A stretch of DNA of 64,000 bases from contig LR882958.1 in assembly GCA_904830895.1 (NCBI GenBank), positions 1,978,001 through 2,042,000 on the forward strand. Direction: 5' to 3'. The stretch is from Planktothrix rubescens CCAP 1459/22. Its GTDB lineage: Bacteria > Cyanobacteriota > Cyanobacteriia > Cyanobacteriales > Microcoleaceae. The notes beneath the pieces are model-generated. The model was given only the letters and a program-made list of their open reading frames with translations. It was not told the origin of the DNA and ran no database searches. Positions 1-64,000 of the stretch are shown piece after piece. A program made the position numbers and the translations under genes. Each line of letters opens with the position of its first letter. The first letter of the stretch is position 1.

Positions 1-1
1 A

Positions 2-397
2 CAACCCTTAGAAGATACAGAGTTATTGGGACTATATGGTAATAATTCGTTTTGGTTTTTACCAACATCAGGGGAAAATCTAGGTCAAGCCTTTTTATTT
101 GCCCTTGGGCCAATGGAATGCGAACTAACTGGGCCATTTTTTACTTCTGATCAAAAAACCCTATTTATTGCTGTCCAACATCCGGGGGAAAAGAACCAAA
201 CTCGCCGGGATATGGCAACAAAAACCCTCGAATTTGCTTTACAAACCACCCAAGGAGAAGAATTTATCCAAACTCGTCAAGTTCCTTGGGGATCAAATTG
301 GCCCAGTAAACAAACCAATGATCCACCCAAACCATCATTAGTGGCAATTCGACGGATAAATTCTGAACAAATTGTAGAGAAGCCAAACCCTCTCTAA
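2..397 (+). CDS. PhoX-like phosphatase (DUF839), C-terminal part only
   Basis: The reading frame is open from the first bases of the window, so this is the 3' end of a larger gene; about 131 residues are visible. The segment resembles the C-terminal end of the PhoX/DUF839 family, whose members are secreted calcium- and iron-dependent alkaline phosphatases with a beta-propeller fold. Typical pieces are a propeller-like strand with FTSDQKTLFIAVQHPGE and a final strand ending PSLVAIRR. Active-site residues lie in the missing upstream part, so activity cannot be judged. The gene ends about 160 bases before the porin and probably has its own terminator or promoter boundary there. The family call is from motif recall, not a search. 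Confidence 0.7.
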   Translation, partial: QPLEDTELLGLYGNNSFWFLPTSGENLGQAFLFALGPMECELTGPFFTSDQKTLFIAVQHPGEKNQTRRDMATKTLEFALQTTQGEEFIQTRQVPWGSNWPSKQTNDPPKPSLVAIRRINSEQIVEKPNPL

Positions 398-455
398 GTA
401 AAGGTTATACCGATTGAATCCGGTTGAAAACAAGTCTTAACTTTTGTTCCCCCAC

Positions 456-483
456 TTGACTGTGGAAAAACTATAGTTAAGAT
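456..483 (+). promoter_or_regulatory. Candidate sigma-70 promoter for the SLH porin
   Basis: A TTGACT -35 element is followed after 16 bases by TAAGAT, about 75 bases before the porin start. An alternative -10, TATGAT, lies just downstream but at a poor spacing of 21. No experimental support; weak match at -10. Confidence 0.3.
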
Positions 484-560
484 ATGATACTATTGGTTCA
501 GTCGAGCTAGGGACTCCCTTGCTTTGTGGTATTTTAAGTGTCGGTGTGAGAATTGAGATG

Positions 561-2513
561 ATGAACAAAGTTTTATTGAACACTCTAAAGCATAGTCCAG
601 GCGTTCTGGGAGCAGCTATTCTCTTAACGAATGCAGCCTTCGCAACCGAGGCTCCATCGGAGAAATTGGCAAATGCGACAGATACAGCGACCATCACCCT
701 CGAAGCTGCCCTTGCAGTTCCGACAACTGGACAGAATAATGAGTTGCAACCTCAAGCCAATTCCGAGTCATCCGCAGAGCAACTAGCCCTGTCTTTGACC
801 CCTGATGTTGCGGTTGAACCCACCAATTTAGTCAATGGTGAGGCTACAAACGAGAACGAACCGCAGACTTTTGCCACGGCTCAAAAGTTAAACATCCTAA
901 CTTCAGAGGCTTCGGCCCCACTACAAACTGCTCAAGCTTCTGAGTTCCAAGTGGCTCAGATGTCATCAACTGAGCCGAGCGAAACCAGCGTCTCAGGCTT
1001 AGAACAAATTAATGAATATGCTGAAGCTGCCGATGCCCTAGAGCAAGTCACTTCAGTTTCTCAATTATCTGACGTTCAACCCACTGACTGGGCATTCCAG
1101 GCTTTGCAATCCTTGGTTGAACGCTATGGTTGTATCGCGGGTTATCCCGATGGAACCTTTAAAGGCAACCGGGCCATGACTCGTTTTGAGTTTGCCGCGG
1201 GTTTAAATGCCTGTTTAGAACGGGTTAACGAACTAATTGCGGCGTCTGTAGCCAATTTGGTCACCCGTGAAGATTTAGCCGTTCTGCAACGGTTACAAGA
1301 AGAATTTGCGGCGGAATTAGCCACTCTACGCGGTCGTGTCTATGCCTTAGAAGCTAGAACTGCCGAATTAGAAGCCAATCAGTTCTCTACTACCACCAAA
1401 CTCCGTGGAGAAGTCATCTTCTGGGGTGGAGACGCCGCCGGAGATCGGGCTACTTATAACGTAGTGGGTCAGTTCGCTCACCAGGATAGTGATCCAACGG
1501 AAGCCTATTTTGGCTACCGCGTTCGTTTGAACTTTGATACCAGCTTCACGGGCCAGGATTTATTGAGAACTCGTTTACAAGCTCGATCTATTCCTAACCT
1601 GTCTGCCTTTAACGTCACCAATACCTTGATGACTCGTACCTCCATCGATGGTGTGGATAATGGTGTCGTATTAGATGATTTGTACTACCGTTTCCCCATC
1701 GCCAATGCCAAAGGCCAAGTCTACGTTGGAGCTCGGGGTCTTGACAATGATGATATCTATGATACAGTAACCCCCTTTGGTGGTTCTGGGGATGGGGCGC
1801 TCTCTCGCTTTGGTCGCTATAATCCGACTACCTTCCGAGGGCCTGAAGGAACGGGTGTGGGTCTGAAATATGCCTTCAGTGATCAGTTTAAAGTCAATTT
1901 AGGCTACTTGGCTGACCAGGCCAGTTCATCTTTAGCCAACCAAGGTCAGGGTATATTCAATGGTGGCTACAGTGCGGGTCTGCAATTGGTGTTTAAACCC
2001 AGTCCTAAGATTGGTGTGGGTTTAGAGTATAACCACCGCTACTTCACCAATGACAGTGTGTTTGTCTCTGGGGGAACAGGAAGTTGGATTGCCAATAGAC
2101 CCTTTGGTCAAAATGCAACCACCACCGAAAACCTGGGTTTCCAAGCCAACTGGCGGATTTCCAAAAACTTTGAGTTGGGTGGCTGGTTTGGTTCCACCTG
2201 GGCTAACCAAAAGAATGGCGGTAATGACAGTGCGACCATTATTAACTGGGCTGTTTCTTTGGCGTTCCCCGATGTCCTGAAAGAAGGCGGCTTAGGTGGT
2301 TTAATTGTCGGTATGCCTCCTAAAGTAACCAGCCATGATATCAGTGCTTTAGAAGATAGAGATACCTCCATTCACATTGAAGGTTTCTACCGCTATCCTC
2401 TCAACGACTACATCGCCATTACTCCTGGTTTCTATGTAGTTACTAACCCCGACCAAAATAGCAATAACAATACAATCGTGGTCGGAACTCTGCGGACTCA
2501 ATTCCGCTTCTAA
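561..2513 (+). CDS. SLH-domain outer-membrane porin (iron-uptake porin, OprB type)
   Basis: Predicted outer-membrane beta-barrel channel of the cyanobacterial SLH-porin family, often called iron uptake porins. The 650-residue protein starts with a basic and hydrophobic signal peptide ending near AAFA. A low-complexity Ala/Gln/Glu-rich stretch follows to about residue 160. An SLH domain (about 163-225, containing PTDWAFQALQSLVERYG and YPDGTFKGNRAMTRFE) would bind the cell wall. A short coiled coil (ELATLRGRVYALEARTAELE) precedes the OprB-like barrel, which ends in the terminal Phe typical of outer-membrane proteins (RTQFRF). Two adjacent ATG codons exist; I use the second because it aligns with the MSKILLK start of the paralogue at 26.2-28.1 kb. 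Transported substrate is inferred from the family only. Confidence 0.9.
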   Translation: MNKVLLNTLKHSPGVLGAAILLTNAAFATEAPSEKLANATDTATITLEAALAVPTTGQNNELQPQANSESSAEQLALSLTPDVAVEPTNLVNGEATNENEPQTFATAQKLNILTSEASAPLQTAQASEFQVAQMSSTEPSETSVSGLEQINEYAEAADALEQVTSVSQLSDVQPTDWAFQALQSLVERYGCIAGYPDGTFKGNRAMTRFEFAAGLNACLERVNELIAASVANLVTREDLAVLQRLQEEFAAELATLRGRVYALEARTAELEANQFSTTTKLRGEVIFWGGDAAGDRATYNVVGQFAHQDSDPTEAYFGYRVRLNFDTSFTGQDLLRTRLQARSIPNLSAFNVTNTLMTRTSIDGVDNGVVLDDLYYRFPIANAKGQVYVGARGLDNDDIYDTVTPFGGSGDGALSRFGRYNPTTFRGPEGTGVGLKYAFSDQFKVNLGYLADQASSSLANQGQGIFNGGYSAGLQLVFKPSPKIGVGLEYNHRYFTNDSVFVSGGTGSWIANRPFGQNATTTENLGFQANWRISKNFELGGWFGSTWANQKNGGNDSATIINWAVSLAFPDVLKEGGLGGLIVGMPPKVTSHDISALEDRDTSIHIEGFYRYPLNDYIAITPGFYVVTNPDQNSNNNTIVVGTLRTQFRF

Positions 2514-2552
2514 ATCAGTAAACAGTTATCAGTGTAAGAATTAACAATTAAG

Positions 2553-2598
2553 AGTTAAGAGTTAAGAGTTAAGAGTTAACTCTTAACTTCTTTTTTTT
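2553..2598 (+). terminator. Terminator built from heptamer repeats
   Basis: Tandem AGAGTTA heptamers run into the perfect palindrome GTTAAGAGTTAACTCTTAAC (2568-2587), followed after three bases by eight T residues. It sits between the convergent porin and kinase genes. The palindrome could stop transcription from the left. Confidence 0.6.
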
Positions 2599-2610
2599 AC
2601 TGATAACTCA

Positions 2611-4626
2611 TTAAGGCATTCGCCAAATTTTAATGGTTTTATCCTCACTACCACTAACTACAATTTGACCATTTGAACTTACATCTAAAGCATTAATAGG
2701 TTTATCATGACCCCACAAAGTCACCCGTTTTCTGCCCGTTTTTAGATCCCAAATAATTACACTATCACCCCCACTCACAAGAGTCTTACCATCCTTTGTG
2801 ATTGCCAATGATTTCACAGGACTATTATTAGCTTTCCAGACTTCTTTTTGTTCTCCCGTATCTGGGTTCCATAGCCGAATCGTACCATCATCGCTGGCAC
2901 TAATTAGGGTTTTGCCATCTGGATGATAAATCAGAGCATTAATGCTACCGTCATGACCTGAGATACTTCGTTTACGAGTGCCCGTCTCCAAATTCCATAA
3001 CCGAATTGTTTGGTCTGAGCTTCCACTGGCTAGAGTTTGACCATCAGGACTAAATGCAAGGGCATGAATTGCGCCTTCATGACCCGTAAACATGAATTGT
3101 CGAGATCCCGTATTTAAAGGCGTAATCAGAATAGTTTTATCATCACTCCCACTGGCTAAGGTCTGACCGTCAGGACTGAAAACAACGATATTTACACCTT
3201 CAGTATGTCCTTCAATTGTTCGTGTTTTCTTTCCATTCTTTAAATCCCACAGACGAATCGTTTTATCATTGCTACCACTGGCTATGGTTGCATTATTGGG
3301 ACTAATAGCCAAAGCCTTGACCCAACTAGAATGGGCTGCAATCGTTCGTGGTTTGACATCTGTTGTTAAATTCCAAATTTTAATTGCCCCAAAACTCCCC
3401 ACAGCCAGGGTTTTATTATCGGGGCTAATCACAATAGCATAAATTTCACCAACGGCTCGTTCGTACCTCTCTAAAAAAATACTGCCTGGCAATCCTTTTA
3501 AAATTAAAATTGGATTAGCCGGGATAAATCCATAACGGATATAGCCATCAATTTGTGTATAAACTCCGCCCAATACCATTAAGGATGTTCCTAAAACCCA
3601 GAAGTATTTAAGCTGAATTTTAGGAAATTTAATTTTAGGAATAGAAAAATTAAACCCACTATTCCAATTTTGCTTGACTTGCTTTTTGTCCGTAGGGGAA
3701 GGCGGGGGAACTTCTTTTTCTTCGCCTAGAGGTTTAATATCTTCTAAACATTTCAAGATTGCTTGCGGAGTCTGAGGGCGATTACCCGGAAAAGGGGCCA
3801 TCAAAAAATCAATAGTTCCCGCAAATTGATCAGAAAGATTGGGTGCGCCCTTTCGCCACAATAACTTTCCAGTTCGAGGATTTTCTGGATAAGCAGTGGG
3901 AGGTTTTCCCGTTAATAAATAAATAAAAGTTCGTCCCAGGGCAAAAAAATCGGATTGAGGAACAGCTTTGCCATTCGTTTGTTCTGGGGGTGTATATCCA
4001 GGGGAAACAATCCCGGTTACATTTTGCCCCTGTTCTACCTTAGCAATATAGGTTCCTGAAACTTCCCTTGCAGTTCCAAAATCAATTAATACTAACTGTC
4101 CATTGGGTTTCCTCATAATATTTTGAGGCTTAATATCCCGATGGAAGTATTGCAAATTATGAACTTGCTCTAGGATCTCAGTCAGTTCTCTTAACCATTC
4201 CAAAGCGTGTTCTTGACTGATGGGTTCTTTTTTTCGTTCTTTCATCCAGTCTTGTAAATTTAGCCCTTCAATTTTCTCCATCACCAAACAGTGAAGGGCT
4301 TCGTCACTCCCTTTGGGAAGATAGGTAAAATAGCCATCGGGATCAACTTTAGGAATTCCAGGATGATTAAGCTGACTCAAAACTTTCGCTTCTTGTTTGA
4401 ACAAAGCGACGGCTTTAGGATGATTTTTTAATAAAACTTTTACAACCTTACATTTGCCTTGATCATCAATTTCAAAGGTTTTGCCAAAACCTCCTCCTCC
4501 AAGTTGTTTGATCACACGATACCGTCCTTCCAGCAAAAGATCCGAGCCACATTGACAGCAAGTGCGCCGATTCTCGTTTGCCGGATCAGTTGGATTTGGA
4601 CACTTAGGATTAAGGCAATAACTCAC
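2611..4626 (-). CDS. Serine/threonine protein kinase with C-terminal WD40 repeats
   Basis: Predicted Hanks-type kinase fused to a WD40 propeller, an architecture common in filamentous cyanobacteria. Counting from the GTG start (671 aa), residues 4-26 hold a Cys-rich, zinc-ribbon-like segment (YCLNPKCP, then CCQCG). The kinase domain follows, with G-loop GGGGFG at 43-48, catalytic HRDIKPQN and DFGTA. After a Pro-rich linker there is one membrane segment (YFWVLGTSLMVLGGVY) and about seven WD repeats with SPDGQTLASGS and IRLW signatures. The frame is open for 30 more codons upstream, but related proteins begin at the SYCLNPKCP motif, so GTG 4626 is chosen; no strong ribosome site supports either. 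Target proteins are unknown. The upstream side is invaded by transposon debris. Confidence 0.88.
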   Translation of the reverse strand: MSYCLNPKCPNPTDPANENRRTCCQCGSDLLLEGRYRVIKQLGGGGFGKTFEIDDQGKCKVVKVLLKNHPKAVALFKQEAKVLSQLNHPGIPKVDPDGYFTYLPKGSDEALHCLVMEKIEGLNLQDWMKERKKEPISQEHALEWLRELTEILEQVHNLQYFHRDIKPQNIMRKPNGQLVLIDFGTAREVSGTYIAKVEQGQNVTGIVSPGYTPPEQTNGKAVPQSDFFALGRTFIYLLTGKPPTAYPENPRTGKLLWRKGAPNLSDQFAGTIDFLMAPFPGNRPQTPQAILKCLEDIKPLGEEKEVPPPSPTDKKQVKQNWNSGFNFSIPKIKFPKIQLKYFWVLGTSLMVLGGVYTQIDGYIRYGFIPANPILILKGLPGSIFLERYERAVGEIYAIVISPDNKTLAVGSFGAIKIWNLTTDVKPRTIAAHSSWVKALAISPNNATIASGSNDKTIRLWDLKNGKKTRTIEGHTEGVNIVVFSPDGQTLASGSDDKTILITPLNTGSRQFMFTGHEGAIHALAFSPDGQTLASGSSDQTIRLWNLETGTRKRSISGHDGSINALIYHPDGKTLISASDDGTIRLWNPDTGEQKEVWKANNSPVKSLAITKDGKTLVSGGDSVIIWDLKTGRKRVTLWGHDKPINALDVSSNGQIVVSGSEDKTIKIWRMP

Positions 4627-4955
4627 ATTGATCGAGAACCCAGATCTAGGTTGAAGAGTTGTTGTTAATTTATATCTAGGTTTTTGTTCAAATTTAGCTT
4701 TATTAAACAGCAACACGGTTAGGTGTGACTCCGCACTTAACCAATTTAGTTAAGTTTTTAGGTTGTTTAATTATGCTCAATTTAAAAACCTGTGACAATA
4801 ATAGCACTCCAGACGCAAATTTGACATTAAGATTCTCCACTATGACAGCTTGGCTATCGCTGACCAACTTATGACTAAGTTTATGTAGAAAATCTTGCCG
4901 GGAATTACTAACTCGTTCGTATAATGCGGCCACAATTTTTCTATACTTTTGTCTT

Positions 4956-5014
4956 GACTGACTCCCACTTCGACTGGGGCTCTCCTGAGCGTAGCCGAAG
5001 GGCTCAGTACAGGC
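4956..5014. repeat. Small palindromic repeat inserted in TnpB relic
   Basis: The segment around CTGAGCGTAGCCGAAGGGCTCAGTACAG contains arms such as GCCGAAGGGCTCAG and matches a type of intergenic palindrome often seen in cyanobacteria. It interrupts the conserved TnpB block in frame. Family identity is from memory. Confidence 0.45.
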
Positions 5015-5043
5015 TTTTTGTTTACGCGCTAATTTCTTTGACA

Positions 5044-5180
5044 CCGATTATACTGATTAAGAGGATTAACGCGGATTATATTCCTTGCTTCGCACTAAAT
5101 TATTTATCTAATACGAAGTTAAAGATGTAATCGGTGAAATCCTCTTAATCCGTGAGAAATCCGTGATTAATCTTTGGGCT
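5044..5180. repeat. AATCCGTG-type inverted repeat
   Basis: The arms ACTGATTAAGAGGATTAACGCGGATT and its near reverse complement (AATCCTCTTAATCCGTG) face each other about 55 bases apart. The same motif recurs at 12000-12139 and 57652-57686. Confidence 0.5.
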
Positions 5181-5329
5181 AGTAGTGCTTTTTGCAATGC
5201 AGTTGGATACAGACGGACTTGTACAGCTTGATTTAGCACTCGATTTGCACCTCCTGGTCCGAATATCTTACTACATACTACTAAAAACAGTAGAGATAAT
5301 CGGAAAGATGGGGTCAACTCCGTACCTAC

Positions 5330-5400
5330 GTTGACCCGCCTTTCATCCCACCGCTTACCTGGGTACAGTTAGAGCGGGGGACTTCCCGGCGGTGTAAGTT
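5330..5400. repeat. Possible IS200/IS605-type end structure
   Basis: This segment can fold: CCCACCGCT pairs with AGCGGGGG around an inner TACCTGGGTA hairpin, next to GGGGACTTCCCGG. On the minus strand it ends in GGTGGGATGAAAG, which resembles the conserved right ends of cyanobacterial tnpB elements. The nearest TnpB relic lies on the wrong side for this to be its own right end, so it may be a solo end from another copy. Identification is tentative. Confidence 0.35.
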
Positions 5401-5490
5401 AAAAATACCAAGGATTTAGTTTCGGTGATCCTTGTGTTTTACCCAAGGTCTGAAGAACCTCAATATCCACTATTCCATGATTATTTTCTT

Positions 5491-5554
5491 ATGAGCCTAA
5501 ATATTGTTACGTTGGTTGGTCGCGCTGGTGGCGATCCAGAAGTCAAATACTTTG
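5491..5554 (+). CDS. ssb: Single-strand DNA-binding protein SSB, exon 1
   Basis: First 21 codons plus one base of ssb, coding MSLNIVTLVGRAGGDPEVKYF and the first G of a Glu codon. This is the start of the OB fold of cyanobacterial SSB, which coats single-stranded DNA in replication and repair. Immediately after the exon the sequence becomes GTGCGAC, the 5' end of a group II intron, and the reading frame would otherwise stop six codons later. Joined to 7971-8266 it gives an unbroken frame of 360 bases (119 residues plus stop), the normal length for this family. No duplicate ssb is seen in the window. Confidence 0.9.
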
Positions 5555-6190
5555 GTGCGACTCGTTAAGCGTAAAAGTCATCAACATCTGATAGCGTAAC
5601 GCTTGGAAGGAATTGTAGATAAGATACAAGTCCTTGATAACTTAATTCCTGAGTGGGTGAGATTTCCAAGAAATGTTACAAACTTAGCAAATCTTTAGAA
5701 ATCAATTCCCACCGTCTAAATGCAAGACGAAGCAATGCTCCCACTGGAGAGACTGACCATCAAACTGGTGAAGCGGGGCATAACGGAGGTAACTGGTGAA
5801 CCTATCAGGGAATCCCTTCTAGCCCAGATGAGCATGAGTAAGGAAACTAAATCTGCGACTGAACCAACGTCATTGACAACAGCCTACATAGGTTATCGGC
5901 TGGGCCAAAAGGCAAGGATAAGGGCTAGGCATCTCGAAGTGTGACCTAGAGCATTCCCAAAGAAACCCGTTGGATAGCAGGACTCTAACCTCATCGCAAA
6001 GCAGGAATTAGGAACGAGATAACTTCTTGTGTAATCTCTCAGGAGGTCGAAAACCTGAGTAGGCAGTCAAGCCGCATGATGCTAAGAAGCGAGATTGATT
6101 CAGAAGCCAACGCCTTTAGGAAATCTAAAGGATATGCTGACGGAATCACGGTGATTTGGAGATAGAAAATCAAGTAAAGGTGCAAATGTC

Positions 6191-7942
6191 ATGAACACGG
6201 CTCTTAAACCGATGTATGAATGGGAAACAATAAACTGGGCAAAAGTCCAGAGATATGTTTTCAAGCTTCAAAAGAGAATCTATCAAGCCTCTGAACGTGG
6301 TGATGTTAAGGCAGTTCGTAAGTTACAAAGGCTGTTGACTAATTCGTGGTATGCCAAAGTTCTGGCGCTCAGGAAAGTGACCCAAGATAACAAGGGTAAA
6401 AATACTCCCGGCATTGATAGGATAAAGCGTCTTCGCAATCCTCAGAAAATCAGGTTAGCCAAAGAGTTACACTTCAATGACAAATCCGACCCCACCAAAA
6501 GGGTATGGATTCCAAAACCAGGCAAAGAGGAAAAAAGACCTCTGGGAATACCCACGATGACGGATAGAGCGAAACAAGCCCTAATGAAACTGGCCCTTGA
6601 ACCCGAATGGGAGGCTAAATTTGAGCCTAACTCTTATGGATTCAGACCAGGGCGGTCAGCACATGACGCAATAGCGGCAATTTTCAATGGCATCAATCAA
6701 AAACCGAAATATGTTCTTGACGCTGATATTGAAAAGTGTTTCGACCAAATTAACCATTCAAAATTACTCGATAAATTAGAAACCTCACCCACCTTTAGAC
6801 GGCAAATCAAAGCATGGCTAAAATCAGGGGTTGGGTCAGGCGAAAAACTATTTCCAACGGATGAAGGAACTTCGCAAGGTGGGGTCATATCGCCCCTATT
6901 GGCAAATATCGCCTTACATGGGATAGAAAACGCCCTAGAAGGTAAATTCAGTCGGAGAGTCGGCAAAACCAGTCAAAAGCGTGACATAAGCTTTGTAAGA
7001 TATGCCGATAATTTTGTAATTATGGATGAAGATTTAGAAGTAATCCTCAAAGCAAAATTAGTAATCGAAGAATGGTTAAAAGAAATAGGGCTAACCCTCA
7101 AAGAAAGCAAAACCAGAATCACCCATACCTTTGAAAATCACGAAGGAAAAACGGGATTCGACTTTCTAGGTTTCAATATCCGACAATACCCATGTAGTGA
7201 CAAACAAAGTGGGTCAATCGGCGGAACTGAAAATAAAAGAGGACATAAAACGCTCATTAAACCCAGTAAAGAAGCTATTCAAAGACAACTGGCTAAAATT
7301 GATGACCTATTGAAAAGGAATCGTACCTCAAGCCAAGAGCAAGTTATTAACGCCTTAAATCCAGTAATACGGGGTTGGGCAGCATACTACTCAACGGTGG
7401 CAAGCGCAGATACCTTTAGCAAAATGGACAGCATAATTTTTTCCAAGTTGCGAGGATGGGCTAACAGAAGAAGTGGACGAGGACAGAACAAAACTGAAAT
7501 CATTTCAGCTTACTGGGGGGTCAACAGAGGATTAGGCTGGAAATTTATCACCCAAGATAATAAATATGTACTGGAACTACACCAGAACATGAAAATTCGT
7601 CGCCATATCAAAGTAAAAGACTCAAAAAGTCCTTTTAACGGAGATTGGGCATATTGGGGACAAAGATTAAGCCAACATCCAATGCTAAGAAATATGGCAT
7701 CCAAACTTCTTAAAAAACAAGAAGGAAAATGTAACCACTGTAATTTGAGATTCATTAGTAATAGCTTGCTTGAAATCCATCACATTGATAGAAATCGGGC
7801 AAATAACAAAATTAATAATCTTGAGTTACTACACACGCATTGCCACGACATCAGACACGCAGAAAGAGGTACTCTAACCAGCCAAGTCACTGAGGAGCCG
7901 TGTGAAGCGAAAGTTTCATGCACGGTTCTGAACGAGAGGTAA
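6191..7942 (+). CDS. ltrA: Group II intron-encoded reverse transcriptase/maturase with HNH endonuclease
   Basis: The 583-residue protein helps its intron splice and, if active, copies it into new DNA sites. RT blocks are clear: NSYGFRPGRSAHDAI (about 145), DADIEKCFDQINH (about 177), GTSQGGVISPLLANIALHGIE (about 226) and the catalytic box at 271-274. That box reads YADN rather than YADD; the second Asp codon GAT is AAT here. Domain X (maturase) lies around RGWAAYYST (about 393). A C-terminal HNH nuclease is complete: CNHC, IHHIDRNRANN, LLHTHCHDIRH. The ATG at 6191 follows an AAAGG box. Its last codons overlap domain V and VI. Maturase and nuclease parts look intact; RT activity is uncertain because of the N274 change. 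Confidence 0.92.
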   Translation: MNTALKPMYEWETINWAKVQRYVFKLQKRIYQASERGDVKAVRKLQRLLTNSWYAKVLALRKVTQDNKGKNTPGIDRIKRLRNPQKIRLAKELHFNDKSDPTKRVWIPKPGKEEKRPLGIPTMTDRAKQALMKLALEPEWEAKFEPNSYGFRPGRSAHDAIAAIFNGINQKPKYVLDADIEKCFDQINHSKLLDKLETSPTFRRQIKAWLKSGVGSGEKLFPTDEGTSQGGVISPLLANIALHGIENALEGKFSRRVGKTSQKRDISFVRYADNFVIMDEDLEVILKAKLVIEEWLKEIGLTLKESKTRITHTFENHEGKTGFDFLGFNIRQYPCSDKQSGSIGGTENKRGHKTLIKPSKEAIQRQLAKIDDLLKRNRTSSQEQVINALNPVIRGWAAYYSTVASADTFSKMDSIIFSKLRGWANRRSGRGQNKTEIISAYWGVNRGLGWKFITQDNKYVLELHQNMKIRRHIKVKDSKSPFNGDWAYWGQRLSQHPMLRNMASKLLKKQEGKCNHCNLRFISNSLLEIHHIDRNRANNKINNLELLHTHCHDIRHAERGTLTSQVTEEPCEAKVSCTVLNER

Positions 7943-7970
7943 AAATGGTGACATTTTTATCGACTCTAAT
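7895..7970 (+). ncRNA. Group II intron domains V and VI (catalytic core and branch site)
   Basis: Domain V is exactly 34 bases (7895-7928): arms GAGCCGTGTGAAGC and GTTTCATGCACGGTTC close a GAAA tetraloop, with the AGC triad near the 5' end. Domain VI follows: GGTAAAAATG pairs with CATTTTTAT around a GTGA loop, closed by GAG/CTC, with A7963 the likely bulged branch nucleotide. The last bases TAAT fit the 3' splice consensus. Confidence 0.9.
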
Positions 7971-8266
7971 AGTCCGGTAGTGTTGTCTGTAATTTAACCT
8001 TAGCGGTTAACCGTCGGACTAAAAAAACGGATCAACCCGATTGGTTTAACTTAGAAATTTGGGGAAAAACGGCAGAAGTTGCAGCGAACTATGTCCGTAA
8101 GGGCAGTTTAATTGGGATTAAAGGGGTGTTAAAGTTTGAGTATTGGCAGGATCGTGGTACTGGAACTCAACGATCAAAACCTGTCATTCGGGTTGATGAA
8201 TTAGACCTATTGGGTTCTAAGCGGGATGAGGAAGGTGCGCCTCGGAACAACTATGATGAGTTTTAA
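7971..8266 (+). CDS. ssb: Single-strand DNA-binding protein SSB, exon 2
   Basis: Residues 22-119 of SSB after splicing. The first two bases AG complete the Glu codon begun by exon 1. The OB fold continues as SGSVVCNLTLAVNRR, DQPDWFNLEIWGKTAEVA, NYVRKGSLIGIKGVLKFEYW and PVIRVDELDLLGS. The acidic tail ends NNYDEF, a short form compared with E. coli SSB but normal for cyanobacteria. No good in-frame start lies between the intron end and the conserved VVCNL strand, so this half is unlikely to be made alone. The next gene starts 12 bases downstream and is likely co-transcribed. Confidence 0.9.
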
Positions 8267-8278
8267 ATAGGGAAAACC

Positions 8279-8818
8279 GTGGCTGAAAAACCCTTAGATA
8301 CCGTTAAAATTGCATATCAAGCGGGTCAGTTTGCCTTTGAACAGGGGCGTTATCGAGAGTCGGTTCAATATTTAGAACAGGCTCGTCAAGCTGTGGAACT
8401 CAATTCTCCTCTGGGTGGAGAGATCCAAATGTGGTTAGTCACAGCATTTGAAGCCTCTGGCAAAAGGCAAGAAGCGATCGCTTTATGTAAACAGTTGACT
8501 CGTCATCCGAATATTGGCACTCGTCAACAGGCTCGTCGTTTACTCGAAGTCCTAGAAGCTCCTAAACTCTATATTGACCCAGAGGGATTTGTAAAAATTC
8601 CTGATTTGGGTCATCTGGATGTCCAAGGAAATTACCGACCTCAAAACAATTCGGTGGCGACGGTTCGGTCTATTCCCAAACCCCCGGTTTCGCATAAGGT
8701 GAACTCTGGGGATAGGGTGAAGACTCAAGACAATCAATTTTTGGGGATCGCTTTAATCATCGTGCTTTTGGTGAGTGGCGGATTAATCTGGGTCAGTTCT
8801 TTAATCGGTAATCAGTAA
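8279..8818 (+). CDS. TPR-like protein with C-terminal membrane anchor
   Basis: A 179-residue protein of a conserved cyanobacterial family without an assigned role. Helical, TPR-like repeats occupy roughly residues 5-95 (FAFEQGRYRESVQYLEQARQ, then ASGKRQEAIALCKQLTRHP). A polar linker follows, and one membrane helix near 155-176 (LGIALIIVLLVSGGLIW) ends the protein, so it is likely tail-anchored with repeats in the cytoplasm. The start is GTG, 12 bases after ssb stop, behind a weak GGGAAAA site. The stop codon lies inside a TAATCAG heptamer array, so the last residues (GNQ) are coded by the repeat itself. Confidence 0.75.
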   Translation: MAEKPLDTVKIAYQAGQFAFEQGRYRESVQYLEQARQAVELNSPLGGEIQMWLVTAFEASGKRQEAIALCKQLTRHPNIGTRQQARRLLEVLEAPKLYIDPEGFVKIPDLGHLDVQGNYRPQNNSVATVRSIPKPPVSHKVNSGDRVKTQDNQFLGIALIIVLLVSGGLIWVSSLIGNQ

Positions 8819-8879
8819 TCAGTAATCAGCTATAATCACAAAATCAGTGGTTAGAGACGCCATCGCAGATCTAACCACT
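8802..8879. repeat. TAATCAG heptamer array followed by 10-bp inverted repeat
   Basis: Four consecutive heptamers (TAATCGG then three TAATCAG) overlap the end of the TPR-like gene. Just after, AGTGGTTAGA (8846-8855) and TCTAACCACT (8870-8879) form a hairpin with a 14-base loop. There is no T-run, so it is not a canonical terminator. Confidence 0.6.
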
Positions 8880-8982
8880 AATCACCGATAACTGATAACT
8901 GGTATCAATAAACGTTCTTCAAAAAGAATCGGTATAGATGGAAGTTGAAATTCCCCAACTAGAAAGTGTTAAGCGCTAACTC

Positions 8983-9879
8983 ATGAACCATCAGAGACCC
9001 AAAAAGCCTAAGATGTTGGTCGTTGACGATGAGCCGGATAATTTGGATCTGCTCTATCGGACATTTCGACGTAACTTTGATGTATTTAAGGCGGAAAGCG
9101 GGGGTCAAGCTTTAGAAATTTTGGCCAACGAAGGAGAAGTGGCGGTCATTATTTCCGACCAACGAATGCCAGAGATGAAGGGTACAGAGTTTCTCAGCAA
9201 AACTGTGCCGGAGTTCCCCAATACCGTGCGAATTATTTTGACCGGATTTACAGATATTGAGGACTTGGTAGATGCGATTAATTCAGGACAGGTGTACAAA
9301 TATATTACAAAGCCCTGGGATCCCAATGAACTCAAAGCCGTAGTAGAAAGAGCCGCCCAAACATATCAATTGCTGAACCAACGCACCGCAGAACTCAATC
9401 GCGCTCAGGCTCAAACCCAACTGTTAGCGACGATTATGGAAGCGGCCCAAGCAGCGACGACCCTAGAAAGTTTACTCACTGCATTGTGCACAGCCGTCGC
9501 ATCGGGGTTCCGAGCCGATGTTTGTATTTTGCAACAAATTAAAGACAATCGCTTAAATTCTATAGAAGGTCATTATAGTTCCACTGGTGTTGTGGAAAAC
9601 TGGTTAGAGATTGATCCTTTAGTTCAGGAAACCATAACTACCAGAACTGTACAAGCATCGACTAATATTACAACTGATCCCGCCTTAGCTACTCTGGCTC
9701 ACTATCAAAGTTCGGGAATTCAAGCCCATATCAATATTCCGATTACCTATCGGGAACAACTAATCGGTCTATTATCAGTACAATGGAAACAGCCTTGTCA
9801 GATGAGTCCTGATGATCTGATCACGGTTCATTTAGTGGCTCAACAAATCGCTTTGGCTTTAATTAGTCTGGGGCATTAA
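8983..9879 (+). CDS. Response regulator with REC and GAF domains
   Basis: A 298-residue cytoplasmic signalling protein. The receiver domain (about 10-125) has the acidic pocket VVDDEP, phosphoacceptor Asp59 in ISDQRMPEM, the conserved Thr in ILTGFT and Lys in YITKPWD; the latter is the form found in RpfG-type and hybrid regulators. A short coiled linker (about 125-145) leads to a GAF domain (about 145-295) that could bind a small ligand or mediate dimerisation. No kinase, HD-GYP, GGDEF or DNA-binding output is present, so it probably signals through partner proteins. The cognate kinase is not in the window. It is followed by a repeat array and menG. Confidence 0.85.
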   Translation: MNHQRPKKPKMLVVDDEPDNLDLLYRTFRRNFDVFKAESGGQALEILANEGEVAVIISDQRMPEMKGTEFLSKTVPEFPNTVRIILTGFTDIEDLVDAINSGQVYKYITKPWDPNELKAVVERAAQTYQLLNQRTAELNRAQAQTQLLATIMEAAQAATTLESLLTALCTAVASGFRADVCILQQIKDNRLNSIEGHYSSTGVVENWLEIDPLVQETITTRTVQASTNITTDPALATLAHYQSSGIQAHINIPITYREQLIGLLSVQWKQPCQMSPDDLITVHLVAQQIALALISLGH

Positions 9880-9889
9880 TCAATTTGAA

Positions 9890-9950
9890 GAAGGGAACAG
9901 GGAACAGGCAATAGGCAACAGGCAATAGGCAATAGGCAATAGTTAACAGC
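9890..9950. repeat. Heptamer repeat array (AATAGGC/ACAGGGA)
   Basis: Imperfect 7-base units (GGAACAGG, CAATAGG, CAACAGG) repeated about seven times between the REC-GAF gene and menG. This matches the short tandemly repeated repetitive (STRR) sequences known from filamentous cyanobacteria. Confidence 0.7.
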
Positions 9951-9961
9951 TAATTAGAGGA

Positions 9962-10669
9962 ATGGTTCAGGAAAATAACCCGATTCAAGAGATTTTTAAT
10001 CGCATCGCCCCGGTCTATGATCAGTTAAATGATGGGTTAAGTTTAGGCCAACATCGGATTTGGAAAAAAATGGCCGTAGCCTGGAGTGGGGCTAAACCTG
10101 GAGACACCGCTTTAGATTTATGTTGTGGCAGTGGAGATTTAGCCCTATTATTAGCACAACAGGTTGGAGAACCGGGACAGGTGTTTGGGGTAGATTTTTC
10201 CAGTTGTCAATTGGAAATTGCCCAGCACCGACCCCGACCCTTTACTATTCCAACGGCTAAGATCTCTTGGATAGAAGCGGATGTATTAAGATTGCCGTTT
10301 TCAGACAACACCTTTGACTGTGCTACTATGGGCTATGGTTTACGGAATGTTGTAGATATTCCCCGCAGTCTTGAGGAACTTCATCGGGTACTCAAGCCCG
10401 GGGCGAAGGCTGCAATTTTGGATTTTCACCGTCCTCCGGGTTCCCTATTGCGTACTTTTCAACAGTGGTATTTACAGCAGTTTGTGGTTCGCACGGCGGA
10501 ACGATTTGGGTTTCGAGAAGAATACGCTTATATTAACCCCAGTTTAGATCAATTCCCTATCGGTACAGAACAAGTTCAGTTAGCCCAGCAAGCAGGATTT
10601 TCAACCGCCACACATTACCCAATTGCAAGCGGTATGATGGGAGTATTAGTAATCACTAAAGCCAATTAA
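9962..10669 (+). CDS. menG: Demethylphylloquinone / demethylmenaquinone methyltransferase
   Basis: SAM-dependent methyltransferase of the UbiE/MenG family, 235 residues. In cyanobacteria it performs the last methylation of phylloquinone (2-phytyl-1,4-naphthoquinone), the photosystem I electron carrier A1. Motif I is ALDLCCGSGDLALLLA (about 55-70), followed by VFGVDFS and IEADVLRLPF. The family signatures YGLRNVVDI and RVLKPGAKAAILDF are present, as is the C-terminal YINPSLDQFP block. Length is normal. The ATG follows a TTAGAGG site. The distinction between MenG and UbiE roles rests on the cyanobacterial context. Confidence 0.92.
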   Translation: MVQENNPIQEIFNRIAPVYDQLNDGLSLGQHRIWKKMAVAWSGAKPGDTALDLCCGSGDLALLLAQQVGEPGQVFGVDFSSCQLEIAQHRPRPFTIPTAKISWIEADVLRLPFSDNTFDCATMGYGLRNVVDIPRSLEELHRVLKPGAKAAILDFHRPPGSLLRTFQQWYLQQFVVRTAERFGFREEYAYINPSLDQFPIGTEQVQLAQQAGFSTATHYPIASGMMGVLVITKAN

Positions 10670-10744
10670 GTTTTAGGTATTCGGTGTGTTCAGTGACAAT
10701 TGCTAATACATCAGATGGTTTCCTAGTGGGCTGCTACGATAAGA

Positions 10745-11977
10745 ATGGTCAATTTTTCTGAACAGTTGGTTTTAATCACACCTCCGATAGTGGGTGGAAT
10801 TATTGGCTATTTTACCAATGATTTAGCCATTAAAATGTTATTTCGTCCGTATCGACCGCTACAGATTTATGGCCGAAGGGTTCCGTTTACTCCCGGTTTG
10901 ATTCCCAGAAATCAAGAGCGTTTAGCTAAACGAATTTCCGATACCATTATGGGGTCTTTATTGACTCCCGAAGAATTACAAAAATTAGCGCGTCGTTTGC
11001 TCGAAACAGAACGAATGCAAGCCGCTATTAGTTGGTTTTTAAGACTAGCTTTAGATCAAATTAAAGCCGATACAGAACCAAAAACAGCTAAAATTTTAGC
11101 GGGAATTTTACGGGATTTTATTGGAGAGTCTTTACCTAAAATTTTAAGGGTTTTAGCCAAAAAAGATGACTTTCTGGCTCCTCAAATCAACCAAATTTTT
11201 GATCGAATTTTATTAGAATTTCAATTAAATGATCAACAATCGCAACACCTATCTAAATGGCTGTTAGAGGTTGTATTAACCCCGGAAATATTGCGACAGG
11301 CTTTAATTGATTTTCTCACGGATAAAAATATTTCAATTATTGATGAAGGATTCCGTGAACAAAGCACTGGAACCTATTGGGTGGTAGCAAATTTGTTGGG
11401 ATTACGCAATAGTTTAACCCGTTTACGAACCTTTTGTTTAGACGAAAAAGAAGAAACTAATCGACGATTAACCGCATTAATTAAATCTTTAGGATTACGA
11501 GAAAGACTACAAGAGTGGTTACAAAATATCTCTTTACAAAATTTACCTGTTTCTACCGTCAAACAGTTAAGAAAAACGATGGGAGATGCTGTGAAAACCT
11601 ATATTCAAGAACAAGGTATTGATGTGCTTCAAGAGTTAAGTCAATCCATTGATTGGGATAATGTTTCAAATTGGATTTTAAAACGTTTACAAATTTCTCC
11701 AGTGATGAATACATCTTTAGAATTAGTCAGTCAGGAATTAGCTTTAATTTTAGAACGGTATTTAGAACGGGATATAGAGAAAATTATGGCTCAAGTGATT
11801 CCGATTTTGAATATTGAACAGGTGATTATTAATCGAGTCAAGGAAACTTCTCCTGAAAACTTGGAAGCCGCCATTAATGGTATAGTTAAAAGTGAATTGC
11901 AAGCTATTGTTAATTTAGGGGGAATTTTAGGGGTTGTGATTGGGTTATTTCAGACAGTTTTGTTAGTATTAAGATAG
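10745..11977 (+). CDS. DUF445 family membrane-associated protein
   Basis: A 410-residue member of the DUF445 family; function unknown. An N-terminal hydrophobic segment ([20 protein letters not shown]) carries the family signature and is followed by KMLFRPYRP and [20 protein letters not shown]. The long middle is helical and charged. A last membrane segment ([19 protein letters not shown]) ends the protein. This arrangement suggests an envelope protein anchored at both ends. It lies 75 bases after menG with no obvious terminator, so the two may be co-transcribed. Confidence 0.82.
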
Positions 11978-11999
11978 ATAAAATAGGTAATGGGGATCA

Positions 12000-12139
12000 C
12001 GGATTTAAGAGGATTTCACGGATTTCACGGATTTTAATCTGTGTTAATCTGAGTAATCCGTTTAATCCGTGATGCGGATTTAAGAGGATTTCACGGATTT
12101 TAATCTGTGTTAATCTGAGTAATCCGTTTAATCCGTGAT
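12000..12139. repeat. Direct duplication of AATCCGTG-type palindromic repeat
   Basis: Two head-to-tail copies (12000-12073 and 12075-12139) differ by a 9-base CACGGATTT duplication in the first. Each copy has near-inverted arms, CGGATTTAAGAGGATTTCAC and GAGTAATCCGTTTAATCCG, so it can fold as a hairpin. Related copies occur near 5.1 and 57.7 kb. Confidence 0.75.
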
Positions 12140-12182
12140 TGGTAATGGGTAATAGACTGATAACTAATAACTGATAACTAAT

Positions 12183-12479
12183 ATGACAACTCCTAAATCA
12201 AATAATTCTCAACAAAACTCCCAACTGAGTCCCGAACAATATACCCGTCTGAGGGCGGAAGCCATGGCTCCTTATCGGGGTTTACGACAGTTTATTTATA
12301 TTGGTTTTGGGGCTTCAGGTTTTATTGGGGCGGTGGTATTCTTCGCCCAACTGTTAGCCGGACGGAATATCACCTCCGCGTTACCAAACTTAGCTCTACA
12401 GGTGGGAGTGGTGGCTCTAATGGTGGGCTTATTTCGTTGGGAACAAAAGGCCAGTCGCCGTCTATCAGACAGAAAGTAA
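12183..12479 (+). CDS. DUF3493 (LPA1/Rep27-like) membrane protein
   Basis: A 98-residue protein with the DUF3493 signature LSPEQYTRLRAEAMAPYRG followed by LRQFIYIGFGASGFIGA. Two membrane helices are predicted (about 40-62 and 68-88), with a basic tail. DUF3493 is, as I recall, the region shared with plant and algal proteins needed for photosystem II assembly or repair (LPA1/Rep27), so a thylakoid role is plausible but inferred. A heptamer-like TAACTGATAACTAATATG leader precedes the ATG, with no strong ribosome site. Confidence 0.72.
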   Translation: MTTPKSNNSQQNSQLSPEQYTRLRAEAMAPYRGLRQFIYIGFGASGFIGAVVFFAQLLAGRNITSALPNLALQVGVVALMVGLFRWEQKASRRLSDRK

Positions 12480-12652
12480 CATAACTAAATATTTCTCAAT
12501 CTAACAATACAAGACGCAAACACAAGAAAATAAAGAAAATATTACGAAATTAAGGTTTTGCCTTGATCCCTGGCATGATTATATATAGTTAATCAATTGA
12601 GTTCAGCTTTCTCTGGAATCAATCTAGTATGGATATTCCTGTTAAATGTTGA

Positions 12653-12800
12653 GCCATAAGAACCGCAGGACTTGCGGGGATAGTCTGTGGAGCGAATGTA
12701 AGACCAAGACTTATTGAAGGTGGAGGCAGTTGCAAAGAAACAGAAACCTAAATCGTGAGGTTTAGGAATCGCCGTACTTTTAGAGCGGTGAAGATGTCAA
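12653..12800 (+). pseudogene. TnpB C-terminal relic with right-end (omega-RNA-like) hairpin
   Basis: The frame from 12653 codes AIRTAGLAGIVCGANVRP and ends SCKETET-stop at 12751, which matches the extreme C-terminus of one cyanobacterial TnpB subfamily. Beyond it lies the typical right-end RNA region: AAACCTAAATCGTGAGGTTTAG pairs internally, and GAATCGCCGTAC-TTTTAG-AGCGGTGAAGATGTCAA forms the terminal hairpin and end. No RuvC core or transposase remains upstream; the frame is closed before 12653. The unit is a solo 3' end of an IS200/IS605-type element. Confidence 0.65.
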
Positions 12801-12931
12801 AAAGACCTTAACCATAAATCCGATTGAGTCGATCAAATGGGGTCAGTTTGTATAAAGACCCTAAACATAACAAACCTACATATAAAAATATGAAGGTCAG
12901 CTTCCCTCAGTTGGAAGCTGGCTTTTTATTT
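12801..12931. terminator. Hairpin between relic element and beta-helix gene
   Basis: CAGCTTCC and GGAAGCTG (12898-12920) form an 8-bp stem with a 7-base loop. On the plus strand it is followed by GCTTTTTATTTT. It could end transcription arriving from the left. It may also slow leftward transcription of the beta-helix gene, though the T-run on that side is weaker. Confidence 0.6.
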
Positions 12932-14029
12932 TCAGAACTCTACTGCACCGGAGATGCGGGTTTGATCGATTTCATTTCCAACAACTGTCAGGGTATAACC
13001 GCGTGTGGCATTATACACATCATAGCGACCATTACTCCGAATAATATTTTGACCAGGACTGGCGGTTGTGCCTAAATCCGGTTGAGCTTGGGAGATTGCC
13101 ACCACTCCATCTCGTTCATTATTTTCAATTAAATTATTTCGTAAAATAGGTTTGGCTTGGTGAGAAATCACAATTCCATCTCGATTTTCGATAATTTTAT
13201 TTTCCATAATTGTAGGAGACGCTTCATCATTAATCGAGATCCCAAATCCGGTATTTTGGAAAACATTATTCCGAATTTCTCCGGCTCCTGAACGGGCAAT
13301 TGAAATCCCATTTCCAGCATTTTGAGTAAATATATTACTCTGGATTTTTGGATTACTTTCAGAAGTAATAAAAATTCCATCCCGCTTACTTTCAATAAAC
13401 GTACAGCCACTAACTACAGGACTAGAAGATTCTATCCATAAACCCGTTCCTCTAGTATTGGGATTGGTAACTGTAACCCCGATAATTTGACTATTTCCTT
13501 GGGTTTTAATTGTGGCATTTTGTCGAGCAAAGGTGGGACTCACGAAATTTCCCCCCCCCATAATCACCGTATTTTGTCCATTGCTGGCTTCATCTCCTTG
13601 TAATGTCACCCCATCTTTTAGGGATATCGGAAACACTTCTCCGGTTTCCTGACTGTAGGTACCTGGGTTAAGTTGAATTACTGTACCCGATTGAACCCTT
13701 TGCAGCGCATAAGTAATCGAACGATAGGGGCCAGTTTGACTTCCTGTAGAAGTTTCGCTATCACGTCCAGTGTTGGGATCGATATGGATGATTGAATTTT
13801 GAGCCAAATTTTGGGACATCAATGGGGGATTGGGCCCAATCCCTGGGATATGAGCCAAAACAGGACTTCCCATTTCTGATATCAGTCCTAATCCTAAAAT
13901 GATTGTTACCCATCCTCTTAACCCACTGGGGCTGGGGTGTCGATGCCATTGGTAGAGTAAAGTCAATCGTTGCATCGGCTCCTGTTGATGTGACATAGAT
14001 ATCGCTGGGATTCGTTTAACTTCAAGCAT
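12932..14029 (-). CDS. Secreted right-handed beta-helix protein (DUF1565-like)
   Basis: A 365-residue predicted exported protein. A hydrophobic signal segment around residues 38-60 (WVTIILGLGLISEM, ending SPVLA) follows a basic N-terminus; an internal Met at residue 19 would give a more usual signal peptide. The DUF1565-type opening (HIDPNTGRD, GPYRSITYALQRVQSGTVIQL) leads into many 20-25-residue coils with GISI, GIFITS, GIVIS and ENNERDGV, typical of parallel beta-helices of pectate-lyase type. No catalytic residues of a specific enzyme are recognised; such proteins are usually surface or periplasmic carbohydrate-interacting proteins. Confidence 0.78.
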   Translation of the reverse strand: MLEVKRIPAISMSHQQEPMQRLTLLYQWHRHPSPSGLRGWVTIILGLGLISEMGSPVLAHIPGIGPNPPLMSQNLAQNSIIHIDPNTGRDSETSTGSQTGPYRSITYALQRVQSGTVIQLNPGTYSQETGEVFPISLKDGVTLQGDEASNGQNTVIMGGGNFVSPTFARQNATIKTQGNSQIIGVTVTNPNTRGTGLWIESSSPVVSGCTFIESKRDGIFITSESNPKIQSNIFTQNAGNGISIARSGAGEIRNNVFQNTGFGISINDEASPTIMENKIIENRDGIVISHQAKPILRNNLIENNERDGVVAISQAQPDLGTTASPGQNIIRSNGRYDVYNATRGYTLTVVGNEIDQTRISGAVEF

Positions 14030-14688
14030 TTTAGCCGATTCAGATCAATCAATTCAGTTTTCTTGAATAAAACGGTGATTCTGTTGGGAACTTCCCAGTA
14101 ACAAGGTCAGTCAGAGAAGCCAGATTGTTTTTACGTCCGGTTCCAGGTCGGTGTCACGAGGACAGTTCTAAGCGGGGGTGTCAAGAAATCCTTGTATCTA
14201 GGACTCCTTTGCTCCCGTCGGGCGGTCAATCATTTCACATCAAGCGATAGCCAGTTTTGCCGAACCCAAGAACGGATGTGAGATCAGGGCGTATTCCTGT
14301 TGTGTCCATTGAAGACCAAGATATAAATTTCTCAATCTCTTGCTATTTTATTGACACTTCTGTTAAGCTGATACGATATTTTTTTACTCATTACTGACGG
14401 GTGCTTGGCTTCACTCCAATGGGTTCTAGTCGGTGGTGTCAAACCATTGTTTGCACCTACAAGAGATGGACTTTGCTCAATTTTCAACATCGTCCCTTTT
14501 TCTGTTAAAATGCAATGGATTGTTTGTTCTCTTTAGGATAAACTAAGCGTGGTGTTCATTGACCGACTGGAATCTCTGGTAAGTTGAAGTTTAATCATCT
14601 CTAAAGCTACCAGTAACTAAGTTCCTATTGTAGAATCCCCAAAGAATCGAAACGCTAACATTATTTAACTCAAGTGAGGAGCACTTAA
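14030..14688. other. Long intergenic region upstream of the RTX gene
   Basis: 659 bases with no credible gene. It separates divergent genes, so it should hold both promoters. I see a TTGACA (14351-14356) with TACGAT 15 bases later on the plus strand, and a small hairpin GGTGTCAAACC/TTTGCACC near 14437. The part 14080-14290 is relatively GC-rich (TCCGGTTCCAGGTCGGTGTCACGAGG) for an AT-rich spacer and is not explained. Confidence 0.4.
14351..14377 (+). promoter_or_regulatory. Candidate promoter for the RTX-repeat gene
   Basis: TTGACA and TACGAT spaced by 15 bases, about 310 bases before the RTX start. The spacing is short and the resulting leader long; low certainty. Confidence 0.25.
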
Positions 14689-15594
14689 ATGTCTCAGATA
14701 GTAACATCCGAAGGCGTAGCATCAGTAACACTAGCAGGGGGCGGAGTTGCCCTAAATGGTGTCCCAGGTAAGGCTAATAGTATTTCAGGTACGGCCGACA
14801 CCAATTTAATTCAAGGTGCTGGTCTTGATGATACTCTCTCGGCTGGAGCCGCAGCCCCTGTTATCATTTATGGTTTCAGTGGCAATGAACTGATCTCTGG
14901 TAGCAACGCCGATACCGATGAGCTTTACGGGAACCAAGGAAGTGACAGCATCTATGGTCTAGGTGGCAAAGACTTCATTGCTGGTGGTGAAGGAAATGAC
15001 CTGCTTTATGGTGGTGATGGAGATGATACCGTCTTTGGTGACGTAGGAAACGATACGATTTCCGGTGGCGCTGGCAATGACATCCTTGGTGGCGGTGATG
15101 GAAATGACTTAATTTATGGTGATGACGGCAATGACATTATCTGGGGTGAACAGGGTAATGACAACCTCTATGGTGGTGCCGGAAACGATACCATCTATGG
15201 TGGTGCCGGCAACGATGTGATTGCTGGTGGAGACGGAAATGACTTCATTAATGGAGACAAAGGCAATGATAACTTATCTGGTAATGCCGGAAGTGATATC
15301 TTCGCCTTCTCTAGCTTTGGCAGTGCTAATGCTGATGTAGTGGTTGATTTCGTATCGGGAACTGACAAGATTGCTTTGGCTTCTAGTACGTTCACATCTC
15401 TGGGTGTCAGTGTAGAAACCAGTGAATTCACAGTGGTTGCTAACTTCAACCCTGCAACTCCTGCTGCTACTGCTGGATTGGTTTATGACTCTAACAATGG
15501 TAAGTTATACTTCGTCACTGGTGGTGCTGCACAAGAAGTAGCTACCTTTGTGAATAATCCTGCTCTGAAAGCTACTGACTTTGAACTATTCTAA
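14689..15594 (+). CDS. RTX-type calcium-binding repeat protein
   Basis: A 301-residue protein made largely of GGxGxDxux nonapeptides (about residues 85-205: GGEGNDLLYGGDGDDTVFG, GGAGNDTIYGGAGNDVIAG). These bind calcium and fold as a parallel beta-roll once outside the cell. There is no N-terminal signal peptide. The C-terminal part (DIFAFSSFGSA, VVVDFVSGTDKIAL, ending TDFELF) resembles the uncleaved signal used by type I secretion in cyanobacterial RTX proteins. No enzyme domain is seen, so a surface or S-layer-like role is more likely than a toxin. A strong GAGGAG site precedes the ATG. No type I transporter is nearby. Confidence 0.88.
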   Translation: MSQIVTSEGVASVTLAGGGVALNGVPGKANSISGTADTNLIQGAGLDDTLSAGAAAPVIIYGFSGNELISGSNADTDELYGNQGSDSIYGLGGKDFIAGGEGNDLLYGGDGDDTVFGDVGNDTISGGAGNDILGGGDGNDLIYGDDGNDIIWGEQGNDNLYGGAGNDTIYGGAGNDVIAGGDGNDFINGDKGNDNLSGNAGSDIFAFSSFGSANADVVVDFVSGTDKIALASSTFTSLGVSVETSEFTVVANFNPATPAATAGLVYDSNNGKLYFVTGGAAQEVATFVNNPALKATDFELF

Positions 15595-15620
15595 GTCTTA
15601 ATTTGTAGTAATTCAGAACT

Positions 15621-15648
15621 AGGGGTAGCTTAGTCTACCCCTTTTTTA
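15621..15648 (+). terminator. Rho-independent terminator after RTX gene
   Basis: AGGGGTAG and CTACCCCT form a perfect 8-bp stem with loop CTTAGT, followed by TTTTTTATTT. It lies 26 bases after the RTX stop and faces the convergent yidD gene. Confidence 0.85.
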
Positions 15649-15657
15649 TTTATCAGT

Positions 15658-15885
15658 CTAATCTTCGGGTTTGGGAGGAATAGGATCATAACCCCCTGGA
15701 TGATAGGGATGACAGCGTAAAATTCGCTTGAGGGCCAACCAACTTCCTTGAATAATTCCAAAGGTTTCTAGGGCTTCAATGGCATATTGGGAACAGGTGG
15801 GATGGAAGCGACAAGCGGGGGGAAATAGGGGAGAAATTAACAATCTGTAGCCTTTAATTAGGGTAATTAATAGGGTTTTGATCAT
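15658..15885 (-). CDS. yidD: Membrane protein insertion efficiency factor YidD
   Basis: A 75-residue protein with the YidD signature: an amphipathic N-terminal helix ([20 protein letters not shown]) and the Cys-rich core [15 protein letters not shown], then [19 protein letters not shown]. YidD assists YidC-dependent insertion of inner-membrane proteins. I chose the ATG at 15885 because it fits the family length and lies 13 bases downstream of the truB stop; upstream codons would overlap truB. It forms a two-gene unit with truB instead of the common rnpA-yidD-yidC arrangement. Confidence 0.9.
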
Positions 15886-15898
15886 ATTAAAAAAATGG

Positions 15899-16792
15899 TT
15901 AATTTTCAGTGAGAACAACTTGAGGAGCAAGGAGAATTTGTTCAGGAGTTTCGATTAATTTTCCTATTCCTAATAGTTGTTGATTTTGATCATAGACACT
16001 CACGGGACGATCTTCTATGATTTGATTTTCTACAATAATAGATTGTCCTTGAAACCAACGTTTTGTTGATTCATAATTTAGGATAATTTTTGTTAAATGA
16101 TTTAAGGCAATATTTGGAGATAGGGGCAAAAATATTTGCTGTTGAACTTGGGTTTCTAAGGTTTCCAAGGTTAGACTATTTTCTAAACCAAAACCACTGC
16201 TTTCGGTTCTGATTAAATTAGCTAAAGTAGCTCCAGTATTAAGTATAGCTCCTAAATCCCTAGCAATAGAGCGAATATAGGTTCCTGAACCACAGGCGAT
16301 CGCAATTTCTAATTCGGGAAATTCCCCCGGATACCAGTTAAGAATTTTAAGCTCAAAAACTTCTACTATCCGACTAGGAACTTCAATAATTTCTCCTTTT
16401 CTAGCTAAATCATATAAGCGTTTTCCTTGAACATGAATCGCACTATAAATAGGAGGAACTTGTTCAATTTTACCGATAAATTGAGGGAGAATTTCTTGAA
16501 TTTGTTCAAGTTGTAAATGCGGTACAGATTGAACAGTTAAGGTTTCTCCTTCTAAGTCATCGGTGGTGGTGGTGACACCGAATTTAATTCTAGCATGATA
16601 AGCTTTATGAGAAGGGAGAAATTGCAATAAACGAGTGGCTTTTCCCAGCGCCATTGGTAATACTCCCGTTGCGGCGGGATCGAGGGTTCCGGCGTGTCCG
16701 ACCCGTTTTAATCGTAATATTCGGCGAACTCGCGCCACACAGTCATGGGAGGTGAATCCGGCAGATTTATTAAGGTTGATAAACCCGTACAT
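15899..16792 (-). CDS. truB: tRNA pseudouridine(55) synthase
   Basis: Converts U55 in the T-loop of tRNAs to pseudouridine. The 297-residue protein has the catalytic motif [13 protein letters not shown] with Asp38 as nucleophile, the [13 protein letters not shown] strand, the [16 protein letters not shown] block and [16 protein letters not shown] smaller C-terminal domain (about 240-297) resembles the bacterial PUA-like tail. Length is usual. Followed closely by yidD. Confidence 0.95.
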
Positions 16793-16839
16793 TAGTATTA
16801 AATTTCCTGTATTAAATGGTTGTTTTCTGCTATTATTTA

Positions 16840-17682
16840 TTAAGGTAGAGATTTAAAATTAACCGATGTTAAATTGCCTGTAAAACCAGGAATAAATGCT
16901 AGATAAGTGGGGTTATCTCGATCATCTGTCCGAATCAATAAACCGTTAACTCCATTCACACGGTCTGTTTCAAATTTTAGTTTACTAAAAGCTAAATCGT
17001 TGGGTAGCAAAATAACATCATCATTTTGATTATAGTCTACAATAATATCTGTTAAAGCAGCATTTCCACTACCAGAATTAACCGAAATAAAGAAAGTATC
17101 TTTTCCGTCACCCCCAACTAAAATATCTTGACCTCGATCACCGGATAAAAAATCATCTTTATTTCCTCCAACCAGACAATCATCTCCGGCTCCACCATAC
17201 AGGGTATTATTATTATCGTCCCCTCCGATCAACAGATCATTATCGTTATTTCCGAATAAAAAATCTTTACCATTTCCACCTTCTAAAGTATCTGCACCTT
17301 TGCCTCCAAATAGGGTATCATCTCCATCACTACCGAGAATAGAATCCCGACCTTGATTACCATTAATATAATCATTTTCAGTTTCCCCATCGATCAAATC
17401 TTCACCGTCATCACCAAAAATTGTGTCTCCTCCTCCGCGACCATACAAACTATCTCGCCCTATATTTCCCCTGATAATATCTGCCGCCCCAGTCCCAGCT
17501 AGACTAACACCCAGGGTATCTGTGACTTGAGGAATTTGGTTTCCATTTCCACTCAAGCTGCTATTGCCAGAAACGGTACTATCACCTCCGGGAACCGTTG
17601 TGCTACCATTAGTCAAGGTGTCCCCGGGTAGGGTGTTGTCGTATAACAGAAAAACTAAATCGGGATCAAATGCGGATGTCAT
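16840..17682 (-). CDS. RTX-type calcium-binding repeat protein (second)
   Basis: A 280-residue protein with about ten RTX nonapeptides ([48 protein letters not shown]) preceded by a Gly/Ser/Thr-rich N-terminal region. The C-terminal segment ([30 protein letters not shown]) matches the tail seen in type I-secreted RTX proteins. There is no Sec signal. The ATG at 17682 is preferred over an upstream GTG that has no ribosome site. It faces away from the other RTX gene across truB-yidD; the two share layout but little linear identity outside the repeats. Confidence 0.82.
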
Positions 17683-17823
17683 AATCAGTTCAAAATTAGG
17701 TTGATCTGAAATTTTGCCCACACCGGGACAACGGATTAATAGAATATAATTAGCTTAAGCCTTAAAACCCATGACTAGATAGCTAATTATCTGGTCTGTA
17801 GCACTTTATTTAACTAATAAGTT

Positions 17824-18777
17824 ATGCTTAATGCCACAGCGATTCTAATTGATGTCTTTGTTCAGCAATTACAAGCTGGATACCGTCGAACTTACGGCGG
17901 GTTTAAACCCAACTACCCCGAAATTATTGCCTGGGCTGGAACAATGGCACTGGAAAATATTGCCAATTGTGACGCTCTTTACCACAACGTTGAGCATACC
18001 ATGTTAGTGACGTTAGTGGGACAGGAAATTTTACGCGGAAAACATATTCGCGAAGGTGGAGTTACGACCGAAGACTGGTTACATTTTATCATTTCTTTAC
18101 TGTGTCATGATATTGGCTATGTGAAGGGTGTTTGTCGTCAAGATCAAGAATCTTTGGGTTTATTTGCAACGGGAATTGGGGATGGAATTGTGCCTATTTC
18201 GGTGGGAGCCACATCAGCTAGTTTAACTGCTTATCATGTTGATCGAGGAAAGTTAGTAATTGATGAAAGATTTGGGGGACATAATTTAATTGATGCGGAA
18301 CAAATTAAACGGAATATTGAGTTAACTCGTTTTCCTGTTCCTGCTGATGAAACCCATCAAGATCGACATAATTATTCGGGACTAGCAAGAGCGGCTGATT
18401 TGATAGGTCAACTCAGTGATCCCCGGTATCTGAAAAAGATTAGTTCCCTATTTTATGAATTTGAAGAAGTGGGAACTAACAAAGTTTTAGGTTATAAAAC
18501 TCCAGGGGATTTACGCCGAAATTATGCTAAATTTTACTGGAATGGAGTGTTTCCTTATATTCCAGCGGCATTGAAATATTTGGAATTAACCCAAGAAGGA
18601 AAACAGATTGTGGCTAACCTTTACGCCAATGTATTTCAAGTGGAAAATGAATCTCGAATTTTGCAAGGAATTAATCAATTTCCGGCTGATGTCAATGGTG
18701 GAAGTCAAAATGATAAGAACAAAGAGAACGACTTAAATGATCAAAAATCCTTTGAGTTGACGGGTTTAAATTTATAG
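17824..18777 (+). CDS. HD-domain metalloprotein (Npun_R2479 family)
   Basis: A 317-residue predicted metal-dependent phosphohydrolase of a cyanobacterial HD family. The metal ligands appear as YHNVEHT (about 58) and CHDIGYVKG (about 97), with a later conserved His/Asp stretch (ETHQDRHNYSGLARAADLIGQLSDPRY). Such proteins hydrolyse phosphate esters or nucleotides, but the substrate of this family is not established. The C-terminal 30 residues are polar and low in complexity. The gene is divergent from the RTX gene at 16.8-17.7 kb and ends before a clear hairpin terminator. Confidence 0.82.
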   Translation: MLNATAILIDVFVQQLQAGYRRTYGGFKPNYPEIIAWAGTMALENIANCDALYHNVEHTMLVTLVGQEILRGKHIREGGVTTEDWLHFIISLLCHDIGYVKGVCRQDQESLGLFATGIGDGIVPISVGATSASLTAYHVDRGKLVIDERFGGHNLIDAEQIKRNIELTRFPVPADETHQDRHNYSGLARAADLIGQLSDPRYLKKISSLFYEFEEVGTNKVLGYKTPGDLRRNYAKFYWNGVFPYIPAALKYLELTQEGKQIVANLYANVFQVENESRILQGINQFPADVNGGSQNDKNKENDLNDQKSFELTGLNL

Positions 18778-18821
18778 AAACTCAAAATTGATCGGAAAAA
18801 AGGTAATTCCTAATTGAGAAA

Positions 18822-20934
<2,113 letters not shown>

Positions 20935-21002
20935 CATTCTCCCCTTCAGTATTCCAGATTTGTTTTATATTCCATCCTTTAATGTTTGCTACGCATCCGT
21001 AT

Positions 21003-21036
21003 CAAGTAGAGACGTGCCATGGCGCGTCTCTACTTG
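21003..21036. repeat. Palindromic GTAGAGACG-type repeat
   Basis: A 34-base near-perfect palindrome: CAAGTAGAGACGTGCC and GGCGCGTCTCTACTTG, with a single G-T wobble. It lies between the convergent ligA and moeB genes. Similar GTAGAGACG palindromes are, from memory, common intergenic elements in cyanobacteria. It could also terminate transcription, but no T-run follows. Confidence 0.7.
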
Positions 21037-21054
21037 AGGTTTAAACAACCTTAA

Positions 21055-22227
21055 TTAATATTCGGGAACTGAAGCATCAATTTCTCGACTCCAAGCCAGA
21101 ATTCCACCTTTAACGTTAGTTCCTGAAATGCCAGCTTCCTTGAGAATCCCTAAAGCTTTTCCCGAACGCATTCCCGATTTACAATGGGCAATTAAACGAT
21201 GACTATTTAACAGTTCTTTGACTTGTTCAATGCCTTTTCCCTGCTCAATATCGGGTAAAGGAATTAACACCGAACCCGGAATTTTAGCGATTTCATATTC
21301 ATGGGGATTACGAACATCAATTAATAGGAAATCATCCGCCCCACTATCAAGTAATTGTTTAAGTTCCTCAACGGTGATTTCAGGAATATCCATTTTCTGT
21401 TTAGCCTCCTGTTCTTGTGCTTGAGGAATTCCGCAGAACTGCTCATAATCAATTAACTTTTCAATCACTGGACGAACAGGATTGGGACGTAATTTTAACT
21501 CACGAAACGTCATTTCTAAAGCGTTATATAATAACAAACGTCCGCTTAAAGTTTGTCCTTTTTCCAGAATAATTTTAACGGTTTCTGTGGCTTGAATTAC
21601 GCCAATCATTCCTGGTAAAATCCCTAAAACCCCGCCTTCTGCACAGGAGGGAACCATTCCGGGGGGAGGAGGTTCGGGGTATAAATCCCGGTAGTTGGGC
21701 CCATCTTGGTAATTAAAAACCGTTGCTTGACCCTCAAACCGAAAAATTGACCCGTAGACGTTAGGTTTGTTCAGCAAAACACAGGCGTCATTCACCAAAT
21801 ATCTGGTCGGGAAATTGTCGGTTCCATCTACAATCACATCATAAGGTCGCAGCAGGTCGAGGGCATTTTCTGAACTGATGCGGGTATTGTAGAGGTCAAC
21901 TTGACAAGCGGGGTTAATCTCCAAAATCCGGTTTTTCGCCGATTCAATTTTGGGTTTCCCCACCCAAGCCGTCCCGTGAATAATTTGGCGTTGCAGGTTG
22001 GAGGTATCAACAACATCAAAATCAACAATTCCGATGCGTCCAATACCCGCCGCGGCCAAATATAGCAGCAAGGGCGAACCTAGTCCCCCTGTCCCAATAC
22101 AAAGTACACTCGCCGCCTTCAGGCGTTTCTGACCTTCCAGACCGACTTCTGGTAAAATCAAGTGGCGGGAGTACCGTTCGTAGTCGTCTTTCGTTAACTG
22201 GATTTCATCCAGATTCGGATTTAGCAT
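21055..22227 (-). CDS. moeB: MoeB/ThiF-type E1-like adenylyltransferase with rhodanese domain
   Basis: A 390-residue enzyme that adenylates, and may sulfurate, the C-terminal Gly-Gly of a ubiquitin-like sulfur carrier (MoaD, ThiS or similar). The E1 domain (1-250) has the nucleotide motif GTGGLGSPLLLYLAAAGIG, DTSNLQRQI and DGTDNFPTRYLVN. The CxxC zinc ligands of E. coli MoeB are replaced by NYRDL before YPEPPPPG. A rhodanese domain (about 285-388) has active-site Cys in HCKSGMRS, which would carry the persulfide. It is the last gene of a leftward set pdxA-MFS-JAMM-moeB. Specific carrier partner is inferred. Confidence 0.9.
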   Translation of the reverse strand: MLNPNLDEIQLTKDDYERYSRHLILPEVGLEGQKRLKAASVLCIGTGGLGSPLLLYLAAAGIGRIGIVDFDVVDTSNLQRQIIHGTAWVGKPKIESAKNRILEINPACQVDLYNTRISSENALDLLRPYDVIVDGTDNFPTRYLVNDACVLLNKPNVYGSIFRFEGQATVFNYQDGPNYRDLYPEPPPPGMVPSCAEGGVLGILPGMIGVIQATETVKIILEKGQTLSGRLLLYNALEMTFRELKLRPNPVRPVIEKLIDYEQFCGIPQAQEQEAKQKMDIPEITVEELKQLLDSGADDFLLIDVRNPHEYEIAKIPGSVLIPLPDIEQGKGIEQVKELLNSHRLIAHCKSGMRSGKALGILKEAGISGTNVKGGILAWSREIDASVPEY

Positions 22228-22314
22228 AGCAATTTTGACAAAAAATATAACCGTCCCAGTTAGGGATTTGGGTCATCAAAACTATAGATTATAGCTGAGG
22301 ATGGGGAAGATCGG

Positions 22315-22788
22315 TTAATGTGTGATTAAGGGTTCGGATTGAAACTGATGATGCTGATCTAAACTCCAGTTTTGCAGGTCGGTGGTTTTTCCTTTTTCGA
22401 CGGAAATAATAATATAAGAATAGTCTGACCACGCACAAACTCGATCAAATTCTGAGGGAATGGCGGGATGATCGGGATGGGAATGATAAATTCCGATTAT
22501 GATTAAATTGCGATCGCGACCTTGTTTTTGAGCTTGAATCATTTGTTGAGGAGAAATGGTAAACCTACGTTCTGAGGTAACGGGTTTATTAGTAGTTTCT
22601 ACTTCCTCAAAGGTTTTGGCTGTTTCAGAATTCCAAACGTTTTCTGTCGGAATAATATCTACAATTATTTTATCATAATTTTCGTTAATTTCGCCCATTA
22701 ATAAACCGCAACATTCCTGGGGATAGGTTTGTTCGGCGTGGGTAGAAATAGCTTTAATCTGTTCTGAGGATATTATTAATTTAGACAT
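22315..22788 (-). CDS. M67-family JAMM/MPN metallopeptidase
   Basis: A 157-residue zinc protease of the bacterial JAB/M67 family. The JAMM motif is complete: Glu in ECCGLLMGE (about 26), then HSHPDHPAIPSEFD (about 103). In bacteria such enzymes trim the C-terminus of ubiquitin-like sulfur carriers or release cysteine from the carrier, as Mec does in mycobacteria. The position directly upstream of the E1-like moeB gene supports that reading. Substrate is inferred from family and neighbourhood. Confidence 0.88.
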   Translation of the reverse strand: MSKLIISSEQIKAISTHAEQTYPQECCGLLMGEINENYDKIIVDIIPTENVWNSETAKTFEEVETTNKPVTSERRFTISPQQMIQAQKQGRDRNLIIIGIYHSHPDHPAIPSEFDRVCAWSDYSYIIISVEKGKTTDLQNWSLDQHHQFQSEPLITH

Positions 22789-22825
22789 CGGTTAAGGTTT
22801 ATTTTAGAATAGATCAGAATTGTCT

Positions 22826-24025
22826 TTATTCAGTTATTTTGGGAATTGTTAATTTCGGCAAAAATAATACCAAAAAAGTTGTAATTAAAAATGCCATCAT
22901 CCCCAAGCGATAATTGATTATAAGGTCAACAGTTCCCAATTGTTTGATGATGAAATCATATCCACTCATCGCCAAAGAAAACGCCCCAAAATATACTCCT
23001 ATTCCTAAACCGCTCTTCTGGGATGGAAATAAAGAAAAGGCAATGGGGACAATTCCATTGGCGACTAAACTATAGCTGGCAATCATTAATAAACTAACCA
23101 GAATAATTATAATTTTATTCACAACAAAAGACGAGAATAATAATAAAATAGCTGTTGTTATTAATCCAAGTAATGTTGCTTTATTATTGCCAATTTTAAC
23201 AGCAAACAATCCCGCAGGAATGGAAGTAAATGCTAATAAAACTAACCCAGAAAACATAATTAATTGGGTATTGCCACCATAATTTTTGATCACTTGAGGA
23301 AAAACTTCCCCTAAGATTAATCGAGATCCTAATGCTACAAATAACCCTAATAATGCCACAAAAACTAAGTTTCTGAAATATAATTTTTGAGTCGGTTCTT
23401 CTGACTGAGGAATAACGCTCAAATCAGGATTAAAATATCTTAAAATACCCACAGAACCCAATAAAACTAAAGACCCAATAGTAAAGGTAATTCCCGATCC
23501 TAAACTGAGAATAAACTGACTAGAAATAGGACGAATTGCCCCGACAATACCCCCCATAACAACTAAAATACTCATGGCTTGGGGGAGTTTTGTTTGTGCA
23601 GCATATTGACCTAATAAAGCCGTAACTGGACTTCTAAAAAGCGCCATGGCAACGGCCCATAAAATCAATAGAATTGGGAATATCCAATGTAAGGAATTAA
23701 GAGATTGACCAAAAATATAAAAGGCGGGAATGGCAATAAATAAAGCTGAGGCTAAAATTACTCCTAAACTAATTAAGGGAAAACGAGTTCCCAGCCATCG
23801 CCGTTGACGGTCTGAGAAATTTCCTGCTATCGGTTCAATAATTACCCCTAACGCATTTTCAATTACTAAAATAGTTGGGAATAAACCGGGAAATCCAAAA
23901 GTTGTTAAGAGTTGAGGAACATATAATCTATACAGTAACCAAGTTAAGCTAATTGCGCCTTGAACTAAGGCTAATCCGATTAACTGAAACCAAAGAATAG
24001 ACGGTTTAGAAGTTGAGGTTGACAT
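22826..24025 (-). CDS. MFS transporter
   Basis: A 399-residue polytopic membrane protein of the major facilitator superfamily, with about 12 hydrophobic segments. Family landmarks are an N-half loop with GNFSDRQRRWLGTRFPLI (the motif-A-like region), a central charged loop (PDLSVIPQSEEPTQK) and PAGLFAVKIGNNKATL in the second half. The overall sequence resembles the GPH/sugar-cation and related MFS branches, but no substrate can be assigned. It starts 5 bases after the pdxA stop, so the two are translationally close. Confidence 0.82.
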   Translation of the reverse strand: MSTSTSKPSILWFQLIGLALVQGAISLTWLLYRLYVPQLLTTFGFPGLFPTILVIENALGVIIEPIAGNFSDRQRRWLGTRFPLISLGVILASALFIAIPAFYIFGQSLNSLHWIFPILLILWAVAMALFRSPVTALLGQYAAQTKLPQAMSILVVMGGIVGAIRPISSQFILSLGSGITFTIGSLVLLGSVGILRYFNPDLSVIPQSEEPTQKLYFRNLVFVALLGLFVALGSRLILGEVFPQVIKNYGGNTQLIMFSGLVLLAFTSIPAGLFAVKIGNNKATLLGLITTAILLLFSSFVVNKIIIILVSLLMIASYSLVANGIVPIAFSLFPSQKSGLGIGVYFGAFSLAMSGYDFIIKQLGTVDLIINYRLGMMAFLITTFLVLFLPKLTIPKITE

Positions 24026-24030
24026 CGGAA

Positions 24031-25068
24031 TTAAGGATTAATACGATTATTTACTAATTCTATGCCCAAATCAATAGCTGCTTTCATACTTGACCCATCA
24101 GCTATTCCTTTTCCCGCAATATCAAAGGCTGTGCCATGATCGGGAGAAGTTCTAATAAAGGGTAAACCAATTGTAGTATTGACTGCCCGATCAAATGCCA
24201 TTAATTTAACCGGAATTAACCCTTGATCATGATACAATGCGATGTAGGCATCATGGGCATTTTTTCCTAAATTAAACCAGGCTTGACCGGGCTTAACCCA
24301 CATTGTATCAGGGGGAATGGGGCCGTCTAATTGAATATAGGGATAGCGATCGCGTTGTTGATTTAACCAAGGAATTAACCAGTCTTTTTCTTCTGTTCCT
24401 AACTGCCCATTTTCTCCGCTATGGGGATTTAATCCGGCTACGGCAATTCTAGGATTTTCTAATCCAAATTCATGGCGTAAACAATCGACCAATAACTCTA
24501 ATTTTAAACTCATTAATTCCGGGTTTAAGGTTTGGGAAATTTGCGTTAGGGGAATATGGGTCGTAGCTAATAGAGTTCTTAATGTCCAGCCTGTATAGGG
24601 AGAGCGGGCAACAAATAGCATTCCAAAGCGTTTAACCTTGGCTTTTTCTGCTAAAAATTCCGTTTGTCCGGGATAATTATAACCCGCTAAATTCCAGAGA
24701 TTTTTAGCGATTGGCCCGGTGATAATTCCATCAAATTCTCCTTGTAAAGTTCTGGTAATAGCTGTATCTAAATATTGAAAACTGACCGCCCCACTGGTTT
24801 GATTTCCGACCCCGATTTCTAATGGGGGTAAACTCGGATCAGGCTCTAAATCAATCACCCGTAACTGATTAGGTTTTGCCGCCTGAAATCCCTGATTTTG
24901 TAATTGCTGATAGGTTGCTTGTAAAATGCGATCGCTTCCCACTATAGTTAGATCACACTGTTGATGCAGTGCTGGATCAGCTAAAACTTTTAATATTACT
25001 TCTGGCCCGATGCCTGATGGATCGCCTAATGTTATCGCTAAACGAGGTAATTTTTTAGACTGAAGCAT
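24031..25068 (-). CDS. pdxA: 4-hydroxythreonine-4-phosphate dehydrogenase PdxA
   Basis: Oxidises 4-phosphohydroxy-L-threonine in the DXP-dependent pathway to pyridoxal phosphate. The 345-residue protein has the expected opening [20 protein letters not shown], the GPIAKNLW and [10 protein letters not shown] blocks, metal-binding His residues in ATTHIPL and [12 protein letters not shown], and the closing [19 protein letters not shown]. Length and motifs are normal. It leads the leftward cluster with the MFS, JAMM and moeB genes. Confidence 0.95.
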
Positions 25069-25129
25069 AATTCAATATCCTTAAAACCATGTTAATTTTA
25101 ATTGATATCATACAATAATCCTAAAATTG

Positions 25130-25151
25130 TAGTAAGCCCTTCAGGGCTTTC
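25130..25151. repeat. GTAGTAAGCCCTTCAGGGCT palindrome
   Basis: The palindrome AAGCCCTTCAGGGCTT precedes the 25.2 kb gene. A second copy is at 44453-44473 and a variant with compensating changes (GAACCCTGAAGGGTTC) is at 37006-37095. Confidence 0.7.
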
Positions 25152-25183
25152 TTTCCCTTATTTCTCCCCACTTTTAACCAAAT

Positions 25184-26167
25184 ATGAATATTCCCTCAAC
25201 CCTTAATGTCGCCATCGGCTTATTTTTTATTTATTTACTTCTGAGTTTATTAATATCAGAAATACAAGAATTTTTAGCCAGTTCTATTTTTGATTGGAGA
25301 GCCAAAAATTTATATCGTTCTATTCAATTTATTTTAGGAGATTCAGCAACAGAACTTCTGTACCAATACCCTTTAATTAAATCTTGGAAAGATTATAAAC
25401 AACGGGTGAATAAAAATTCTGTTGGGCCATCTTATATTCCTAATTCAACCTTTGCTTTAGCATTAATTAGTGTAATTATAGAAAAGTCTGGAGTTCAACC
25501 CGAAATCAATAGTTTAACCATTGATGATTTTATTCTAGCGATTAACTCAGAGGAGATCAAACAGTTTTTTGATCCAGATCAAATTAAACTATTCAAAATT
25601 TTAGCCATAAAAACCAAAAATCAAGCCGGAGATACTGCTAATTTTGAATCCTTAGAAACAGCGATCAGCGATTGGTTTCAACAGTCTATGAACCGGGCAT
25701 CGGGAGTCTATAAACGGCAAGTAAAAATGATTACACTTACCATTGGATTCCTAGTCGCCATGGGATTAAATGCCGATACATTAAATATTACTAATCGTCT
25801 TTTTCAAGAACCTGTTTTACAGGAAAATCTCAGTCAAAGTATTGATATTATCCTAACTAACAATCTTAATTCTCCTTTGAATAACTGTTTAAACTCAGAT
25901 GCTGACTTGACAAAAAATTGTCAAGATTTAACCGAAAATTTTCTCTATTCTTATTTATTTGACTTTTCTTCCTTGCCTTTAGGATGGGATCAATCTAACT
26001 TAAATCAACAGTTTAATTCAGGGGAAAATATTGTTATTCAACTATTTAAAGTTATCATGGGCTGGGGATTAACTGCGATCGCAATTTCCATGGGTTCTTC
26101 CTTTTGGTTTGATCTTCTCAACAAATTAATTAACGTTCGGAATACCGGATCAAAACCCCAATCTTGA
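25184..26167 (+). CDS. Conserved membrane protein of unknown function
   Basis: A 327-residue protein I cannot name. It has an N-terminal membrane helix (VAIGLFFIYLLLSLLISEIQEF), then the segment FDWRAKNLYRSIQFILGD that I recall from a widespread unnamed bacterial family. A soluble helical region with PSYIPNSTFALAL follows. A second helix occurs near 185-203 (ITLTIGFLVAMGLNAD) and a third near 285-307 (VIMGWGLTAIAISMGSSFWFDLL). The middle loop has three Cys residues (NNCLNSDADLTKNC). No catalytic motif is visible. Confidence 0.7.
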   Translation: MNIPSTLNVAIGLFFIYLLLSLLISEIQEFLASSIFDWRAKNLYRSIQFILGDSATELLYQYPLIKSWKDYKQRVNKNSVGPSYIPNSTFALALISVIIEKSGVQPEINSLTIDDFILAINSEEIKQFFDPDQIKLFKILAIKTKNQAGDTANFESLETAISDWFQQSMNRASGVYKRQVKMITLTIGFLVAMGLNADTLNITNRLFQEPVLQENLSQSIDIILTNNLNSPLNNCLNSDADLTKNCQDLTENFLYSYLFDFSSLPLGWDQSNLNQQFNSGENIVIQLFKVIMGWGLTAIAISMGSSFWFDLLNKLINVRNTGSKPQS

Positions 26168-26170
26168 AGT

Positions 26171-26205
26171 CATAAAAAAACCAGCCTCTCAAAGAAACTG
26201 GTTGA
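26171..26205 (-). terminator. Terminator of the second SLH porin
   Basis: Read leftward, AACCAG and CTGGTT close a 13-base loop and are followed by TTTTTTT. It lies 25 bases beyond the porin stop; read rightward it may also end the 25.2 kb gene. Confidence 0.75.
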
Positions 26206-26227
26206 TTCAATAAATATTAAAAGGGAA

Positions 26228-28132
26228 TTAGAAGCGGAAAGTTGTCCGCAATGTTCCCACAACAATCGTGTTGTTGTTGCTATTATGATCAGGATTGGTG
26301 ACGACGTAGAAACCCGGTGTCACAGCGATGTACTCGCTGAGGGGTAAGCGATAGAAACCTTCAATATGAATAGAGGTGTCTCTGTCTTCCAAACCACTAA
26401 TAGAATGACTGGTGACTTTCGGAGGCATCCCCACAATTAAACCCCCAGTATCTCCTTCTCGGAGTAAATCGGGGAATCCTAACACCGCAGCCCAGTTAAT
26501 AATGGTGGCGCTGCCGTTTCCTCCGCGTTTTTGATCAGCCCAGGTACTCCCAAACCAACCGCCGATGGAGAAATGGCTGGCCACTTTCCAGTTCATTTGT
26601 ACGCCCAGGTTATCTGTGGTTGTGGCGTTTTCACCGAAGGGTTTATTAGCACCCCAACTGCCTGTACCACCGGAAACGTATACGTTATCGTTACTGAAGT
26701 AACGGTGGTTATAATCCAAGGAAAAAGCCAGGTTATCAGTTGGCGCAAAGACTAATTGAGCCATAGCACCATAGGTACCATTGAACATACCTGTACCCTG
26801 GCTGGCTTGAGAAGCAAAACCATCATCGGCCATATAACCCAGGTTAGCTTTAAAAGCGTGACTAAAGGCATATTCCACACCTAAGCCCGTACCAGAAGGC
26901 CCTTGGAATGTCGTCGGGTTAAACCGTCCAAAGCGGGAAATCGAACCAGCGGCATCATCACCAAAGGGAGTCAGAACATCTTGAATATCATCCAAGGCTA
27001 AACCTTTTGCACCAACCCAGACTAACCCTTTTCCTTGGGAGAAGGGGTAACGGTAGGTGAGGTTATCCAGAGTCACGTTGCCAGGCTGACCATCAATGCC
27101 CGTCCGAGACATTAGGGTATTGGTGACATCAAAAGCACTCAAATCCGGTATGGATTGGGCTTGTAAACGGGTTCTGAGTAAATCTTGGCCCGTGAAACTG
27201 GTATCAAAGTTTAAACGAGCGCGGTAGCCAAAATAGGCTTCGGCGGGGTCATCGCTCGTATCGGCAAACTGACCGACCACATTATAAGACGCCCGATCTC
27301 CAAGGGCATCTCCTGGCCAGAACACCACTTCTCCCCGTAGTTTAGTAGTGGTAGAGAATTGATTGGCTTCCAGTTCTCCGGCGCGGGCTTCTAATACCGT
27401 AATTCTTCCGCGCAGACTGGCTAATTCGGCTGCAAATTCTTCCATGAGGCGTTGCAGTTGCGCCAAATCCTCACGGGTGACTAAATCTTTGGTTGAGGCA
27501 GCAATCAGTTCATTAATCCGCTCTAAACAGGCATTCACCCCAGCAGCGAATTCAAAACGGGTTAAAGCACGATTCCCTTTGAAAGTTCCATCGGGATATC
27601 CTGCAATACACCCATAGCGTTCTACTAAGGATTGTAGAGCTTGGAACGCCCAGTCCGTCGGTTGAACGTCGGACAGTTGGGAGACGGAGGTAACTTGAGC
27701 TTGACGCTTGTTGCCCCGACCTTCACGGCCATATTCATTAAGCTGTTGCATCACCTCGGCGTTATTGGCCGCATCGCCTTGAGGTGCAGCATCGAGATCA
27801 GCTAGGGGAATCTCGCTGTTAGCGGGAGTTTCGATGCCTCTACTGTTCCCTGCTCCAGCATGGGGATTCACGGGAACCTGAGCTAACTGTTGCGGTGGGG
27901 TGAGGGTCAAAATGTCCAAAGGATTCACAGAGACTTGCTCACTGATTTTTAACTCAGTTTGGATGGGTTCCAAAGGGGTTTCTGCCGGGGCAGATACTTC
28001 GGTTGCCGCTGCAATCGCAGTGGGCCCGGCCTTAGTCACGGGTAACTCTGCTAATGCTGTCATCGGGGCTAATAAACTAGCTCCTAAGACGGCAGGACTG
28101 AGTAGCCATGCTTTCAGTAGTATTTTCGACAC
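26228..28132 (-). CDS. SLH-domain outer-membrane porin (iron-uptake porin, OprB type), paralogue
   Basis: A 634-residue porin closely related to the one at 0.5-2.5 kb. A signal peptide (MSKILLKAWLLSPAVLG, ending ALA) and a Pro/Ala-rich spacer lead to the SLH domain at about 150-215. That domain is nearly identical to the paralogue (SVSQLSDVQPTDWAFQALQ, YPDGTFKGNRALTRFEFA). A short coiled coil then leads to the barrel, ending RTTFRF. Differences cluster in the N-terminal spacer and in barrel loops such as FADTSDDPAEAYFGYRAR. GAGGAG stands 7 bases before the ATG. A hairpin terminator follows. Function in ion or iron uptake is from the family. Confidence 0.92.
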   Translation of the reverse strand: MSKILLKAWLLSPAVLGASLLAPMTALAELPVTKAGPTAIAAATEVSAPAETPLEPIQTELKISEQVSVNPLDILTLTPPQQLAQVPVNPHAGAGNSRGIETPANSEIPLADLDAAPQGDAANNAEVMQQLNEYGREGRGNKRQAQVTSVSQLSDVQPTDWAFQALQSLVERYGCIAGYPDGTFKGNRALTRFEFAAGVNACLERINELIAASTKDLVTREDLAQLQRLMEEFAAELASLRGRITVLEARAGELEANQFSTTTKLRGEVVFWPGDALGDRASYNVVGQFADTSDDPAEAYFGYRARLNFDTSFTGQDLLRTRLQAQSIPDLSAFDVTNTLMSRTGIDGQPGNVTLDNLTYRYPFSQGKGLVWVGAKGLALDDIQDVLTPFGDDAAGSISRFGRFNPTTFQGPSGTGLGVEYAFSHAFKANLGYMADDGFASQASQGTGMFNGTYGAMAQLVFAPTDNLAFSLDYNHRYFSNDNVYVSGGTGSWGANKPFGENATTTDNLGVQMNWKVASHFSIGGWFGSTWADQKRGGNGSATIINWAAVLGFPDLLREGDTGGLIVGMPPKVTSHSISGLEDRDTSIHIEGFYRLPLSEYIAVTPGFYVVTNPDHNSNNNTIVVGTLRTTFRF

Positions 28133-28470
28133 TCTATTTGCTCCTCACACGGGTCTAATTTTGATATTCTAGCAAGCACTTTCACCAAACCTACAACCAT
28201 CAATTAAAATCTGGGATTTTTTTGATGTTGGTTTTGTTCCGACTTCAGGGGTGGAAGTGTTGGCACAATCCAGTCCACAGGCTCCCACGGACAAGTTATC
28301 CGCCGAATATTATTCACTCACTTGATTGTTGTGAGGTTGTCTGTGGTTCTTGAATTTTTCAGATTCTATCAGACTGAATCTGATTTAACCAGGTTATGCT
28401 GATCTGTTGGAAATCCCTATTCTACCCTAATTCTTGCCAGATGACCTAACAGATTAGAGCTTAGACCATT

Positions 28471-28500
28471 TAATGGGTAATGGGTAATGGGTAATGGGTG
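28471..28500. repeat. TAATGGG heptamer array
   Basis: Four tandem TAATGGG units between the porin and psbY. The same unit recurs at 29110-29146. Confidence 0.8.
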
Positions 28501-28538
28501 TAAGGATGAGGTTAGGGGTGAAATACAAACTGCCCATG

Positions 28539-28638
28539 CTATTGAATCAGACGCCGAATTTTGCCGTATGCGGCGTAGGATTTGCCGTCGGCAGACTCGC
28601 GGACTTCATCCACCACATATAGAACTCCTTCAGCTACC
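28539..28638 (-). pseudogene. Unidentified C-terminal coding relic
   Basis: Read leftward, the frame codes [18 protein letters not shown] followed by KSYAAYGKIRRLIQ and a stop. The composition and codon pattern look like real protein, but the upstream part is lost where the C/G-run palindrome begins. I do not recognise the family. About 32 codons are left. Confidence 0.35.
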
Positions 28639-28639
28639 C

Positions 28640-28693
28640 TGTTCCCTCCCCCCCTAGCCCCCTGTGCACGGGGGGTTTGGGGGGATGTTCCCT
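28640..28693. repeat. C-run/G-run palindromic element, copy 1
   Basis: Nested palindrome of CCCCCCC-TAG-CCCCC, central TGTGCAC, then GGGGGG-TTT-GGGGGG, flanked by GTTCCCTC. Further copies are at 42881-42932 and 42937-42984, with a trimmed copy inside ilvB. Confidence 0.8.
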
Positions 28694-28924
28694 CTCTCAA
28701 CTAGGTAATTTATTTTGTGCAACTACTTATAAGTATTTTAACTCAAGGATTGTAACAAAACTTTATATTCTGGGATCGGGTTCTCATTCTACTGATCCTC
28801 GTAATCTGATAAAATGGGGTTAACAGAACTGGCAAAACAGCCTCAGTCCTCTCTTGATTACCAGAATAGTTGGAATCAAAACAAAAAGATGAAAGATGTT
28901 TAAAAAACTTTAGAAGGAGAATCT

Positions 28925-29047
28925 ATGGATTTCGATTTTCGCATTTTGATTGTTCTATTACCCCTAATTGCAGCATTGGGTTGGGTTTTTTTTAATATTG
29001 GTGCGATCGCCATTGGACAAGTTCAACGCTTTTTAAATAAAAGTTAA
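28925..29047 (+). CDS. psbY: Photosystem II protein Y (PsbY)
   Basis: A 40-residue single-span thylakoid protein, MDFDFRILIVLLPLIAALGW at its start and VFFNIGAIAIGQVQRFLNKS at its end. The pattern of a short polar start, RILIVLLP, one helix interrupted by WVFFNIG, and an amphipathic QVQRF tail matches PsbY, a small peripheral subunit near cytochrome b559 in photosystem II. AAGGAGAATCT precedes the ATG at good spacing, and a hairpin terminator follows. A HIP1 octamer lies within the gene. Confidence 0.9.
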   Translation: MDFDFRILIVLLPLIAALGWVFFNIGAIAIGQVQRFLNKS

Positions 29048-29072
29048 ACGTAACTTCTCAGCGATATTTCTT

Positions 29073-29106
29073 CCTATCCTGTTATGATACGGGGTAGGTT
29101 TTTTTC
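29073..29106 (+). terminator. Terminator after psbY
   Basis: CCTATCC and GGGTAGG pair (one wobble) around a TGTTATGATAC loop, followed by TTTTTTTC. It lies 25 bases after psbY. Confidence 0.8.
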
Positions 29107-29109
29107 TAA

Positions 29110-29146
29110 AATGGGTAATGGCTAATGGGTAATGGGTAATGGGTAA
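29110..29146. repeat. TAATGGG heptamer array
   Basis: Five units of TAATGGG/TAATGGC between the psbY terminator and the MoaD-like gene. Confidence 0.8.
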
Positions 29147-29155
29147 TTACGAATT

Positions 29156-29407
29156 ATGTCAATCACAGTTACGGTGAAACTATTTGCAGTCTTTCAAGAA
29201 GCCTACAAAGTTCCAGAATTAGTATTGAATTTTCCACCAAAAACTCCCATTTCTGCAATTTTAGATCGGTTAATTCAAGAACACCCAGAACTAGAAAAAT
29301 GGCGAAATGTCACCAGGTTTGGAATTAACCTAGAATTCGTTAATCCTGATACTGAAATACAGGATAAAGATGAAATTGTTTTAATTCCTCCGGTTAGTGG
29401 TGGTTAA
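29156..29407 (+). CDS. MoaD/ThiS-family ubiquitin-like sulfur carrier
   Basis: An 83-residue beta-grasp protein (SITVTVKLFAVFQEAYKVP, LDRLIQEHPELEKW, DKDEIVLIPPVSGG). The C-terminal Gly-Gly is the site of adenylation and thiocarboxylation by an E1-like enzyme. The start resembles MoaD, the small subunit of molybdopterin synthase, but no moaE lies nearby, so MoaD is likely rather than certain. It stands alone between psbY and the peroxiredoxin gene. A second such protein is encoded at 44.5 kb beside thrC. Confidence 0.82.
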   Translation: MSITVTVKLFAVFQEAYKVPELVLNFPPKTPISAILDRLIQEHPELEKWRNVTRFGINLEFVNPDTEIQDKDEIVLIPPVSGG

Positions 29408-29433
29408 TTCCCTGAACTATTAAAAAGGAATTA

Positions 29434-30165
29434 TTAGACTCCAAAATGCTTGGCTAAATCCTCAGAACCACCAATTAGTTTTCCATCAATAAAAACTTGA
29501 GGAACTGTGGTACCTCCGGTGACTGCTTGCAAACTTTTGGTTGTAATTTCTTTCCCTAAAACAATTTCTTCAAAAGCAATTCCTCGCTCTTTTAATAGGG
29601 CTTTAGCACGGGCGCAGTAGGGACAACCTACTTTTGTAAACAGCGAAACTAAAGGGAGTTTGACCGCATTAGGATTAATATATTTGAGTATAGTTTCTGC
29701 ATCGGAAACTTCAAATGGATCGCCAGCAACTTCCGGCTCAATAAACATTTTTTCGATGATCCCATCTTTGACTAACATGGAATAACGCCAGGAACGTTTA
29801 CCAAATCCCAAATCGGTTTTATCAACTAACATTCCCATCTTTTCTGTAAACTCTCCATTCCCATCGGGAATTAAGGTAAGATTATCTGCTTCTTGATCTT
29901 TTGCCCATTCATTCATCACAAAAGCATCATTCACAGAAATACAAATAATATCATCAACTCCATTTTCCTTAAATACGGGTGCTAAATCGTTATAACCCGG
30001 AACATGACTACTCGAACAAGTAGGAGTAAATGCACCGGGTAACTCAAAGACAATGACGGTTTTCTGTGAAAATAACTCATCGGTTGTTACATGAACCCAT
30101 TCATTATTTTTCCGCGTTCTAAAGGCTACATTGGGAACCCGTTGACCTTCGTGATTTTCTAACAT
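29434..30165 (-). CDS. Peroxiredoxin-glutaredoxin fusion protein
   Basis: A 243-residue hybrid enzyme that reduces peroxides with glutathione. The N-terminal Prx5-type peroxiredoxin domain (about 1-160) has the peroxidatic Cys in [16 protein letters not shown]. The C-terminal glutaredoxin domain (about 168-243) has the CPYC active site in [13 protein letters not shown], plus [10 protein letters not shown] and IGGSEDL. Fusions of this type are known as PGdx in several bacteria. ATG 30165 is used; an in-frame GTG three codons upstream is possible. It is convergent with the MoaD-like gene and divergent from rpaB. Confidence 0.95.
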
Positions 30166-30499
30166 TGGTTTCACTGTTGTAGTGGTTACTAATCTGCCAT
30201 GATAACATTATTAATGTTTTGTTTAAAAATATTAACCCATACAACTGAATATTACAGTAGATTGTGGATATGTTAAGTTTGATAACAAATTGAAAACCTA
30301 TGTTATCATAAATAGGCAGCAATCTAAGCATCAGACTGAATCACCCACCCCAAAAACAAGTGAATTTCCGTCCCATCATGTCATTGTGCAGGTTGTCGGA
30401 ATTTGTGGGTTGAAGCAGTCCTGAGAACCTGTAAGCATTGATGTGATTTGCTTTTGCCTTGCTCGATTAACGGCTGATCCATCTATTATAAAACCAGAT

Positions 30500-31261
30500 A
30501 TGAGTTTACAAACACAATTTGATGAAAAACGCAACGGCGAAAAAATTCTAGTTGCCGATGATGAGTCTGCGATTAGACGGATATTAAAAACTCGTCTTTC
30601 GATGGTGGGCTACAATGTGGTCGTTGCCGCTGATGGTTTAGAAGCGCTGGAAATGTTTGAAAAAGAAAGTCCTGATCTTTTGGTTTTGGATGTAATGATG
30701 CCGAAATTAAATGGTTATGGCGTGTGTCAAGAACTTCGCACAAAATCGGATATTCCGATTATTATGTTAACTGCATTAGGGGATGTGGCGGATCGAATTA
30801 CGGGTTTAGAATTAGGAGCAGACGATTATTTAACTAAACCGTTTTCTCCTAAAGAATTAGAAGCTCGAATTCATGCGATTTTAAGACGGTTTAAAGACAC
30901 GACTCCATCCCATAGTTTGAGTCCAGAGATGATTCAACTCGAAGCCGTGCGGATTGATACGGTTAAACGAAGGGTTTATAAGGGTGATAAAGTGGTTGCC
31001 TTAACCTATATTGAATTCAATCTTTTGGAGTTATTAGTTAAACGTTCTGGGAGTGCGGTTTCTCGTTCGGAAATTCTCAAGGAATTATGGGGATATACGC
31101 CTCGACGGATTGCGGATATGCGGGTTGTGGATGTTCATGTTGCGCGGTTACGAGCAAAAATTGAAGAAGATCAACGCAATCCTGAATATATTTTAACGGT
31201 GCGAGGTGTCGGTTATTCCGCCCAACGTTTACCCGGTGTGGAAGAAGCTATTGGCGCTTAA
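30500..31261 (+). CDS. rpaB: OmpR-type response regulator RpaB (Ycf27)
   Basis: A 253-residue DNA-binding regulator of light and redox stress genes in cyanobacteria. The receiver domain (about 15-130) has VADDES, phosphoacceptor Asp in LLVLDVMMPKLNGYGVCQEL, the conserved IIMLTALGDVADRI and Lys in YLTKPFSPKEL. The winged-helix domain (about 150-240) has KVVALTYIEFNLLELL and RVVDVHVARLRAKIEED. The receiver is characteristic of RpaB, which binds HLR1 sites upstream of photosystem genes. ATG 30500 gives the family start MSLQ; a longer frame upstream has no ribosome site. Its partner histidine kinase (NblS/Hik33) is not in the window. Confidence 0.92.
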   Translation: MSLQTQFDEKRNGEKILVADDESAIRRILKTRLSMVGYNVVVAADGLEALEMFEKESPDLLVLDVMMPKLNGYGVCQELRTKSDIPIIMLTALGDVADRITGLELGADDYLTKPFSPKELEARIHAILRRFKDTTPSHSLSPEMIQLEAVRIDTVKRRVYKGDKVVALTYIEFNLLELLVKRSGSAVSRSEILKELWGYTPRRIADMRVVDVHVARLRAKIEEDQRNPEYILTVRGVGYSAQRLPGVEEAIGA

Positions 31262-31407
31262 TTTTTTTCAAATAAAAACTTTTCAAAATTTAAAGGCAAC
31301 TTTCGTTTTTCTGTTTTTTGTAAATTTTAAACCTCGATTTCCCCCCCTGAAAAATAGTTATCATCAGTTATAGATTAATATAATTTAGGGTCTAAAATCG
31401 AGAATTG

Positions 31408-31454
31408 GAGGAGAAATATTCAGGCAAAAATTACAAGTCTGAATGTTTCTCCTC
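31408..31454. terminator. 16-bp hairpin between convergent rpaB and trmB
   Basis: GAGGAGAAATATTCAG and CTGAATGTTTCTCCTC pair with a single wobble around a 15-base loop, followed rightward by TGTTGTTTT. It most likely ends rpaB transcription and could also act on trmB. Confidence 0.75.
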
Positions 31455-31461
31455 TGTTGTT

Positions 31462-32100
31462 TTAATCAGATGTCTTGATAAATAAAGCCCGATAAACGGG
31501 TTCATTTCGTTCTAAAGTTGATTGTTCTCGTTCTGTGGAAAGGGGAAGGGGATTTTCCGTTAACCAGTCATTTTGGGTACGATGAAAAGCGGGATGTTCA
31601 GAAAAGCGATCGCACATTTCTAATGCAACTTCTCGTATATCAGACTGGATAAAAATTTCTGTTCCTGCTAATAAATAATCGGCTAAATTATTAACTAATT
31701 CCGGTTGAACAACTCGGCGTTTTTGATGGCGTTTTTTAAACCAAGGGTCGGGAAATTGAATACTAACTCGTTTTAATAATCCTGTTGGTAAGGAGGCTAA
31801 AATCGGTTGAATTGAAGTATTGGCATTACAAAATAAATAATGTAAATTCGTTAATTCCAGTTGATCTCGGATAATATTAGCTTCTTCAACTAAGCTTTCT
31901 CTAATTTCTAATCCCAAATAATTCCATCGAGGTTCTAATTGGGCAAATTCCCATAAAAATTGACCTCTAGCGCAGCCAATATCTAAATGAATGGGTTGGT
32001 TAGAATTGGTATAAATCTTTGACCAGTCAGGCGGAATTACCGGAATTAGATATTTTTGACTGAGGGGATTAACGTGCTGACGAACTCGGACGCGGGCCAT
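31462..32100 (-). CDS. trmB: tRNA (guanine-N7-)-methyltransferase TrmB
   Basis: Methylates G46 in the variable loop of tRNAs. The 212-residue protein has SAM motif I in [17 protein letters not shown] (about 42), [14 protein letters not shown], the family block [22 protein letters not shown] and a C-terminal [12 protein letters not shown] start at the ATG in [12 protein letters not shown], the family start, instead of eight codons upstream. csaB ends about 30 bases upstream, so the two probably share a transcript. Confidence 0.95.
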
Positions 32101-32130
32101 AAATAATGATTGTAAAATGAACAATAGGAT

Positions 32131-33171
32131 TTAATGAAATTGGGAGTATAATAGTTCTTTATGAACTTTTGCCCGATCCACAAAAAACTCGATTTTTCCC
32201 TGGGAAAAGGGTTGATTATTAGCATAACAATCAATCCAGATTTTACTAATTAAGTTAGGATCTTTTGGGAGTTGATCAATTTCCCATCCGGGTAATTCTA
32301 ATTCTTCTATTAAACGGCTAACTTTAGGATCATAACTCAAGGCAAAACAGCGACATTGTTCTGTTGCTGCCATAATTAAACTATGAAATCGCATTCCAAT
32401 CAAAAATTCAACTCCTCGAAATACTCCTTTTAATTGTCGAGGATCATCTAATATTAGAATTTGACTATTTTCGGGTAGGGCTTGATGTATAATTTGGGCG
32501 ATCGCTAAATCCTGAATAGGCTGAAACGGAATTAATAAAATAAACGTTTGGGTAGCTTTTTGAAAAGATATTAATGCCTGAGTAATTAATAATAACCGTT
32601 CCGGCGTCAATTGGGGGTGAGGTCGCAAAGTCAGGGCAACTCGTGGCGCGGGTAAATCCCACAACCCGGCCACGGGTCGAGATTCCAAGGCCCAAACCGG
32701 ATCAGGGGCCAGGGTAAAGGGAATATTCCACTTAGATAATAACCTTGCAGAACCCACATCACGCACGCTGACGGCACTACAGCCCGAAAAGGTTTTTTTT
32801 GCCAGCCATCGAGAAATAGAACGGTTCAAGGGGCCAATACCCTGGGCCCAGGCAATAGTTGTGAGTCCCATCCGTTGCGCTAATCCCATCAAAGCGCCAT
32901 AATAAAAAGGACTGATGGCACTGGTCACATCTTGGATCAGACTCCCCCCGCCCCAAATTAAAGCATCGGCGCGACAGAGGGCGTTGAAAACTTCCATCCC
33001 ATTCATCCGGTCGCAGGCTTCCACCTGATAATGGTTTTGGGTTTGGCTGGGGTTTCCCGACAAGATAATTGGTTCAACCGTAGGCGGTAGCATTTGTAAC
33101 AGCGATGCTAACAAAGCCTCATCCCCGCCATTGCCCTTTCCATAATATCCACTACAAATTACCCGTTGCAT
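32131..33171 (-). CDS. csaB: Polysaccharide pyruvyl transferase CsaB
   Basis: Predicted to add pyruvyl ketals to cell-wall-linked polysaccharide, the modification recognised by SLH domains. The 346-residue protein has GYYGKGNGGDEALLASLL at the N-terminus, WGGGSLIQDVTS (about 73), the GAPDPVWAL-like block and the C-terminal GMRFHSLIMAA typical of the family. A GGAGG site precedes the ATG. The presence of two SLH porins within the same window fits the known pairing of CsaB with SLH anchoring, though the pyruvylated polymer here is inferred. Confidence 0.9.
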   Translation of the reverse strand: MQRVICSGYYGKGNGGDEALLASLLQMLPPTVEPIILSGNPSQTQNHYQVEACDRMNGMEVFNALCRADALIWGGGSLIQDVTSAISPFYYGALMGLAQRMGLTTIAWAQGIGPLNRSISRWLAKKTFSGCSAVSVRDVGSARLLSKWNIPFTLAPDPVWALESRPVAGLWDLPAPRVALTLRPHPQLTPERLLLITQALISFQKATQTFILLIPFQPIQDLAIAQIIHQALPENSQILILDDPRQLKGVFRGVEFLIGMRFHSLIMAATEQCRCFALSYDPKVSRLIEELELPGWEIDQLPKDPNLISKIWIDCYANNQPFSQGKIEFFVDRAKVHKELLYSQFH

Positions 33172-33282
33172 GGCCTCCCCTTTCTCCAGTTCCCAATATT
33201 AATATCAGATTGTACGCTAATTAAATTAACATAAATATCAGACTCAAATATTAACTAACTTTCTGTTATCAATTGTCAAATT

Positions 33283-33588
33283 ATGCACGCTTTATCTATT
33301 CCGACCTGGGTAATTCATATTTCGAGTGTGATTGAGTGGATTGTCGCGATTTGGTTCATCTGGATTTATGGAGAAGTGACTCAAAATCGAGCTTGGTGGG
33401 GTCTTTCCTTCGCCATGTTACCATCTTTAGTCAGCGCCATGTGTGCCTGTACCTGGCATTATTTTGATAATCCTGCCTCCTTAGAATGGTTAGTTACCTT
33501 ACAAGCAACGATGACGGTGGTAGGAAATACGACCCTTTGTGTGGCGGCTTGGTGGATTTGGCGTAATGCAAATTCCGTTAAAAATTAA
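33283..33588 (+). CDS. DUF2499 membrane protein
   Basis: A 101-residue protein with three hydrophobic segments and the DUF2499 block SIPTWVIHISSVIEWIVAIW and MCACTWHYFDN. The family occurs in cyanobacteria and plastids; role unknown. It is followed 54 bases later by DUF3593, and the pair is usually conserved. Confidence 0.82.
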   Translation: MHALSIPTWVIHISSVIEWIVAIWFIWIYGEVTQNRAWWGLSFAMLPSLVSAMCACTWHYFDNPASLEWLVTLQATMTVVGNTTLCVAAWWIWRNANSVKN

Positions 33589-33642
33589 GGTGTTTAGCTT
33601 GATTATACACAATATTTGATGCCCTCTAACCTCTAAAAAACA

Positions 33643-33939
33643 ATGTTTTCAAAAGATACTTTATTTGCGATTTCTCTATTTCCCTATTTAGGGTTTTTGT
33701 GGTTTTTAACTCGTTCTGGACAAATGCCCCGTTTAGCTTTAATGGGATTCTATGGAACATTAGTATTTGTCGCGGTAACAATTCCGGCGGGAATTTATGC
33801 CAAAGTAGTTTATCAGGAATCTTTAGCTAATATTGATTGGTTACATGGCGGGGCAGAAGTCTTTTTAACCTTGGCTAATATTTTACTGGTTTTAGGATTT
33901 CGCCAAGCGATCATTGAAAAACAATCCTCGCCAGAATAA
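33643..33939 (+). CDS. DUF3593 membrane protein
   Basis: A 98-residue protein with three predicted membrane segments and the DUF3593 features LFAISLFPYLGFLWFLTRSG, TIPAGIYAK and LHGGAEVFLTLANI. Function unknown; restricted to photosynthetic lineages as far as I recall. The PhnD-like gene starts 5 bases after its stop, so these genes are likely one operon. Confidence 0.82.
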   Translation: MFSKDTLFAISLFPYLGFLWFLTRSGQMPRLALMGFYGTLVFVAVTIPAGIYAKVVYQESLANIDWLHGGAEVFLTLANILLVLGFRQAIIEKQSSPE

Positions 33940-33944
33940 AAAAA

Positions 33945-35159
33945 ATGAGTTCTCCTAAAACTAACCAGGCTTTAATTTTAACCATAAGTGCCATCTTGAG
34001 TTTATCTTTATTTGGCATTATGGTTTATCTTTTTGTTAATCCTAAAACGGGTTTAATTCCATTAGTATTTTCAGAAAAAAAACAACCAATAAACCGTTTA
34101 GAGACAAATTCCCTAACTATTGGAATTTTAGTGAAGTCAGATGATTATACCCCATTAGTTGAATATTTAAAACAACAGTTTGGTGATCAAATTACCATTA
34201 CTATTGATAGCAAACTTAGGGAATCTTATCAAGAGGTAAAAAACAAACTGGCTACTAAAAAATGGGATATAGCTTTTACCCTTTCCCCGATGATTTCCGT
34301 AGCCGCTAAAGATAACGGATATATTTGGGTAGCGCGAATGTTTCCCCAGTCTCCACCCTATTATCAATCGGCATTATTTGTTGAAAAAAATAGTTCAATT
34401 CAGTCTATTTCTGATTTCAAAAATACCACCGTTATTGCTTTAGGAGATTTTAACTCTGCTTCTAGTTTTTATATGCCTAGTTATGATTTATTTGGCAAAT
34501 CTCTGCGGGTAACCATGGGACATAGGGGGGAAGTCATTCAAGAGTTAGTTAGAACTGGGAAAGCCGATGTCGGTGCGACATCCTATGAAGCGGTTAAAAA
34601 TGATCCTAATTTTAGGGTGATTCAGAGGAGTAGAAATATTCCAGGGTCAGGGGTATATCTTTCTCCTAATTTGTCAAATAATGATCAAAAAGCGATTACC
34701 CAAGCGTTAGTTAATGCTCCTGTAAATATCCAGAAAAAAGCAAATTATGGTGTTGATGGAGAACCGGATTTTTCCTCCTTTATTCAAATTAGTCAGAGAG
34801 CAGAAGAAGTATTAAAATGTGCGGATTTCACTCGAAATCCGGTTAACTTTTTCTGTTCTCCAGTAACTTCTACTATTTCATCGTCTTTGACAACAAAATC
34901 TAATCAAATTATAGGAATTGTTAATGGTTTAACCATAGTAGAAAATCAAATAACTCGGTTAACATTACAATCAAAAGATCAAAAGATTTATTATGTTTTC
35001 CTGAATCCAAAAATTTTGAATCAGATTCCTAATGCTGGAAGTGGGTTAAATCTACAAAATAAAACTATTGTAATTAAAGGAGTTATTCCCGAACAACAAT
35101 CTAATAAAATTGATAAAATTGTGATTACTGACTCCAATCAAATCAGTGTTTTAAATTAA
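33945..35159 (+). CDS. PhnD-like periplasmic binding protein with extra C-terminal domain
   Basis: A 404-residue protein anchored by one N-terminal helix (ALILTISAILSLSLFGIMVYLF). The type-2 periplasmic binding fold (about 48-290) resembles phosphate/phosphonate-binding PhnD: LTIGILVKSDDYTPLVEYL, SALFVEKNSSIQSISDFKN and GKADVGATSYEAV. The last 100 residues (IIGIVNGLTIVENQITRLTL onward) form an additional beta-rich domain not present in PhnD. No permease or ATPase gene is adjacent. It may therefore be a sensor or a binding protein serving a distant transporter. Ligand unknown. Confidence 0.75.
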   Translation: MSSPKTNQALILTISAILSLSLFGIMVYLFVNPKTGLIPLVFSEKKQPINRLETNSLTIGILVKSDDYTPLVEYLKQQFGDQITITIDSKLRESYQEVKNKLATKKWDIAFTLSPMISVAAKDNGYIWVARMFPQSPPYYQSALFVEKNSSIQSISDFKNTTVIALGDFNSASSFYMPSYDLFGKSLRVTMGHRGEVIQELVRTGKADVGATSYEAVKNDPNFRVIQRSRNIPGSGVYLSPNLSNNDQKAITQALVNAPVNIQKKANYGVDGEPDFSSFIQISQRAEEVLKCADFTRNPVNFFCSPVTSTISSSLTTKSNQIIGIVNGLTIVENQITRLTLQSKDQKIYYVFLNPKILNQIPNAGSGLNLQNKTIVIKGVIPEQQSNKIDKIVITDSNQISVLN

Positions 35160-35196
35160 CAAATTATCGAGTCGGAGGTAAACTATTATTATTAAA

Positions 35197-35790
35197 TTGT
35201 TTTTAATAGGTTTATTACCTATTGTTTTCACTTCTAAAAGTTTTTATCCATCCATAATCGGTTTTTCTTCGAGAGAAATTAAACAGATTATAGCTACGAT
35301 TATTCCCGATTTTTCTATCCCTAAAATTACTCCTATACAACCTGAGAAAATAGACCTTGACCAATGCGATGAAATTCCATCAGGCTACGGAATTCCTGGG
35401 TTTAGGCCAGGTATTGATAAAAATCAAGTCTTTCAGATGTTTGGGACTCCCGCAAAAATAGAAACTGGGTATTGGCCGAATACCCAAGCTGTTTTTTATC
35501 ATTTAATTCCTAACCGCGTTAGTCTAGGTTTTTTGTTTGATGAAAAATCGGGTAAATTGCGACAAACGGAAGCTGCATTTTCCCAAGAAGTTGAATTACA
35601 AACTATTTTAATTACTTTTAATAGTATGTCAGGTTGTCGCTTAAATTCCACCCTAGAAGCTGGCTTAAAAATGGTTTATAACCGCAAAGATAACGATTAT
35701 TCTTTTGCAATTGATTCACTCAAAGGTATTGTTGAGCGACAACAATCTGATCGCATTTATATCGGAATTTGGGAAACCGATTTACATTAG
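35197..35790 (+). CDS. Predicted exported protein with SmpA/OmlA-like domain
   Basis: A protein of about 197 residues with a hydrophobic start (LFLIGLLPIVF) and a C-terminal part containing PGFRPGIDKNQVFQMFGTPAK, which resembles the SmpA/OmlA-type fold seen at the end of several cyanobacterial proteins. I cannot assign a function. There is no ATG or GTG near the start. An in-frame TAA at 35179 limits translation to begin at one of three ATT codons (35185-35193) or at TTG 35197. A GGAGG site at 35174-35178 is spaced 6 bases from the first ATT and 18 from the TTG. It follows the PhnD-like gene by 37 bases. Confidence 0.65.
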   Translation: MFLIGLLPIVFTSKSFYPSIIGFSSREIKQIIATIIPDFSIPKITPIQPEKIDLDQCDEIPSGYGIPGFRPGIDKNQVFQMFGTPAKIETGYWPNTQAVFYHLIPNRVSLGFLFDEKSGKLRQTEAAFSQEVELQTILITFNSMSGCRLNSTLEAGLKMVYNRKDNDYSFAIDSLKGIVERQQSDRIYIGIWETDLH

Positions 35791-35827
35791 CTTGTTTCAA
35801 TCAAAAAGTTCTTTAGTATCTGGTATG

Positions 35828-36997
35828 CTATATTTTTAAAAGACTGGAGATTATCCCCTTAAATTGTTTTATGAATTTTTGATCAATATAATCTTTCCAT
35901 CGCCAAAATAAAGAATTAGGCCCAATATTAAACCATCCTTTTGATGCGATCGCTTTTTGATCTCCTGTCCCAATTAAAGTTAAAAATTCCTTTTGAGGAA
36001 TAAAAGATTTCAGAGGTTTTTCTTGCGAACTTCTTTTTAAATTTTCAAATAGTGGTTGACCTTGACGCACAGCAAAAACTCCCGCTTTGGGTCGAGGATA
36101 ATTAACCATTGTGGCGATATCTCCAGCGGCAAAAACTTGGGGATGGGAAATAGATTGTAAGTAATTATTGACTAGAATAAATCCCCTTTCATCCGTTGAA
36201 ATTCCTGTTTTTTGTACCCAAGGAGATGCTGATGCTTGTGTTACCAAAAAAATGCGATCGCATTCTAGGGTTAGTCCTGATGTACAGCTAATTATTTTAA
36301 CCTGATTCTGATCAATATTACTTACTGTTTGATTTAAGTGTACATTAATATTACGATTTGCGAGAATAGTTTTTACTTTCCGACTTAAATCGGGATGACG
36401 TTCAGATAATAGCCGATTACCGCTATGAATCAGATGTAATTCTAACTGATTTAAAGGTTGATTAAATTGTTGATAAATTTGGGTTAGATGGCTATGAATA
36501 TTCAAGGCTAATTCAACGCCTCCCGCACCGCCACCGACAATGGCTAATCTAATTTTTTCTTGCGGATTTTGCTTGATTTTCTGAATTAATTGATCCCAAT
36601 ATTGCAAAAATTGAGAAATAGGTTTAACAGGAATAGTATATTTTATCGCCCCAGGAATAGTTAAGGTTGTTGGAATACTACCAATATCAATTGATAAAAT
36701 ATCAAAGGGAATAGGAGTATTATTTTTACAAATAACCTGATTTTTTTCTAAATCTAAACCTATTGCTGAATCAATATAAAGTTTAGCTTGAGCAAATTGA
36801 GCTAAGGACTGTAAATTAATATGACATTGATTAAAACTATAAAACCCCGCAATATAACCGGGTAACATTCCTGAATATGGGGTTTGAATTACATCCGTAA
36901 TTAATGTTAATTCAACATTTGATAAGGGATTAATTCCCAATTGTTTTAAGGCGATCGCATGGCTATGTCCTCCACCAATTAAAACCAGTTTTTTCAT
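35828..36997 (-). CDS. FAD-dependent pyridine nucleotide-disulfide oxidoreductase
   Basis: A 389-residue flavoprotein. FAD-binding motif VLIGGGHSHAIALKQ at the N-terminus, a second Rossmann motif IAVIVGGGAGGVELALN-like block (LAIVGGGAGGVELAL, about 153), and the FAD-closing region VFAAGDIATM with a trailing RQGQPLFENL. It resembles type-2 NADH dehydrogenases and particularly the FAD-domain half that cyanobacteria fuse to selenophosphate synthase; here no SelD domain is attached. No redox-active CxxC is present. Electron acceptor, possibly quinone, is inferred. It is followed by a tandem palindrome repeat on its upstream side. Confidence 0.82.
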   Translation of the reverse strand: MKKLVLIGGGHSHAIALKQLGINPLSNVELTLITDVIQTPYSGMLPGYIAGFYSFNQCHINLQSLAQFAQAKLYIDSAIGLDLEKNQVICKNNTPIPFDILSIDIGSIPTTLTIPGAIKYTIPVKPISQFLQYWDQLIQKIKQNPQEKIRLAIVGGGAGGVELALNIHSHLTQIYQQFNQPLNQLELHLIHSGNRLLSERHPDLSRKVKTILANRNINVHLNQTVSNIDQNQVKIISCTSGLTLECDRIFLVTQASASPWVQKTGISTDERGFILVNNYLQSISHPQVFAAGDIATMVNYPRPKAGVFAVRQGQPLFENLKRSSQEKPLKSFIPQKEFLTLIGTGDQKAIASKGWFNIGPNSLFWRWKDYIDQKFIKQFKGIISSLLKI

Positions 36998-37005
36998 GAC
37001 AATTT

Positions 37006-37095
37006 AGGTGATTAAGAAAGATATAATAGAACCCTGAAGGGTTCACTACGAGGTGATTAATAAAGATATAATAGAACCCTGAAGGGTTCACTACG
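37006..37095. repeat. Two tandem 45-base units with a palindrome
   Basis: Units 37006-37050 and 37051-37095 differ by one base (AAGAAAG versus AATAAAG). Each contains the palindrome GAACCCTGAAGGGTTC followed by ACTACG, a variant of the AAGCCCTTCAGGGCTT repeats elsewhere in the window. Confidence 0.85.
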
Positions 37096-37103
37096 AATGA
37101 TGA

Positions 37104-38756
37104 TTATATTGTTTTTGCGAGGGAAGGAATAGCGGATAATAGGGTTTGGGTATAGGGATGTTGGGGATTAGTAAATATTGATTCTGTTTCTCCTAATTCA
37201 ACAATTTTACCGCCGTTCATAACCGCAATCCGATCGGATAAAAACCGAGCCACCCATAAATCATGGGTAATAAACAAATAGGTTAAATTAAACTCTTGTT
37301 TTAATTCTAACATTAAATCTAAAACTTGGGCTTGAATACTCGCATCTAACATACTTACGGGTTCATCACAAATTAATAATTGGGGACGGGTCATTAAAGC
37401 TCTAGCGATCGCTACTCGTTGTTGTTGTCCCCCCGATAATTCCCCCCCATATCGTTGATAATATTCAATTGCTGGTGTTAATCCCACCCTTTCTAACATC
37501 GCTAAAACTTGGTTTTTTGCCTCCTCTGGAGTTGCTAATTTATGAATAAAAAGCGGATCAGCAATACTTTCTCCCACCGTCATCATTGGATTTAAGCAAG
37601 CATTAGGATCTTGAAATACCATTTGCATTTGACGGCGATATTTTCGCACCTGTTCAGAGGATAATTTAGTTAAATCTGTTCCTAAAAATTCTACACTACC
37701 ATTTGTTGCCCGAATTAGTTGTAAAATAGTCCGAGAGAGGGTACTTTTTCCACAACCCGATTCTCCCACTAAACCCAATATTTCCCCAGGATATAATTCT
37801 AAATTAATCCCATCAACAGCCTTAATCACGGATTTTTTTTGTTTGGAAAAAAGTTGTTGAATAAATCCAGCTTCTAGGGTATAATATTTTTGTAAATCCT
37901 TAATTGATAATAGGGGTTTAGTAGCAGATGTACTCGTTTCTAAGCCAGGATTAACTGCTTTATTTTCAATATCCTGTAAATGTAAAGCTGACTTTAATAA
38001 AGATTGAGTATAGGGATGTTGGGGATTTTTAAACACCGTTTCCGATGCTCCCATTTCCACCATTTTTCCCTGATACATTACCGCAATCCGATCGCAATAT
38101 TCCCCCACCATGGCTAAATCATGGGAAATCAATAAAATAGCTGTTCCCCGTTGTTCACAAAGTCGGGTTAATTCCTGTAAAATTTGAGCGGAAACTGTGA
38201 CATCTAAACTGGTGGTAGGTTCATCGGCTACAATTAATTTAGGGTCAAGTAATAAAGCTAAAGCGATCGCTACTCTTTGACGCATTCCCCCACTAAATTC
38301 ATGGGGATATTGTGACCAGCGATTGGCGGGAATTTTTACCGATTCTAATACTTCTAATGCTTTATTTTTAGCTTGGGAATTAGATAATTGAGGACGATGA
38401 GCTTTGAGGGTTTCTAAACAATGATCGCCAATGGTCATCAACGGGTCAAGGCGAGTCATGGGGTCTTGAAAAACCAAAGCCACCGCCTCCCCCCGAAACT
38501 TTTGCAACCGTTTTTCATCCATCCCAAACACGGGTTGTCCTTCAAACCGCACCTGTCCTTCAATTTGGCTGGTCGTGGGTAACAACCGCATCACCGCCCG
38601 CCCAATGGTGGATTTTCCGCAACCGGACTCCCCTACAAGTCCCAGACGTTCTCCGGGTTGTAGGGAAAAGCAGACATCATCAACGGCCCAAATTTGAGCC
38701 TTGCGGGAGTGGGGATAGGCGACCCTCAGATGTTCAACATCAAACAAACTTGGCAT
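37104..38756 (-). CDS. ABC transporter ATPase with two fused nucleotide-binding domains (peptide/nickel type)
   Basis: A 550-residue cytoplasmic ATPase that would power a dipeptide/oligopeptide or nickel-type importer. Two complete domains are present: Walker A GLVGESGCGKSTIGRAV with signature FSGGMRQRVAIAL and LIVADEPTTSLD in the first; GLVGESGCGKSTLSRTI, LSGGQQQRVAIARAL and LLICDEPVSMLD in the second. Each ends with the oligopeptide-ABC tail (NPQHPYTQSLL and NPQHPYTQTLL). The arrangement matches YejF/GsiA-like fusions. Membrane and binding subunits are not encoded nearby. ATG 38756 begins MPSLFDVEHLRVAYPH. Confidence 0.9.
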   Translation of the reverse strand: MPSLFDVEHLRVAYPHSRKAQIWAVDDVCFSLQPGERLGLVGESGCGKSTIGRAVMRLLPTTSQIEGQVRFEGQPVFGMDEKRLQKFRGEAVALVFQDPMTRLDPLMTIGDHCLETLKAHRPQLSNSQAKNKALEVLESVKIPANRWSQYPHEFSGGMRQRVAIALALLLDPKLIVADEPTTSLDVTVSAQILQELTRLCEQRGTAILLISHDLAMVGEYCDRIAVMYQGKMVEMGASETVFKNPQHPYTQSLLKSALHLQDIENKAVNPGLETSTSATKPLLSIKDLQKYYTLEAGFIQQLFSKQKKSVIKAVDGINLELYPGEILGLVGESGCGKSTLSRTILQLIRATNGSVEFLGTDLTKLSSEQVRKYRRQMQMVFQDPNACLNPMMTVGESIADPLFIHKLATPEEAKNQVLAMLERVGLTPAIEYYQRYGGELSGGQQQRVAIARALMTRPQLLICDEPVSMLDASIQAQVLDLMLELKQEFNLTYLFITHDLWVARFLSDRIAVMNGGKIVELGETESIFTNPQHPYTQTLLSAIPSLAKTI

Positions 38757-38863
38757 AATAACAGGGGATAAAGTTCACTGTTGATTGTTAGCAGACAAAG
38801 GAAAACCATTGTCTTGTATAGTTAGTATAGGGAAACCCTGCACTCATAAGATCAATTCTGACA

Positions 38864-39586
38864 ATGATACAACAACTTAAAACAATATTAAATCGAGGGA
38901 ACTTATTAACAGGATTCATAATTTCCCTCCTGTTAACGGTGATTCTTGGATTTTCAGCAACTCCGGCTTTAGCCACGGGAGTTTATCAAGTTCCAACTGT
39001 ATCTTCCGGTGAGCAAACTTGGGTTGTGGAACTCGATGGCGTTCTTAGCCGTAGTACGGAAGGACGTTTAAATAATAGCTTATCTGAGTTAGCAAAAACA
39101 ACCGGATATGAAGTTAGATTTTTAACTATTCGCCGTTTAGATTATGGAGAAACCATTGAAACTTTTACCGAAAAAGTCTTTCAAAAATGGTTTCCGACTC
39201 CTGAAGTTGCGACGAATCAAACTTTGTTGGCTTTAGATTTACTAACGAATAATGCGGCGATCCAAACAGGAGAAAAAACCAAATCTTTATTAACCGATGA
39301 AATAGCTGAAAGTGTGGTGGAAAAAACCCTAAAATATCCCCTTCGTAAAGGAGATAAATATAATGAGGCGTTTATTGCAGCCAGCGATCGCATCTCTGCT
39401 GTTTTATCAGGAGAACCCGATCCTGGCCCGCCCCTAGAACAAGATAATATTAGTGTTGAAAGCACCTTTAAATCGGCTGAAGAAACTGACGATATGAGTG
39501 CTACAATTATAGTAGTGGTCTTGTTAATCGTGGCGACGGTGGTTCCGATGGCAACTTATTATTATTTCCAAGCAAATCGGAGCTAA
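38864..39586 (+). CDS. psb32: TPM-domain photosystem II repair protein Psb32
   Basis: A 240-residue exported, membrane-anchored protein. A signal segment (LLTGFIISLLLTVILGFSATPALA) is followed by the TPM domain (about 45-190: VVELDGVLSRSTEGRLNNSL, YEVRFLTIRRLDYG, PTPEVATNQTLLALDLL). A C-terminal helix (ATIIVVVLLIVATVVPMATYYY) anchors it. In cyanobacteria this is Psb32, which protects and repairs photosystem II under light stress. It faces away from the ABC ATPase gene. The gene name rests on the family, as TPM proteins are diverse. Confidence 0.85.
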   Translation: MIQQLKTILNRGNLLTGFIISLLLTVILGFSATPALATGVYQVPTVSSGEQTWVVELDGVLSRSTEGRLNNSLSELAKTTGYEVRFLTIRRLDYGETIETFTEKVFQKWFPTPEVATNQTLLALDLLTNNAAIQTGEKTKSLLTDEIAESVVEKTLKYPLRKGDKYNEAFIAASDRISAVLSGEPDPGPPLEQDNISVESTFKSAEETDDMSATIIVVVLLIVATVVPMATYYYFQANRS

Positions 39587-39600
39587 AAATCAATCAGATC

Positions 39601-39630
39601 CCTATAACCCCTTGAAAAAAGGGGGTATAG
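39601..39630. repeat. CCTATAACCCC/GGGGGTATAGG inverted repeat
   Basis: CCTATAACCCCTT and AAAGGGGGTATAGG face each other between psb32 and obg. No T-run, so a terminator role is uncertain. Confidence 0.5.
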
Positions 39631-39667
39631 GAGGTTCCAAGATCCTACTCATTTCAAATTAAATAAA

Positions 39668-40726
39668 ATGCAATTTATTGATCAGGTTGAAGTTGAAGTC
39701 GAAGCCGGAAAAGGAGGCGATGGAGTCGTTGCTTTTCGACGAGAAAAATATGTTCCTGCTGGGGGCCCAGCCGGAGGGAATGGCGGGAAAGGAGGTTCAG
39801 TTATATTAATTGCGGTTGACAACCTACAAACCCTCTTAGATTTTCGATATAACCATAAATTTAAGGCCGATGATGGTAAACGAGGCGGCCCGAAAAATAT
39901 GACGGGAGCACAGGGAGAAGATTGTATAATTGAAGTGCCCTTGGGAACAGTGGTTTATGACGCTAATACCGATGAAATATTAGGAGATTTAATCGAAAAA
40001 AATCAACAATTTTGTGTCGCAGCCGGAGGTAAAGGAGGTTTAGGAAATAAGTTTTTTTTAAGTAACCGTAATCGCGCTCCTGAATATGCTTTACCCGGAT
40101 TAGAAGGAGAAAATCGACGGTTAAGATTAGAATTAAAATTATTAGCAGAAGTCGGAATTATTGGTTTACCTAATGCCGGAAAATCCACCTTAATTTCCGC
40201 ATTATCCGCCGCCCGTCCTAAAATTGCTGATTATCCGTTTACCACCTTAATTCCTAACTTGGGAGTCGTCAGAAAACCCACGGGAGACGGTACGGTTTTT
40301 GCCGATATTCCTGGGTTAATTGAAGGCGCCCATTTAGGGGCGGGGTTAGGTCATGAATTTCTGCGACATATTGAACGAACTCGCGTTTTATTACACTTAA
40401 TTGATATTACCGATAGTGACCCCATTGCCAATTATCATACCATTCAAGAGGAATTAAAAGCTTATGGGAGAGGATTAGGAGAACGCCCTCAAATTGTAGC
40501 TTTTAATAAAGTCGATGCAGTCGATACTGAAAGCCCAGAAATTCAAGCTCTCGCTGCTCAATTGCAAGAATTGAATCAAAGCCCTATTTTTATGATTTCT
40601 GCGGTGGCTGGAATGGATTTAGATGCTTTATTACAAGAGGTTTGGAAACAATTAGATCAACTGTATTTAATTGATAAACAGAAGTTAGAACTCGAAACAT
40701 TGATGTCTAACCCCCTATCAAGTTGA
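39668..40726 (+). CDS. obg: Obg/CgtA GTPase
   Basis: Ribosome-associated GTPase that assists 50S subunit maturation and stress signalling. The 352-residue protein has the Gly-rich Obg domain (about 1-158: [39 protein letters not shown]) and a G domain with [14 protein letters not shown] (G1), [27 protein letters not shown] (G3) and AFNKVDAV (G4). The OCT domain of some homologues is absent, which is usual in many bacteria. Motifs are intact. Confidence 0.95.
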
Positions 40727-40817
40727 TAATAAAAAGATTAACTTTATGTAAAGTTTTATCCCAAAATCTCTAATTCTCGGCTAATCTGGAATGAAACTCA
40801 TCTATAGAGGAAGAATC

Positions 40818-41132
40818 GTGAAGAAATCCATGGTCGGTGTTCTAATGGGTGGAATGGTCAGCCTGATTGCTGCTGTTTATCCAGCAATGGCTGAGAATTG
40901 GGTGTATATTGGAAAAGCATCGACTGGAGAAGAAATTTATGTTGATGCGGATAGTATTTCGTCAGCCCGAGAAGGAATCAGATTTACTTACAGCATCGGT
41001 AATGAAACCCTTCAGGCGGCAGCTAACTGCAATAATAATACTTGGTATGTCCTGCAATATGATACTACTTATTCTCCCCAAAGTCAGGCAACTCAAGATC
41101 TGTTAGGCTATGTTTGTCAAGCCGGAAGTTAA
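40818..41132 (+). CDS. Small exported protein of unknown function
   Basis: A 104-residue protein. The GTG start is preferred because AGAGGAAG stands 5 bases before it and the result is a classic signal peptide (MKKSMVGVLMGGMVSLIAAV, cut after AMA). An ATG nine codons upstream lacks a ribosome site. The mature part begins ENWVYIGKASTGEEIYVDADS, a pattern seen in small surface-adhesin-E-like proteins of cyanobacteria, with three Cys residues that could pair. Function unknown. Confidence 0.72.
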   Translation: MKKSMVGVLMGGMVSLIAAVYPAMAENWVYIGKASTGEEIYVDADSISSAREGIRFTYSIGNETLQAAANCNNNTWYVLQYDTTYSPQSQATQDLLGYVCQAGS

Positions 41133-41206
41133 ATTAAAATCAATAGTTTTATTCATCAGTGAACTTAGCCGACTGTTTAGACTTACCTTCCTTAAACCTA
41201 GTAGGA

Positions 41207-41659
41207 TTAATTATAATCGCCTACACTGGATTGATAAATGTCTTTTTCAATCGGCCAATCTTCATTTTCACCACCAATAATAATTTTTTCAATGGTGACA
41301 TATTCTTGACTAAGTTGACGAAAGGTGTTAATTAAAACATCAAGAGCAAAAGCATCACTGGTTCCTAAATCAAACCAACACCGCGCCCAAACTCCTTCAT
41401 ATTCTATTTCCCCCATATTGTGCATCAATGCCATCATACTATTATCCACGATGGCATCATCATAAGTCATATAATTTAGGTCAATTCCTGTGTCCTGAAC
41501 CTGGAGATTTTCAGCATTAAATCCGCCCATTTTTCCTAATAAAAACCAAGAATCAAAAACTTCCTCAATATAATCCCGTTCACTGCGGGAGGGGACGGTT
41601 TGAAATTGTAGCCAAATCCAAATATCAAAAGGATTACATTCTCTAAACAAAACTTCCAT
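41207..41659 (-). CDS. DUF3531 family protein
   Basis: A 150-residue soluble protein with the family features FRECNPFDIWIWLQF, MGGFNAENLQVQDTG and VWARCWFDLGTSDAFALDVL. The family occurs in cyanobacteria and plants and has no assigned function. It starts 9 bases after the stop of the TPR gene and is probably co-transcribed with it. Confidence 0.82.
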   Translation of the reverse strand: MEVLFRECNPFDIWIWLQFQTVPSRSERDYIEEVFDSWFLLGKMGGFNAENLQVQDTGIDLNYMTYDDAIVDNSMMALMHNMGEIEYEGVWARCWFDLGTSDAFALDVLINTFRQLSQEYVTIEKIIIGGENEDWPIEKDIYQSSVGDYN

Positions 41660-41668
41660 AATTAAAAG

Positions 41669-42700
41669 CTATAAGGGTGGTAATTGATTCGCAGTTGGCC
41701 CCCAAAGACCATTAGCATTTTTAATTGTATCTCGCAATGGATCACAGGGACGGCTTTGATTATCAATGCGGTTCAAATTTTTGCATTGTTCATAAAAAAT
41801 TTGAGCCACTAATCGTTTAGGAAGTCGATCAGATTGACCCAAAGATTGAGTAAAATATTTTTGGGCTTCTTTTAATTGGGTCGGGGTTGTGGTTTGATTT
41901 TCTGTTTTCAATTTTTTCCCCTGGTCGGCTAAGATTTGCGCCTTTAAATATAATACTTCTGGATGGTTGGGAGCTTCTAATAAAGCTTTATCAGTATAAG
42001 TTAAAGCTTGATCCGGCTGACCTAAATTTTTATAGCCCACAGCAATTCCTCGATAGACTAAATAACGAGGTTCCGCTTGTTTTTCTAATTGATTAATTGC
42101 TTTTTTTGAGTCAGAAAAGGGAAGATTTAAGGATAATAATAAATCCATATAACCTTGAATTAAATTGAGTTCGGGATCTTGAGGATCGATTTTTTGAGCG
42201 ACATCTAAAAACTTTAACACCTCTTGTAATTTATTGAGTGCTTTAGGTGCGCCCTTGAGTGTGCCTTCGCTGACTAAAGTATGACCTCCCTGTAAAAATA
42301 AACCGACCGCCACATAGAGATTACCGCGTAAAGGGTCTTTTGTACTTAATAACTTGGCGGATTCTAGGGTTTTATCGCTATAGGTTTTTAAGGCTGTAAA
42401 ATCCTGATCCTGATAAGCTAAAGAAGCTAAAAGAGCATAAACTAAAGGTTCATTGGTTTCTTGAGATTGCGCTTTTTCTAAATATTCCTTGGCTTGTTTA
42501 TAATTCCCCTGGGCAAACATGGATTTAAAAGCAGATTCCGTTTGATTTCCAATCGGACGAGGCTCATTTTTACGAAATGGATCAGCAGCAAAAACAAGAT
42601 TTACCCCCAAACTAAATACAATTAAACCTGTATTAATGCCCAGGACAAATTTTTTCAAAATTGAAAATAGTTTGGGATTTTTAAAATAAGAATAAATCAT
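41669..42700 (-). CDS. Sll0314/Alr1548-family TPR protein
   Basis: A 343-residue predicted exported or membrane-anchored protein. A hydrophobic N-terminal segment (VLGINTGLIVFSLGVNLVFA) is followed by TPR motifs across most of the chain (FAQGNYKQAKEYLEKAQS, LASLAYQDQDFTALKTYSD, LIQGYMDLL, YKNLGQPDQALTYTDKALLEAP). The family name is from memory of similar cyanobacterial proteins. TPR arrays usually bind other proteins; the partner is unknown. It precedes the DUF3531 gene in one direction. Confidence 0.78.
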   Translation of the reverse strand: MIYSYFKNPKLFSILKKFVLGINTGLIVFSLGVNLVFAADPFRKNEPRPIGNQTESAFKSMFAQGNYKQAKEYLEKAQSQETNEPLVYALLASLAYQDQDFTALKTYSDKTLESAKLLSTKDPLRGNLYVAVGLFLQGGHTLVSEGTLKGAPKALNKLQEVLKFLDVAQKIDPQDPELNLIQGYMDLLLSLNLPFSDSKKAINQLEKQAEPRYLVYRGIAVGYKNLGQPDQALTYTDKALLEAPNHPEVLYLKAQILADQGKKLKTENQTTTPTQLKEAQKYFTQSLGQSDRLPKRLVAQIFYEQCKNLNRIDNQSRPCDPLRDTIKNANGLWGPTANQLPPL

Positions 42701-42880
42701 TATTTTTAATCAATGAGTAAACAACTAAAGAGTGATTAAATTGGAAAGGAACAAAAAGTTAACTGTTAATTAATCAACTGATTACTGATAAATATGTTAT
42801 AATCCAAAGCAATTAGTGATTTGACCATTGCTTTTGCCTCGTTTTTGGGTTGGACTATCAATGATTGAAGTCTTTACCCC

Positions 42881-42932
42881 TGTTCCCTCCCCCCCTAGCC
42901 CCCCGTGCACGGGGGGTTTGGGGGGCTGTTCC
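42881..42932. repeat. C-run/G-run palindromic element, copy 2
   Basis: Same structure as copy 1: GTTCCCTCCCCCCC, TAG, CCCCCCGTGCACGGGGGG, TTTGGGGGG, CTGTTCC. It stands head to tail with copy 3. Confidence 0.85.
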
Positions 42933-42936
42933 GGTA

Positions 42937-42984
42937 TTCCCTCCCCCCCCGTGCACGGGGGGTTTGGGGGGGCTGTTCCGGTGT
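42937..42984. repeat. C-run/G-run palindromic element, copy 3
   Basis: Shortened left arm (CTCCCCCCCC directly joined to GTGCAC) with a complete right arm GGGGGGTTTGGGGGGG, then CTGTTCCGG. Tandem to copy 2. Confidence 0.85.
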
Positions 42985-43003
42985 TCCCTGCTATATTTTT
43001 CTG

Positions 43004-43687
43004 ATGCTTTATATCAAAAACTTAGTTTATCATCCCGCCGCTAGTGACCACTCGATTTTAACCCAAGTTAACTTAGAATTGGCGCCACAGCAAATGGGAC
43101 TGATTATTGGGCCTAGTGGATCGGGGAAAAGCACACTACTAGAGATTCTATCGGGTTTAGCCACAAAAACCCAGGGAAATATTCGCTGGCGGGAGCAAGA
43201 ATTGACCCCAGAACACCTACAACAACTGGTGGGTTTAGTGTTTCAATTTCCAGAACGACATTTTTGCGGGGGTACAATTTTAGAGGAATTGCGCCTGGGT
43301 CATCCCGAAATCGACGCAGAACAGGTTGATAAAGCCTTAGAGGAAGTGGGATTGGGCCATTTATCTTTACAGGTCGCGCCCCATTCCCTCAGTGGCGGAC
43401 AGCAAAGACGTCTGGCCTTAGCGGTACAATTAATTCGTCAACCCCATATTTTAATGTTAGATGAACCCACCGCCGGGTTAGACTGGTCAATGCGACAACA
43501 ATTAATTAATTTATTAGGTAAATTAAAAAAACATTGGACGTTATTAGTTGTTACCCATGATGCCAGAGAATTATTTAGTTTGGCTGACCGTTGTTGGTCA
43601 TTAAAACAGGGTCATTTAACCGCCCTAGATATTAATGCCATGGCAATCGAAGAAAAACACAAAATTGCCGCTTTTCCTCCCGTTTAA
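43004..43687 (+). CDS. ABC transporter ATP-binding protein
   Basis: A 227-residue ATPase. Walker A IIGPSGSGKSTLLEIL, Q-loop GLVFQFPERHF, signature LSGGQQRRLALAVQL, Walker B HILMLDEPTAGLD and switch His in VVTHDAREL. The FPERHFCGGTILEEL segment is typical of ECF/cobalt-type (CbiO/EcfA) ATPases, so the substrate could be a vitamin or metal, but no membrane partner is adjacent. The ATG at 43004 is used; an upstream extension would be coded only by the palindromic repeat. rsmG follows 18 bases after the stop. Confidence 0.85.
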   Translation: MLYIKNLVYHPAASDHSILTQVNLELAPQQMGLIIGPSGSGKSTLLEILSGLATKTQGNIRWREQELTPEHLQQLVGLVFQFPERHFCGGTILEELRLGHPEIDAEQVDKALEEVGLGHLSLQVAPHSLSGGQQRRLALAVQLIRQPHILMLDEPTAGLDWSMRQQLINLLGKLKKHWTLLVVTHDARELFSLADRCWSLKQGHLTALDINAMAIEEKHKIAAFPPV

Positions 43688-43705
43688 TTTTTAGTGAATT
43701 GAATT

Positions 43706-44455
43706 ATGAATCAAATTTCCGCTCCCCAATTACCTGATATGAACGCCGTTTGGCAAGAAACCTTAAATTGGCAACCAACTCCCGAACAACAGGTTTTATT
43801 TCAACAATTATTTGAGTTAATTATTCAATTTAATCAACAACTTAACTTAACTCGCATCACTGAACCCCAAGAATTTTGGGAAAAACATTTATGGGATTCT
43901 CTCCGAGGAATTTCCTTTTTATTATCAGAAAAAAATCTCCTCTCCCCAGGGACAAAATTTATTGATATTGGGACAGGTGGGGGTTTTCCTGGCATCCCGT
44001 TGGCAGTAATTTTTCCTGAGTCTTCCGTCACCCTTTTAGACTCAACTCGGAAAAAAATTACGGCATTAACTACTATTTTAGAAGAATTAAAGATCAATAA
44101 TACTATTCCTTGGGTGGGTCGGGCGGAAGCTCTTGGTCAACATCCAAAACATCGAGAATCCTACGATTTTGCCCTATTAAGGGCCGTTGCACCGCCCTCG
44201 GTGAGTGCTGAATATGCACTACCCTTATTAAAGGTGGGAGGGACGGCAATTCTCTATCGGGGTCATTGGACACCGGAAGAAGAACAACAGTTAATCTCGG
44301 CGGTTAAACAATTAGGGGGAGTGCTAGAATCTGTGGATGGGTTTACCACTCCTTTAACCCAAAGTATTCGCCATTGTTTATATTTAAAAAAAGTCAGACC
44401 CACGGCTAAACAATATCCCCGCGCTATTGGAATTCCTGGTCAAAAACCTCTGTAG
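43706..44455 (+). CDS. rsmG: 16S rRNA (guanine(527)-N(7))-methyltransferase RsmG
   Basis: Methylates G527 of 16S rRNA in the decoding-site region. The 249-residue protein has the family opening FNQQLNLTRITEPQEFWEKHLWDS, SAM motif FIDIGTGGGFPGIPLAV, LLDSTRKKITALTTI and the ALLRAVAPPSVSAEYALPLL block. Length slightly above average owing to a 20-residue basic tail. Its stop codon TAG is part of a GTAGTAAGCCCTTCAGGGCT palindrome. Confidence 0.95.
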   Translation: MNQISAPQLPDMNAVWQETLNWQPTPEQQVLFQQLFELIIQFNQQLNLTRITEPQEFWEKHLWDSLRGISFLLSEKNLLSPGTKFIDIGTGGGFPGIPLAVIFPESSVTLLDSTRKKITALTTILEELKINNTIPWVGRAEALGQHPKHRESYDFALLRAVAPPSVSAEYALPLLKVGGTAILYRGHWTPEEEQQLISAVKQLGGVLESVDGFTTPLTQSIRHCLYLKKVRPTAKQYPRAIGIPGQKPL

Positions 44456-44473
44456 TAAGCCCTTCAGGGCTGA
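44453..44473. repeat. GTAGTAAGCCCTTCAGGGCT palindrome, second copy
   Basis: Identical core to 25130-25151. The first bases provide the rsmG stop codon. Located between convergent rsmG and the ThiS-like gene, so it may aid termination. Confidence 0.75.
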
Positions 44474-44517
44474 AAATAGGGGTTTTTCGGTAAATATAAT
44501 CAAATCCAATTACTGAA

Positions 44518-44793
44518 TCAACCACCAGCAACCGCCGGAACAATACTCACCTCATCCCCAGATTCTAGTTTGGTTTCAGTTCCTTCTAAGAAACGAATAT
44601 CTTCGCTATTCACATAGAAATTCAAGAATTTCCGTGGTTTTCCTTTCTCATCACAGAGACTTTTTTTAATACCGGGAAAACTTGCTTCTAAATCTTCAAT
44701 CAATTCAGAAATGCTAGAACCTGCACACTCAACCTTTGCTTGATTTTTCGTAAATTTTTGCAGGGGTGTGGGAATTAAAACTTTAACGGTCAT
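44518..44793 (-). CDS. ThiS/MoaD-like ubiquitin-fold protein next to thrC
   Basis: A 91-residue beta-grasp protein starting [20 protein letters not shown] and ending [12 protein letters not shown]. The terminal Gly-Gly and the [18 protein letters not shown] helix are typical of sulfur-carrier proteins. It lies 64 bases downstream of thrC in the same direction. Comparable carriers in other bacteria (CysO of mycobacteria, ThiS-like neighbours of threonine synthase) donate sulfide to make cysteine or related compounds, so this one may be a CysO-like carrier. That assignment is inference. Confidence 0.82.
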
Positions 44794-44857
44794 AGGTTCA
44801 ACAGGACAATAAATTAACAGTTGGGGTTGAGCAGAAACGTTTTAGACTATTTTAAAC

Positions 44858-46162
44858 CTAAACTAACACTTGTTGCCATTCCAAACGATCTAAAGTACGA
44901 GCGCGTTCAATTGCCCGTTCAAAACTTTCTAATTTCGGTTCAATAGTTAAGGGTTCACCGACATAACCTTGGATGGCTTCTTGAGTTTTTAAGCCATTTC
45001 CAGTAATATAAACAACGGTAGTTTCTTCAGGATCAATTTTACCCGCTTCTACCAATTTTTTCAAGACGGCAATAGTTGTTCCTCCGGCAGTTTCTGTAAA
45101 AATACCTTCGGTTTCAGCTAATAATTTCATTCCTTGAATCACTTCGTCATCATTGACAGATTCAATATTTCCGTTAGTTTTGTTCGCTAATTCAACAGCA
45201 TAAATTCCATCGGCGGGGTTGCCAATAGCAATGGATTTAGCAATAGTATTAGGTTTAACTGGAGTAATAAAATCCCGTCCTTCTTTAAACGCCGTAGCAA
45301 CGGGAGAACAACCTTCCGCCTGGGCTCCACTGAAACGCACGGGTTTGTCATCAACTAAACCGACTTCAACAAATTCTCGGAAACCTTTATGAATTTTAGT
45401 GAATAGGGAACCGGAGGCAATGGGAGCAACAATATGGTCGGGTAATTTCCAGCCCAGTTGTTCGATGACTTCATAGCCCAAGGTTTTTGAACCTTCGGAA
45501 TAGTAGGGACGTAGGTTAATATTCACAAATCCCCAGCCGTGGGTATTAGCCACTTCTGAACAGAGGCGGTTGACTTGATCGTAATTACCTTTAACGGCCA
45601 TTAAAATCGGGTTGTAGATTAAAGTCCCCAGGATTTTACCCGCTTCTAAATCTGCCGGGATGAACACGCAGCAGTCCAGACCTGCTCTGGCAGCAATGGC
45701 GGCCGTGGAGTTGGCCAAATTTCCGGTACTAGCACAGGAAACCGTCGAAAATCCTAATTCTCTAGCGCGACTCAAGGCAACGGACACCACCCGATCTTTG
45801 AAGCTCAGAGTGGGCATATTCACAGCATCGTTTTTAATATACAGATTTTTTAAACCCAGGCGACGGGCCAACCGTTCCGACTTAATCAGGGGAGTCATTC
45901 CCGTACCCACATCAATCACATTCTCAGTGGCCACAGGCAGGAACTTCCGATAACGCCAAATCGAGTTAGGGCCAGCTTCAATCGTAGCGCGAGTTACGGT
46001 TTGGCGGAGCAGGTCATAGTTGTACTGGACTTCTAATGGGCCAAAACAGACTTCACAAACGTGCTTGGCTTCGGGGGCGTATTCTTCCCCACACTCTTTA
46101 CATTTTAATTTGTCAAAGGTAGCGCCTGTGAGTGCTAAGTTGTTGGTTGTTGCCTGAGTCAT
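44858..46162 (-). CDS. thrC: Threonine synthase
   Basis: PLP enzyme that converts O-phosphohomoserine to threonine. The 434-residue protein begins with a four-Cys segment (CKECGEEYAPEAKHVCEVC, about 20-40) typical of this ThrC class. The PLP lysine is in PTLSFKDRVVSVALS (about 122), followed by SCASTGNLANSTAAIAARAG and the phosphate-binding region near NGLKTQEA at the C-terminus. All main motifs are intact. It is followed by the ThiS/MoaD-like gene. Confidence 0.94.
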   Translation of the reverse strand: MTQATTNNLALTGATFDKLKCKECGEEYAPEAKHVCEVCFGPLEVQYNYDLLRQTVTRATIEAGPNSIWRYRKFLPVATENVIDVGTGMTPLIKSERLARRLGLKNLYIKNDAVNMPTLSFKDRVVSVALSRARELGFSTVSCASTGNLANSTAAIAARAGLDCCVFIPADLEAGKILGTLIYNPILMAVKGNYDQVNRLCSEVANTHGWGFVNINLRPYYSEGSKTLGYEVIEQLGWKLPDHIVAPIASGSLFTKIHKGFREFVEVGLVDDKPVRFSGAQAEGCSPVATAFKEGRDFITPVKPNTIAKSIAIGNPADGIYAVELANKTNGNIESVNDDEVIQGMKLLAETEGIFTETAGGTTIAVLKKLVEAGKIDPEETTVVYITGNGLKTQEAIQGYVGEPLTIEPKLESFERAIERARTLDRLEWQQVLV

Positions 46163-46643
46163 GACCTGTCCTCCACTGTGAATCTGATACTGCGATGTTG
46201 AAATTAAGGTATCACAACCTCAAAAATGTCGTCAACAATACCCGACCTTTTTTGTCGGGATTAAAACTAGATTCAACAGTGCTAGGTTTAGGGTTCACCG
46301 CTCCGTCTCCTGAATCCCTTGATCGATTCAGAGAAAATCCGGTGATTTACAAACTTAGGTGTATATGGTATTAGAAGAGCAGTCCTGAACACTTTTAGTA
46401 ACGGGATAGAGGGTGTTGTAGTTCATCCAGTGCGGTTAGTGGCTAAGTAAGACCTGAGATATTTGTCTAGGGTTTTCAGAACTATACAACTACCGATCAG
46501 ACTCAATTTGCCTAAAATCTAAAAATATTAGTGCAAAATGCCATCTGAAAAATGTTTGCTAGGGAGTATCGGTAAAAAACAATTCTTGATATGATATCGC
46601 GTGTTATTGGTGTGGTGTGGTGTGGTGTGATGAGGAGTAATTG
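46163..46643. other. Intergenic region between thrC and murC
   Basis: 481 bases between divergent genes. CCCGAC/GTCGGG forms a small hairpin around CTTTTTT near 46241-46259. A TGTGG tandem array lies at 46608-46630, immediately before the murC ribosome site GAGGAG (46632-46637). No gene is recognised; promoters for both sides are expected but not clear. Confidence 0.5.
46608..46630. repeat. TGTGG pentamer tandem array
   Basis: Nearly four copies of TGTGG end two bases before the murC ribosome site. Confidence 0.75.
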
Positions 46644-48185
46644 ATGCCAATTTCTGTAGATTTCAGTGGCAGGCCTTTTCACTTTATCGGGATCGGCGGG
46701 ATTGGAATGTCAGCCCTAGCCTATATCCTAGCGAAGCGAAAGCTACCTATTTATGGCTCGGATATTCAACGTAGCCATATTACTCAACGCCTACAAGATT
46801 TAGGCGCCGAAATTTTTTGCCATCAACAGGCAAGCAATTTTGAGTATGTTAAACAACCCCAGGAGCGGGGGAATAAACAACCGATTGGGGTGGAACTGGA
46901 ATTATCCGTCGCTCAAAACGGCGTAAAAACTGCCCTAGCTGGGGTAAAAGTCGAAAGTTTGAAGGGGAAAGGACAAAACTCCCCAAAATTACCTCAAGTC
47001 ATTTGTTCGACCGCCATTAGTTCTGGAAATTTGGAATATCAAGCCGCCCAGGAGTTAGGTTGTCCGATTTTTCATCGTTCCGATTTACTAGCGGCCTTAA
47101 TTCAAGAGTATCAAAGTATTGCTGTGGCTGGAACCCATGGCAAAACCACTACCAGTAGCATGATTGCCATGATCTTGCTGGTGGCGGGTCTTGATCCCAC
47201 CATTTTAATTGGGGGAGAAGTGAATGCCTGGGAGGGGAATGCCCGCATGGGTCAGGGGCCCTACATGGTGGCGGAAGCCGACGAATCCGATGGTTCCCTG
47301 GTCAAAATTAAAGCCCAAATTGGTGTAATCACCAATATTGAGTTAGATCACCCCGATCACTATGAAAGCTTAGAACAGGTGATCAACACCTTCAAAGTCT
47401 TTGAGAACAACTGTCAAACCTTAGTAGGCTGTATTGATTGCGAAACTGTACGGGAGCAAATCCAACCCAGTATTACCTACAGTTTAAATCCTGACTCCGG
47501 TGCCGATTATATCGTTAAGGATGTTGAATATCGTGCCAATGGGATCTTAGCCCCAGTATGGGAGCGAGGCAATTTCCTTGGTAAGTTAGAGTTAAAGTTG
47601 CTCGGGCAACATAATCTCAGTAATGCCTTAGCTGCGATCGCCGTAGGACGGCAGTTAGGCCTAGAGTTTTCCATCATAGCCAAGGCATTAGCAGATTTTG
47701 AAGGGGCAAAACGTCGTTTTGAGCATAGAGGGTGTTTTAATGACATCCTGTTTGTAGATGACTATGCCCATCATCCCAGTGAAATCCGCGCCACCCTCGC
47801 CGCTGCTCGCCTGCGGATGCAAGATAGTATCTTAAATACCCAACCCCACCTTCAACGTATTGTTGCTATTTTTCAACCCCATCGGTATAGTCGAACTCAT
47901 GCCTTTCTTCAAGACTTCGCTCAGTGTTTTACCGATGCCGATGTGGTAATTCTGACCGAAATTTATAGTGCCGGAGAACCGAATAGCTGGGACATTGATG
48001 GCCAGAAAGTCGCAGACTTGATTGGTCATTACCACCCTCAAATATTGTATCAGCCCTCTATGAATGACGTTAAGGGCTGTTTGGCTCAACTCCTACAGCC
48101 CGGAGATTTAGCTATATTTCTCGGTGCCGGTAACCTCAATAAAATTATTCCCGAGGTGATGGCATTTTATCAAACCTCTCCCTGA
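46644..48185 (+). CDS. murC: UDP-N-acetylmuramate--L-alanine ligase
   Basis: First ligase of the peptidoglycan stem peptide. The 513-residue protein has the Mur N-terminal Rossmann motif FHFIGIGGIGMSALAYIL, ATP P-loop VAGTHGKTTTSSMIA, metal/substrate site EADESDGS, ITNIELDHPDHYE and the C-terminal FVDDYAHHPSEIRATLAAAR. A polar insertion of about 45 residues (NKQPIGVELELSVAQNGVK and following) separates HQQASNFEYV from VICSTAIS, making it longer than E. coli MurC. ATG 46644 has GAGGAG seven bases upstream. murB follows in the same direction. Confidence 0.95.
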   Translation: MPISVDFSGRPFHFIGIGGIGMSALAYILAKRKLPIYGSDIQRSHITQRLQDLGAEIFCHQQASNFEYVKQPQERGNKQPIGVELELSVAQNGVKTALAGVKVESLKGKGQNSPKLPQVICSTAISSGNLEYQAAQELGCPIFHRSDLLAALIQEYQSIAVAGTHGKTTTSSMIAMILLVAGLDPTILIGGEVNAWEGNARMGQGPYMVAEADESDGSLVKIKAQIGVITNIELDHPDHYESLEQVINTFKVFENNCQTLVGCIDCETVREQIQPSITYSLNPDSGADYIVKDVEYRANGILAPVWERGNFLGKLELKLLGQHNLSNALAAIAVGRQLGLEFSIIAKALADFEGAKRRFEHRGCFNDILFVDDYAHHPSEIRATLAAARLRMQDSILNTQPHLQRIVAIFQPHRYSRTHAFLQDFAQCFTDADVVILTEIYSAGEPNSWDIDGQKVADLIGHYHPQILYQPSMNDVKGCLAQLLQPGDLAIFLGAGNLNKIIPEVMAFYQTSP

Positions 48186-48282
48186 TACTAAGGGGACTGA
48201 GGCAGGGTGCTTCTCCCGATTGACAGACTGATCTATATGCAATCGGTGATTTATATCCAAGTTCTAAGGTATTCATTTTGAT

Positions 48283-49245
48283 ATGGTCATGACACTCTCT
48301 TATGACTCCCCCAGTCAAACCAACTACTCTCAGCCACGCTCCATAGCCCTACCTGAAACGGACTGTTTGATTCAATCTTTAGTTCCTTTAACCACCTTCA
48401 CCTCCTTTCGGGTCGGAGGGCCAGCCGAGTGGTATGTCGCACCTAAAGGAGTAGAACAACTTCAAGAAGCCCTCTTATGGGCCGATACTCAAGGATTACC
48501 GATCACCCTCTTGGGGGCGGGATCAAATTTATTAATTAGTGACCAAGGGTTATCAGGATTAGTGATTGCAACTCGTCATCTACGTTATGTTGACTTTGAT
48601 TCAGAAACAGGGTTACTGACCGCCGGGGCGGGAACTTCCCTTCCCCGTTTAGCCTGGAAAGCCGCTCGCTTGGGATGGCGGGGACTGGAATGGGCCGTAG
48701 GCATCCCCGGAACCATGGGGGGGGCGGTGGTCATGAATGCTGGCGCTCACCGATCCTGCACCGCAGAAATTTTAGTCCATACCCATGTTCTATCCAAGTC
48801 CGGGGAATTACAGATTTTAACCCCGGAAGATTTAGCCTATCGCTATCGCACCTCAATTTTGCAAGGGGGCGATCGCTTTGTGACTCAGGCGACTTTCCAG
48901 TTAGAACCAGGTCATGATCCCCAACAGGTTCTTGCGGATACAACTGCCCATTTTAATCAACGTCGCAATAGCCAACCCTATCATCTACCCAGTTGTGGCA
49001 GTGTATTCCGTAACCCGGGTCTGAAAACGGCGGGGTGGCTGATTGAACAGGCGGGTTTAAAAGGTTACAGCATCGGTCAAGCTCAGGTAGCTGAACGCCA
49101 TGCTAATTTTATTCTTAATTGTGGCGGTGCAACGGCCGGTGATATTTTTTCGTTAATTCGTCATGTTCAAGAACAGGTTGAACGGCGCTGGTCGTTTTTA
49201 TTGGAACCCGAAGTTAAAATTATGGGTGATTTCCCGGGGTTTTGA
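48283..49245 (+). CDS. murB: UDP-N-acetylenolpyruvoylglucosamine reductase
   Basis: FAD enzyme that makes UDP-N-acetylmuramate with NADPH. The 320-residue protein is the short type II form. Landmarks are [51 protein letters not shown], the YRYRTSIL region, [12 protein letters not shown] with the catalytic Ser, and [21 protein letters not shown] with the catalytic Glu. It follows murC by 97 bases. Confidence 0.95.
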
Positions 49246-49380
49246 TTCCCCACGGGGATCGGGGTAGGGACAATCTCTTACCCCAAAACGCAGTTAATCC
49301 GCCAAAAAATGCTACTATAGCTTACTTATATGGCGTCAACTTGACTATACAAAGCGTTTTCAGCGCTCGATAAACAAACT

Positions 49381-49737
49381 ATGACACAAGAAAAAGAAAA
49401 ACCAGGATTTGGTTTTGGTCTGGGCAAAATGAAGGAACTGGCTGAGGCTTTTAAAAAGGCGCAGCAAGTTCAAGAAGGAGCGAAAAAGCTCCAAGAAGAC
49501 CTAGATCAGTTAGAAATTCTAGGGGAAGCTGGGGGCGGCTTAGTTAAGGTATACCTGAGTGGAAACCAAGAACCCCGTCGGGTGGAGATTTCACCGGATG
49601 TTTTAGGCGAGGGCGCTGAGGTGATCTCTGATCTGGTTTTGGTTGCCATGCGGGAAGCTTATGGTAACTCCACTGCAACCATGCGCGAACGGATGGAAGA
49701 ACTGACCGGGGGTTTGAATTTACCCGGGTTAGGTTAG
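49381..49737 (+). CDS. YbaB/EbfC family nucleoid-associated protein
   Basis: A 118-residue DNA-binding protein of the YbaB/EbfC family. The charged N-terminal helix ([25 protein letters not shown]) is followed by [25 protein letters not shown] and a C-terminal [20 protein letters not shown] helix with a Gly/Leu tail. Such dimers coat and bridge DNA. A hairpin terminator follows. Confidence 0.92.
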
Positions 49738-49765
49738 ATAACCCATAAACCTCAAACAAGGCACT

Positions 49766-49796
49766 GCCAGCGTCCTCGCTGGCTGTGTTTTTTTGG
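49766..49796 (+). terminator. Rho-independent terminator
   Basis: GCCAGCG and CGCTGGC with a TCCT loop, then TGTGTTTTTTTGG. It lies about 28 bases after the YbaB gene. Confidence 0.85.
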
Positions 49797-49867
49797 TTAA
49801 ACATAGAACAAATTATTGGTCAGATCCCTAATTTGGGGTCTTGAGTTTTTAGCTTAATTCTTCACTT

Positions 49868-50347
49868 ATGCCTTATAAATTATTATTTGTGTGTCTCGGT
49901 AATATTTGCCGTTCTCCGGCCGCGGAAAATATTATGAATCATTTAATTGACCAGGCAAATTTGAATACTCAGATTGTTTGTGATTCTGCGGGAACATCGA
50001 GTTATCATATTGGCAGTTCCCCCGACCGACGCATGACTCAAACTGCTAACCAAAGGGGAATTAAAATGACGGGAAAAGGTCGTCAATTTCAGCGAGATGA
50101 TTTTGAAAAATTTGATTTAATTTTAGCAATGGATCAAGAAAATTATGAAAATATTCTCCATCTTGATTCTTTAGGAAAATATCGCCATAAAGTTAAGTTG
50201 ATGTGTGAGTTTTGTCGCCATCATACCCTCAAAGAAGTTCCCGATCCCTATTATGGAGGGACGGAAGGATTTAATCAAGTGATTGATTTATTATTAGATT
50301 CCTGTGAGGGCTTGTTAGAGTTTATTATTCAAGACCAAAAATTATAA
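49868..50347 (+). CDS. Low-molecular-weight protein-tyrosine phosphatase
   Basis: A 159-residue phosphatase. The P-loop CLGNICRSPAAE (Cys near residue 9, Arg near 15) and the general-acid loop VPDPYYGGTEGF are complete, and the DSAGTSSYHIGSSPDRR block is typical. Members remove phosphate from tyrosines of, for example, bacterial tyrosine kinases that control polysaccharide export. The substrate here is unknown. The gene is convergent with the feo genes. Confidence 0.92.
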   Translation: MPYKLLFVCLGNICRSPAAENIMNHLIDQANLNTQIVCDSAGTSSYHIGSSPDRRMTQTANQRGIKMTGKGRQFQRDDFEKFDLILAMDQENYENILHLDSLGKYRHKVKLMCEFCRHHTLKEVPDPYYGGTEGFNQVIDLLLDSCEGLLEFIIQDQKL

Positions 50348-50355
50348 ACTCAAGC

Positions 50356-50419
50356 CTAGAAGGGAACAGGGAACAAGCCGCGTCGTGAGCTTGTCGAACG
50401 AGAACAGGGAACAGGGGGA
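50356..50419. repeat. GGGAACA heptamer repeats with an inserted palindrome
   Basis: GGGAACAGGGAACA is interrupted by AGCCGCGTCGTGAGCTTGTCGAACG and then resumes as AGAACAGGGAACAGGGG. The inner piece resembles the CTTGTCGAAC-type small repeats of cyanobacteria. Confidence 0.6.
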
Positions 50420-50441
50420 ATTGGGATTAAGCAGAATATCT

Positions 50442-50657
50442 CTACTCAATATAAATCTGTCCTGCTGTTTCTTGATCTAGGGTGGCACGAGTCCTACCGA
50501 TTTTAATAATATAGGAAGGAAATTTCTGCTCTAATTGAATCTCAATTCCAGGCATAATTCCCAGAGCCATTAATTTATTAATTAGGCTAGGATCAATAGT
50601 TTTTAAGCCAGAAACTATTCCTTTTTCCCCAGTTTTTACCGATGATAATGACATCAT
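50442..50657 (-). CDS. feoA: FeoA family protein
   Basis: A 71-residue SH3-like protein (MSLSSVKTGEKGIVSGLKTI, MALGIMPGIEIQLEQKFPSY, ATLDQETAGQIYIE) that assists the ferrous iron channel FeoB. It starts one base after the stop of the FeoB membrane gene, so the two are translationally coupled. Order FeoB G-domain, FeoB membrane domain, FeoA is opposite to the usual feoA-feoB order. Confidence 0.9.
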   Translation of the reverse strand: MMSLSSVKTGEKGIVSGLKTIDPSLINKLMALGIMPGIEIQLEQKFPSYIIKIGRTRATLDQETAGQIYIE

Positions 50658-50658
50658 T

Positions 50659-52122
50659 TTAGAAACTAACTCCTAAACTATTTAAAGCTAAATTTGTACA
50701 GTAACCAACTAAGAAGGCAAAGGGAAAGATAAAAGAAGTCATTAATATTGTTATCAGCTTTCCTTGCTCTTTAAACATCATTTGTAATTGGGCAATACAA
50801 GGTAAAAATAAAGTCAAAACAATCGCCGCAATAAACAACTGATTGCCATTAAAAATCCCCTGTTGCTGCATATCAAATAGCCCCGCAGCCCCATAATCTC
50901 GTCGGAAAAACCCATATAAGAAAATAGGAGCCGCTTCCTTGGGAAGTCCTAAACTTAAACTAATTGGTTCTAAACCTCGAATGAGAATATCAAATAAACC
51001 CGTTAATTTTCCTAACCAAATAAACACCGATGCCCAAATAAACAGAGGTAAAATTTCATAAAAATACCATGTCATTCGCACCCAGGTTTTAATCAAAATA
51101 TTCCTGAATTTAGGAAGTCTTAAAGGTGGAATTTCCATATAAAATCCCGCCGGTTTTCCGGGGATAATTTTTGAGGTTAGAAATCCCATTCCCAAGAAAA
51201 TAAAGATTAAAAATACAGCCCAAACGATTAATGCTGTTGGTTTTTGCGATAATAACCCGACAATTACCCCCCATTGTGCCGCACAAGGAATCGCTAAAGA
51301 GAGTAAAAAAACCGCAATTAATCTTTCCCTACGGGTCTCTAAAGTTCGGGTTACCATCGTTGCCATCGTATCACAACCAAACCCTAAAACAATCGGAATT
51401 ACAGACCTTCCCGATAATCCAATAGATTTGAATACCCGATCTAACATTAAGGACAATCTGGGTAAGTAACCACTATCTTCTAAGATAGAAAACATTAAAA
51501 AGAAGGTGGCAACAATGGGTAAAACAATAGCAGTTGCATAACGAATTCCCAAGGTAATAATCCCATAGTCATTGGCAATTAAATCCTGTAAAGGTTGCCA
51601 AGGAAAAATGAAAGCTGTCACCTGATTAACAACCGGATTAATCTGTTGTTCAAAGAAAGTTTCAATTAAATCAACTAAAGTTCCAGCCCCAAATTCTCCG
51701 ACAAATTTATACACCCCATAATATAGAATAATCATTAATATGGGAAATCCGGTTAGGGGATTAACAGTGATTTGATGCAGTTTTTCTGTGAATAAAGTTT
51801 TTTCCTGATCTGGCTCAGTCAGCACCAACTTTTCCAGGTTTCTAGCCTGTTGATGACGAGTCTGGGCAATAGCCGCACAAAGGGATTCTTCTAATTGATT
51901 TTGGGTGGTTTTCAGAATAATTTCTACTTCTTGAGATCGGGTTTGATCCTGTTGAAGTAATTGCCAAAGATTGGGATCTTTTTGCAACAGGAGTAATGCT
52001 AAACTGCGACGAGAAATTGCATAATTATCCACCCAATTCGGGAGAGAATCTTCAGAGAATAGAGACTCGATTTTGGAAATGGCGTTCTCGATTGGTTGCG
52101 GATAAATTACTGGACTCAACAT
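50659..52122 (-). CDS. feoB: Ferrous iron transporter FeoB, membrane part
   Basis: A 487-residue membrane protein equal to the C-terminal part of FeoB. After a soluble start (IYPQPIENAISKIESLF) come about nine to eleven hydrophobic segments with the two gate regions: IPIVLGFGCDTMATMVTRTL and IPCAAQWGVIVGLL in the first, then FRRDYGAAGL and LFLPCIAQLQMMFKEQG in the second. Cys residues in GFGCDT and LPCIA are typical of the permeation path. The G protein domain is encoded by the preceding overlapping gene in another frame. The two would join by a single-base shift, so this may be a natural split or a frameshift. Confidence 0.85.
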   Translation of the reverse strand: MLSPVIYPQPIENAISKIESLFSEDSLPNWVDNYAISRRSLALLLLQKDPNLWQLLQQDQTRSQEVEIILKTTQNQLEESLCAAIAQTRHQQARNLEKLVLTEPDQEKTLFTEKLHQITVNPLTGFPILMIILYYGVYKFVGEFGAGTLVDLIETFFEQQINPVVNQVTAFIFPWQPLQDLIANDYGIITLGIRYATAIVLPIVATFFLMFSILEDSGYLPRLSLMLDRVFKSIGLSGRSVIPIVLGFGCDTMATMVTRTLETRRERLIAVFLLSLAIPCAAQWGVIVGLLSQKPTALIVWAVFLIFIFLGMGFLTSKIIPGKPAGFYMEIPPLRLPKFRNILIKTWVRMTWYFYEILPLFIWASVFIWLGKLTGLFDILIRGLEPISLSLGLPKEAAPIFLYGFFRRDYGAAGLFDMQQQGIFNGNQLFIAAIVLTLFLPCIAQLQMMFKEQGKLITILMTSFIFPFAFLVGYCTNLALNSLGVSF

Positions 52123-52714
52123 GGTTTATAATCCTTTCTTTTAACAGGCGTAATCCTTGGTTTAAAGCGGCTGCCATTGTGACAATGGGAATGCCTAATT
52201 TAGTTTCTAAATCTTCCGTTTGAATGGCTAACCCTAATTGTCTGGCTTCATCCATCATATTAATAGCTAGTAAAACGGGTAAACCTGTTTCTATGAGTTG
52301 AAATGTTAGAGGTAACATTCGACTTAAATTTTTAGCATCCACAACATGAATAACTAAATCAAACCATTCGCCCATTAATAAATCTCTGGAGACTTTTTCT
52401 TCTTCGGTAATCGGAATCAGAGAGTACATTCCTGGGGTATCAACAACCGCAATCGGAGTATTACCGATTTTCATTTCCCCCCTGGAGATTTCTACCGTTG
52501 TCCCAGGGTAGTTGGACACGGTAACATACGTCCCCGTTAACCCGTTAAAAACTACGCTTTTGCCAACATTCGGCATTCCCACCAGGGCAATTCTAGGGAT
52601 TTTGTGGGGCTCAATCACGGTTTCCGGTTGCTTCTTGAGAAAATATCTCAAGAATTTGTCAAAAAAACGCGGAGAATGACTAGAACATTGGTTGGAACAT
52701 TTGTGGCAGTCCAT
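52052..52714 (-). CDS. FeoB G-protein domain (separate small GTPase)
   Basis: A 220-residue protein with the FeoB GTPase: G1 GMPNVGKSVVFNGLTG (about 47), switch region YVTVSNYPGTTVEISRG, G3 VVDTPGMYSLIPITEEE, and a G4-like NMMDEARQLG near 150. The start has clustered Cys/His (MDCHKCSNQCSSHSPRFF) that could bind metal. It ends 71 bases inside the membrane-part gene, in a different frame; the last residues (SSNLSATNRERHFQN) are not FeoB-like. In normal FeoB the next segment would be the YPQPIENAI stretch now begun by the other gene. Confidence 0.85.
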   Translation of the reverse strand: MDCHKCSNQCSSHSPRFFDKFLRYFLKKQPETVIEPHKIPRIALVGMPNVGKSVVFNGLTGTYVTVSNYPGTTVEISRGEMKIGNTPIAVVDTPGMYSLIPITEEEKVSRDLLMGEWFDLVIHVVDAKNLSRMLPLTFQLIETGLPVLLAINMMDEARQLGLAIQTEDLETKLGIPIVTMAAALNQGLRLLKERIINHVESSNLSATNRERHFQNRVSIL

Positions 52715-53365
52715 AGTTATTCAGAATTTGACCATGTATTTAAGCAATATAGCCGATTATAAAACCAATATCTATCAAAAAATCATCAAGAAATGTAAAA
52801 ATAGTTGGGGAAATTGTATAGATTTATAAAATTAACTTGACTTTTGCTGAAAATATGGTGATAAAATTCAGATCCTGAGTGAAGTTAGTCATAATTAGTT
52901 AAAGCCACTTATCGCTATAAACTGTCAAGAAATTAAATATAGTAATCGCGCTTGACGGTGCAGCCTATTCCCTGTTCCCTAAGACCAATTCTCTGAATAA
53001 GGGAATGGAAAACTGATGCGATTCAGGATAAACCTGACCATGTAAGTATTATTAATGTTCCTAATCCTGAAACACACGGAAAGGAAGCAAAATATATTGC
53101 AAGTAAGTTAGCAAAGAAATCTCGATTATTTTTAGATCGTTTAAATAATCCTATTATCAACAAAAAGTAGATTTCTATTATTTAATCAGCTATTTTTCTT
53201 GCCTTGATGTCGAGGCTCAACATCATAAGTGATTTAACTTACTCAAAGCTGTGCAAAAGTGTCATTGACATTGCTTGTTAAGGTGTTTTTGAGTTTCTGG
53301 GGTCAAACATCCCTCATTTTCAGGTAAAATAATAAAAATAATATTCACCCTGTGTAACAGTAATT
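52715..53365. other. Intergenic region with a gene relic before accA
   Basis: 651 bases between divergent feoB and accA. It is AT-rich apart from TCCCTGTTCCCT-type repeat debris near 52970. A short coding relic lies at 52997-53170. No promoter is identified with confidence. Confidence 0.5.
52997..53170 (+). pseudogene. Unidentified C-terminal coding relic
   Basis: The frame reads REWKTDAIQDKPDHVSIINV, then PNPETHGKEAKYIASKLAKK and a short end before TAG, about 57 codons, with no start codon and a stop just upstream. The composition looks protein-like, but I do not recognise a family. Probably the tail of a lost gene. Confidence 0.35.
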
Positions 53366-54352
53366 TTGAGTGTGGCTAATTCTAATCGAAAACCAATTCT
53401 CCTTGACTTTGAAAAGCCTCTAGTTGAGCTAGAAAGCCGAATTGATCAAATTCGTCAGTTAGCGAATGAAAATGGTGTGGATGTGTCCGAGGAAATCCTA
53501 CAACTCGAAGCCCGCGCCAGCCAATTGCGACAAGAAATTTTCAGTGGTTTATCTCCCTTACAACGGCTACAACTGGCTCGCCATCCCCGTCGCCCCAGTA
53601 CCCTAGATTATATTCAAGCCATGACCGATGAATGGATGGAACTCCATGGCGATCGCCGGGGTTATGACGATCCCGCGTTGGTGGGAGGTGTAGCTCGTTT
53701 AGGGGGACAACCTGTGGTTATCCTCGGTCATCAGAAAGGACGGGATACCAAAGATAACGTCGCCCGTAATTTTGGGATGGCCGCCCCCGGTGGTTATCGG
53801 AAAGCGATGCGCCTGATGGAACACGCTAACCGCTTTGGGATGCCAATTCTGACATTTATTGATACTCCTGGGGCTTGGGCGGGAGTGGACGCCGAAAAAT
53901 TAGGCCAAGGAGAAGCGATCGCCTATAACCTCCGAGAAATGTTTGATTTAGAGGTTCCAATTATCTGTACTGTTATTGGTGAGGGCGGTTCCGGTGGTGC
54001 ATTAGGCATAGGTGTGGGTGAAAAACTGCTGATGTTAGAATATTCGGTTTATACTGTAGCTACCCCCGAAGCCTGCGCCGCGATTTTGTGGAAAGATGCG
54101 GGTCAAGCGCCTCAAGCAGCCCAGGCCTTGAAAATTACCTCCAAAGACCTCAAACAATTAGGCATTATTGATCAAGTTGTGCCCGAACCCGATGGAGGCG
54201 CCCATAGCAACCCTTTAAAAGCAGCAGAACTACTGAAAAAGGCTTTAATTCAATCTTTAGGGGAACTTCTGGCTTTAACAGCCCAGCAGCGTCAAGAAAT
54301 GCGCTATCAGAAATTTAGAAATATTGGAGTTTTTGCAGAAGCTAAGGTTTAA
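53366..54352 (+). CDS. accA: Acetyl-CoA carboxylase carboxyltransferase subunit alpha
   Basis: Alpha half of the carboxyltransferase that makes malonyl-CoA for fatty acid synthesis. The 328-residue protein has [20 protein letters not shown] at the start, [14 protein letters not shown], the crotonase-fold blocks [35 protein letters not shown] and the oxyanion region [14 protein letters not shown]. The start is TTG (or GTG two codons later); no ATG fits. The biotin and beta subunits are elsewhere. The chemoreceptor gene starts about 50 bases after it. Confidence 0.95.
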
Positions 54353-54404
54353 ACGATGGATAATACCAGGGAAGAATAAGCAGAGAACCCAAACATTTGA
54401 AAAT

Positions 54405-55973
54405 ATGGCCAATAAAATCCCTTTAGAAGTTAAAATTAGTGGTTCATTTTTTGCCCTGGTATTTGGTATTGTTCTTCTGGGTTTCTATGGAGTGTCCCGT
54501 CTGAATAGGCAGATTGAAACCTTGGGTTATACTGTAATTCCCAGTATTCGGGGTTTAAATAGAATTAATGAAGGACAAACCCAACTTCAATCGGCGGAAC
54601 GGTTATTAATCAATCCTTTATTAACAGAAGAAGAACGATCAAAAGAATTAAATCGCATTGAAAAGGCGTGGTCACAAATTAAGCAGGGATTTGAAGAATA
54701 CGAAAAAACCGAACAAACCGAAGCCGAAAAAAACAGCTATGAACAGTTTTTAATTGATTGGGAGCAATGGCGTCAGTCCCACCAAGATTATTTAGCGTTA
54801 GAAGCCAAATATCATCAATTAGGCATAACTAACCCTTGGAACAGTTTACTGCTTTTAAAAGATCAAAAAAACGTTGATCGTGCTGAACTCGACAAAATAG
54901 AAGCAGCCTTAAAATTAAGGCTAGAACTAGATAAAATTGATCAAGAAAACCGTAAAAGATATTACCTGTCAGAGCAATCTCTTTTACCAGTTTTAGAAAT
55001 AAATAATAAATTGGGTGAATTAACTAAACAAGAGGCTATTAATGATGTTAAAACCATTAGTTTTTTGATGATAGTAGCAATTATTGTTTGTCCTACCTTG
55101 GCTTTGATATTAGGAAAATTTTTGAGCCGAGGGATTATTAACCCGATTCTAAATAGTATTAATCAGATTGCTAATTCTTCTAGTCAAATTGCCACCACTA
55201 TCGAAGAACAAGAACGAATTACTGCTCAACAAGCGGCGGCGGTGAATGAAACTACAACGACTATTGATGAATTAGGGTCATCTTCTCGCCAGTCGGCGGA
55301 AAAGGCAAAACTCGCGGCTAATAATGCTATTGAAGTCGCTGATATTTCTGAAGAAAATAAAAAACTGGTTCAAAGAACTTTAGCCGGAATTTCTGCCTTG
55401 CAATCTACAGTAGAACAAATTTCTAATAAGATGACGGGTTTAGATGAGCAAATGAATCAAATTAGTATAGTTACTAACTTAGTTACCGATTTAGCTAATC
55501 AAACTAATATGTTAGCGTTGAATGCTTCTATTGAAGCGGTGAGAGCCGGAGAATATGGGAAAGGATTTGCCGTCGTCGCCGGAGAAATTCGCAAATTAGC
55601 TGACCAAAGTAAAAATTCTGCGACTCAAATTAATCATTTAATTACCGAAACTCAAAAATCCCTGCAAACAACTGTTTCTGTGACCGCATCGGGCAAACAA
55701 AATGCCATAGATGGGATTGAATTATCCCAACAAACCGCTATGGCTCTGGAAAGGTTGTTTAATGGAATTAATCATGTAATGATGATTAATCAAGAAATTG
55801 CCTTAACTTCTCAACAACAAGCAACAGCAGTGGAACAACTCGTCACCGCCATGAACCAGATCAACCAGGGGACTCAACAAAGCGTCTTAGGAATTAGGGA
55901 AACCCGTGGTAGCGTTCAACAAATCAACCAAGTTGCCGTTAATCTTCAAAACCTGGCGGGAAAAAAAAGTTGA
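54405..55973 (+). CDS. Methyl-accepting chemotaxis protein
   Basis: A 522-residue membrane receptor, probably for gliding or phototactic motility. The first membrane helix ([20 protein letters not shown], about 12-32) is followed by a helical periplasmic sensor of about 190 residues ([20 protein letters not shown]). The second helix ([21 protein letters not shown], about 222-243) leads to a short linker, not a full HAMP, and the signalling coiled coil. The conserved hairpin tip includes [30 protein letters not shown] without long gaps. [11 protein letters not shown] start with ATG 54405 is used; an upstream frame runs into accA. Confidence 0.88.
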
Positions 55974-56169
55974 GTTCTTTGTTGAGTTCCTTGAAGTTGA
56001 GAAGGATTCACCGAGAATCCTAAATCCTTAATGCTTTTGATGATATACTGATGGCAGTAACAAATCTTTACATATTTCTCAGATTCAGCAGTTTATAGAT
56101 TTGTAACATTAGTTTGTATTGCGGGCGTCCTCGCTCGCTGGCATGGTCGAAAACTTAACAGGTACATGA

Positions 56170-56892
56170 ATGAGCCTCGTGCAAAAAAGAGCCTTGATCA
56201 CAGGAGCCAGTAGTGGCATCGGTCGGGCAACAGCCATAGCCTTTGCCAAAGCCGGGATTGATATTGCATTGGTCAGTCGCCAAAAGGATCGCTTAGAGTC
56301 TGTAGCCAAAGAAGCCCGCAATCTGGGTGTGGAGGCGAAAGCCTTCCCCCTAGACTTAGCAAAAGTCGAACAAGTTCATACCCAAATCGATAGTATCGTG
56401 GCTGCTTTTGGCCCCGTTAATATCCTCGTCAATAATGCCGGGATGGGATATACCGGACACTTAATCGAAACCTCCCTAGCCGATTGGCAAAAGGTGATCG
56501 ACTTAAACTTAACCAGCGTATTCCAGTGTATAAAAGGTGTTCTACCAGGGATGCGGGATCAAGGAAGTGGAACCATTATTAATGTTGTTTCCATTGCTGG
56601 TCTAAAGGTTTTTCCCAACTGGGGGGCTTACTGCGTAAGTAAATTTGGTTTGATGGCTCTCTCCAAAACCCTGAACATAGAGGAACGGGCCAATGGAATT
56701 CGGGTAACGGCCCTCTGTCCGGGTTCTGTGAATACTCCCATCTGGGATAGCGAAACCGTTAAAGCTGACTTTGATCGCTCCGCAATGCTGACACCGGAGA
56801 TTGTGGCTGAGTCAATTCTCTATGTGGCATTATTACCCACCTCTGCGGTTATTGAAGAATTAACCCTGATGCCAAGCGTTGGTACGTTTTAA
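56170..56892 (+). CDS. SDR-family oxidoreductase
   Basis: A 240-residue short-chain dehydrogenase. NAD(P) motif ALITGASSGIGRATAIAF, the arginine after the second strand (LVSRQKDRL) suggesting NADPH, NNAGMGY, catalytic Ser in VVSIAGLK and YCVSK with Tyr and Lys, then PGSVNTPIW. Similar to the sepiapterin/3-oxoacyl reductase group, but the substrate is not predictable. It sits 68 bases before folE; no direct functional link is implied. Confidence 0.88.
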   Translation: MSLVQKRALITGASSGIGRATAIAFAKAGIDIALVSRQKDRLESVAKEARNLGVEAKAFPLDLAKVEQVHTQIDSIVAAFGPVNILVNNAGMGYTGHLIETSLADWQKVIDLNLTSVFQCIKGVLPGMRDQGSGTIINVVSIAGLKVFPNWGAYCVSKFGLMALSKTLNIEERANGIRVTALCPGSVNTPIWDSETVKADFDRSAMLTPEIVAESILYVALLPTSAVIEELTLMPSVGTF

Positions 56893-56960
56893 ATCGTGTT
56901 CAATATCGATTTTAAAACAGTTTAACTTTGTTGTTTTTAAACCTTGATTCAAGATACACC

Positions 56961-57650
56961 ATGACTATCTCCACAAACACCAATGGCGTCAAAAATGAGG
57001 ACACTACTGGATTTTCGATTAGACCGGATCGAACTTTATCCTATAGTCAAAGCACTCCCTCCCAACTCTGCACAGAGGTGAGTGATGAGGAAATGATGGG
57101 GGCGGTTCGCACCATGCTTTTAGGTGTCGGTGAAGACCCCGAACGGGAAGGATTGCTCAAAACACCAAAACGGGTAGCTGAAGCCATGCGCTTTCTCACC
57201 AGTGGTTACAGTCAATCCCTGGAAGATTTGGTGAATGGGGCTATTTTTGATGAAGGCCATGAAGAAATGGTGCTGGTACGCGATATCACTTTTTTCAGTA
57301 TGTGCGAACACCATATGTTACCTTTCATGGGTCGGGCGCACGTTGCCTATATTCCCAATCAAAAAGTAATTGGTTTAAGCAAACTGGCTCGAATTGTGGA
57401 AATGTACAGCCGTCGTTTACAAGTTCAAGAACGTCTAACTCGCCAAATTGCCGAAGCGGTTCAAAGCGTATTGGAACCTCAAGGAGTCGCCATTGTCATG
57501 GAAGCCACCCATATGTGTATGGCAATGCGAGGGGTGCAAAAACCCGGGTCTTGGACAGTGACTAGTGCCATGGTCGGTGTATTCCAAGATGAACAGAAAA
57601 CCCGTGAAGAATTCCTAAATTTGATTCGCCACCAACCTTCGTTTTTTTAA
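56961..57650 (+). CDS. folE: GTP cyclohydrolase I
   Basis: Converts GTP to dihydroneopterin triphosphate, the first step of folate and pterin synthesis. The 229-residue protein has [22 protein letters not shown]-type block ([18 protein letters not shown]), the zinc site in [42 protein letters not shown] and [14 protein letters not shown] with the second zinc Cys. ATG 56961 is used. The first 40 residues are a variable leader. An AATCCGTG-type repeat follows. Confidence 0.95.
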
Positions 57651-57690
57651 CACGGATTATACGGATTAAGAGGATTTCACAGATTACTGT
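57650..57690. repeat. AATCCGTG-type repeat, short copy
   Basis: ACACGGATTATACGGATTAA followed by GAGGATTTCACAGATTA, one half of the element seen at 12000-12139. Located right after folE. Confidence 0.6.
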
Positions 57691-57757
57691 TTTCTGTTGA
57701 TCAACAAGTATTTGCGCTCGTTTCTCCTTTCTTAGTTCACTAACTAAAAAATTGATC

Positions 57758-59188
57758 ATGACTCAACCGATTAAGTTTGGAACCGATGGCTGGCGCGGTG
57801 TGATTGCTGCGGACTTTACCTTTGAACGAGTGGCTTTAGTCGCCCCCATTGCGGCTCAGATTCTCTATCAAACCTATGGAGAAACAACCGGAAGCCGGAC
57901 GATTATTGTTGGCCATGATCGACGTTTTTTAGCTGAGGAATTTGCCCAATGTGCGGCCGAAGCCATCCAAGCGGCGGGCTTTGATGTGAAACTGAGTGAA
58001 ACTTATGCCCCCACTCCGGCTTTCTCCTTAATCGCCTATCAACAAAAGGCTTTAGGGGCGATTGTGTTAACGGCTAGTCATAACCCCGGTAAATATTTGG
58101 GTTTAAAAGTCAAAGGGGCTTTTGGTGGGTCAGTGGGGCCAGAAATTACCCAACAAATTGAGGCGTTATTAGAGCAACCCCCAACCTTTGAAACCCTACC
58201 CGGAACCTTAGAACGCTTTAATCCTTGGCCAAGTTATTGTGAAACTTTACGTTCTAAGGTGGATATTGGGGCAATTAAGGAGGCAATAAATCAAGGAAAA
58301 TTAACGGTTTTTGCTGATGTGATGCACGGGGCGGCGACCGGAGGATTAACCCAATTATTGGGAGATAATATTCACGAAATTAATCCCGATCGTGATCCGT
58401 ATTTTGGCGGAACGGCGCCGGAACCTTTACCTCGTTATATTCCTAAATTGTTTGAACAATTAGAATCCCATCGCTCTACTAACGGGGGTTTAGCCATTGG
58501 ATTTGTGTTTGATGGGGATAGCGATCGCATTGCCGCAGTGGATCAAAATGGTAATTTTCTCAGTTCTCAAATTTTGATTCCAGTATTAATTGAACATTTA
58601 TCTACTCGTCGCGGATTTACGGGAGAAATTGTTAAAACCGTCAGTGGTTCTGATTTAATTCCTCGAATTGCTAAATTATTTAATTTATCGCTGTATGAAA
58701 CGGCGATCGGTTATAAATATATTGCTGATCGAATGTTGGCTACTGAAGTTTTAGTCGGGGGCGAAGAATCGGGAGGAGTCGGCTATGGAACCCATATTCC
58801 TGAACGGGATGCGCTGTTATCGGCGCTGTATGTCTTAGAAGCGATGGTACAGTCTGGGGAAGATCCGACCCAAACCTATCAACGGTTACAGGCGCAAACG
58901 GGCTTTGATTCAGCCTATGATCGGATTGATTTACCCTTAGCTAGTATGGATGTGCGATCGCGTCTAGTTGAACAACTTAAAACTCACCCCCTACAAGAAA
59001 TTGCGGGACAGGCTGTGGTTGATTGTTTGACCGTTGATGGCTACAAATACCGCCTCGCAGATAGTCGCTGGTTATTAATTCGCTTTAGTGGGACAGAACC
59101 GGTTCTCCGTCTTTATTGTGAAGCTCCCGACATGGATAGGGTTCAAGAAACCCTGGCCTGGGCAAAGGATTGGGCAAATCAGTTTTAG
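57758..59188 (+). CDS. Phosphoglucomutase/phosphomannomutase family protein
   Basis: A 476-residue alpha-D-phosphohexomutase. FGTDGWRG at the N-terminus, phosphoserine loop TASHNPGKYLGLKVKG (about 110), metal site FDGDSDRIA (about 250), sugar loop GGEESGGVG (about 335) and phosphate-binding RFSGTEPVLRLY (about 448). The enzyme moves phosphate between C1 and C6 of a sugar; whether glucose, mannose or glucosamine is preferred cannot be told. ATG 57758 follows a weak site; a TTG two codons earlier is also open. Followed by rdgB 55 bases later. Confidence 0.92.
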   Translation: MTQPIKFGTDGWRGVIAADFTFERVALVAPIAAQILYQTYGETTGSRTIIVGHDRRFLAEEFAQCAAEAIQAAGFDVKLSETYAPTPAFSLIAYQQKALGAIVLTASHNPGKYLGLKVKGAFGGSVGPEITQQIEALLEQPPTFETLPGTLERFNPWPSYCETLRSKVDIGAIKEAINQGKLTVFADVMHGAATGGLTQLLGDNIHEINPDRDPYFGGTAPEPLPRYIPKLFEQLESHRSTNGGLAIGFVFDGDSDRIAAVDQNGNFLSSQILIPVLIEHLSTRRGFTGEIVKTVSGSDLIPRIAKLFNLSLYETAIGYKYIADRMLATEVLVGGEESGGVGYGTHIPERDALLSALYVLEAMVQSGEDPTQTYQRLQAQTGFDSAYDRIDLPLASMDVRSRLVEQLKTHPLQEIAGQAVVDCLTVDGYKYRLADSRWLLIRFSGTEPVLRLYCEAPDMDRVQETLAWAKDWANQF

Positions 59189-59243
59189 TATGGATCAGGG
59201 TGAGGTGTCCTTGCCCTTCCTCGTTAATTATTAGCACTTGAAT

Positions 59244-59822
59244 ATGACCGAAAAAATATTAATTGTTGCAACCGGAAATCCAGGTAAACTCAAGGAAATG
59301 CAGGCTTATTTGGAGGATTTAGAGATTGAATTGCAGCTTAAACCTCAAGATTTAGAAATAGAAGAAACCGGAAAAACTTTTGTTGAAAATGCGGCTTTAA
59401 AAGCGTCCCAAGTTGCCTTAGCGACGGGGGAATGGGCGATCGCCGATGATTCAGGATTGGCTGTAGAAGTCTTAAATGGAGAACCCGGACTCTATTCAGC
59501 CCGTTATGCTCCTACGGAAGCTGAATGTATTGTGCGGCTGCTCAAGGAACTTGGAGATCACCCTAACCGGAATGCTGAATTTATTTGTGCAGTAGCGATC
59601 GCCCGTCCCGATGGTTCCATTGCTTTAGAATATCAGGGAATTTGTCAAGGAACAATCACAAATGAACCAACTGGAATCGGAGGTTTTGGTTACGATCCGA
59701 TTTTTTACGTTCCCGAAGTTAACATGACCTTTGCCCAAATGTCTGCGGAATTGAAACATAAAATCTCCCACCGGGGTCAAGCCTTCCAAGGGATTTTACC
59801 GCAACTTCAGACCTTGTTTTAA
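59244..59822 (+). CDS. rdgB: XTP/dITP diphosphatase (RdgB/HAM1)
   Basis: Removes inosine and xanthosine triphosphates from the nucleotide pool. The 192-residue protein has IVATGNPGKLKEM, EETGKTFVENAALKA, ADDSGLAVEVLNGEPGLYSARYA and GGFGYDPIFY with SAELKHKISHRGQA. All family motifs are present. ATG 59244 is used. Confidence 0.95.
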   Translation: MTEKILIVATGNPGKLKEMQAYLEDLEIELQLKPQDLEIEETGKTFVENAALKASQVALATGEWAIADDSGLAVEVLNGEPGLYSARYAPTEAECIVRLLKELGDHPNRNAEFICAVAIARPDGSIALEYQGICQGTITNEPTGIGGFGYDPIFYVPEVNMTFAQMSAELKHKISHRGQAFQGILPQLQTLF

Positions 59823-59874
59823 ACTGCAAGCGGATGGGGATACGACAATGCCGTATCCCTGATGGCAAAAAAAC

Positions 59875-60225
<351 letters not shown>

Positions 60226-60298
60226 TCAAGTTAAATATTTCTTGTAGTCGTCACTTAGCATTCTATCTGTTGATATCACCGCTAAGAGACAATTATTT

Positions 60299-60312
60299 GT
60301 AAAATATGCTAC
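60299..60312 (-). promoter_or_regulatory. NtcA-binding site (GTA-N8-TAC) upstream of glnB
   Basis: A perfect NtcA consensus: GTA, eight bases (AAATATGC), TAC. It is upstream of glnB, a well-known NtcA target in cyanobacteria. The -10 at the expected distance on the minus strand is only weak (TATCAA). The site is symmetric and might also affect the opposite strand. Confidence 0.7.
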
Positions 60313-60711
60313 AATTTATCACCTAAATGGAATTAGGGTTGACTTAGCCTAACATCTTGATCTCAATGTGATCTAATCAGACTAGAGAACAAGACAAAAG
60401 CCACCGAACCAGCCCCAAATCCATCAGAGATCTTACCATACTTTGGAAAGTTAGGATAATGGTTTAAGAATCGATAGACAGACTTCATCGAAAATCTATC
60501 TGATCTCCCTGAAAAATCCCAACATCCTTAACAACTTCACTGATATTGTAAAGTCTTGTTAAAAGTGGCAGTCTCTCAGGCCTGAGAGCTTGGTAACTTT
60601 TAAAATAAAAAAACTATCTACGGGCGGGTTAATCAAAATCAAATTTTAGTGTCAATACACTAATTGAAAAACCTACCCCCAGTCAACTTAAACACAGTTC
60701 GAGGAATTACT
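60313..60711. other. Leader region upstream of ilvB
   Basis: About 400 bases without a gene. It contains TTGACT at 60342-60347 and a perfect 16-base palindrome CTCTCAGGCCTGAGAG (60573-60588). A T/A-rich stretch follows the palindrome. A GAGGA site (60701-60705) sits 6 bases before the GTG start of ilvB. No attenuator leader peptide is obvious. Confidence 0.5.
60573..60588. repeat. Perfect palindrome CTCTCAGGCCTGAGAG before ilvB
   Basis: An exact 16-base palindrome about 125 bases before ilvB. It could be a regulator site or a hairpin in the leader RNA. Confidence 0.5.
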
Positions 60712-62574
60712 GTGCAACTAAAAACTAAAATAGCTGCAAAACGAGCAACGGGTGCTTACGCACTGATGGATAGTTTGAAGCGCCATGGCGTCAAACACAT
60801 TTTCGGATATCCCGGTGGGGCGATTTTGCCCATTTATGATGAACTCTACCGCTTTGAAGCCGCGGGGGATTTAAAACATATCCTGGTGCGTCATGAACAA
60901 GGAGCCGCCCATGCCGCCGATGGTTATGCCCGGGCAACGGGCCATGTAGGGGTCTGTTTTGGGACTTCTGGCCCCGGAGCCACTAACTTAGTTACGGGGA
61001 TTGCCACAGCCCAAATGGACTCGATTCCGATGGTGGTGATTACCGGACAGGTTCCCCGATCGTCCATTGGGACGGATGCCTTCCAAGAAACGGATATTTA
61101 TGGGATCACCCTGCCAATTGTCAAACACTCCTATGTGGTGCGTGACCCGAAGGAGATGGCTCGAATTATCGCCGAGGCTTTCCATATTGCCAGTAGTGGA
61201 CGTCCTGGCCCGGTATTAGTTGATATTCCTAAAGATGTAGGTTTAGAAGAATTTGATTATGTTCCCGTTAATCCTGGGGAAGTCACCCTACCCGGATATC
61301 GGCCAACGGTCAAGGGAAATAGTCGCCAAATTAATCAAGCCATTAAATTAATTCGGCAAGCTGAAAAACCGTTGCTCTATGTTGGAGGCGGGGCGATTGC
61401 TGCTGGAGCCCATCGAGAAATCCAAGAATTAGCCGAACTATTTAATCTCCCCGTGACCACAACCCTGATGGGTAAGGGAGTGTTTAGTGAAACCCATCCC
61501 CTATCGGTGGGAATGTTGGGAATGCACGGCACTGCTTATGCTAATTTTGCGGTGACGGAATGCGATTTATTAATTGCCGTGGGCGCCCGTTTTGATGACC
61601 GGGTGACGGGGAAATTAGATGAATTTGCCTCCCGTGCCAAGGTGATCCATATTGATATTGATCCGGCCGAAGTTGGGAAAAATCGCGCTCCGGAAGTTCC
61701 CATTGTTGGGGATGTTAGACAGGTGTTAGTGGATTTATTGCGCCGATGTCAGGAAACGGTCGAACCCCCCCCCAATCCCCCGTGCACGGGGGGAGCGGAA
61801 ACCAGTCTAACGGCCGAATGGTTACAACGCATTCAACGCTGGCGGGAAGATTATCCCCTGGTTGTGCCGATTTATCAAGATTCTCTTTCTCCCCAAGAGG
61901 TGATCGATACTTTGGGGAAAATGGCTCCTGATGCTTATTTCACAACCGATGTGGGACAGCACCAAATGTGGGCGGCTCAATTCCTGAAAAATGGCCCGCG
62001 ACGATGGATTTCCAGCGCCGGGTTAGGGACAATGGGCTATGGAATGCCCGCAGCGATGGGGGCAAAAATGGCTCTCCCGAATGAACAGGTGATCTGTGTG
62101 GCTGGCGATGCTAGTATTCAGATGAATATTCAGGAGTTGGGGACTCTGGCTGAATATGGAATTAATGTTAAAACCGTGATTGTCAATAATGGTTGGCAAG
62201 GTATGGTGCGTCAGTGGCAAGAAACCTTCTATGGCGAGCGCTATTCTTCTTCTAATATGCAGGCGGGAATGCCTGATTTTGTGATGTTAGCCCAGGCTTA
62301 CGGGGTTAAGGGGATGCAAGTCACCCGCCGGGAGGACTTGAAGGATGCGATCGCAGAAATGTTGGCATTTGAGGGCCCGGTATTAATGGATGTGCAGGTG
62401 AAACGGGATGAAAACTGTTATCCCATGGTCGCCCCAGGTAAGAGCAATGCTCAAATGATTGGTTTACCCGAACGGACAAATTTAGAAACCATTGAGTTAG
62501 TTTATTGTAGCAATTGTGGCGCGAAAAATGTGGGCAGTAATAATTTCTGTCCTGAATGTGGCACTAAATTGTAA
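60712..62574 (+). CDS. ilvB: Acetolactate synthase large subunit with C-terminal zinc-ribbon tail
   Basis: TPP- and FAD-dependent first enzyme of valine, leucine and isoleucine synthesis. The 620-residue protein has [16 protein letters not shown], the catalytic Glu region [42 protein letters not shown], and the TPP motif [15 protein letters not shown] with [14 protein letters not shown]. The GTG start has GAGGA at 6 bases; a TTG 16 codons upstream is less likely. A repeat-coded stretch (about residues 350-362: [13 protein letters not shown]) interrupts the linker before the TPP domain. The C-terminus carries a CSNCG/CPECG zinc-ribbon-like tail. A terminator follows. Confidence 0.95.
61764..61797. 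repeat. C-run/G-run palindrome inside ilvB
   Basis: CCCCCCCCCAATCCCCCGTG followed by CACGGGGGGAGCGG, a trimmed copy of the element at 28.6 and 42.9 kb. It is in frame and coded as [11 protein letters not shown], in the linker between the middle and TPP domains. Confidence 0.75.
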
Positions 62575-62598
62575 ATTAACCAGATTTCAGGTGATCAG

Positions 62599-62626
62599 CA
62601 ACCCCTATATGGGGTTGTTTTTTGTT
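62599..62626 (+). terminator. Terminator after ilvB
   Basis: CAACCCC and GGGGTTG pair around TATAT, followed by TTTTTTG. It is 25 bases after the stop. Confidence 0.85.
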
Positions 62627-62645
62627 GATTTCAGGTGTACGGTTT

Positions 62646-62693
62646 GTTGTTGTGCTTTAGCACTCTGATTCGGAAGTGCTAAAGCACAACAAC
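62646..62693. repeat. Perfect 19-bp inverted repeat
   Basis: GTTGTTGTGCTTTAGCACT and its exact reverse complement flank the 10-base loop CTGATTCGGA. It lies between ilvB and the next gene, 50 bases before that gene's ATG. GTGCTTTAGCAC is itself palindromic. Confidence 0.85.
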
Positions 62694-62735
62694 GGGATCA
62701 GAGAATTTTTAGTTATTTATTTTTAGTTTGATTTA

Positions 62736-64000
62736 ATGAATAGTAATCATGAATCGGTATCGGAACTTACCCTTGAATATTATATTAATTTAGGTCGGCA
62801 ATATTATCAAGGGCAAAACTGGGAAGCGGCGATTAATAATTATTTAAGGGCTTTAGAGTTACAGCCGGACTATTTCGGGACTTACTATGCTTTAGGGTAT
62901 AGTTATTTTCAAGATGGTCAATGGGAAAAGGCGATCGCAAATTACCTTAAAGCAACGGAATTAAAACCGGATTTAATTGATTGTTACCAAAATTTAGGCT
63001 ATGCTTATATTAAATTAGGTCAAGGTTATCAAGCCTTAGAATATTATAATCAATTATTAACTTTTGAAGGAGCTATTCTCTATCCTCCCCATAACTATTT
63101 GCGAGAAATGTTAATTCAATGGCAAAGTATTAATTTCTCGGAGATCAGTCATAATTCAGATCGGAAAATTATCAAGATTTTTCAAGCTGACCCCGGGTTA
63201 TATAGTATGCTTAATCGTTTATCTTCTGGATATCAAAAACAGGTTTTTTCTCGACTTCAAGAACAAGGAATTGAGGTGACGGAAGATCAAACGGAAGCGG
63301 ATATCATTATTTCTCAATATATTGTTCTTTTAGAAAGTTTTGCTCGTCAATATAAGCAGCAAAAAAAATACCTTTTATATACAGAAGAACCCCGGTTTGA
63401 TCTTAATTTTGAGTCTAAAGTTAATATTGATGGAGTCGAAATTAATATTATGAATATTTATACCGGAGATGTTTTTGTTAATAATTATCATCTTTGTATT
63501 TGGCGGGGTAATGTGTTTAGTCAACCCTTACAATTCTTCACCGATGATGATTTTGGACGACCTAAACATCGGAAAATTGCAGCTTTAATGTCAAAAAATC
63601 CGGTGGCTGGATTTACAACTTTAGTCAGGGAGGGAAAAAGTATTGATTTATATAATTTACGGAATCAAATTGCTTTAGAAGGTCATCAATTAGGGAAAGT
63701 TGATATTTATGGAAATGGTTGGGAAATCGGAATTACTATAGAAAATTCTAGGGATGGAGACTGGACAACTCGCAAGTTTGAAATTCTCCAAGATTATCAT
63801 TTTAATCTGTGTTTTGAGAACACTATTGCCCCCTATTATTGTACAGAAAAAATTTGGGATGCCATTATTGGCGGATGTTTACCGATTTATTATGGGGGAA
63901 AAGATGCAACTATTTATCAGGATTTCCCCCGGAATAGTTTTTTAGACTATTCTGATTTTGAGCATCCTAGGGAGTTGTTTCAATATATCGAAAATATGAC
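62736..64000 (+). CDS. TPR-glycosyltransferase family 10 (fucosyltransferase-like) protein, 3' end cut by window
   Basis: About 421 codons are visible with no stop, so the gene continues beyond the window. TPR motifs occupy residues 13-115 (YYINLGRQYYQGQNWEAAIN, ALGYSYFQDGQWEKAIANYL, NLGYAYIKLGQGYQALEYY). The rest matches the GT10 fold: LYTEEPRFD, a CIWRGN segment, and the donor-binding block LCFENTIAPYYCTEKIWDAI, GGCLPIYYGG. GT10 enzymes add fucose or a related sugar, usually to surface glycans. The TPR part would hold partner proteins. It stands alone after the ilvB terminator and inverted repeat. Confidence 0.85.
   Translation, partial: MNSNHESVSELTLEYYINLGRQYYQGQNWEAAINNYLRALELQPDYFGTYYALGYSYFQDGQWEKAIANYLKATELKPDLIDCYQNLGYAYIKLGQGYQALEYYNQLLTFEGAILYPPHNYLREMLIQWQSINFSEISHNSDRKIIKIFQADPGLYSMLNRLSSGYQKQVFSRLQEQGIEVTEDQTEADIIISQYIVLLESFARQYKQQKKYLLYTEEPRFDLNFESKVNIDGVEINIMNIYTGDVFVNNYHLCIWRGNVFSQPLQFFTDDDFGRPKHRKIAALMSKNPVAGFTTLVREGKSIDLYNLRNQIALEGHQLGKVDIYGNGWEIGITIENSRDGDWTTRKFEILQDYHFNLCFENTIAPYYCTEKIWDAIIGGCLPIYYGGKDATIYQDFPRNSFLDYSDFEHPRELFQYIENM

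Follow-up and report, generated by a model that had tools for sequence, protein, structure and literature searches.

The window, a 64,000-nt stretch of a 5.7 Mb cyanobacterial genome, contains an ssb gene that is split by a group II intron. Joining 5491-5554 to 7971-8266 gives 360 nt that encode 119 amino acids plus a stop codon, and the sequence KYF|ESGSVVCNL spans the junction. When read without splicing, ssb reaches a stop 5 codons inside the intron. The features of the locus and the evidence for each are as follows.

5491-5554, plus strand: ssb exon 1, codons 1-21 and the first base of codon 22 (joined frame; tblastn 100% to SSB residues 1-21).
5542-5547, plus strand: IBS2 in exon 1, GTCAAA, of which GTCAA (5542-5546) pairs with EBS2 (co-varies in 14 introns).
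5549-5554, plus strand: IBS1 in exon 1, ACTTTG (6/6 pairs with EBS1, one of them G-U).
5555-7970, plus strand: group II intron, 2416 nt, GUGCG...CUAAU, phase 1 (frame; RF00029 3' end at 7970; empty sites in G229, G001, G005, G006 and G007).
5873-5877, plus strand: EBS2 in domain I, TTGAC (5 bp with IBS2; co-variation).
5935-5940, plus strand: EBS1 in domain I, CGAAGT (6/6 pairs here and in 13/14 species, 5/6 in Hydrococcus).
6191-7942, plus strand: intron-encoded protein (IEP), 583 aa, with RVT_N, RVT_1, maturase (GIIM) and HNH-like zinc motif (Pfam; TIGR04416; PDB 6me0).
7001-7012, plus strand: reverse transcriptase (RT) active-site motif YADN, not YADD (codon 7010-7012 is AAT; YADD in other IEPs).
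7895-7928, plus strand: domain V, 34 nt (RF00029 and fold).
7934-7966, plus strand: domain VI, with a bulged predicted branch-point A at 7963, the 8th base from the 3' end (fold).
7971-8266, plus strand: ssb exon 2, the remainder of codon 22 to the stop (joined frame; PF00436/NF005674).

The joined protein matches PF00436 in a profile search (4.8e-27) and reaches 199.5 bits (1.3e-59) with the cyanobacterial SSB equivalog NF005674, whose cutoff is 161; the latter match covers the full spliced product. In sister genomes ssb is intron-less, and the empty site coincides exactly with the predicted codon. These matches indicate that the joined exons encode a normal cyanobacterial SSB of the Alr0088 type. 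The 119-aa Alr0088 of Anabaena PCC 7120 likewise consists of an OB-fold without a P/G-rich linker (PMC3976300), but the window's gene differs from it in being split by an intron. The first-pass annotation had placed the boundaries at 5554/5555 and 7970/7971, and the joined frame, the SSB profiles and the empty sites in relatives show these to be exact to the base; its 120-codon frame, proposed to restore the KYF-ESGS-VVCNL region, corresponds to the 119 residues and the stop. It had also suggested aligning relatives to look for an intron-less site at the same codon, and such sites are present in the same-species genome G229 and in sister genomes. The IEP, EBS1, EBS2, the wide recurrence of the insertion at the same site and a second SSB gene in the genome go beyond that annotation.

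The intron starts with GTGCG and finishes with CTAAT, in agreement with the GUGYG and AY ends of group II introns. Rfam model RF00029 matches 7893-7970 with 62.6 bits (gathering threshold 40), and the final model position falls exactly on 7970. The D5/D6 segment folds at -32.5 kcal/mol with z = -6.55, and 0/200 shuffled sequences folded equally well. The assignment of a group II intron with a 34-base domain V and a bulged domain VI adenosine (A7963) therefore holds. Examination of domains I-IV covered the conserved blocks and the EBS elements, and EBS1 and EBS2 were located by alignment of 14 ssb introns, each with its own exon 1. The EBS2 and IBS2 sequences form 49 Watson-Crick pairs over 11 distinct combinations compared to 38.6 with shuffled partners, and 0/20,000 shuffles scored as high, a figure that serves as a guide because the sequences are related and not independent. 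Compensatory EBS2 changes are found in UBA11370 (GTCCG/CGGAC), Symploca SIO2E6 (GTCAG/CTGAC) and G286 (GTAAG/CTTAC). The alignment thus indicates that the EBS2 of each intron changes together with the IBS2 of its host, and the compensatory changes are direct evidence of this. An earlier EBS1 candidate, CCCAAAG near 5958-5964, was dropped because it does not co-vary with IBS1, unlike CGAAGT at 5935-5940.

The RVT_N, RVT_1 and GIIM domains of the IEP score above the Pfam cutoffs; HNH scores 19.7 bits, below its cutoff of 21.4, with the zinc motif visible. TIGR04416 matches with 333.6 bits (cutoff 300). The nearest solved protein is PDB 6me0, 'Maturase reverse transcriptase' (9.5e-103), which we take to be Thermosynechococcus T.el4h. 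The label CL (chloroplast-like) is a putative one, with which this best PDB match and a D5 match to plastid ndhA/ndhB agree. YADD, the RT motif used as the test for retromobility, reads YADN in the window's IEP, a call that depends on one base in one assembly. YADD is found in every other IEP with a readable motif, and the G002 and G008 copies, which are 90% identical, are among them. Changes at the RT active site of group II intron proteins can abolish mobility and leave maturase activity in place. No second copy of the ssb intron is present in the window's genome. Together with YADN, this absence suggests that the intron is probably splicing-only now, and the ssb intron of this strain may be splicing-competent but no longer mobile. 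The window's intron would belong to the CL-class mobile introns by descent and is probably not mobile today. Degeneration is also visible elsewhere: the IEP has internal stops in G017 and G022 and is gone in G194, and ssb is still intact in these genomes. Splicing itself, the loss of mobility and the identity of the maturase used are what we infer from such sequence features.

A search proposed with the original annotation revealed another intact SSB gene in the genome, of the All4779 type (C1:3691548-3692054, minus strand). Such a gene is one of the two observations that, taken together, the annotation had named as refuting its view. All4779 is the major SSB in Anabaena and the Alr0088 type is shorter (PMC3976300). 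The proposal that replication depends on splicing is for this reason unsupported as written, and the suggestion that splicing efficiency sets the SSB level likewise finds no support in the form given. The All4779 type occurs in 40/40 relatives and the interrupted Alr0088 type in 95/99; the conservation of the latter argues that it matters to the cell. No essentiality test of an Alr0088-type SSB was found in the literature. The Alr0088 type has an incomplete tail, and PMC7283527 describes a link to LexA/SOS for it.

Control of its output could matter given this LexA/SOS link in Anabaena (PMC7283527, PMC3091678), and splicing of the ssb intron might then act as a switch that keeps the amount of a stress-linked SSB down. 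A Lactococcus group II intron inhibits expression of its host gene (PMC6003770). However, the same-species and sister genomes manage without the intron, and no convincing LexA box lies just upstream of the window's ssb, where the best site matches 7/10 positions. We regard a switch as improbable.

Two further features of the SSB genes were noted in the genus. The All4779-type protein of most genus genomes (L161-L169) continues for ~33 conserved residues past the acidic DPIPF tip, the usual end of an SSB protein, and the All4779-type open frame of G005 is only 169 aa. Some genus genomes (G001, G007 and G002; L063, L064 and L065) have a second Alr0088-type ssb copy that is ~61% identical, and none is found in the window's genome.

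Genus genomes G002, G003 and G008 carry an insertion at the identical position, one base into codon 22; G004 shows the exon 2 side of this insertion on a contig that begins inside the intron. Outside the genus, it occurs in G017 and G022, two genomes of another, probably Limnospira-like, genus and in Oscillatoria S11.Bin022, UBA11370, Symploca SIO2E6 and SIO2C1, Hydrococcus rivularis, Limnofasciculus baicalensis, Laspinema olomoucense, G204 and G286, and G194 has an ORF-less form that encodes no IEP. These hosts span several families of one cyanobacterial order. The codon-22 IEPs form one clade in a tree of 40 IEPs (support 100/99) with no other intron inside it, and all IEP relatives found at at least ~58% identity sit at the same ssb codon. 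Most of the loci were found through searches with the window's IEP or the exon-intron junction, so this exclusivity means that no exception was found, and a close relative elsewhere could be missed. The exact junction pattern appears in 3/390 genomes sampled over the class, and the insertion is therefore uncommon. No IEP of at least 60% identity was detected among 72,556 plasmids or 50,697 phages. A recent origin as a copy of another intron in the genome was ruled out, since the 13 other alignable IEPs are only 47-53% identical to the ssb IEP; one more matches over a 104-aa remnant only. These comparisons point to one CL-type intron lineage that, in the data searched, is tied to ssb codon 22 in phase 1. 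Two sets of candidates were set aside: a junction-pattern search with 2 mismatches gave many chance matches, among them one in G179, which has an intact ssb elsewhere, and an insertion in G076 was treated as different because it is displaced upstream by one base and no IEP could be detected in it.

Comparison of intron and host sequences bears on how this distribution arose. The same-species genome G229 has an intron-less ssb, and its flanks are 96-97% identical overall to the window and mostly 98-100% identical per 60-nt interval. Inside ssb, the alignment of G229 (L148) with window positions 5460-8355 differs by up to 15% per 60-nt interval, with a lower-identity patch (85-90%) over parts of the gene. 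By sequence comparison, the ssb allele appears to have been exchanged in one of the two same-species genomes, either the window's or G229. The ssb genes of G001 and G002 are 97% identical with no amino-acid change, and only G002 carries the intron. The introns of G002 and G008 are 96% identical, compared to 79% for ssb and 84.5% for the downstream flanks, and G008 has an ssb resembling that of the window's group within flanks 94% identical to G005. The patterns of G002 and G008 therefore reveal both a clean insertion (G002) and replacement of a whole ssb allele (G008). G000 and G003 show the reverse relation, with 81% identity in the intron and 92% in ssb. Between Oscillatoria and Laspinema, identity is 98% for the introns (over 630 nt) and 85% for ssb. 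Absence within the same species, disagreement between intron and gene trees and the presence of two introns in the ssb of some hosts together indicate that the ssb intron moves. Vertical inheritance from an ancestor followed by many losses, in place of repeated homing, finds some footing in the Limnospira-like introns, whose 68% identity to the window's intron is near their ssb identity of 67%, and older branches could therefore be vertical. Within the genus, intron identities conflict with ssb and flank identities in both directions and contradict vertical descent there, and the Oscillatoria/Laspinema identities and the presence or absence of the intron inside one species also stand against it. 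As a general account we consider vertical inheritance very unlikely.

Selection on the joined frame was assessed across the interrupted genes. All joinable interrupted ssb genes (15/15) read stop-free to 119-126 aa, and dN/dS of ssb between intron-bearing pairs is 0.06-0.30, which denotes purifying selection. The window's ssb gives dN/dS values of 0.06 with G003 and 0.14 with the same-species genome that lacks the intron. Without splicing of the RNA, these intact frames and low ratios would be difficult to account for; with the same-species empty site, they argue for the claim that splicing is needed to make this SSB. The genome's second intact SSB and the altered RT motif would allow the intron to be dead, with ssb a broken pseudogene and the All4779-type SSB doing all the work, but the intact exon frame with its dN/dS values of 0.06 and 0.14, the intact EBS1, EBS2, D5, D6 and maturase frame and the frame kept in 15/15 interrupted species leave this hardly credible.

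The best explanation, which we hold with high confidence, is a site-dedicated CL-type lineage at ssb codon 22 that is spliced to yield the 119-aa SSB, is spreading, and is probably splicing-only here. Gene structure, exclusivity of lineage and site in the searched data, EBS/IBS co-variation, within-species polymorphism, tree discordance and selection on the joined frame are its directly observed components. In the proposed mechanism, codon 22 in phase 1 would be the dedicated homing site of a CL-type (chloroplast-like) group II lineage. After transcription, the intron RNA would be aided by the maturase encoded at 6191-7942 or by a related one, A7963 would serve as the branch point and exon 1 would be joined to exon 2 to produce the normal Alr0088-type SSB. 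Spread among species would proceed through retrohoming as well as recombination that carries the entire ssb allele, and EBS2 would follow the local sequence of ssb. The YADN motif and the single copy would leave this strain with an intron that probably only splices. A broader reading, plausible but somewhat short of an even chance, is that ssb codon 22 offers a lasting niche to one intron lineage that is specialized for it and co-evolves with the host site. This lineage would move between genera, sometimes by whole-allele replacement, and then decay in place into forms with a dead RT (this strain), a broken IEP or no ORF, all still able to splice. Such a course would parallel, in bacteria, the path from mobile to resident that is known for organellar introns.

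CL introns are known from reviews to reside in cyanobacterial housekeeping genes (PMC4424553), so introns of this kind are already known and the interest lies in the ssb-dedicated lineage. No report of a group II intron in ssb was found in the open literature. The ssb intron resembles cyanobacterial CL-class introns (IIB ribozyme, RT-maturase-HNH IEP) in IEP domain order, D5/D6, GUGYG/AY ends and EBS-IBS targeting. Group II introns also occupy conserved cyanobacterial genes in Trichodesmium (ribonucleotide reductase, thymidylate synthase; cited in PMC4649490). Their host genes are different, and the ssb site stands out in that many genera carry an intron there and repeated transfer is indicated. 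A free-living bacterium would here need RNA splicing before it can make the product of a conserved DNA-maintenance gene. Within one species, natural genomes with and without the intron offer a clean measure of the cost or role of a group II intron in a housekeeping gene, and the one site displays a gradation from mobile introns to introns that only splice. The dedicated lineage, the co-varying EBS2 and this mobile-to-resident series make a good test system.

Other group II introns were observed in ssb genes and in the window's genome. Introns lie after the first base of codon 50 in ssb of Oscillatoria, Laspinema and UBA11370 (L081 4870-6253, L094 724-2185 and L080 after 4870), and G286 (L153) has one at a third site, KTAE|VAA; two introns in one ssb are possible. 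In Limnofasciculus baicalensis ssb (L173 1026-5970), only one exon base (G) separates two adjoining group II introns that belong to different lineages. The downstream intron can regain its IBS1 only after removal of the upstream one, so ordered splicing is predicted. The G076 insertion (L055 2146-3305) is ~1160 nt and occupies the site of the upstream Limnofasciculus intron. The window's genome has in-frame introns, recognized from the joined flanks, in genes for the ribonucleotide reductase small chain, acetyl-CoA synthetase, cytochrome oxidase subunit II and an RlmL-like methyltransferase (L066, L067, L070 and L071), and ssb is therefore not special in this genome. Four 2522-nt introns with identical IEPs occupy four sites (L070, L071, L072 and L073) and appear from their sequences to be a recently active family, unlike the single-copy ssb intron. 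Other introns of the genome occur as several near-identical copies in different places, whereas the ssb lineage is single-copy per genome and always found at codon 22. At C1:3161907-3168811 (L075, L078), one group II intron is apparently nested in another, and the outer IEP starts 14 nt after the inner 3' end, an arrangement that is likely a twintron.
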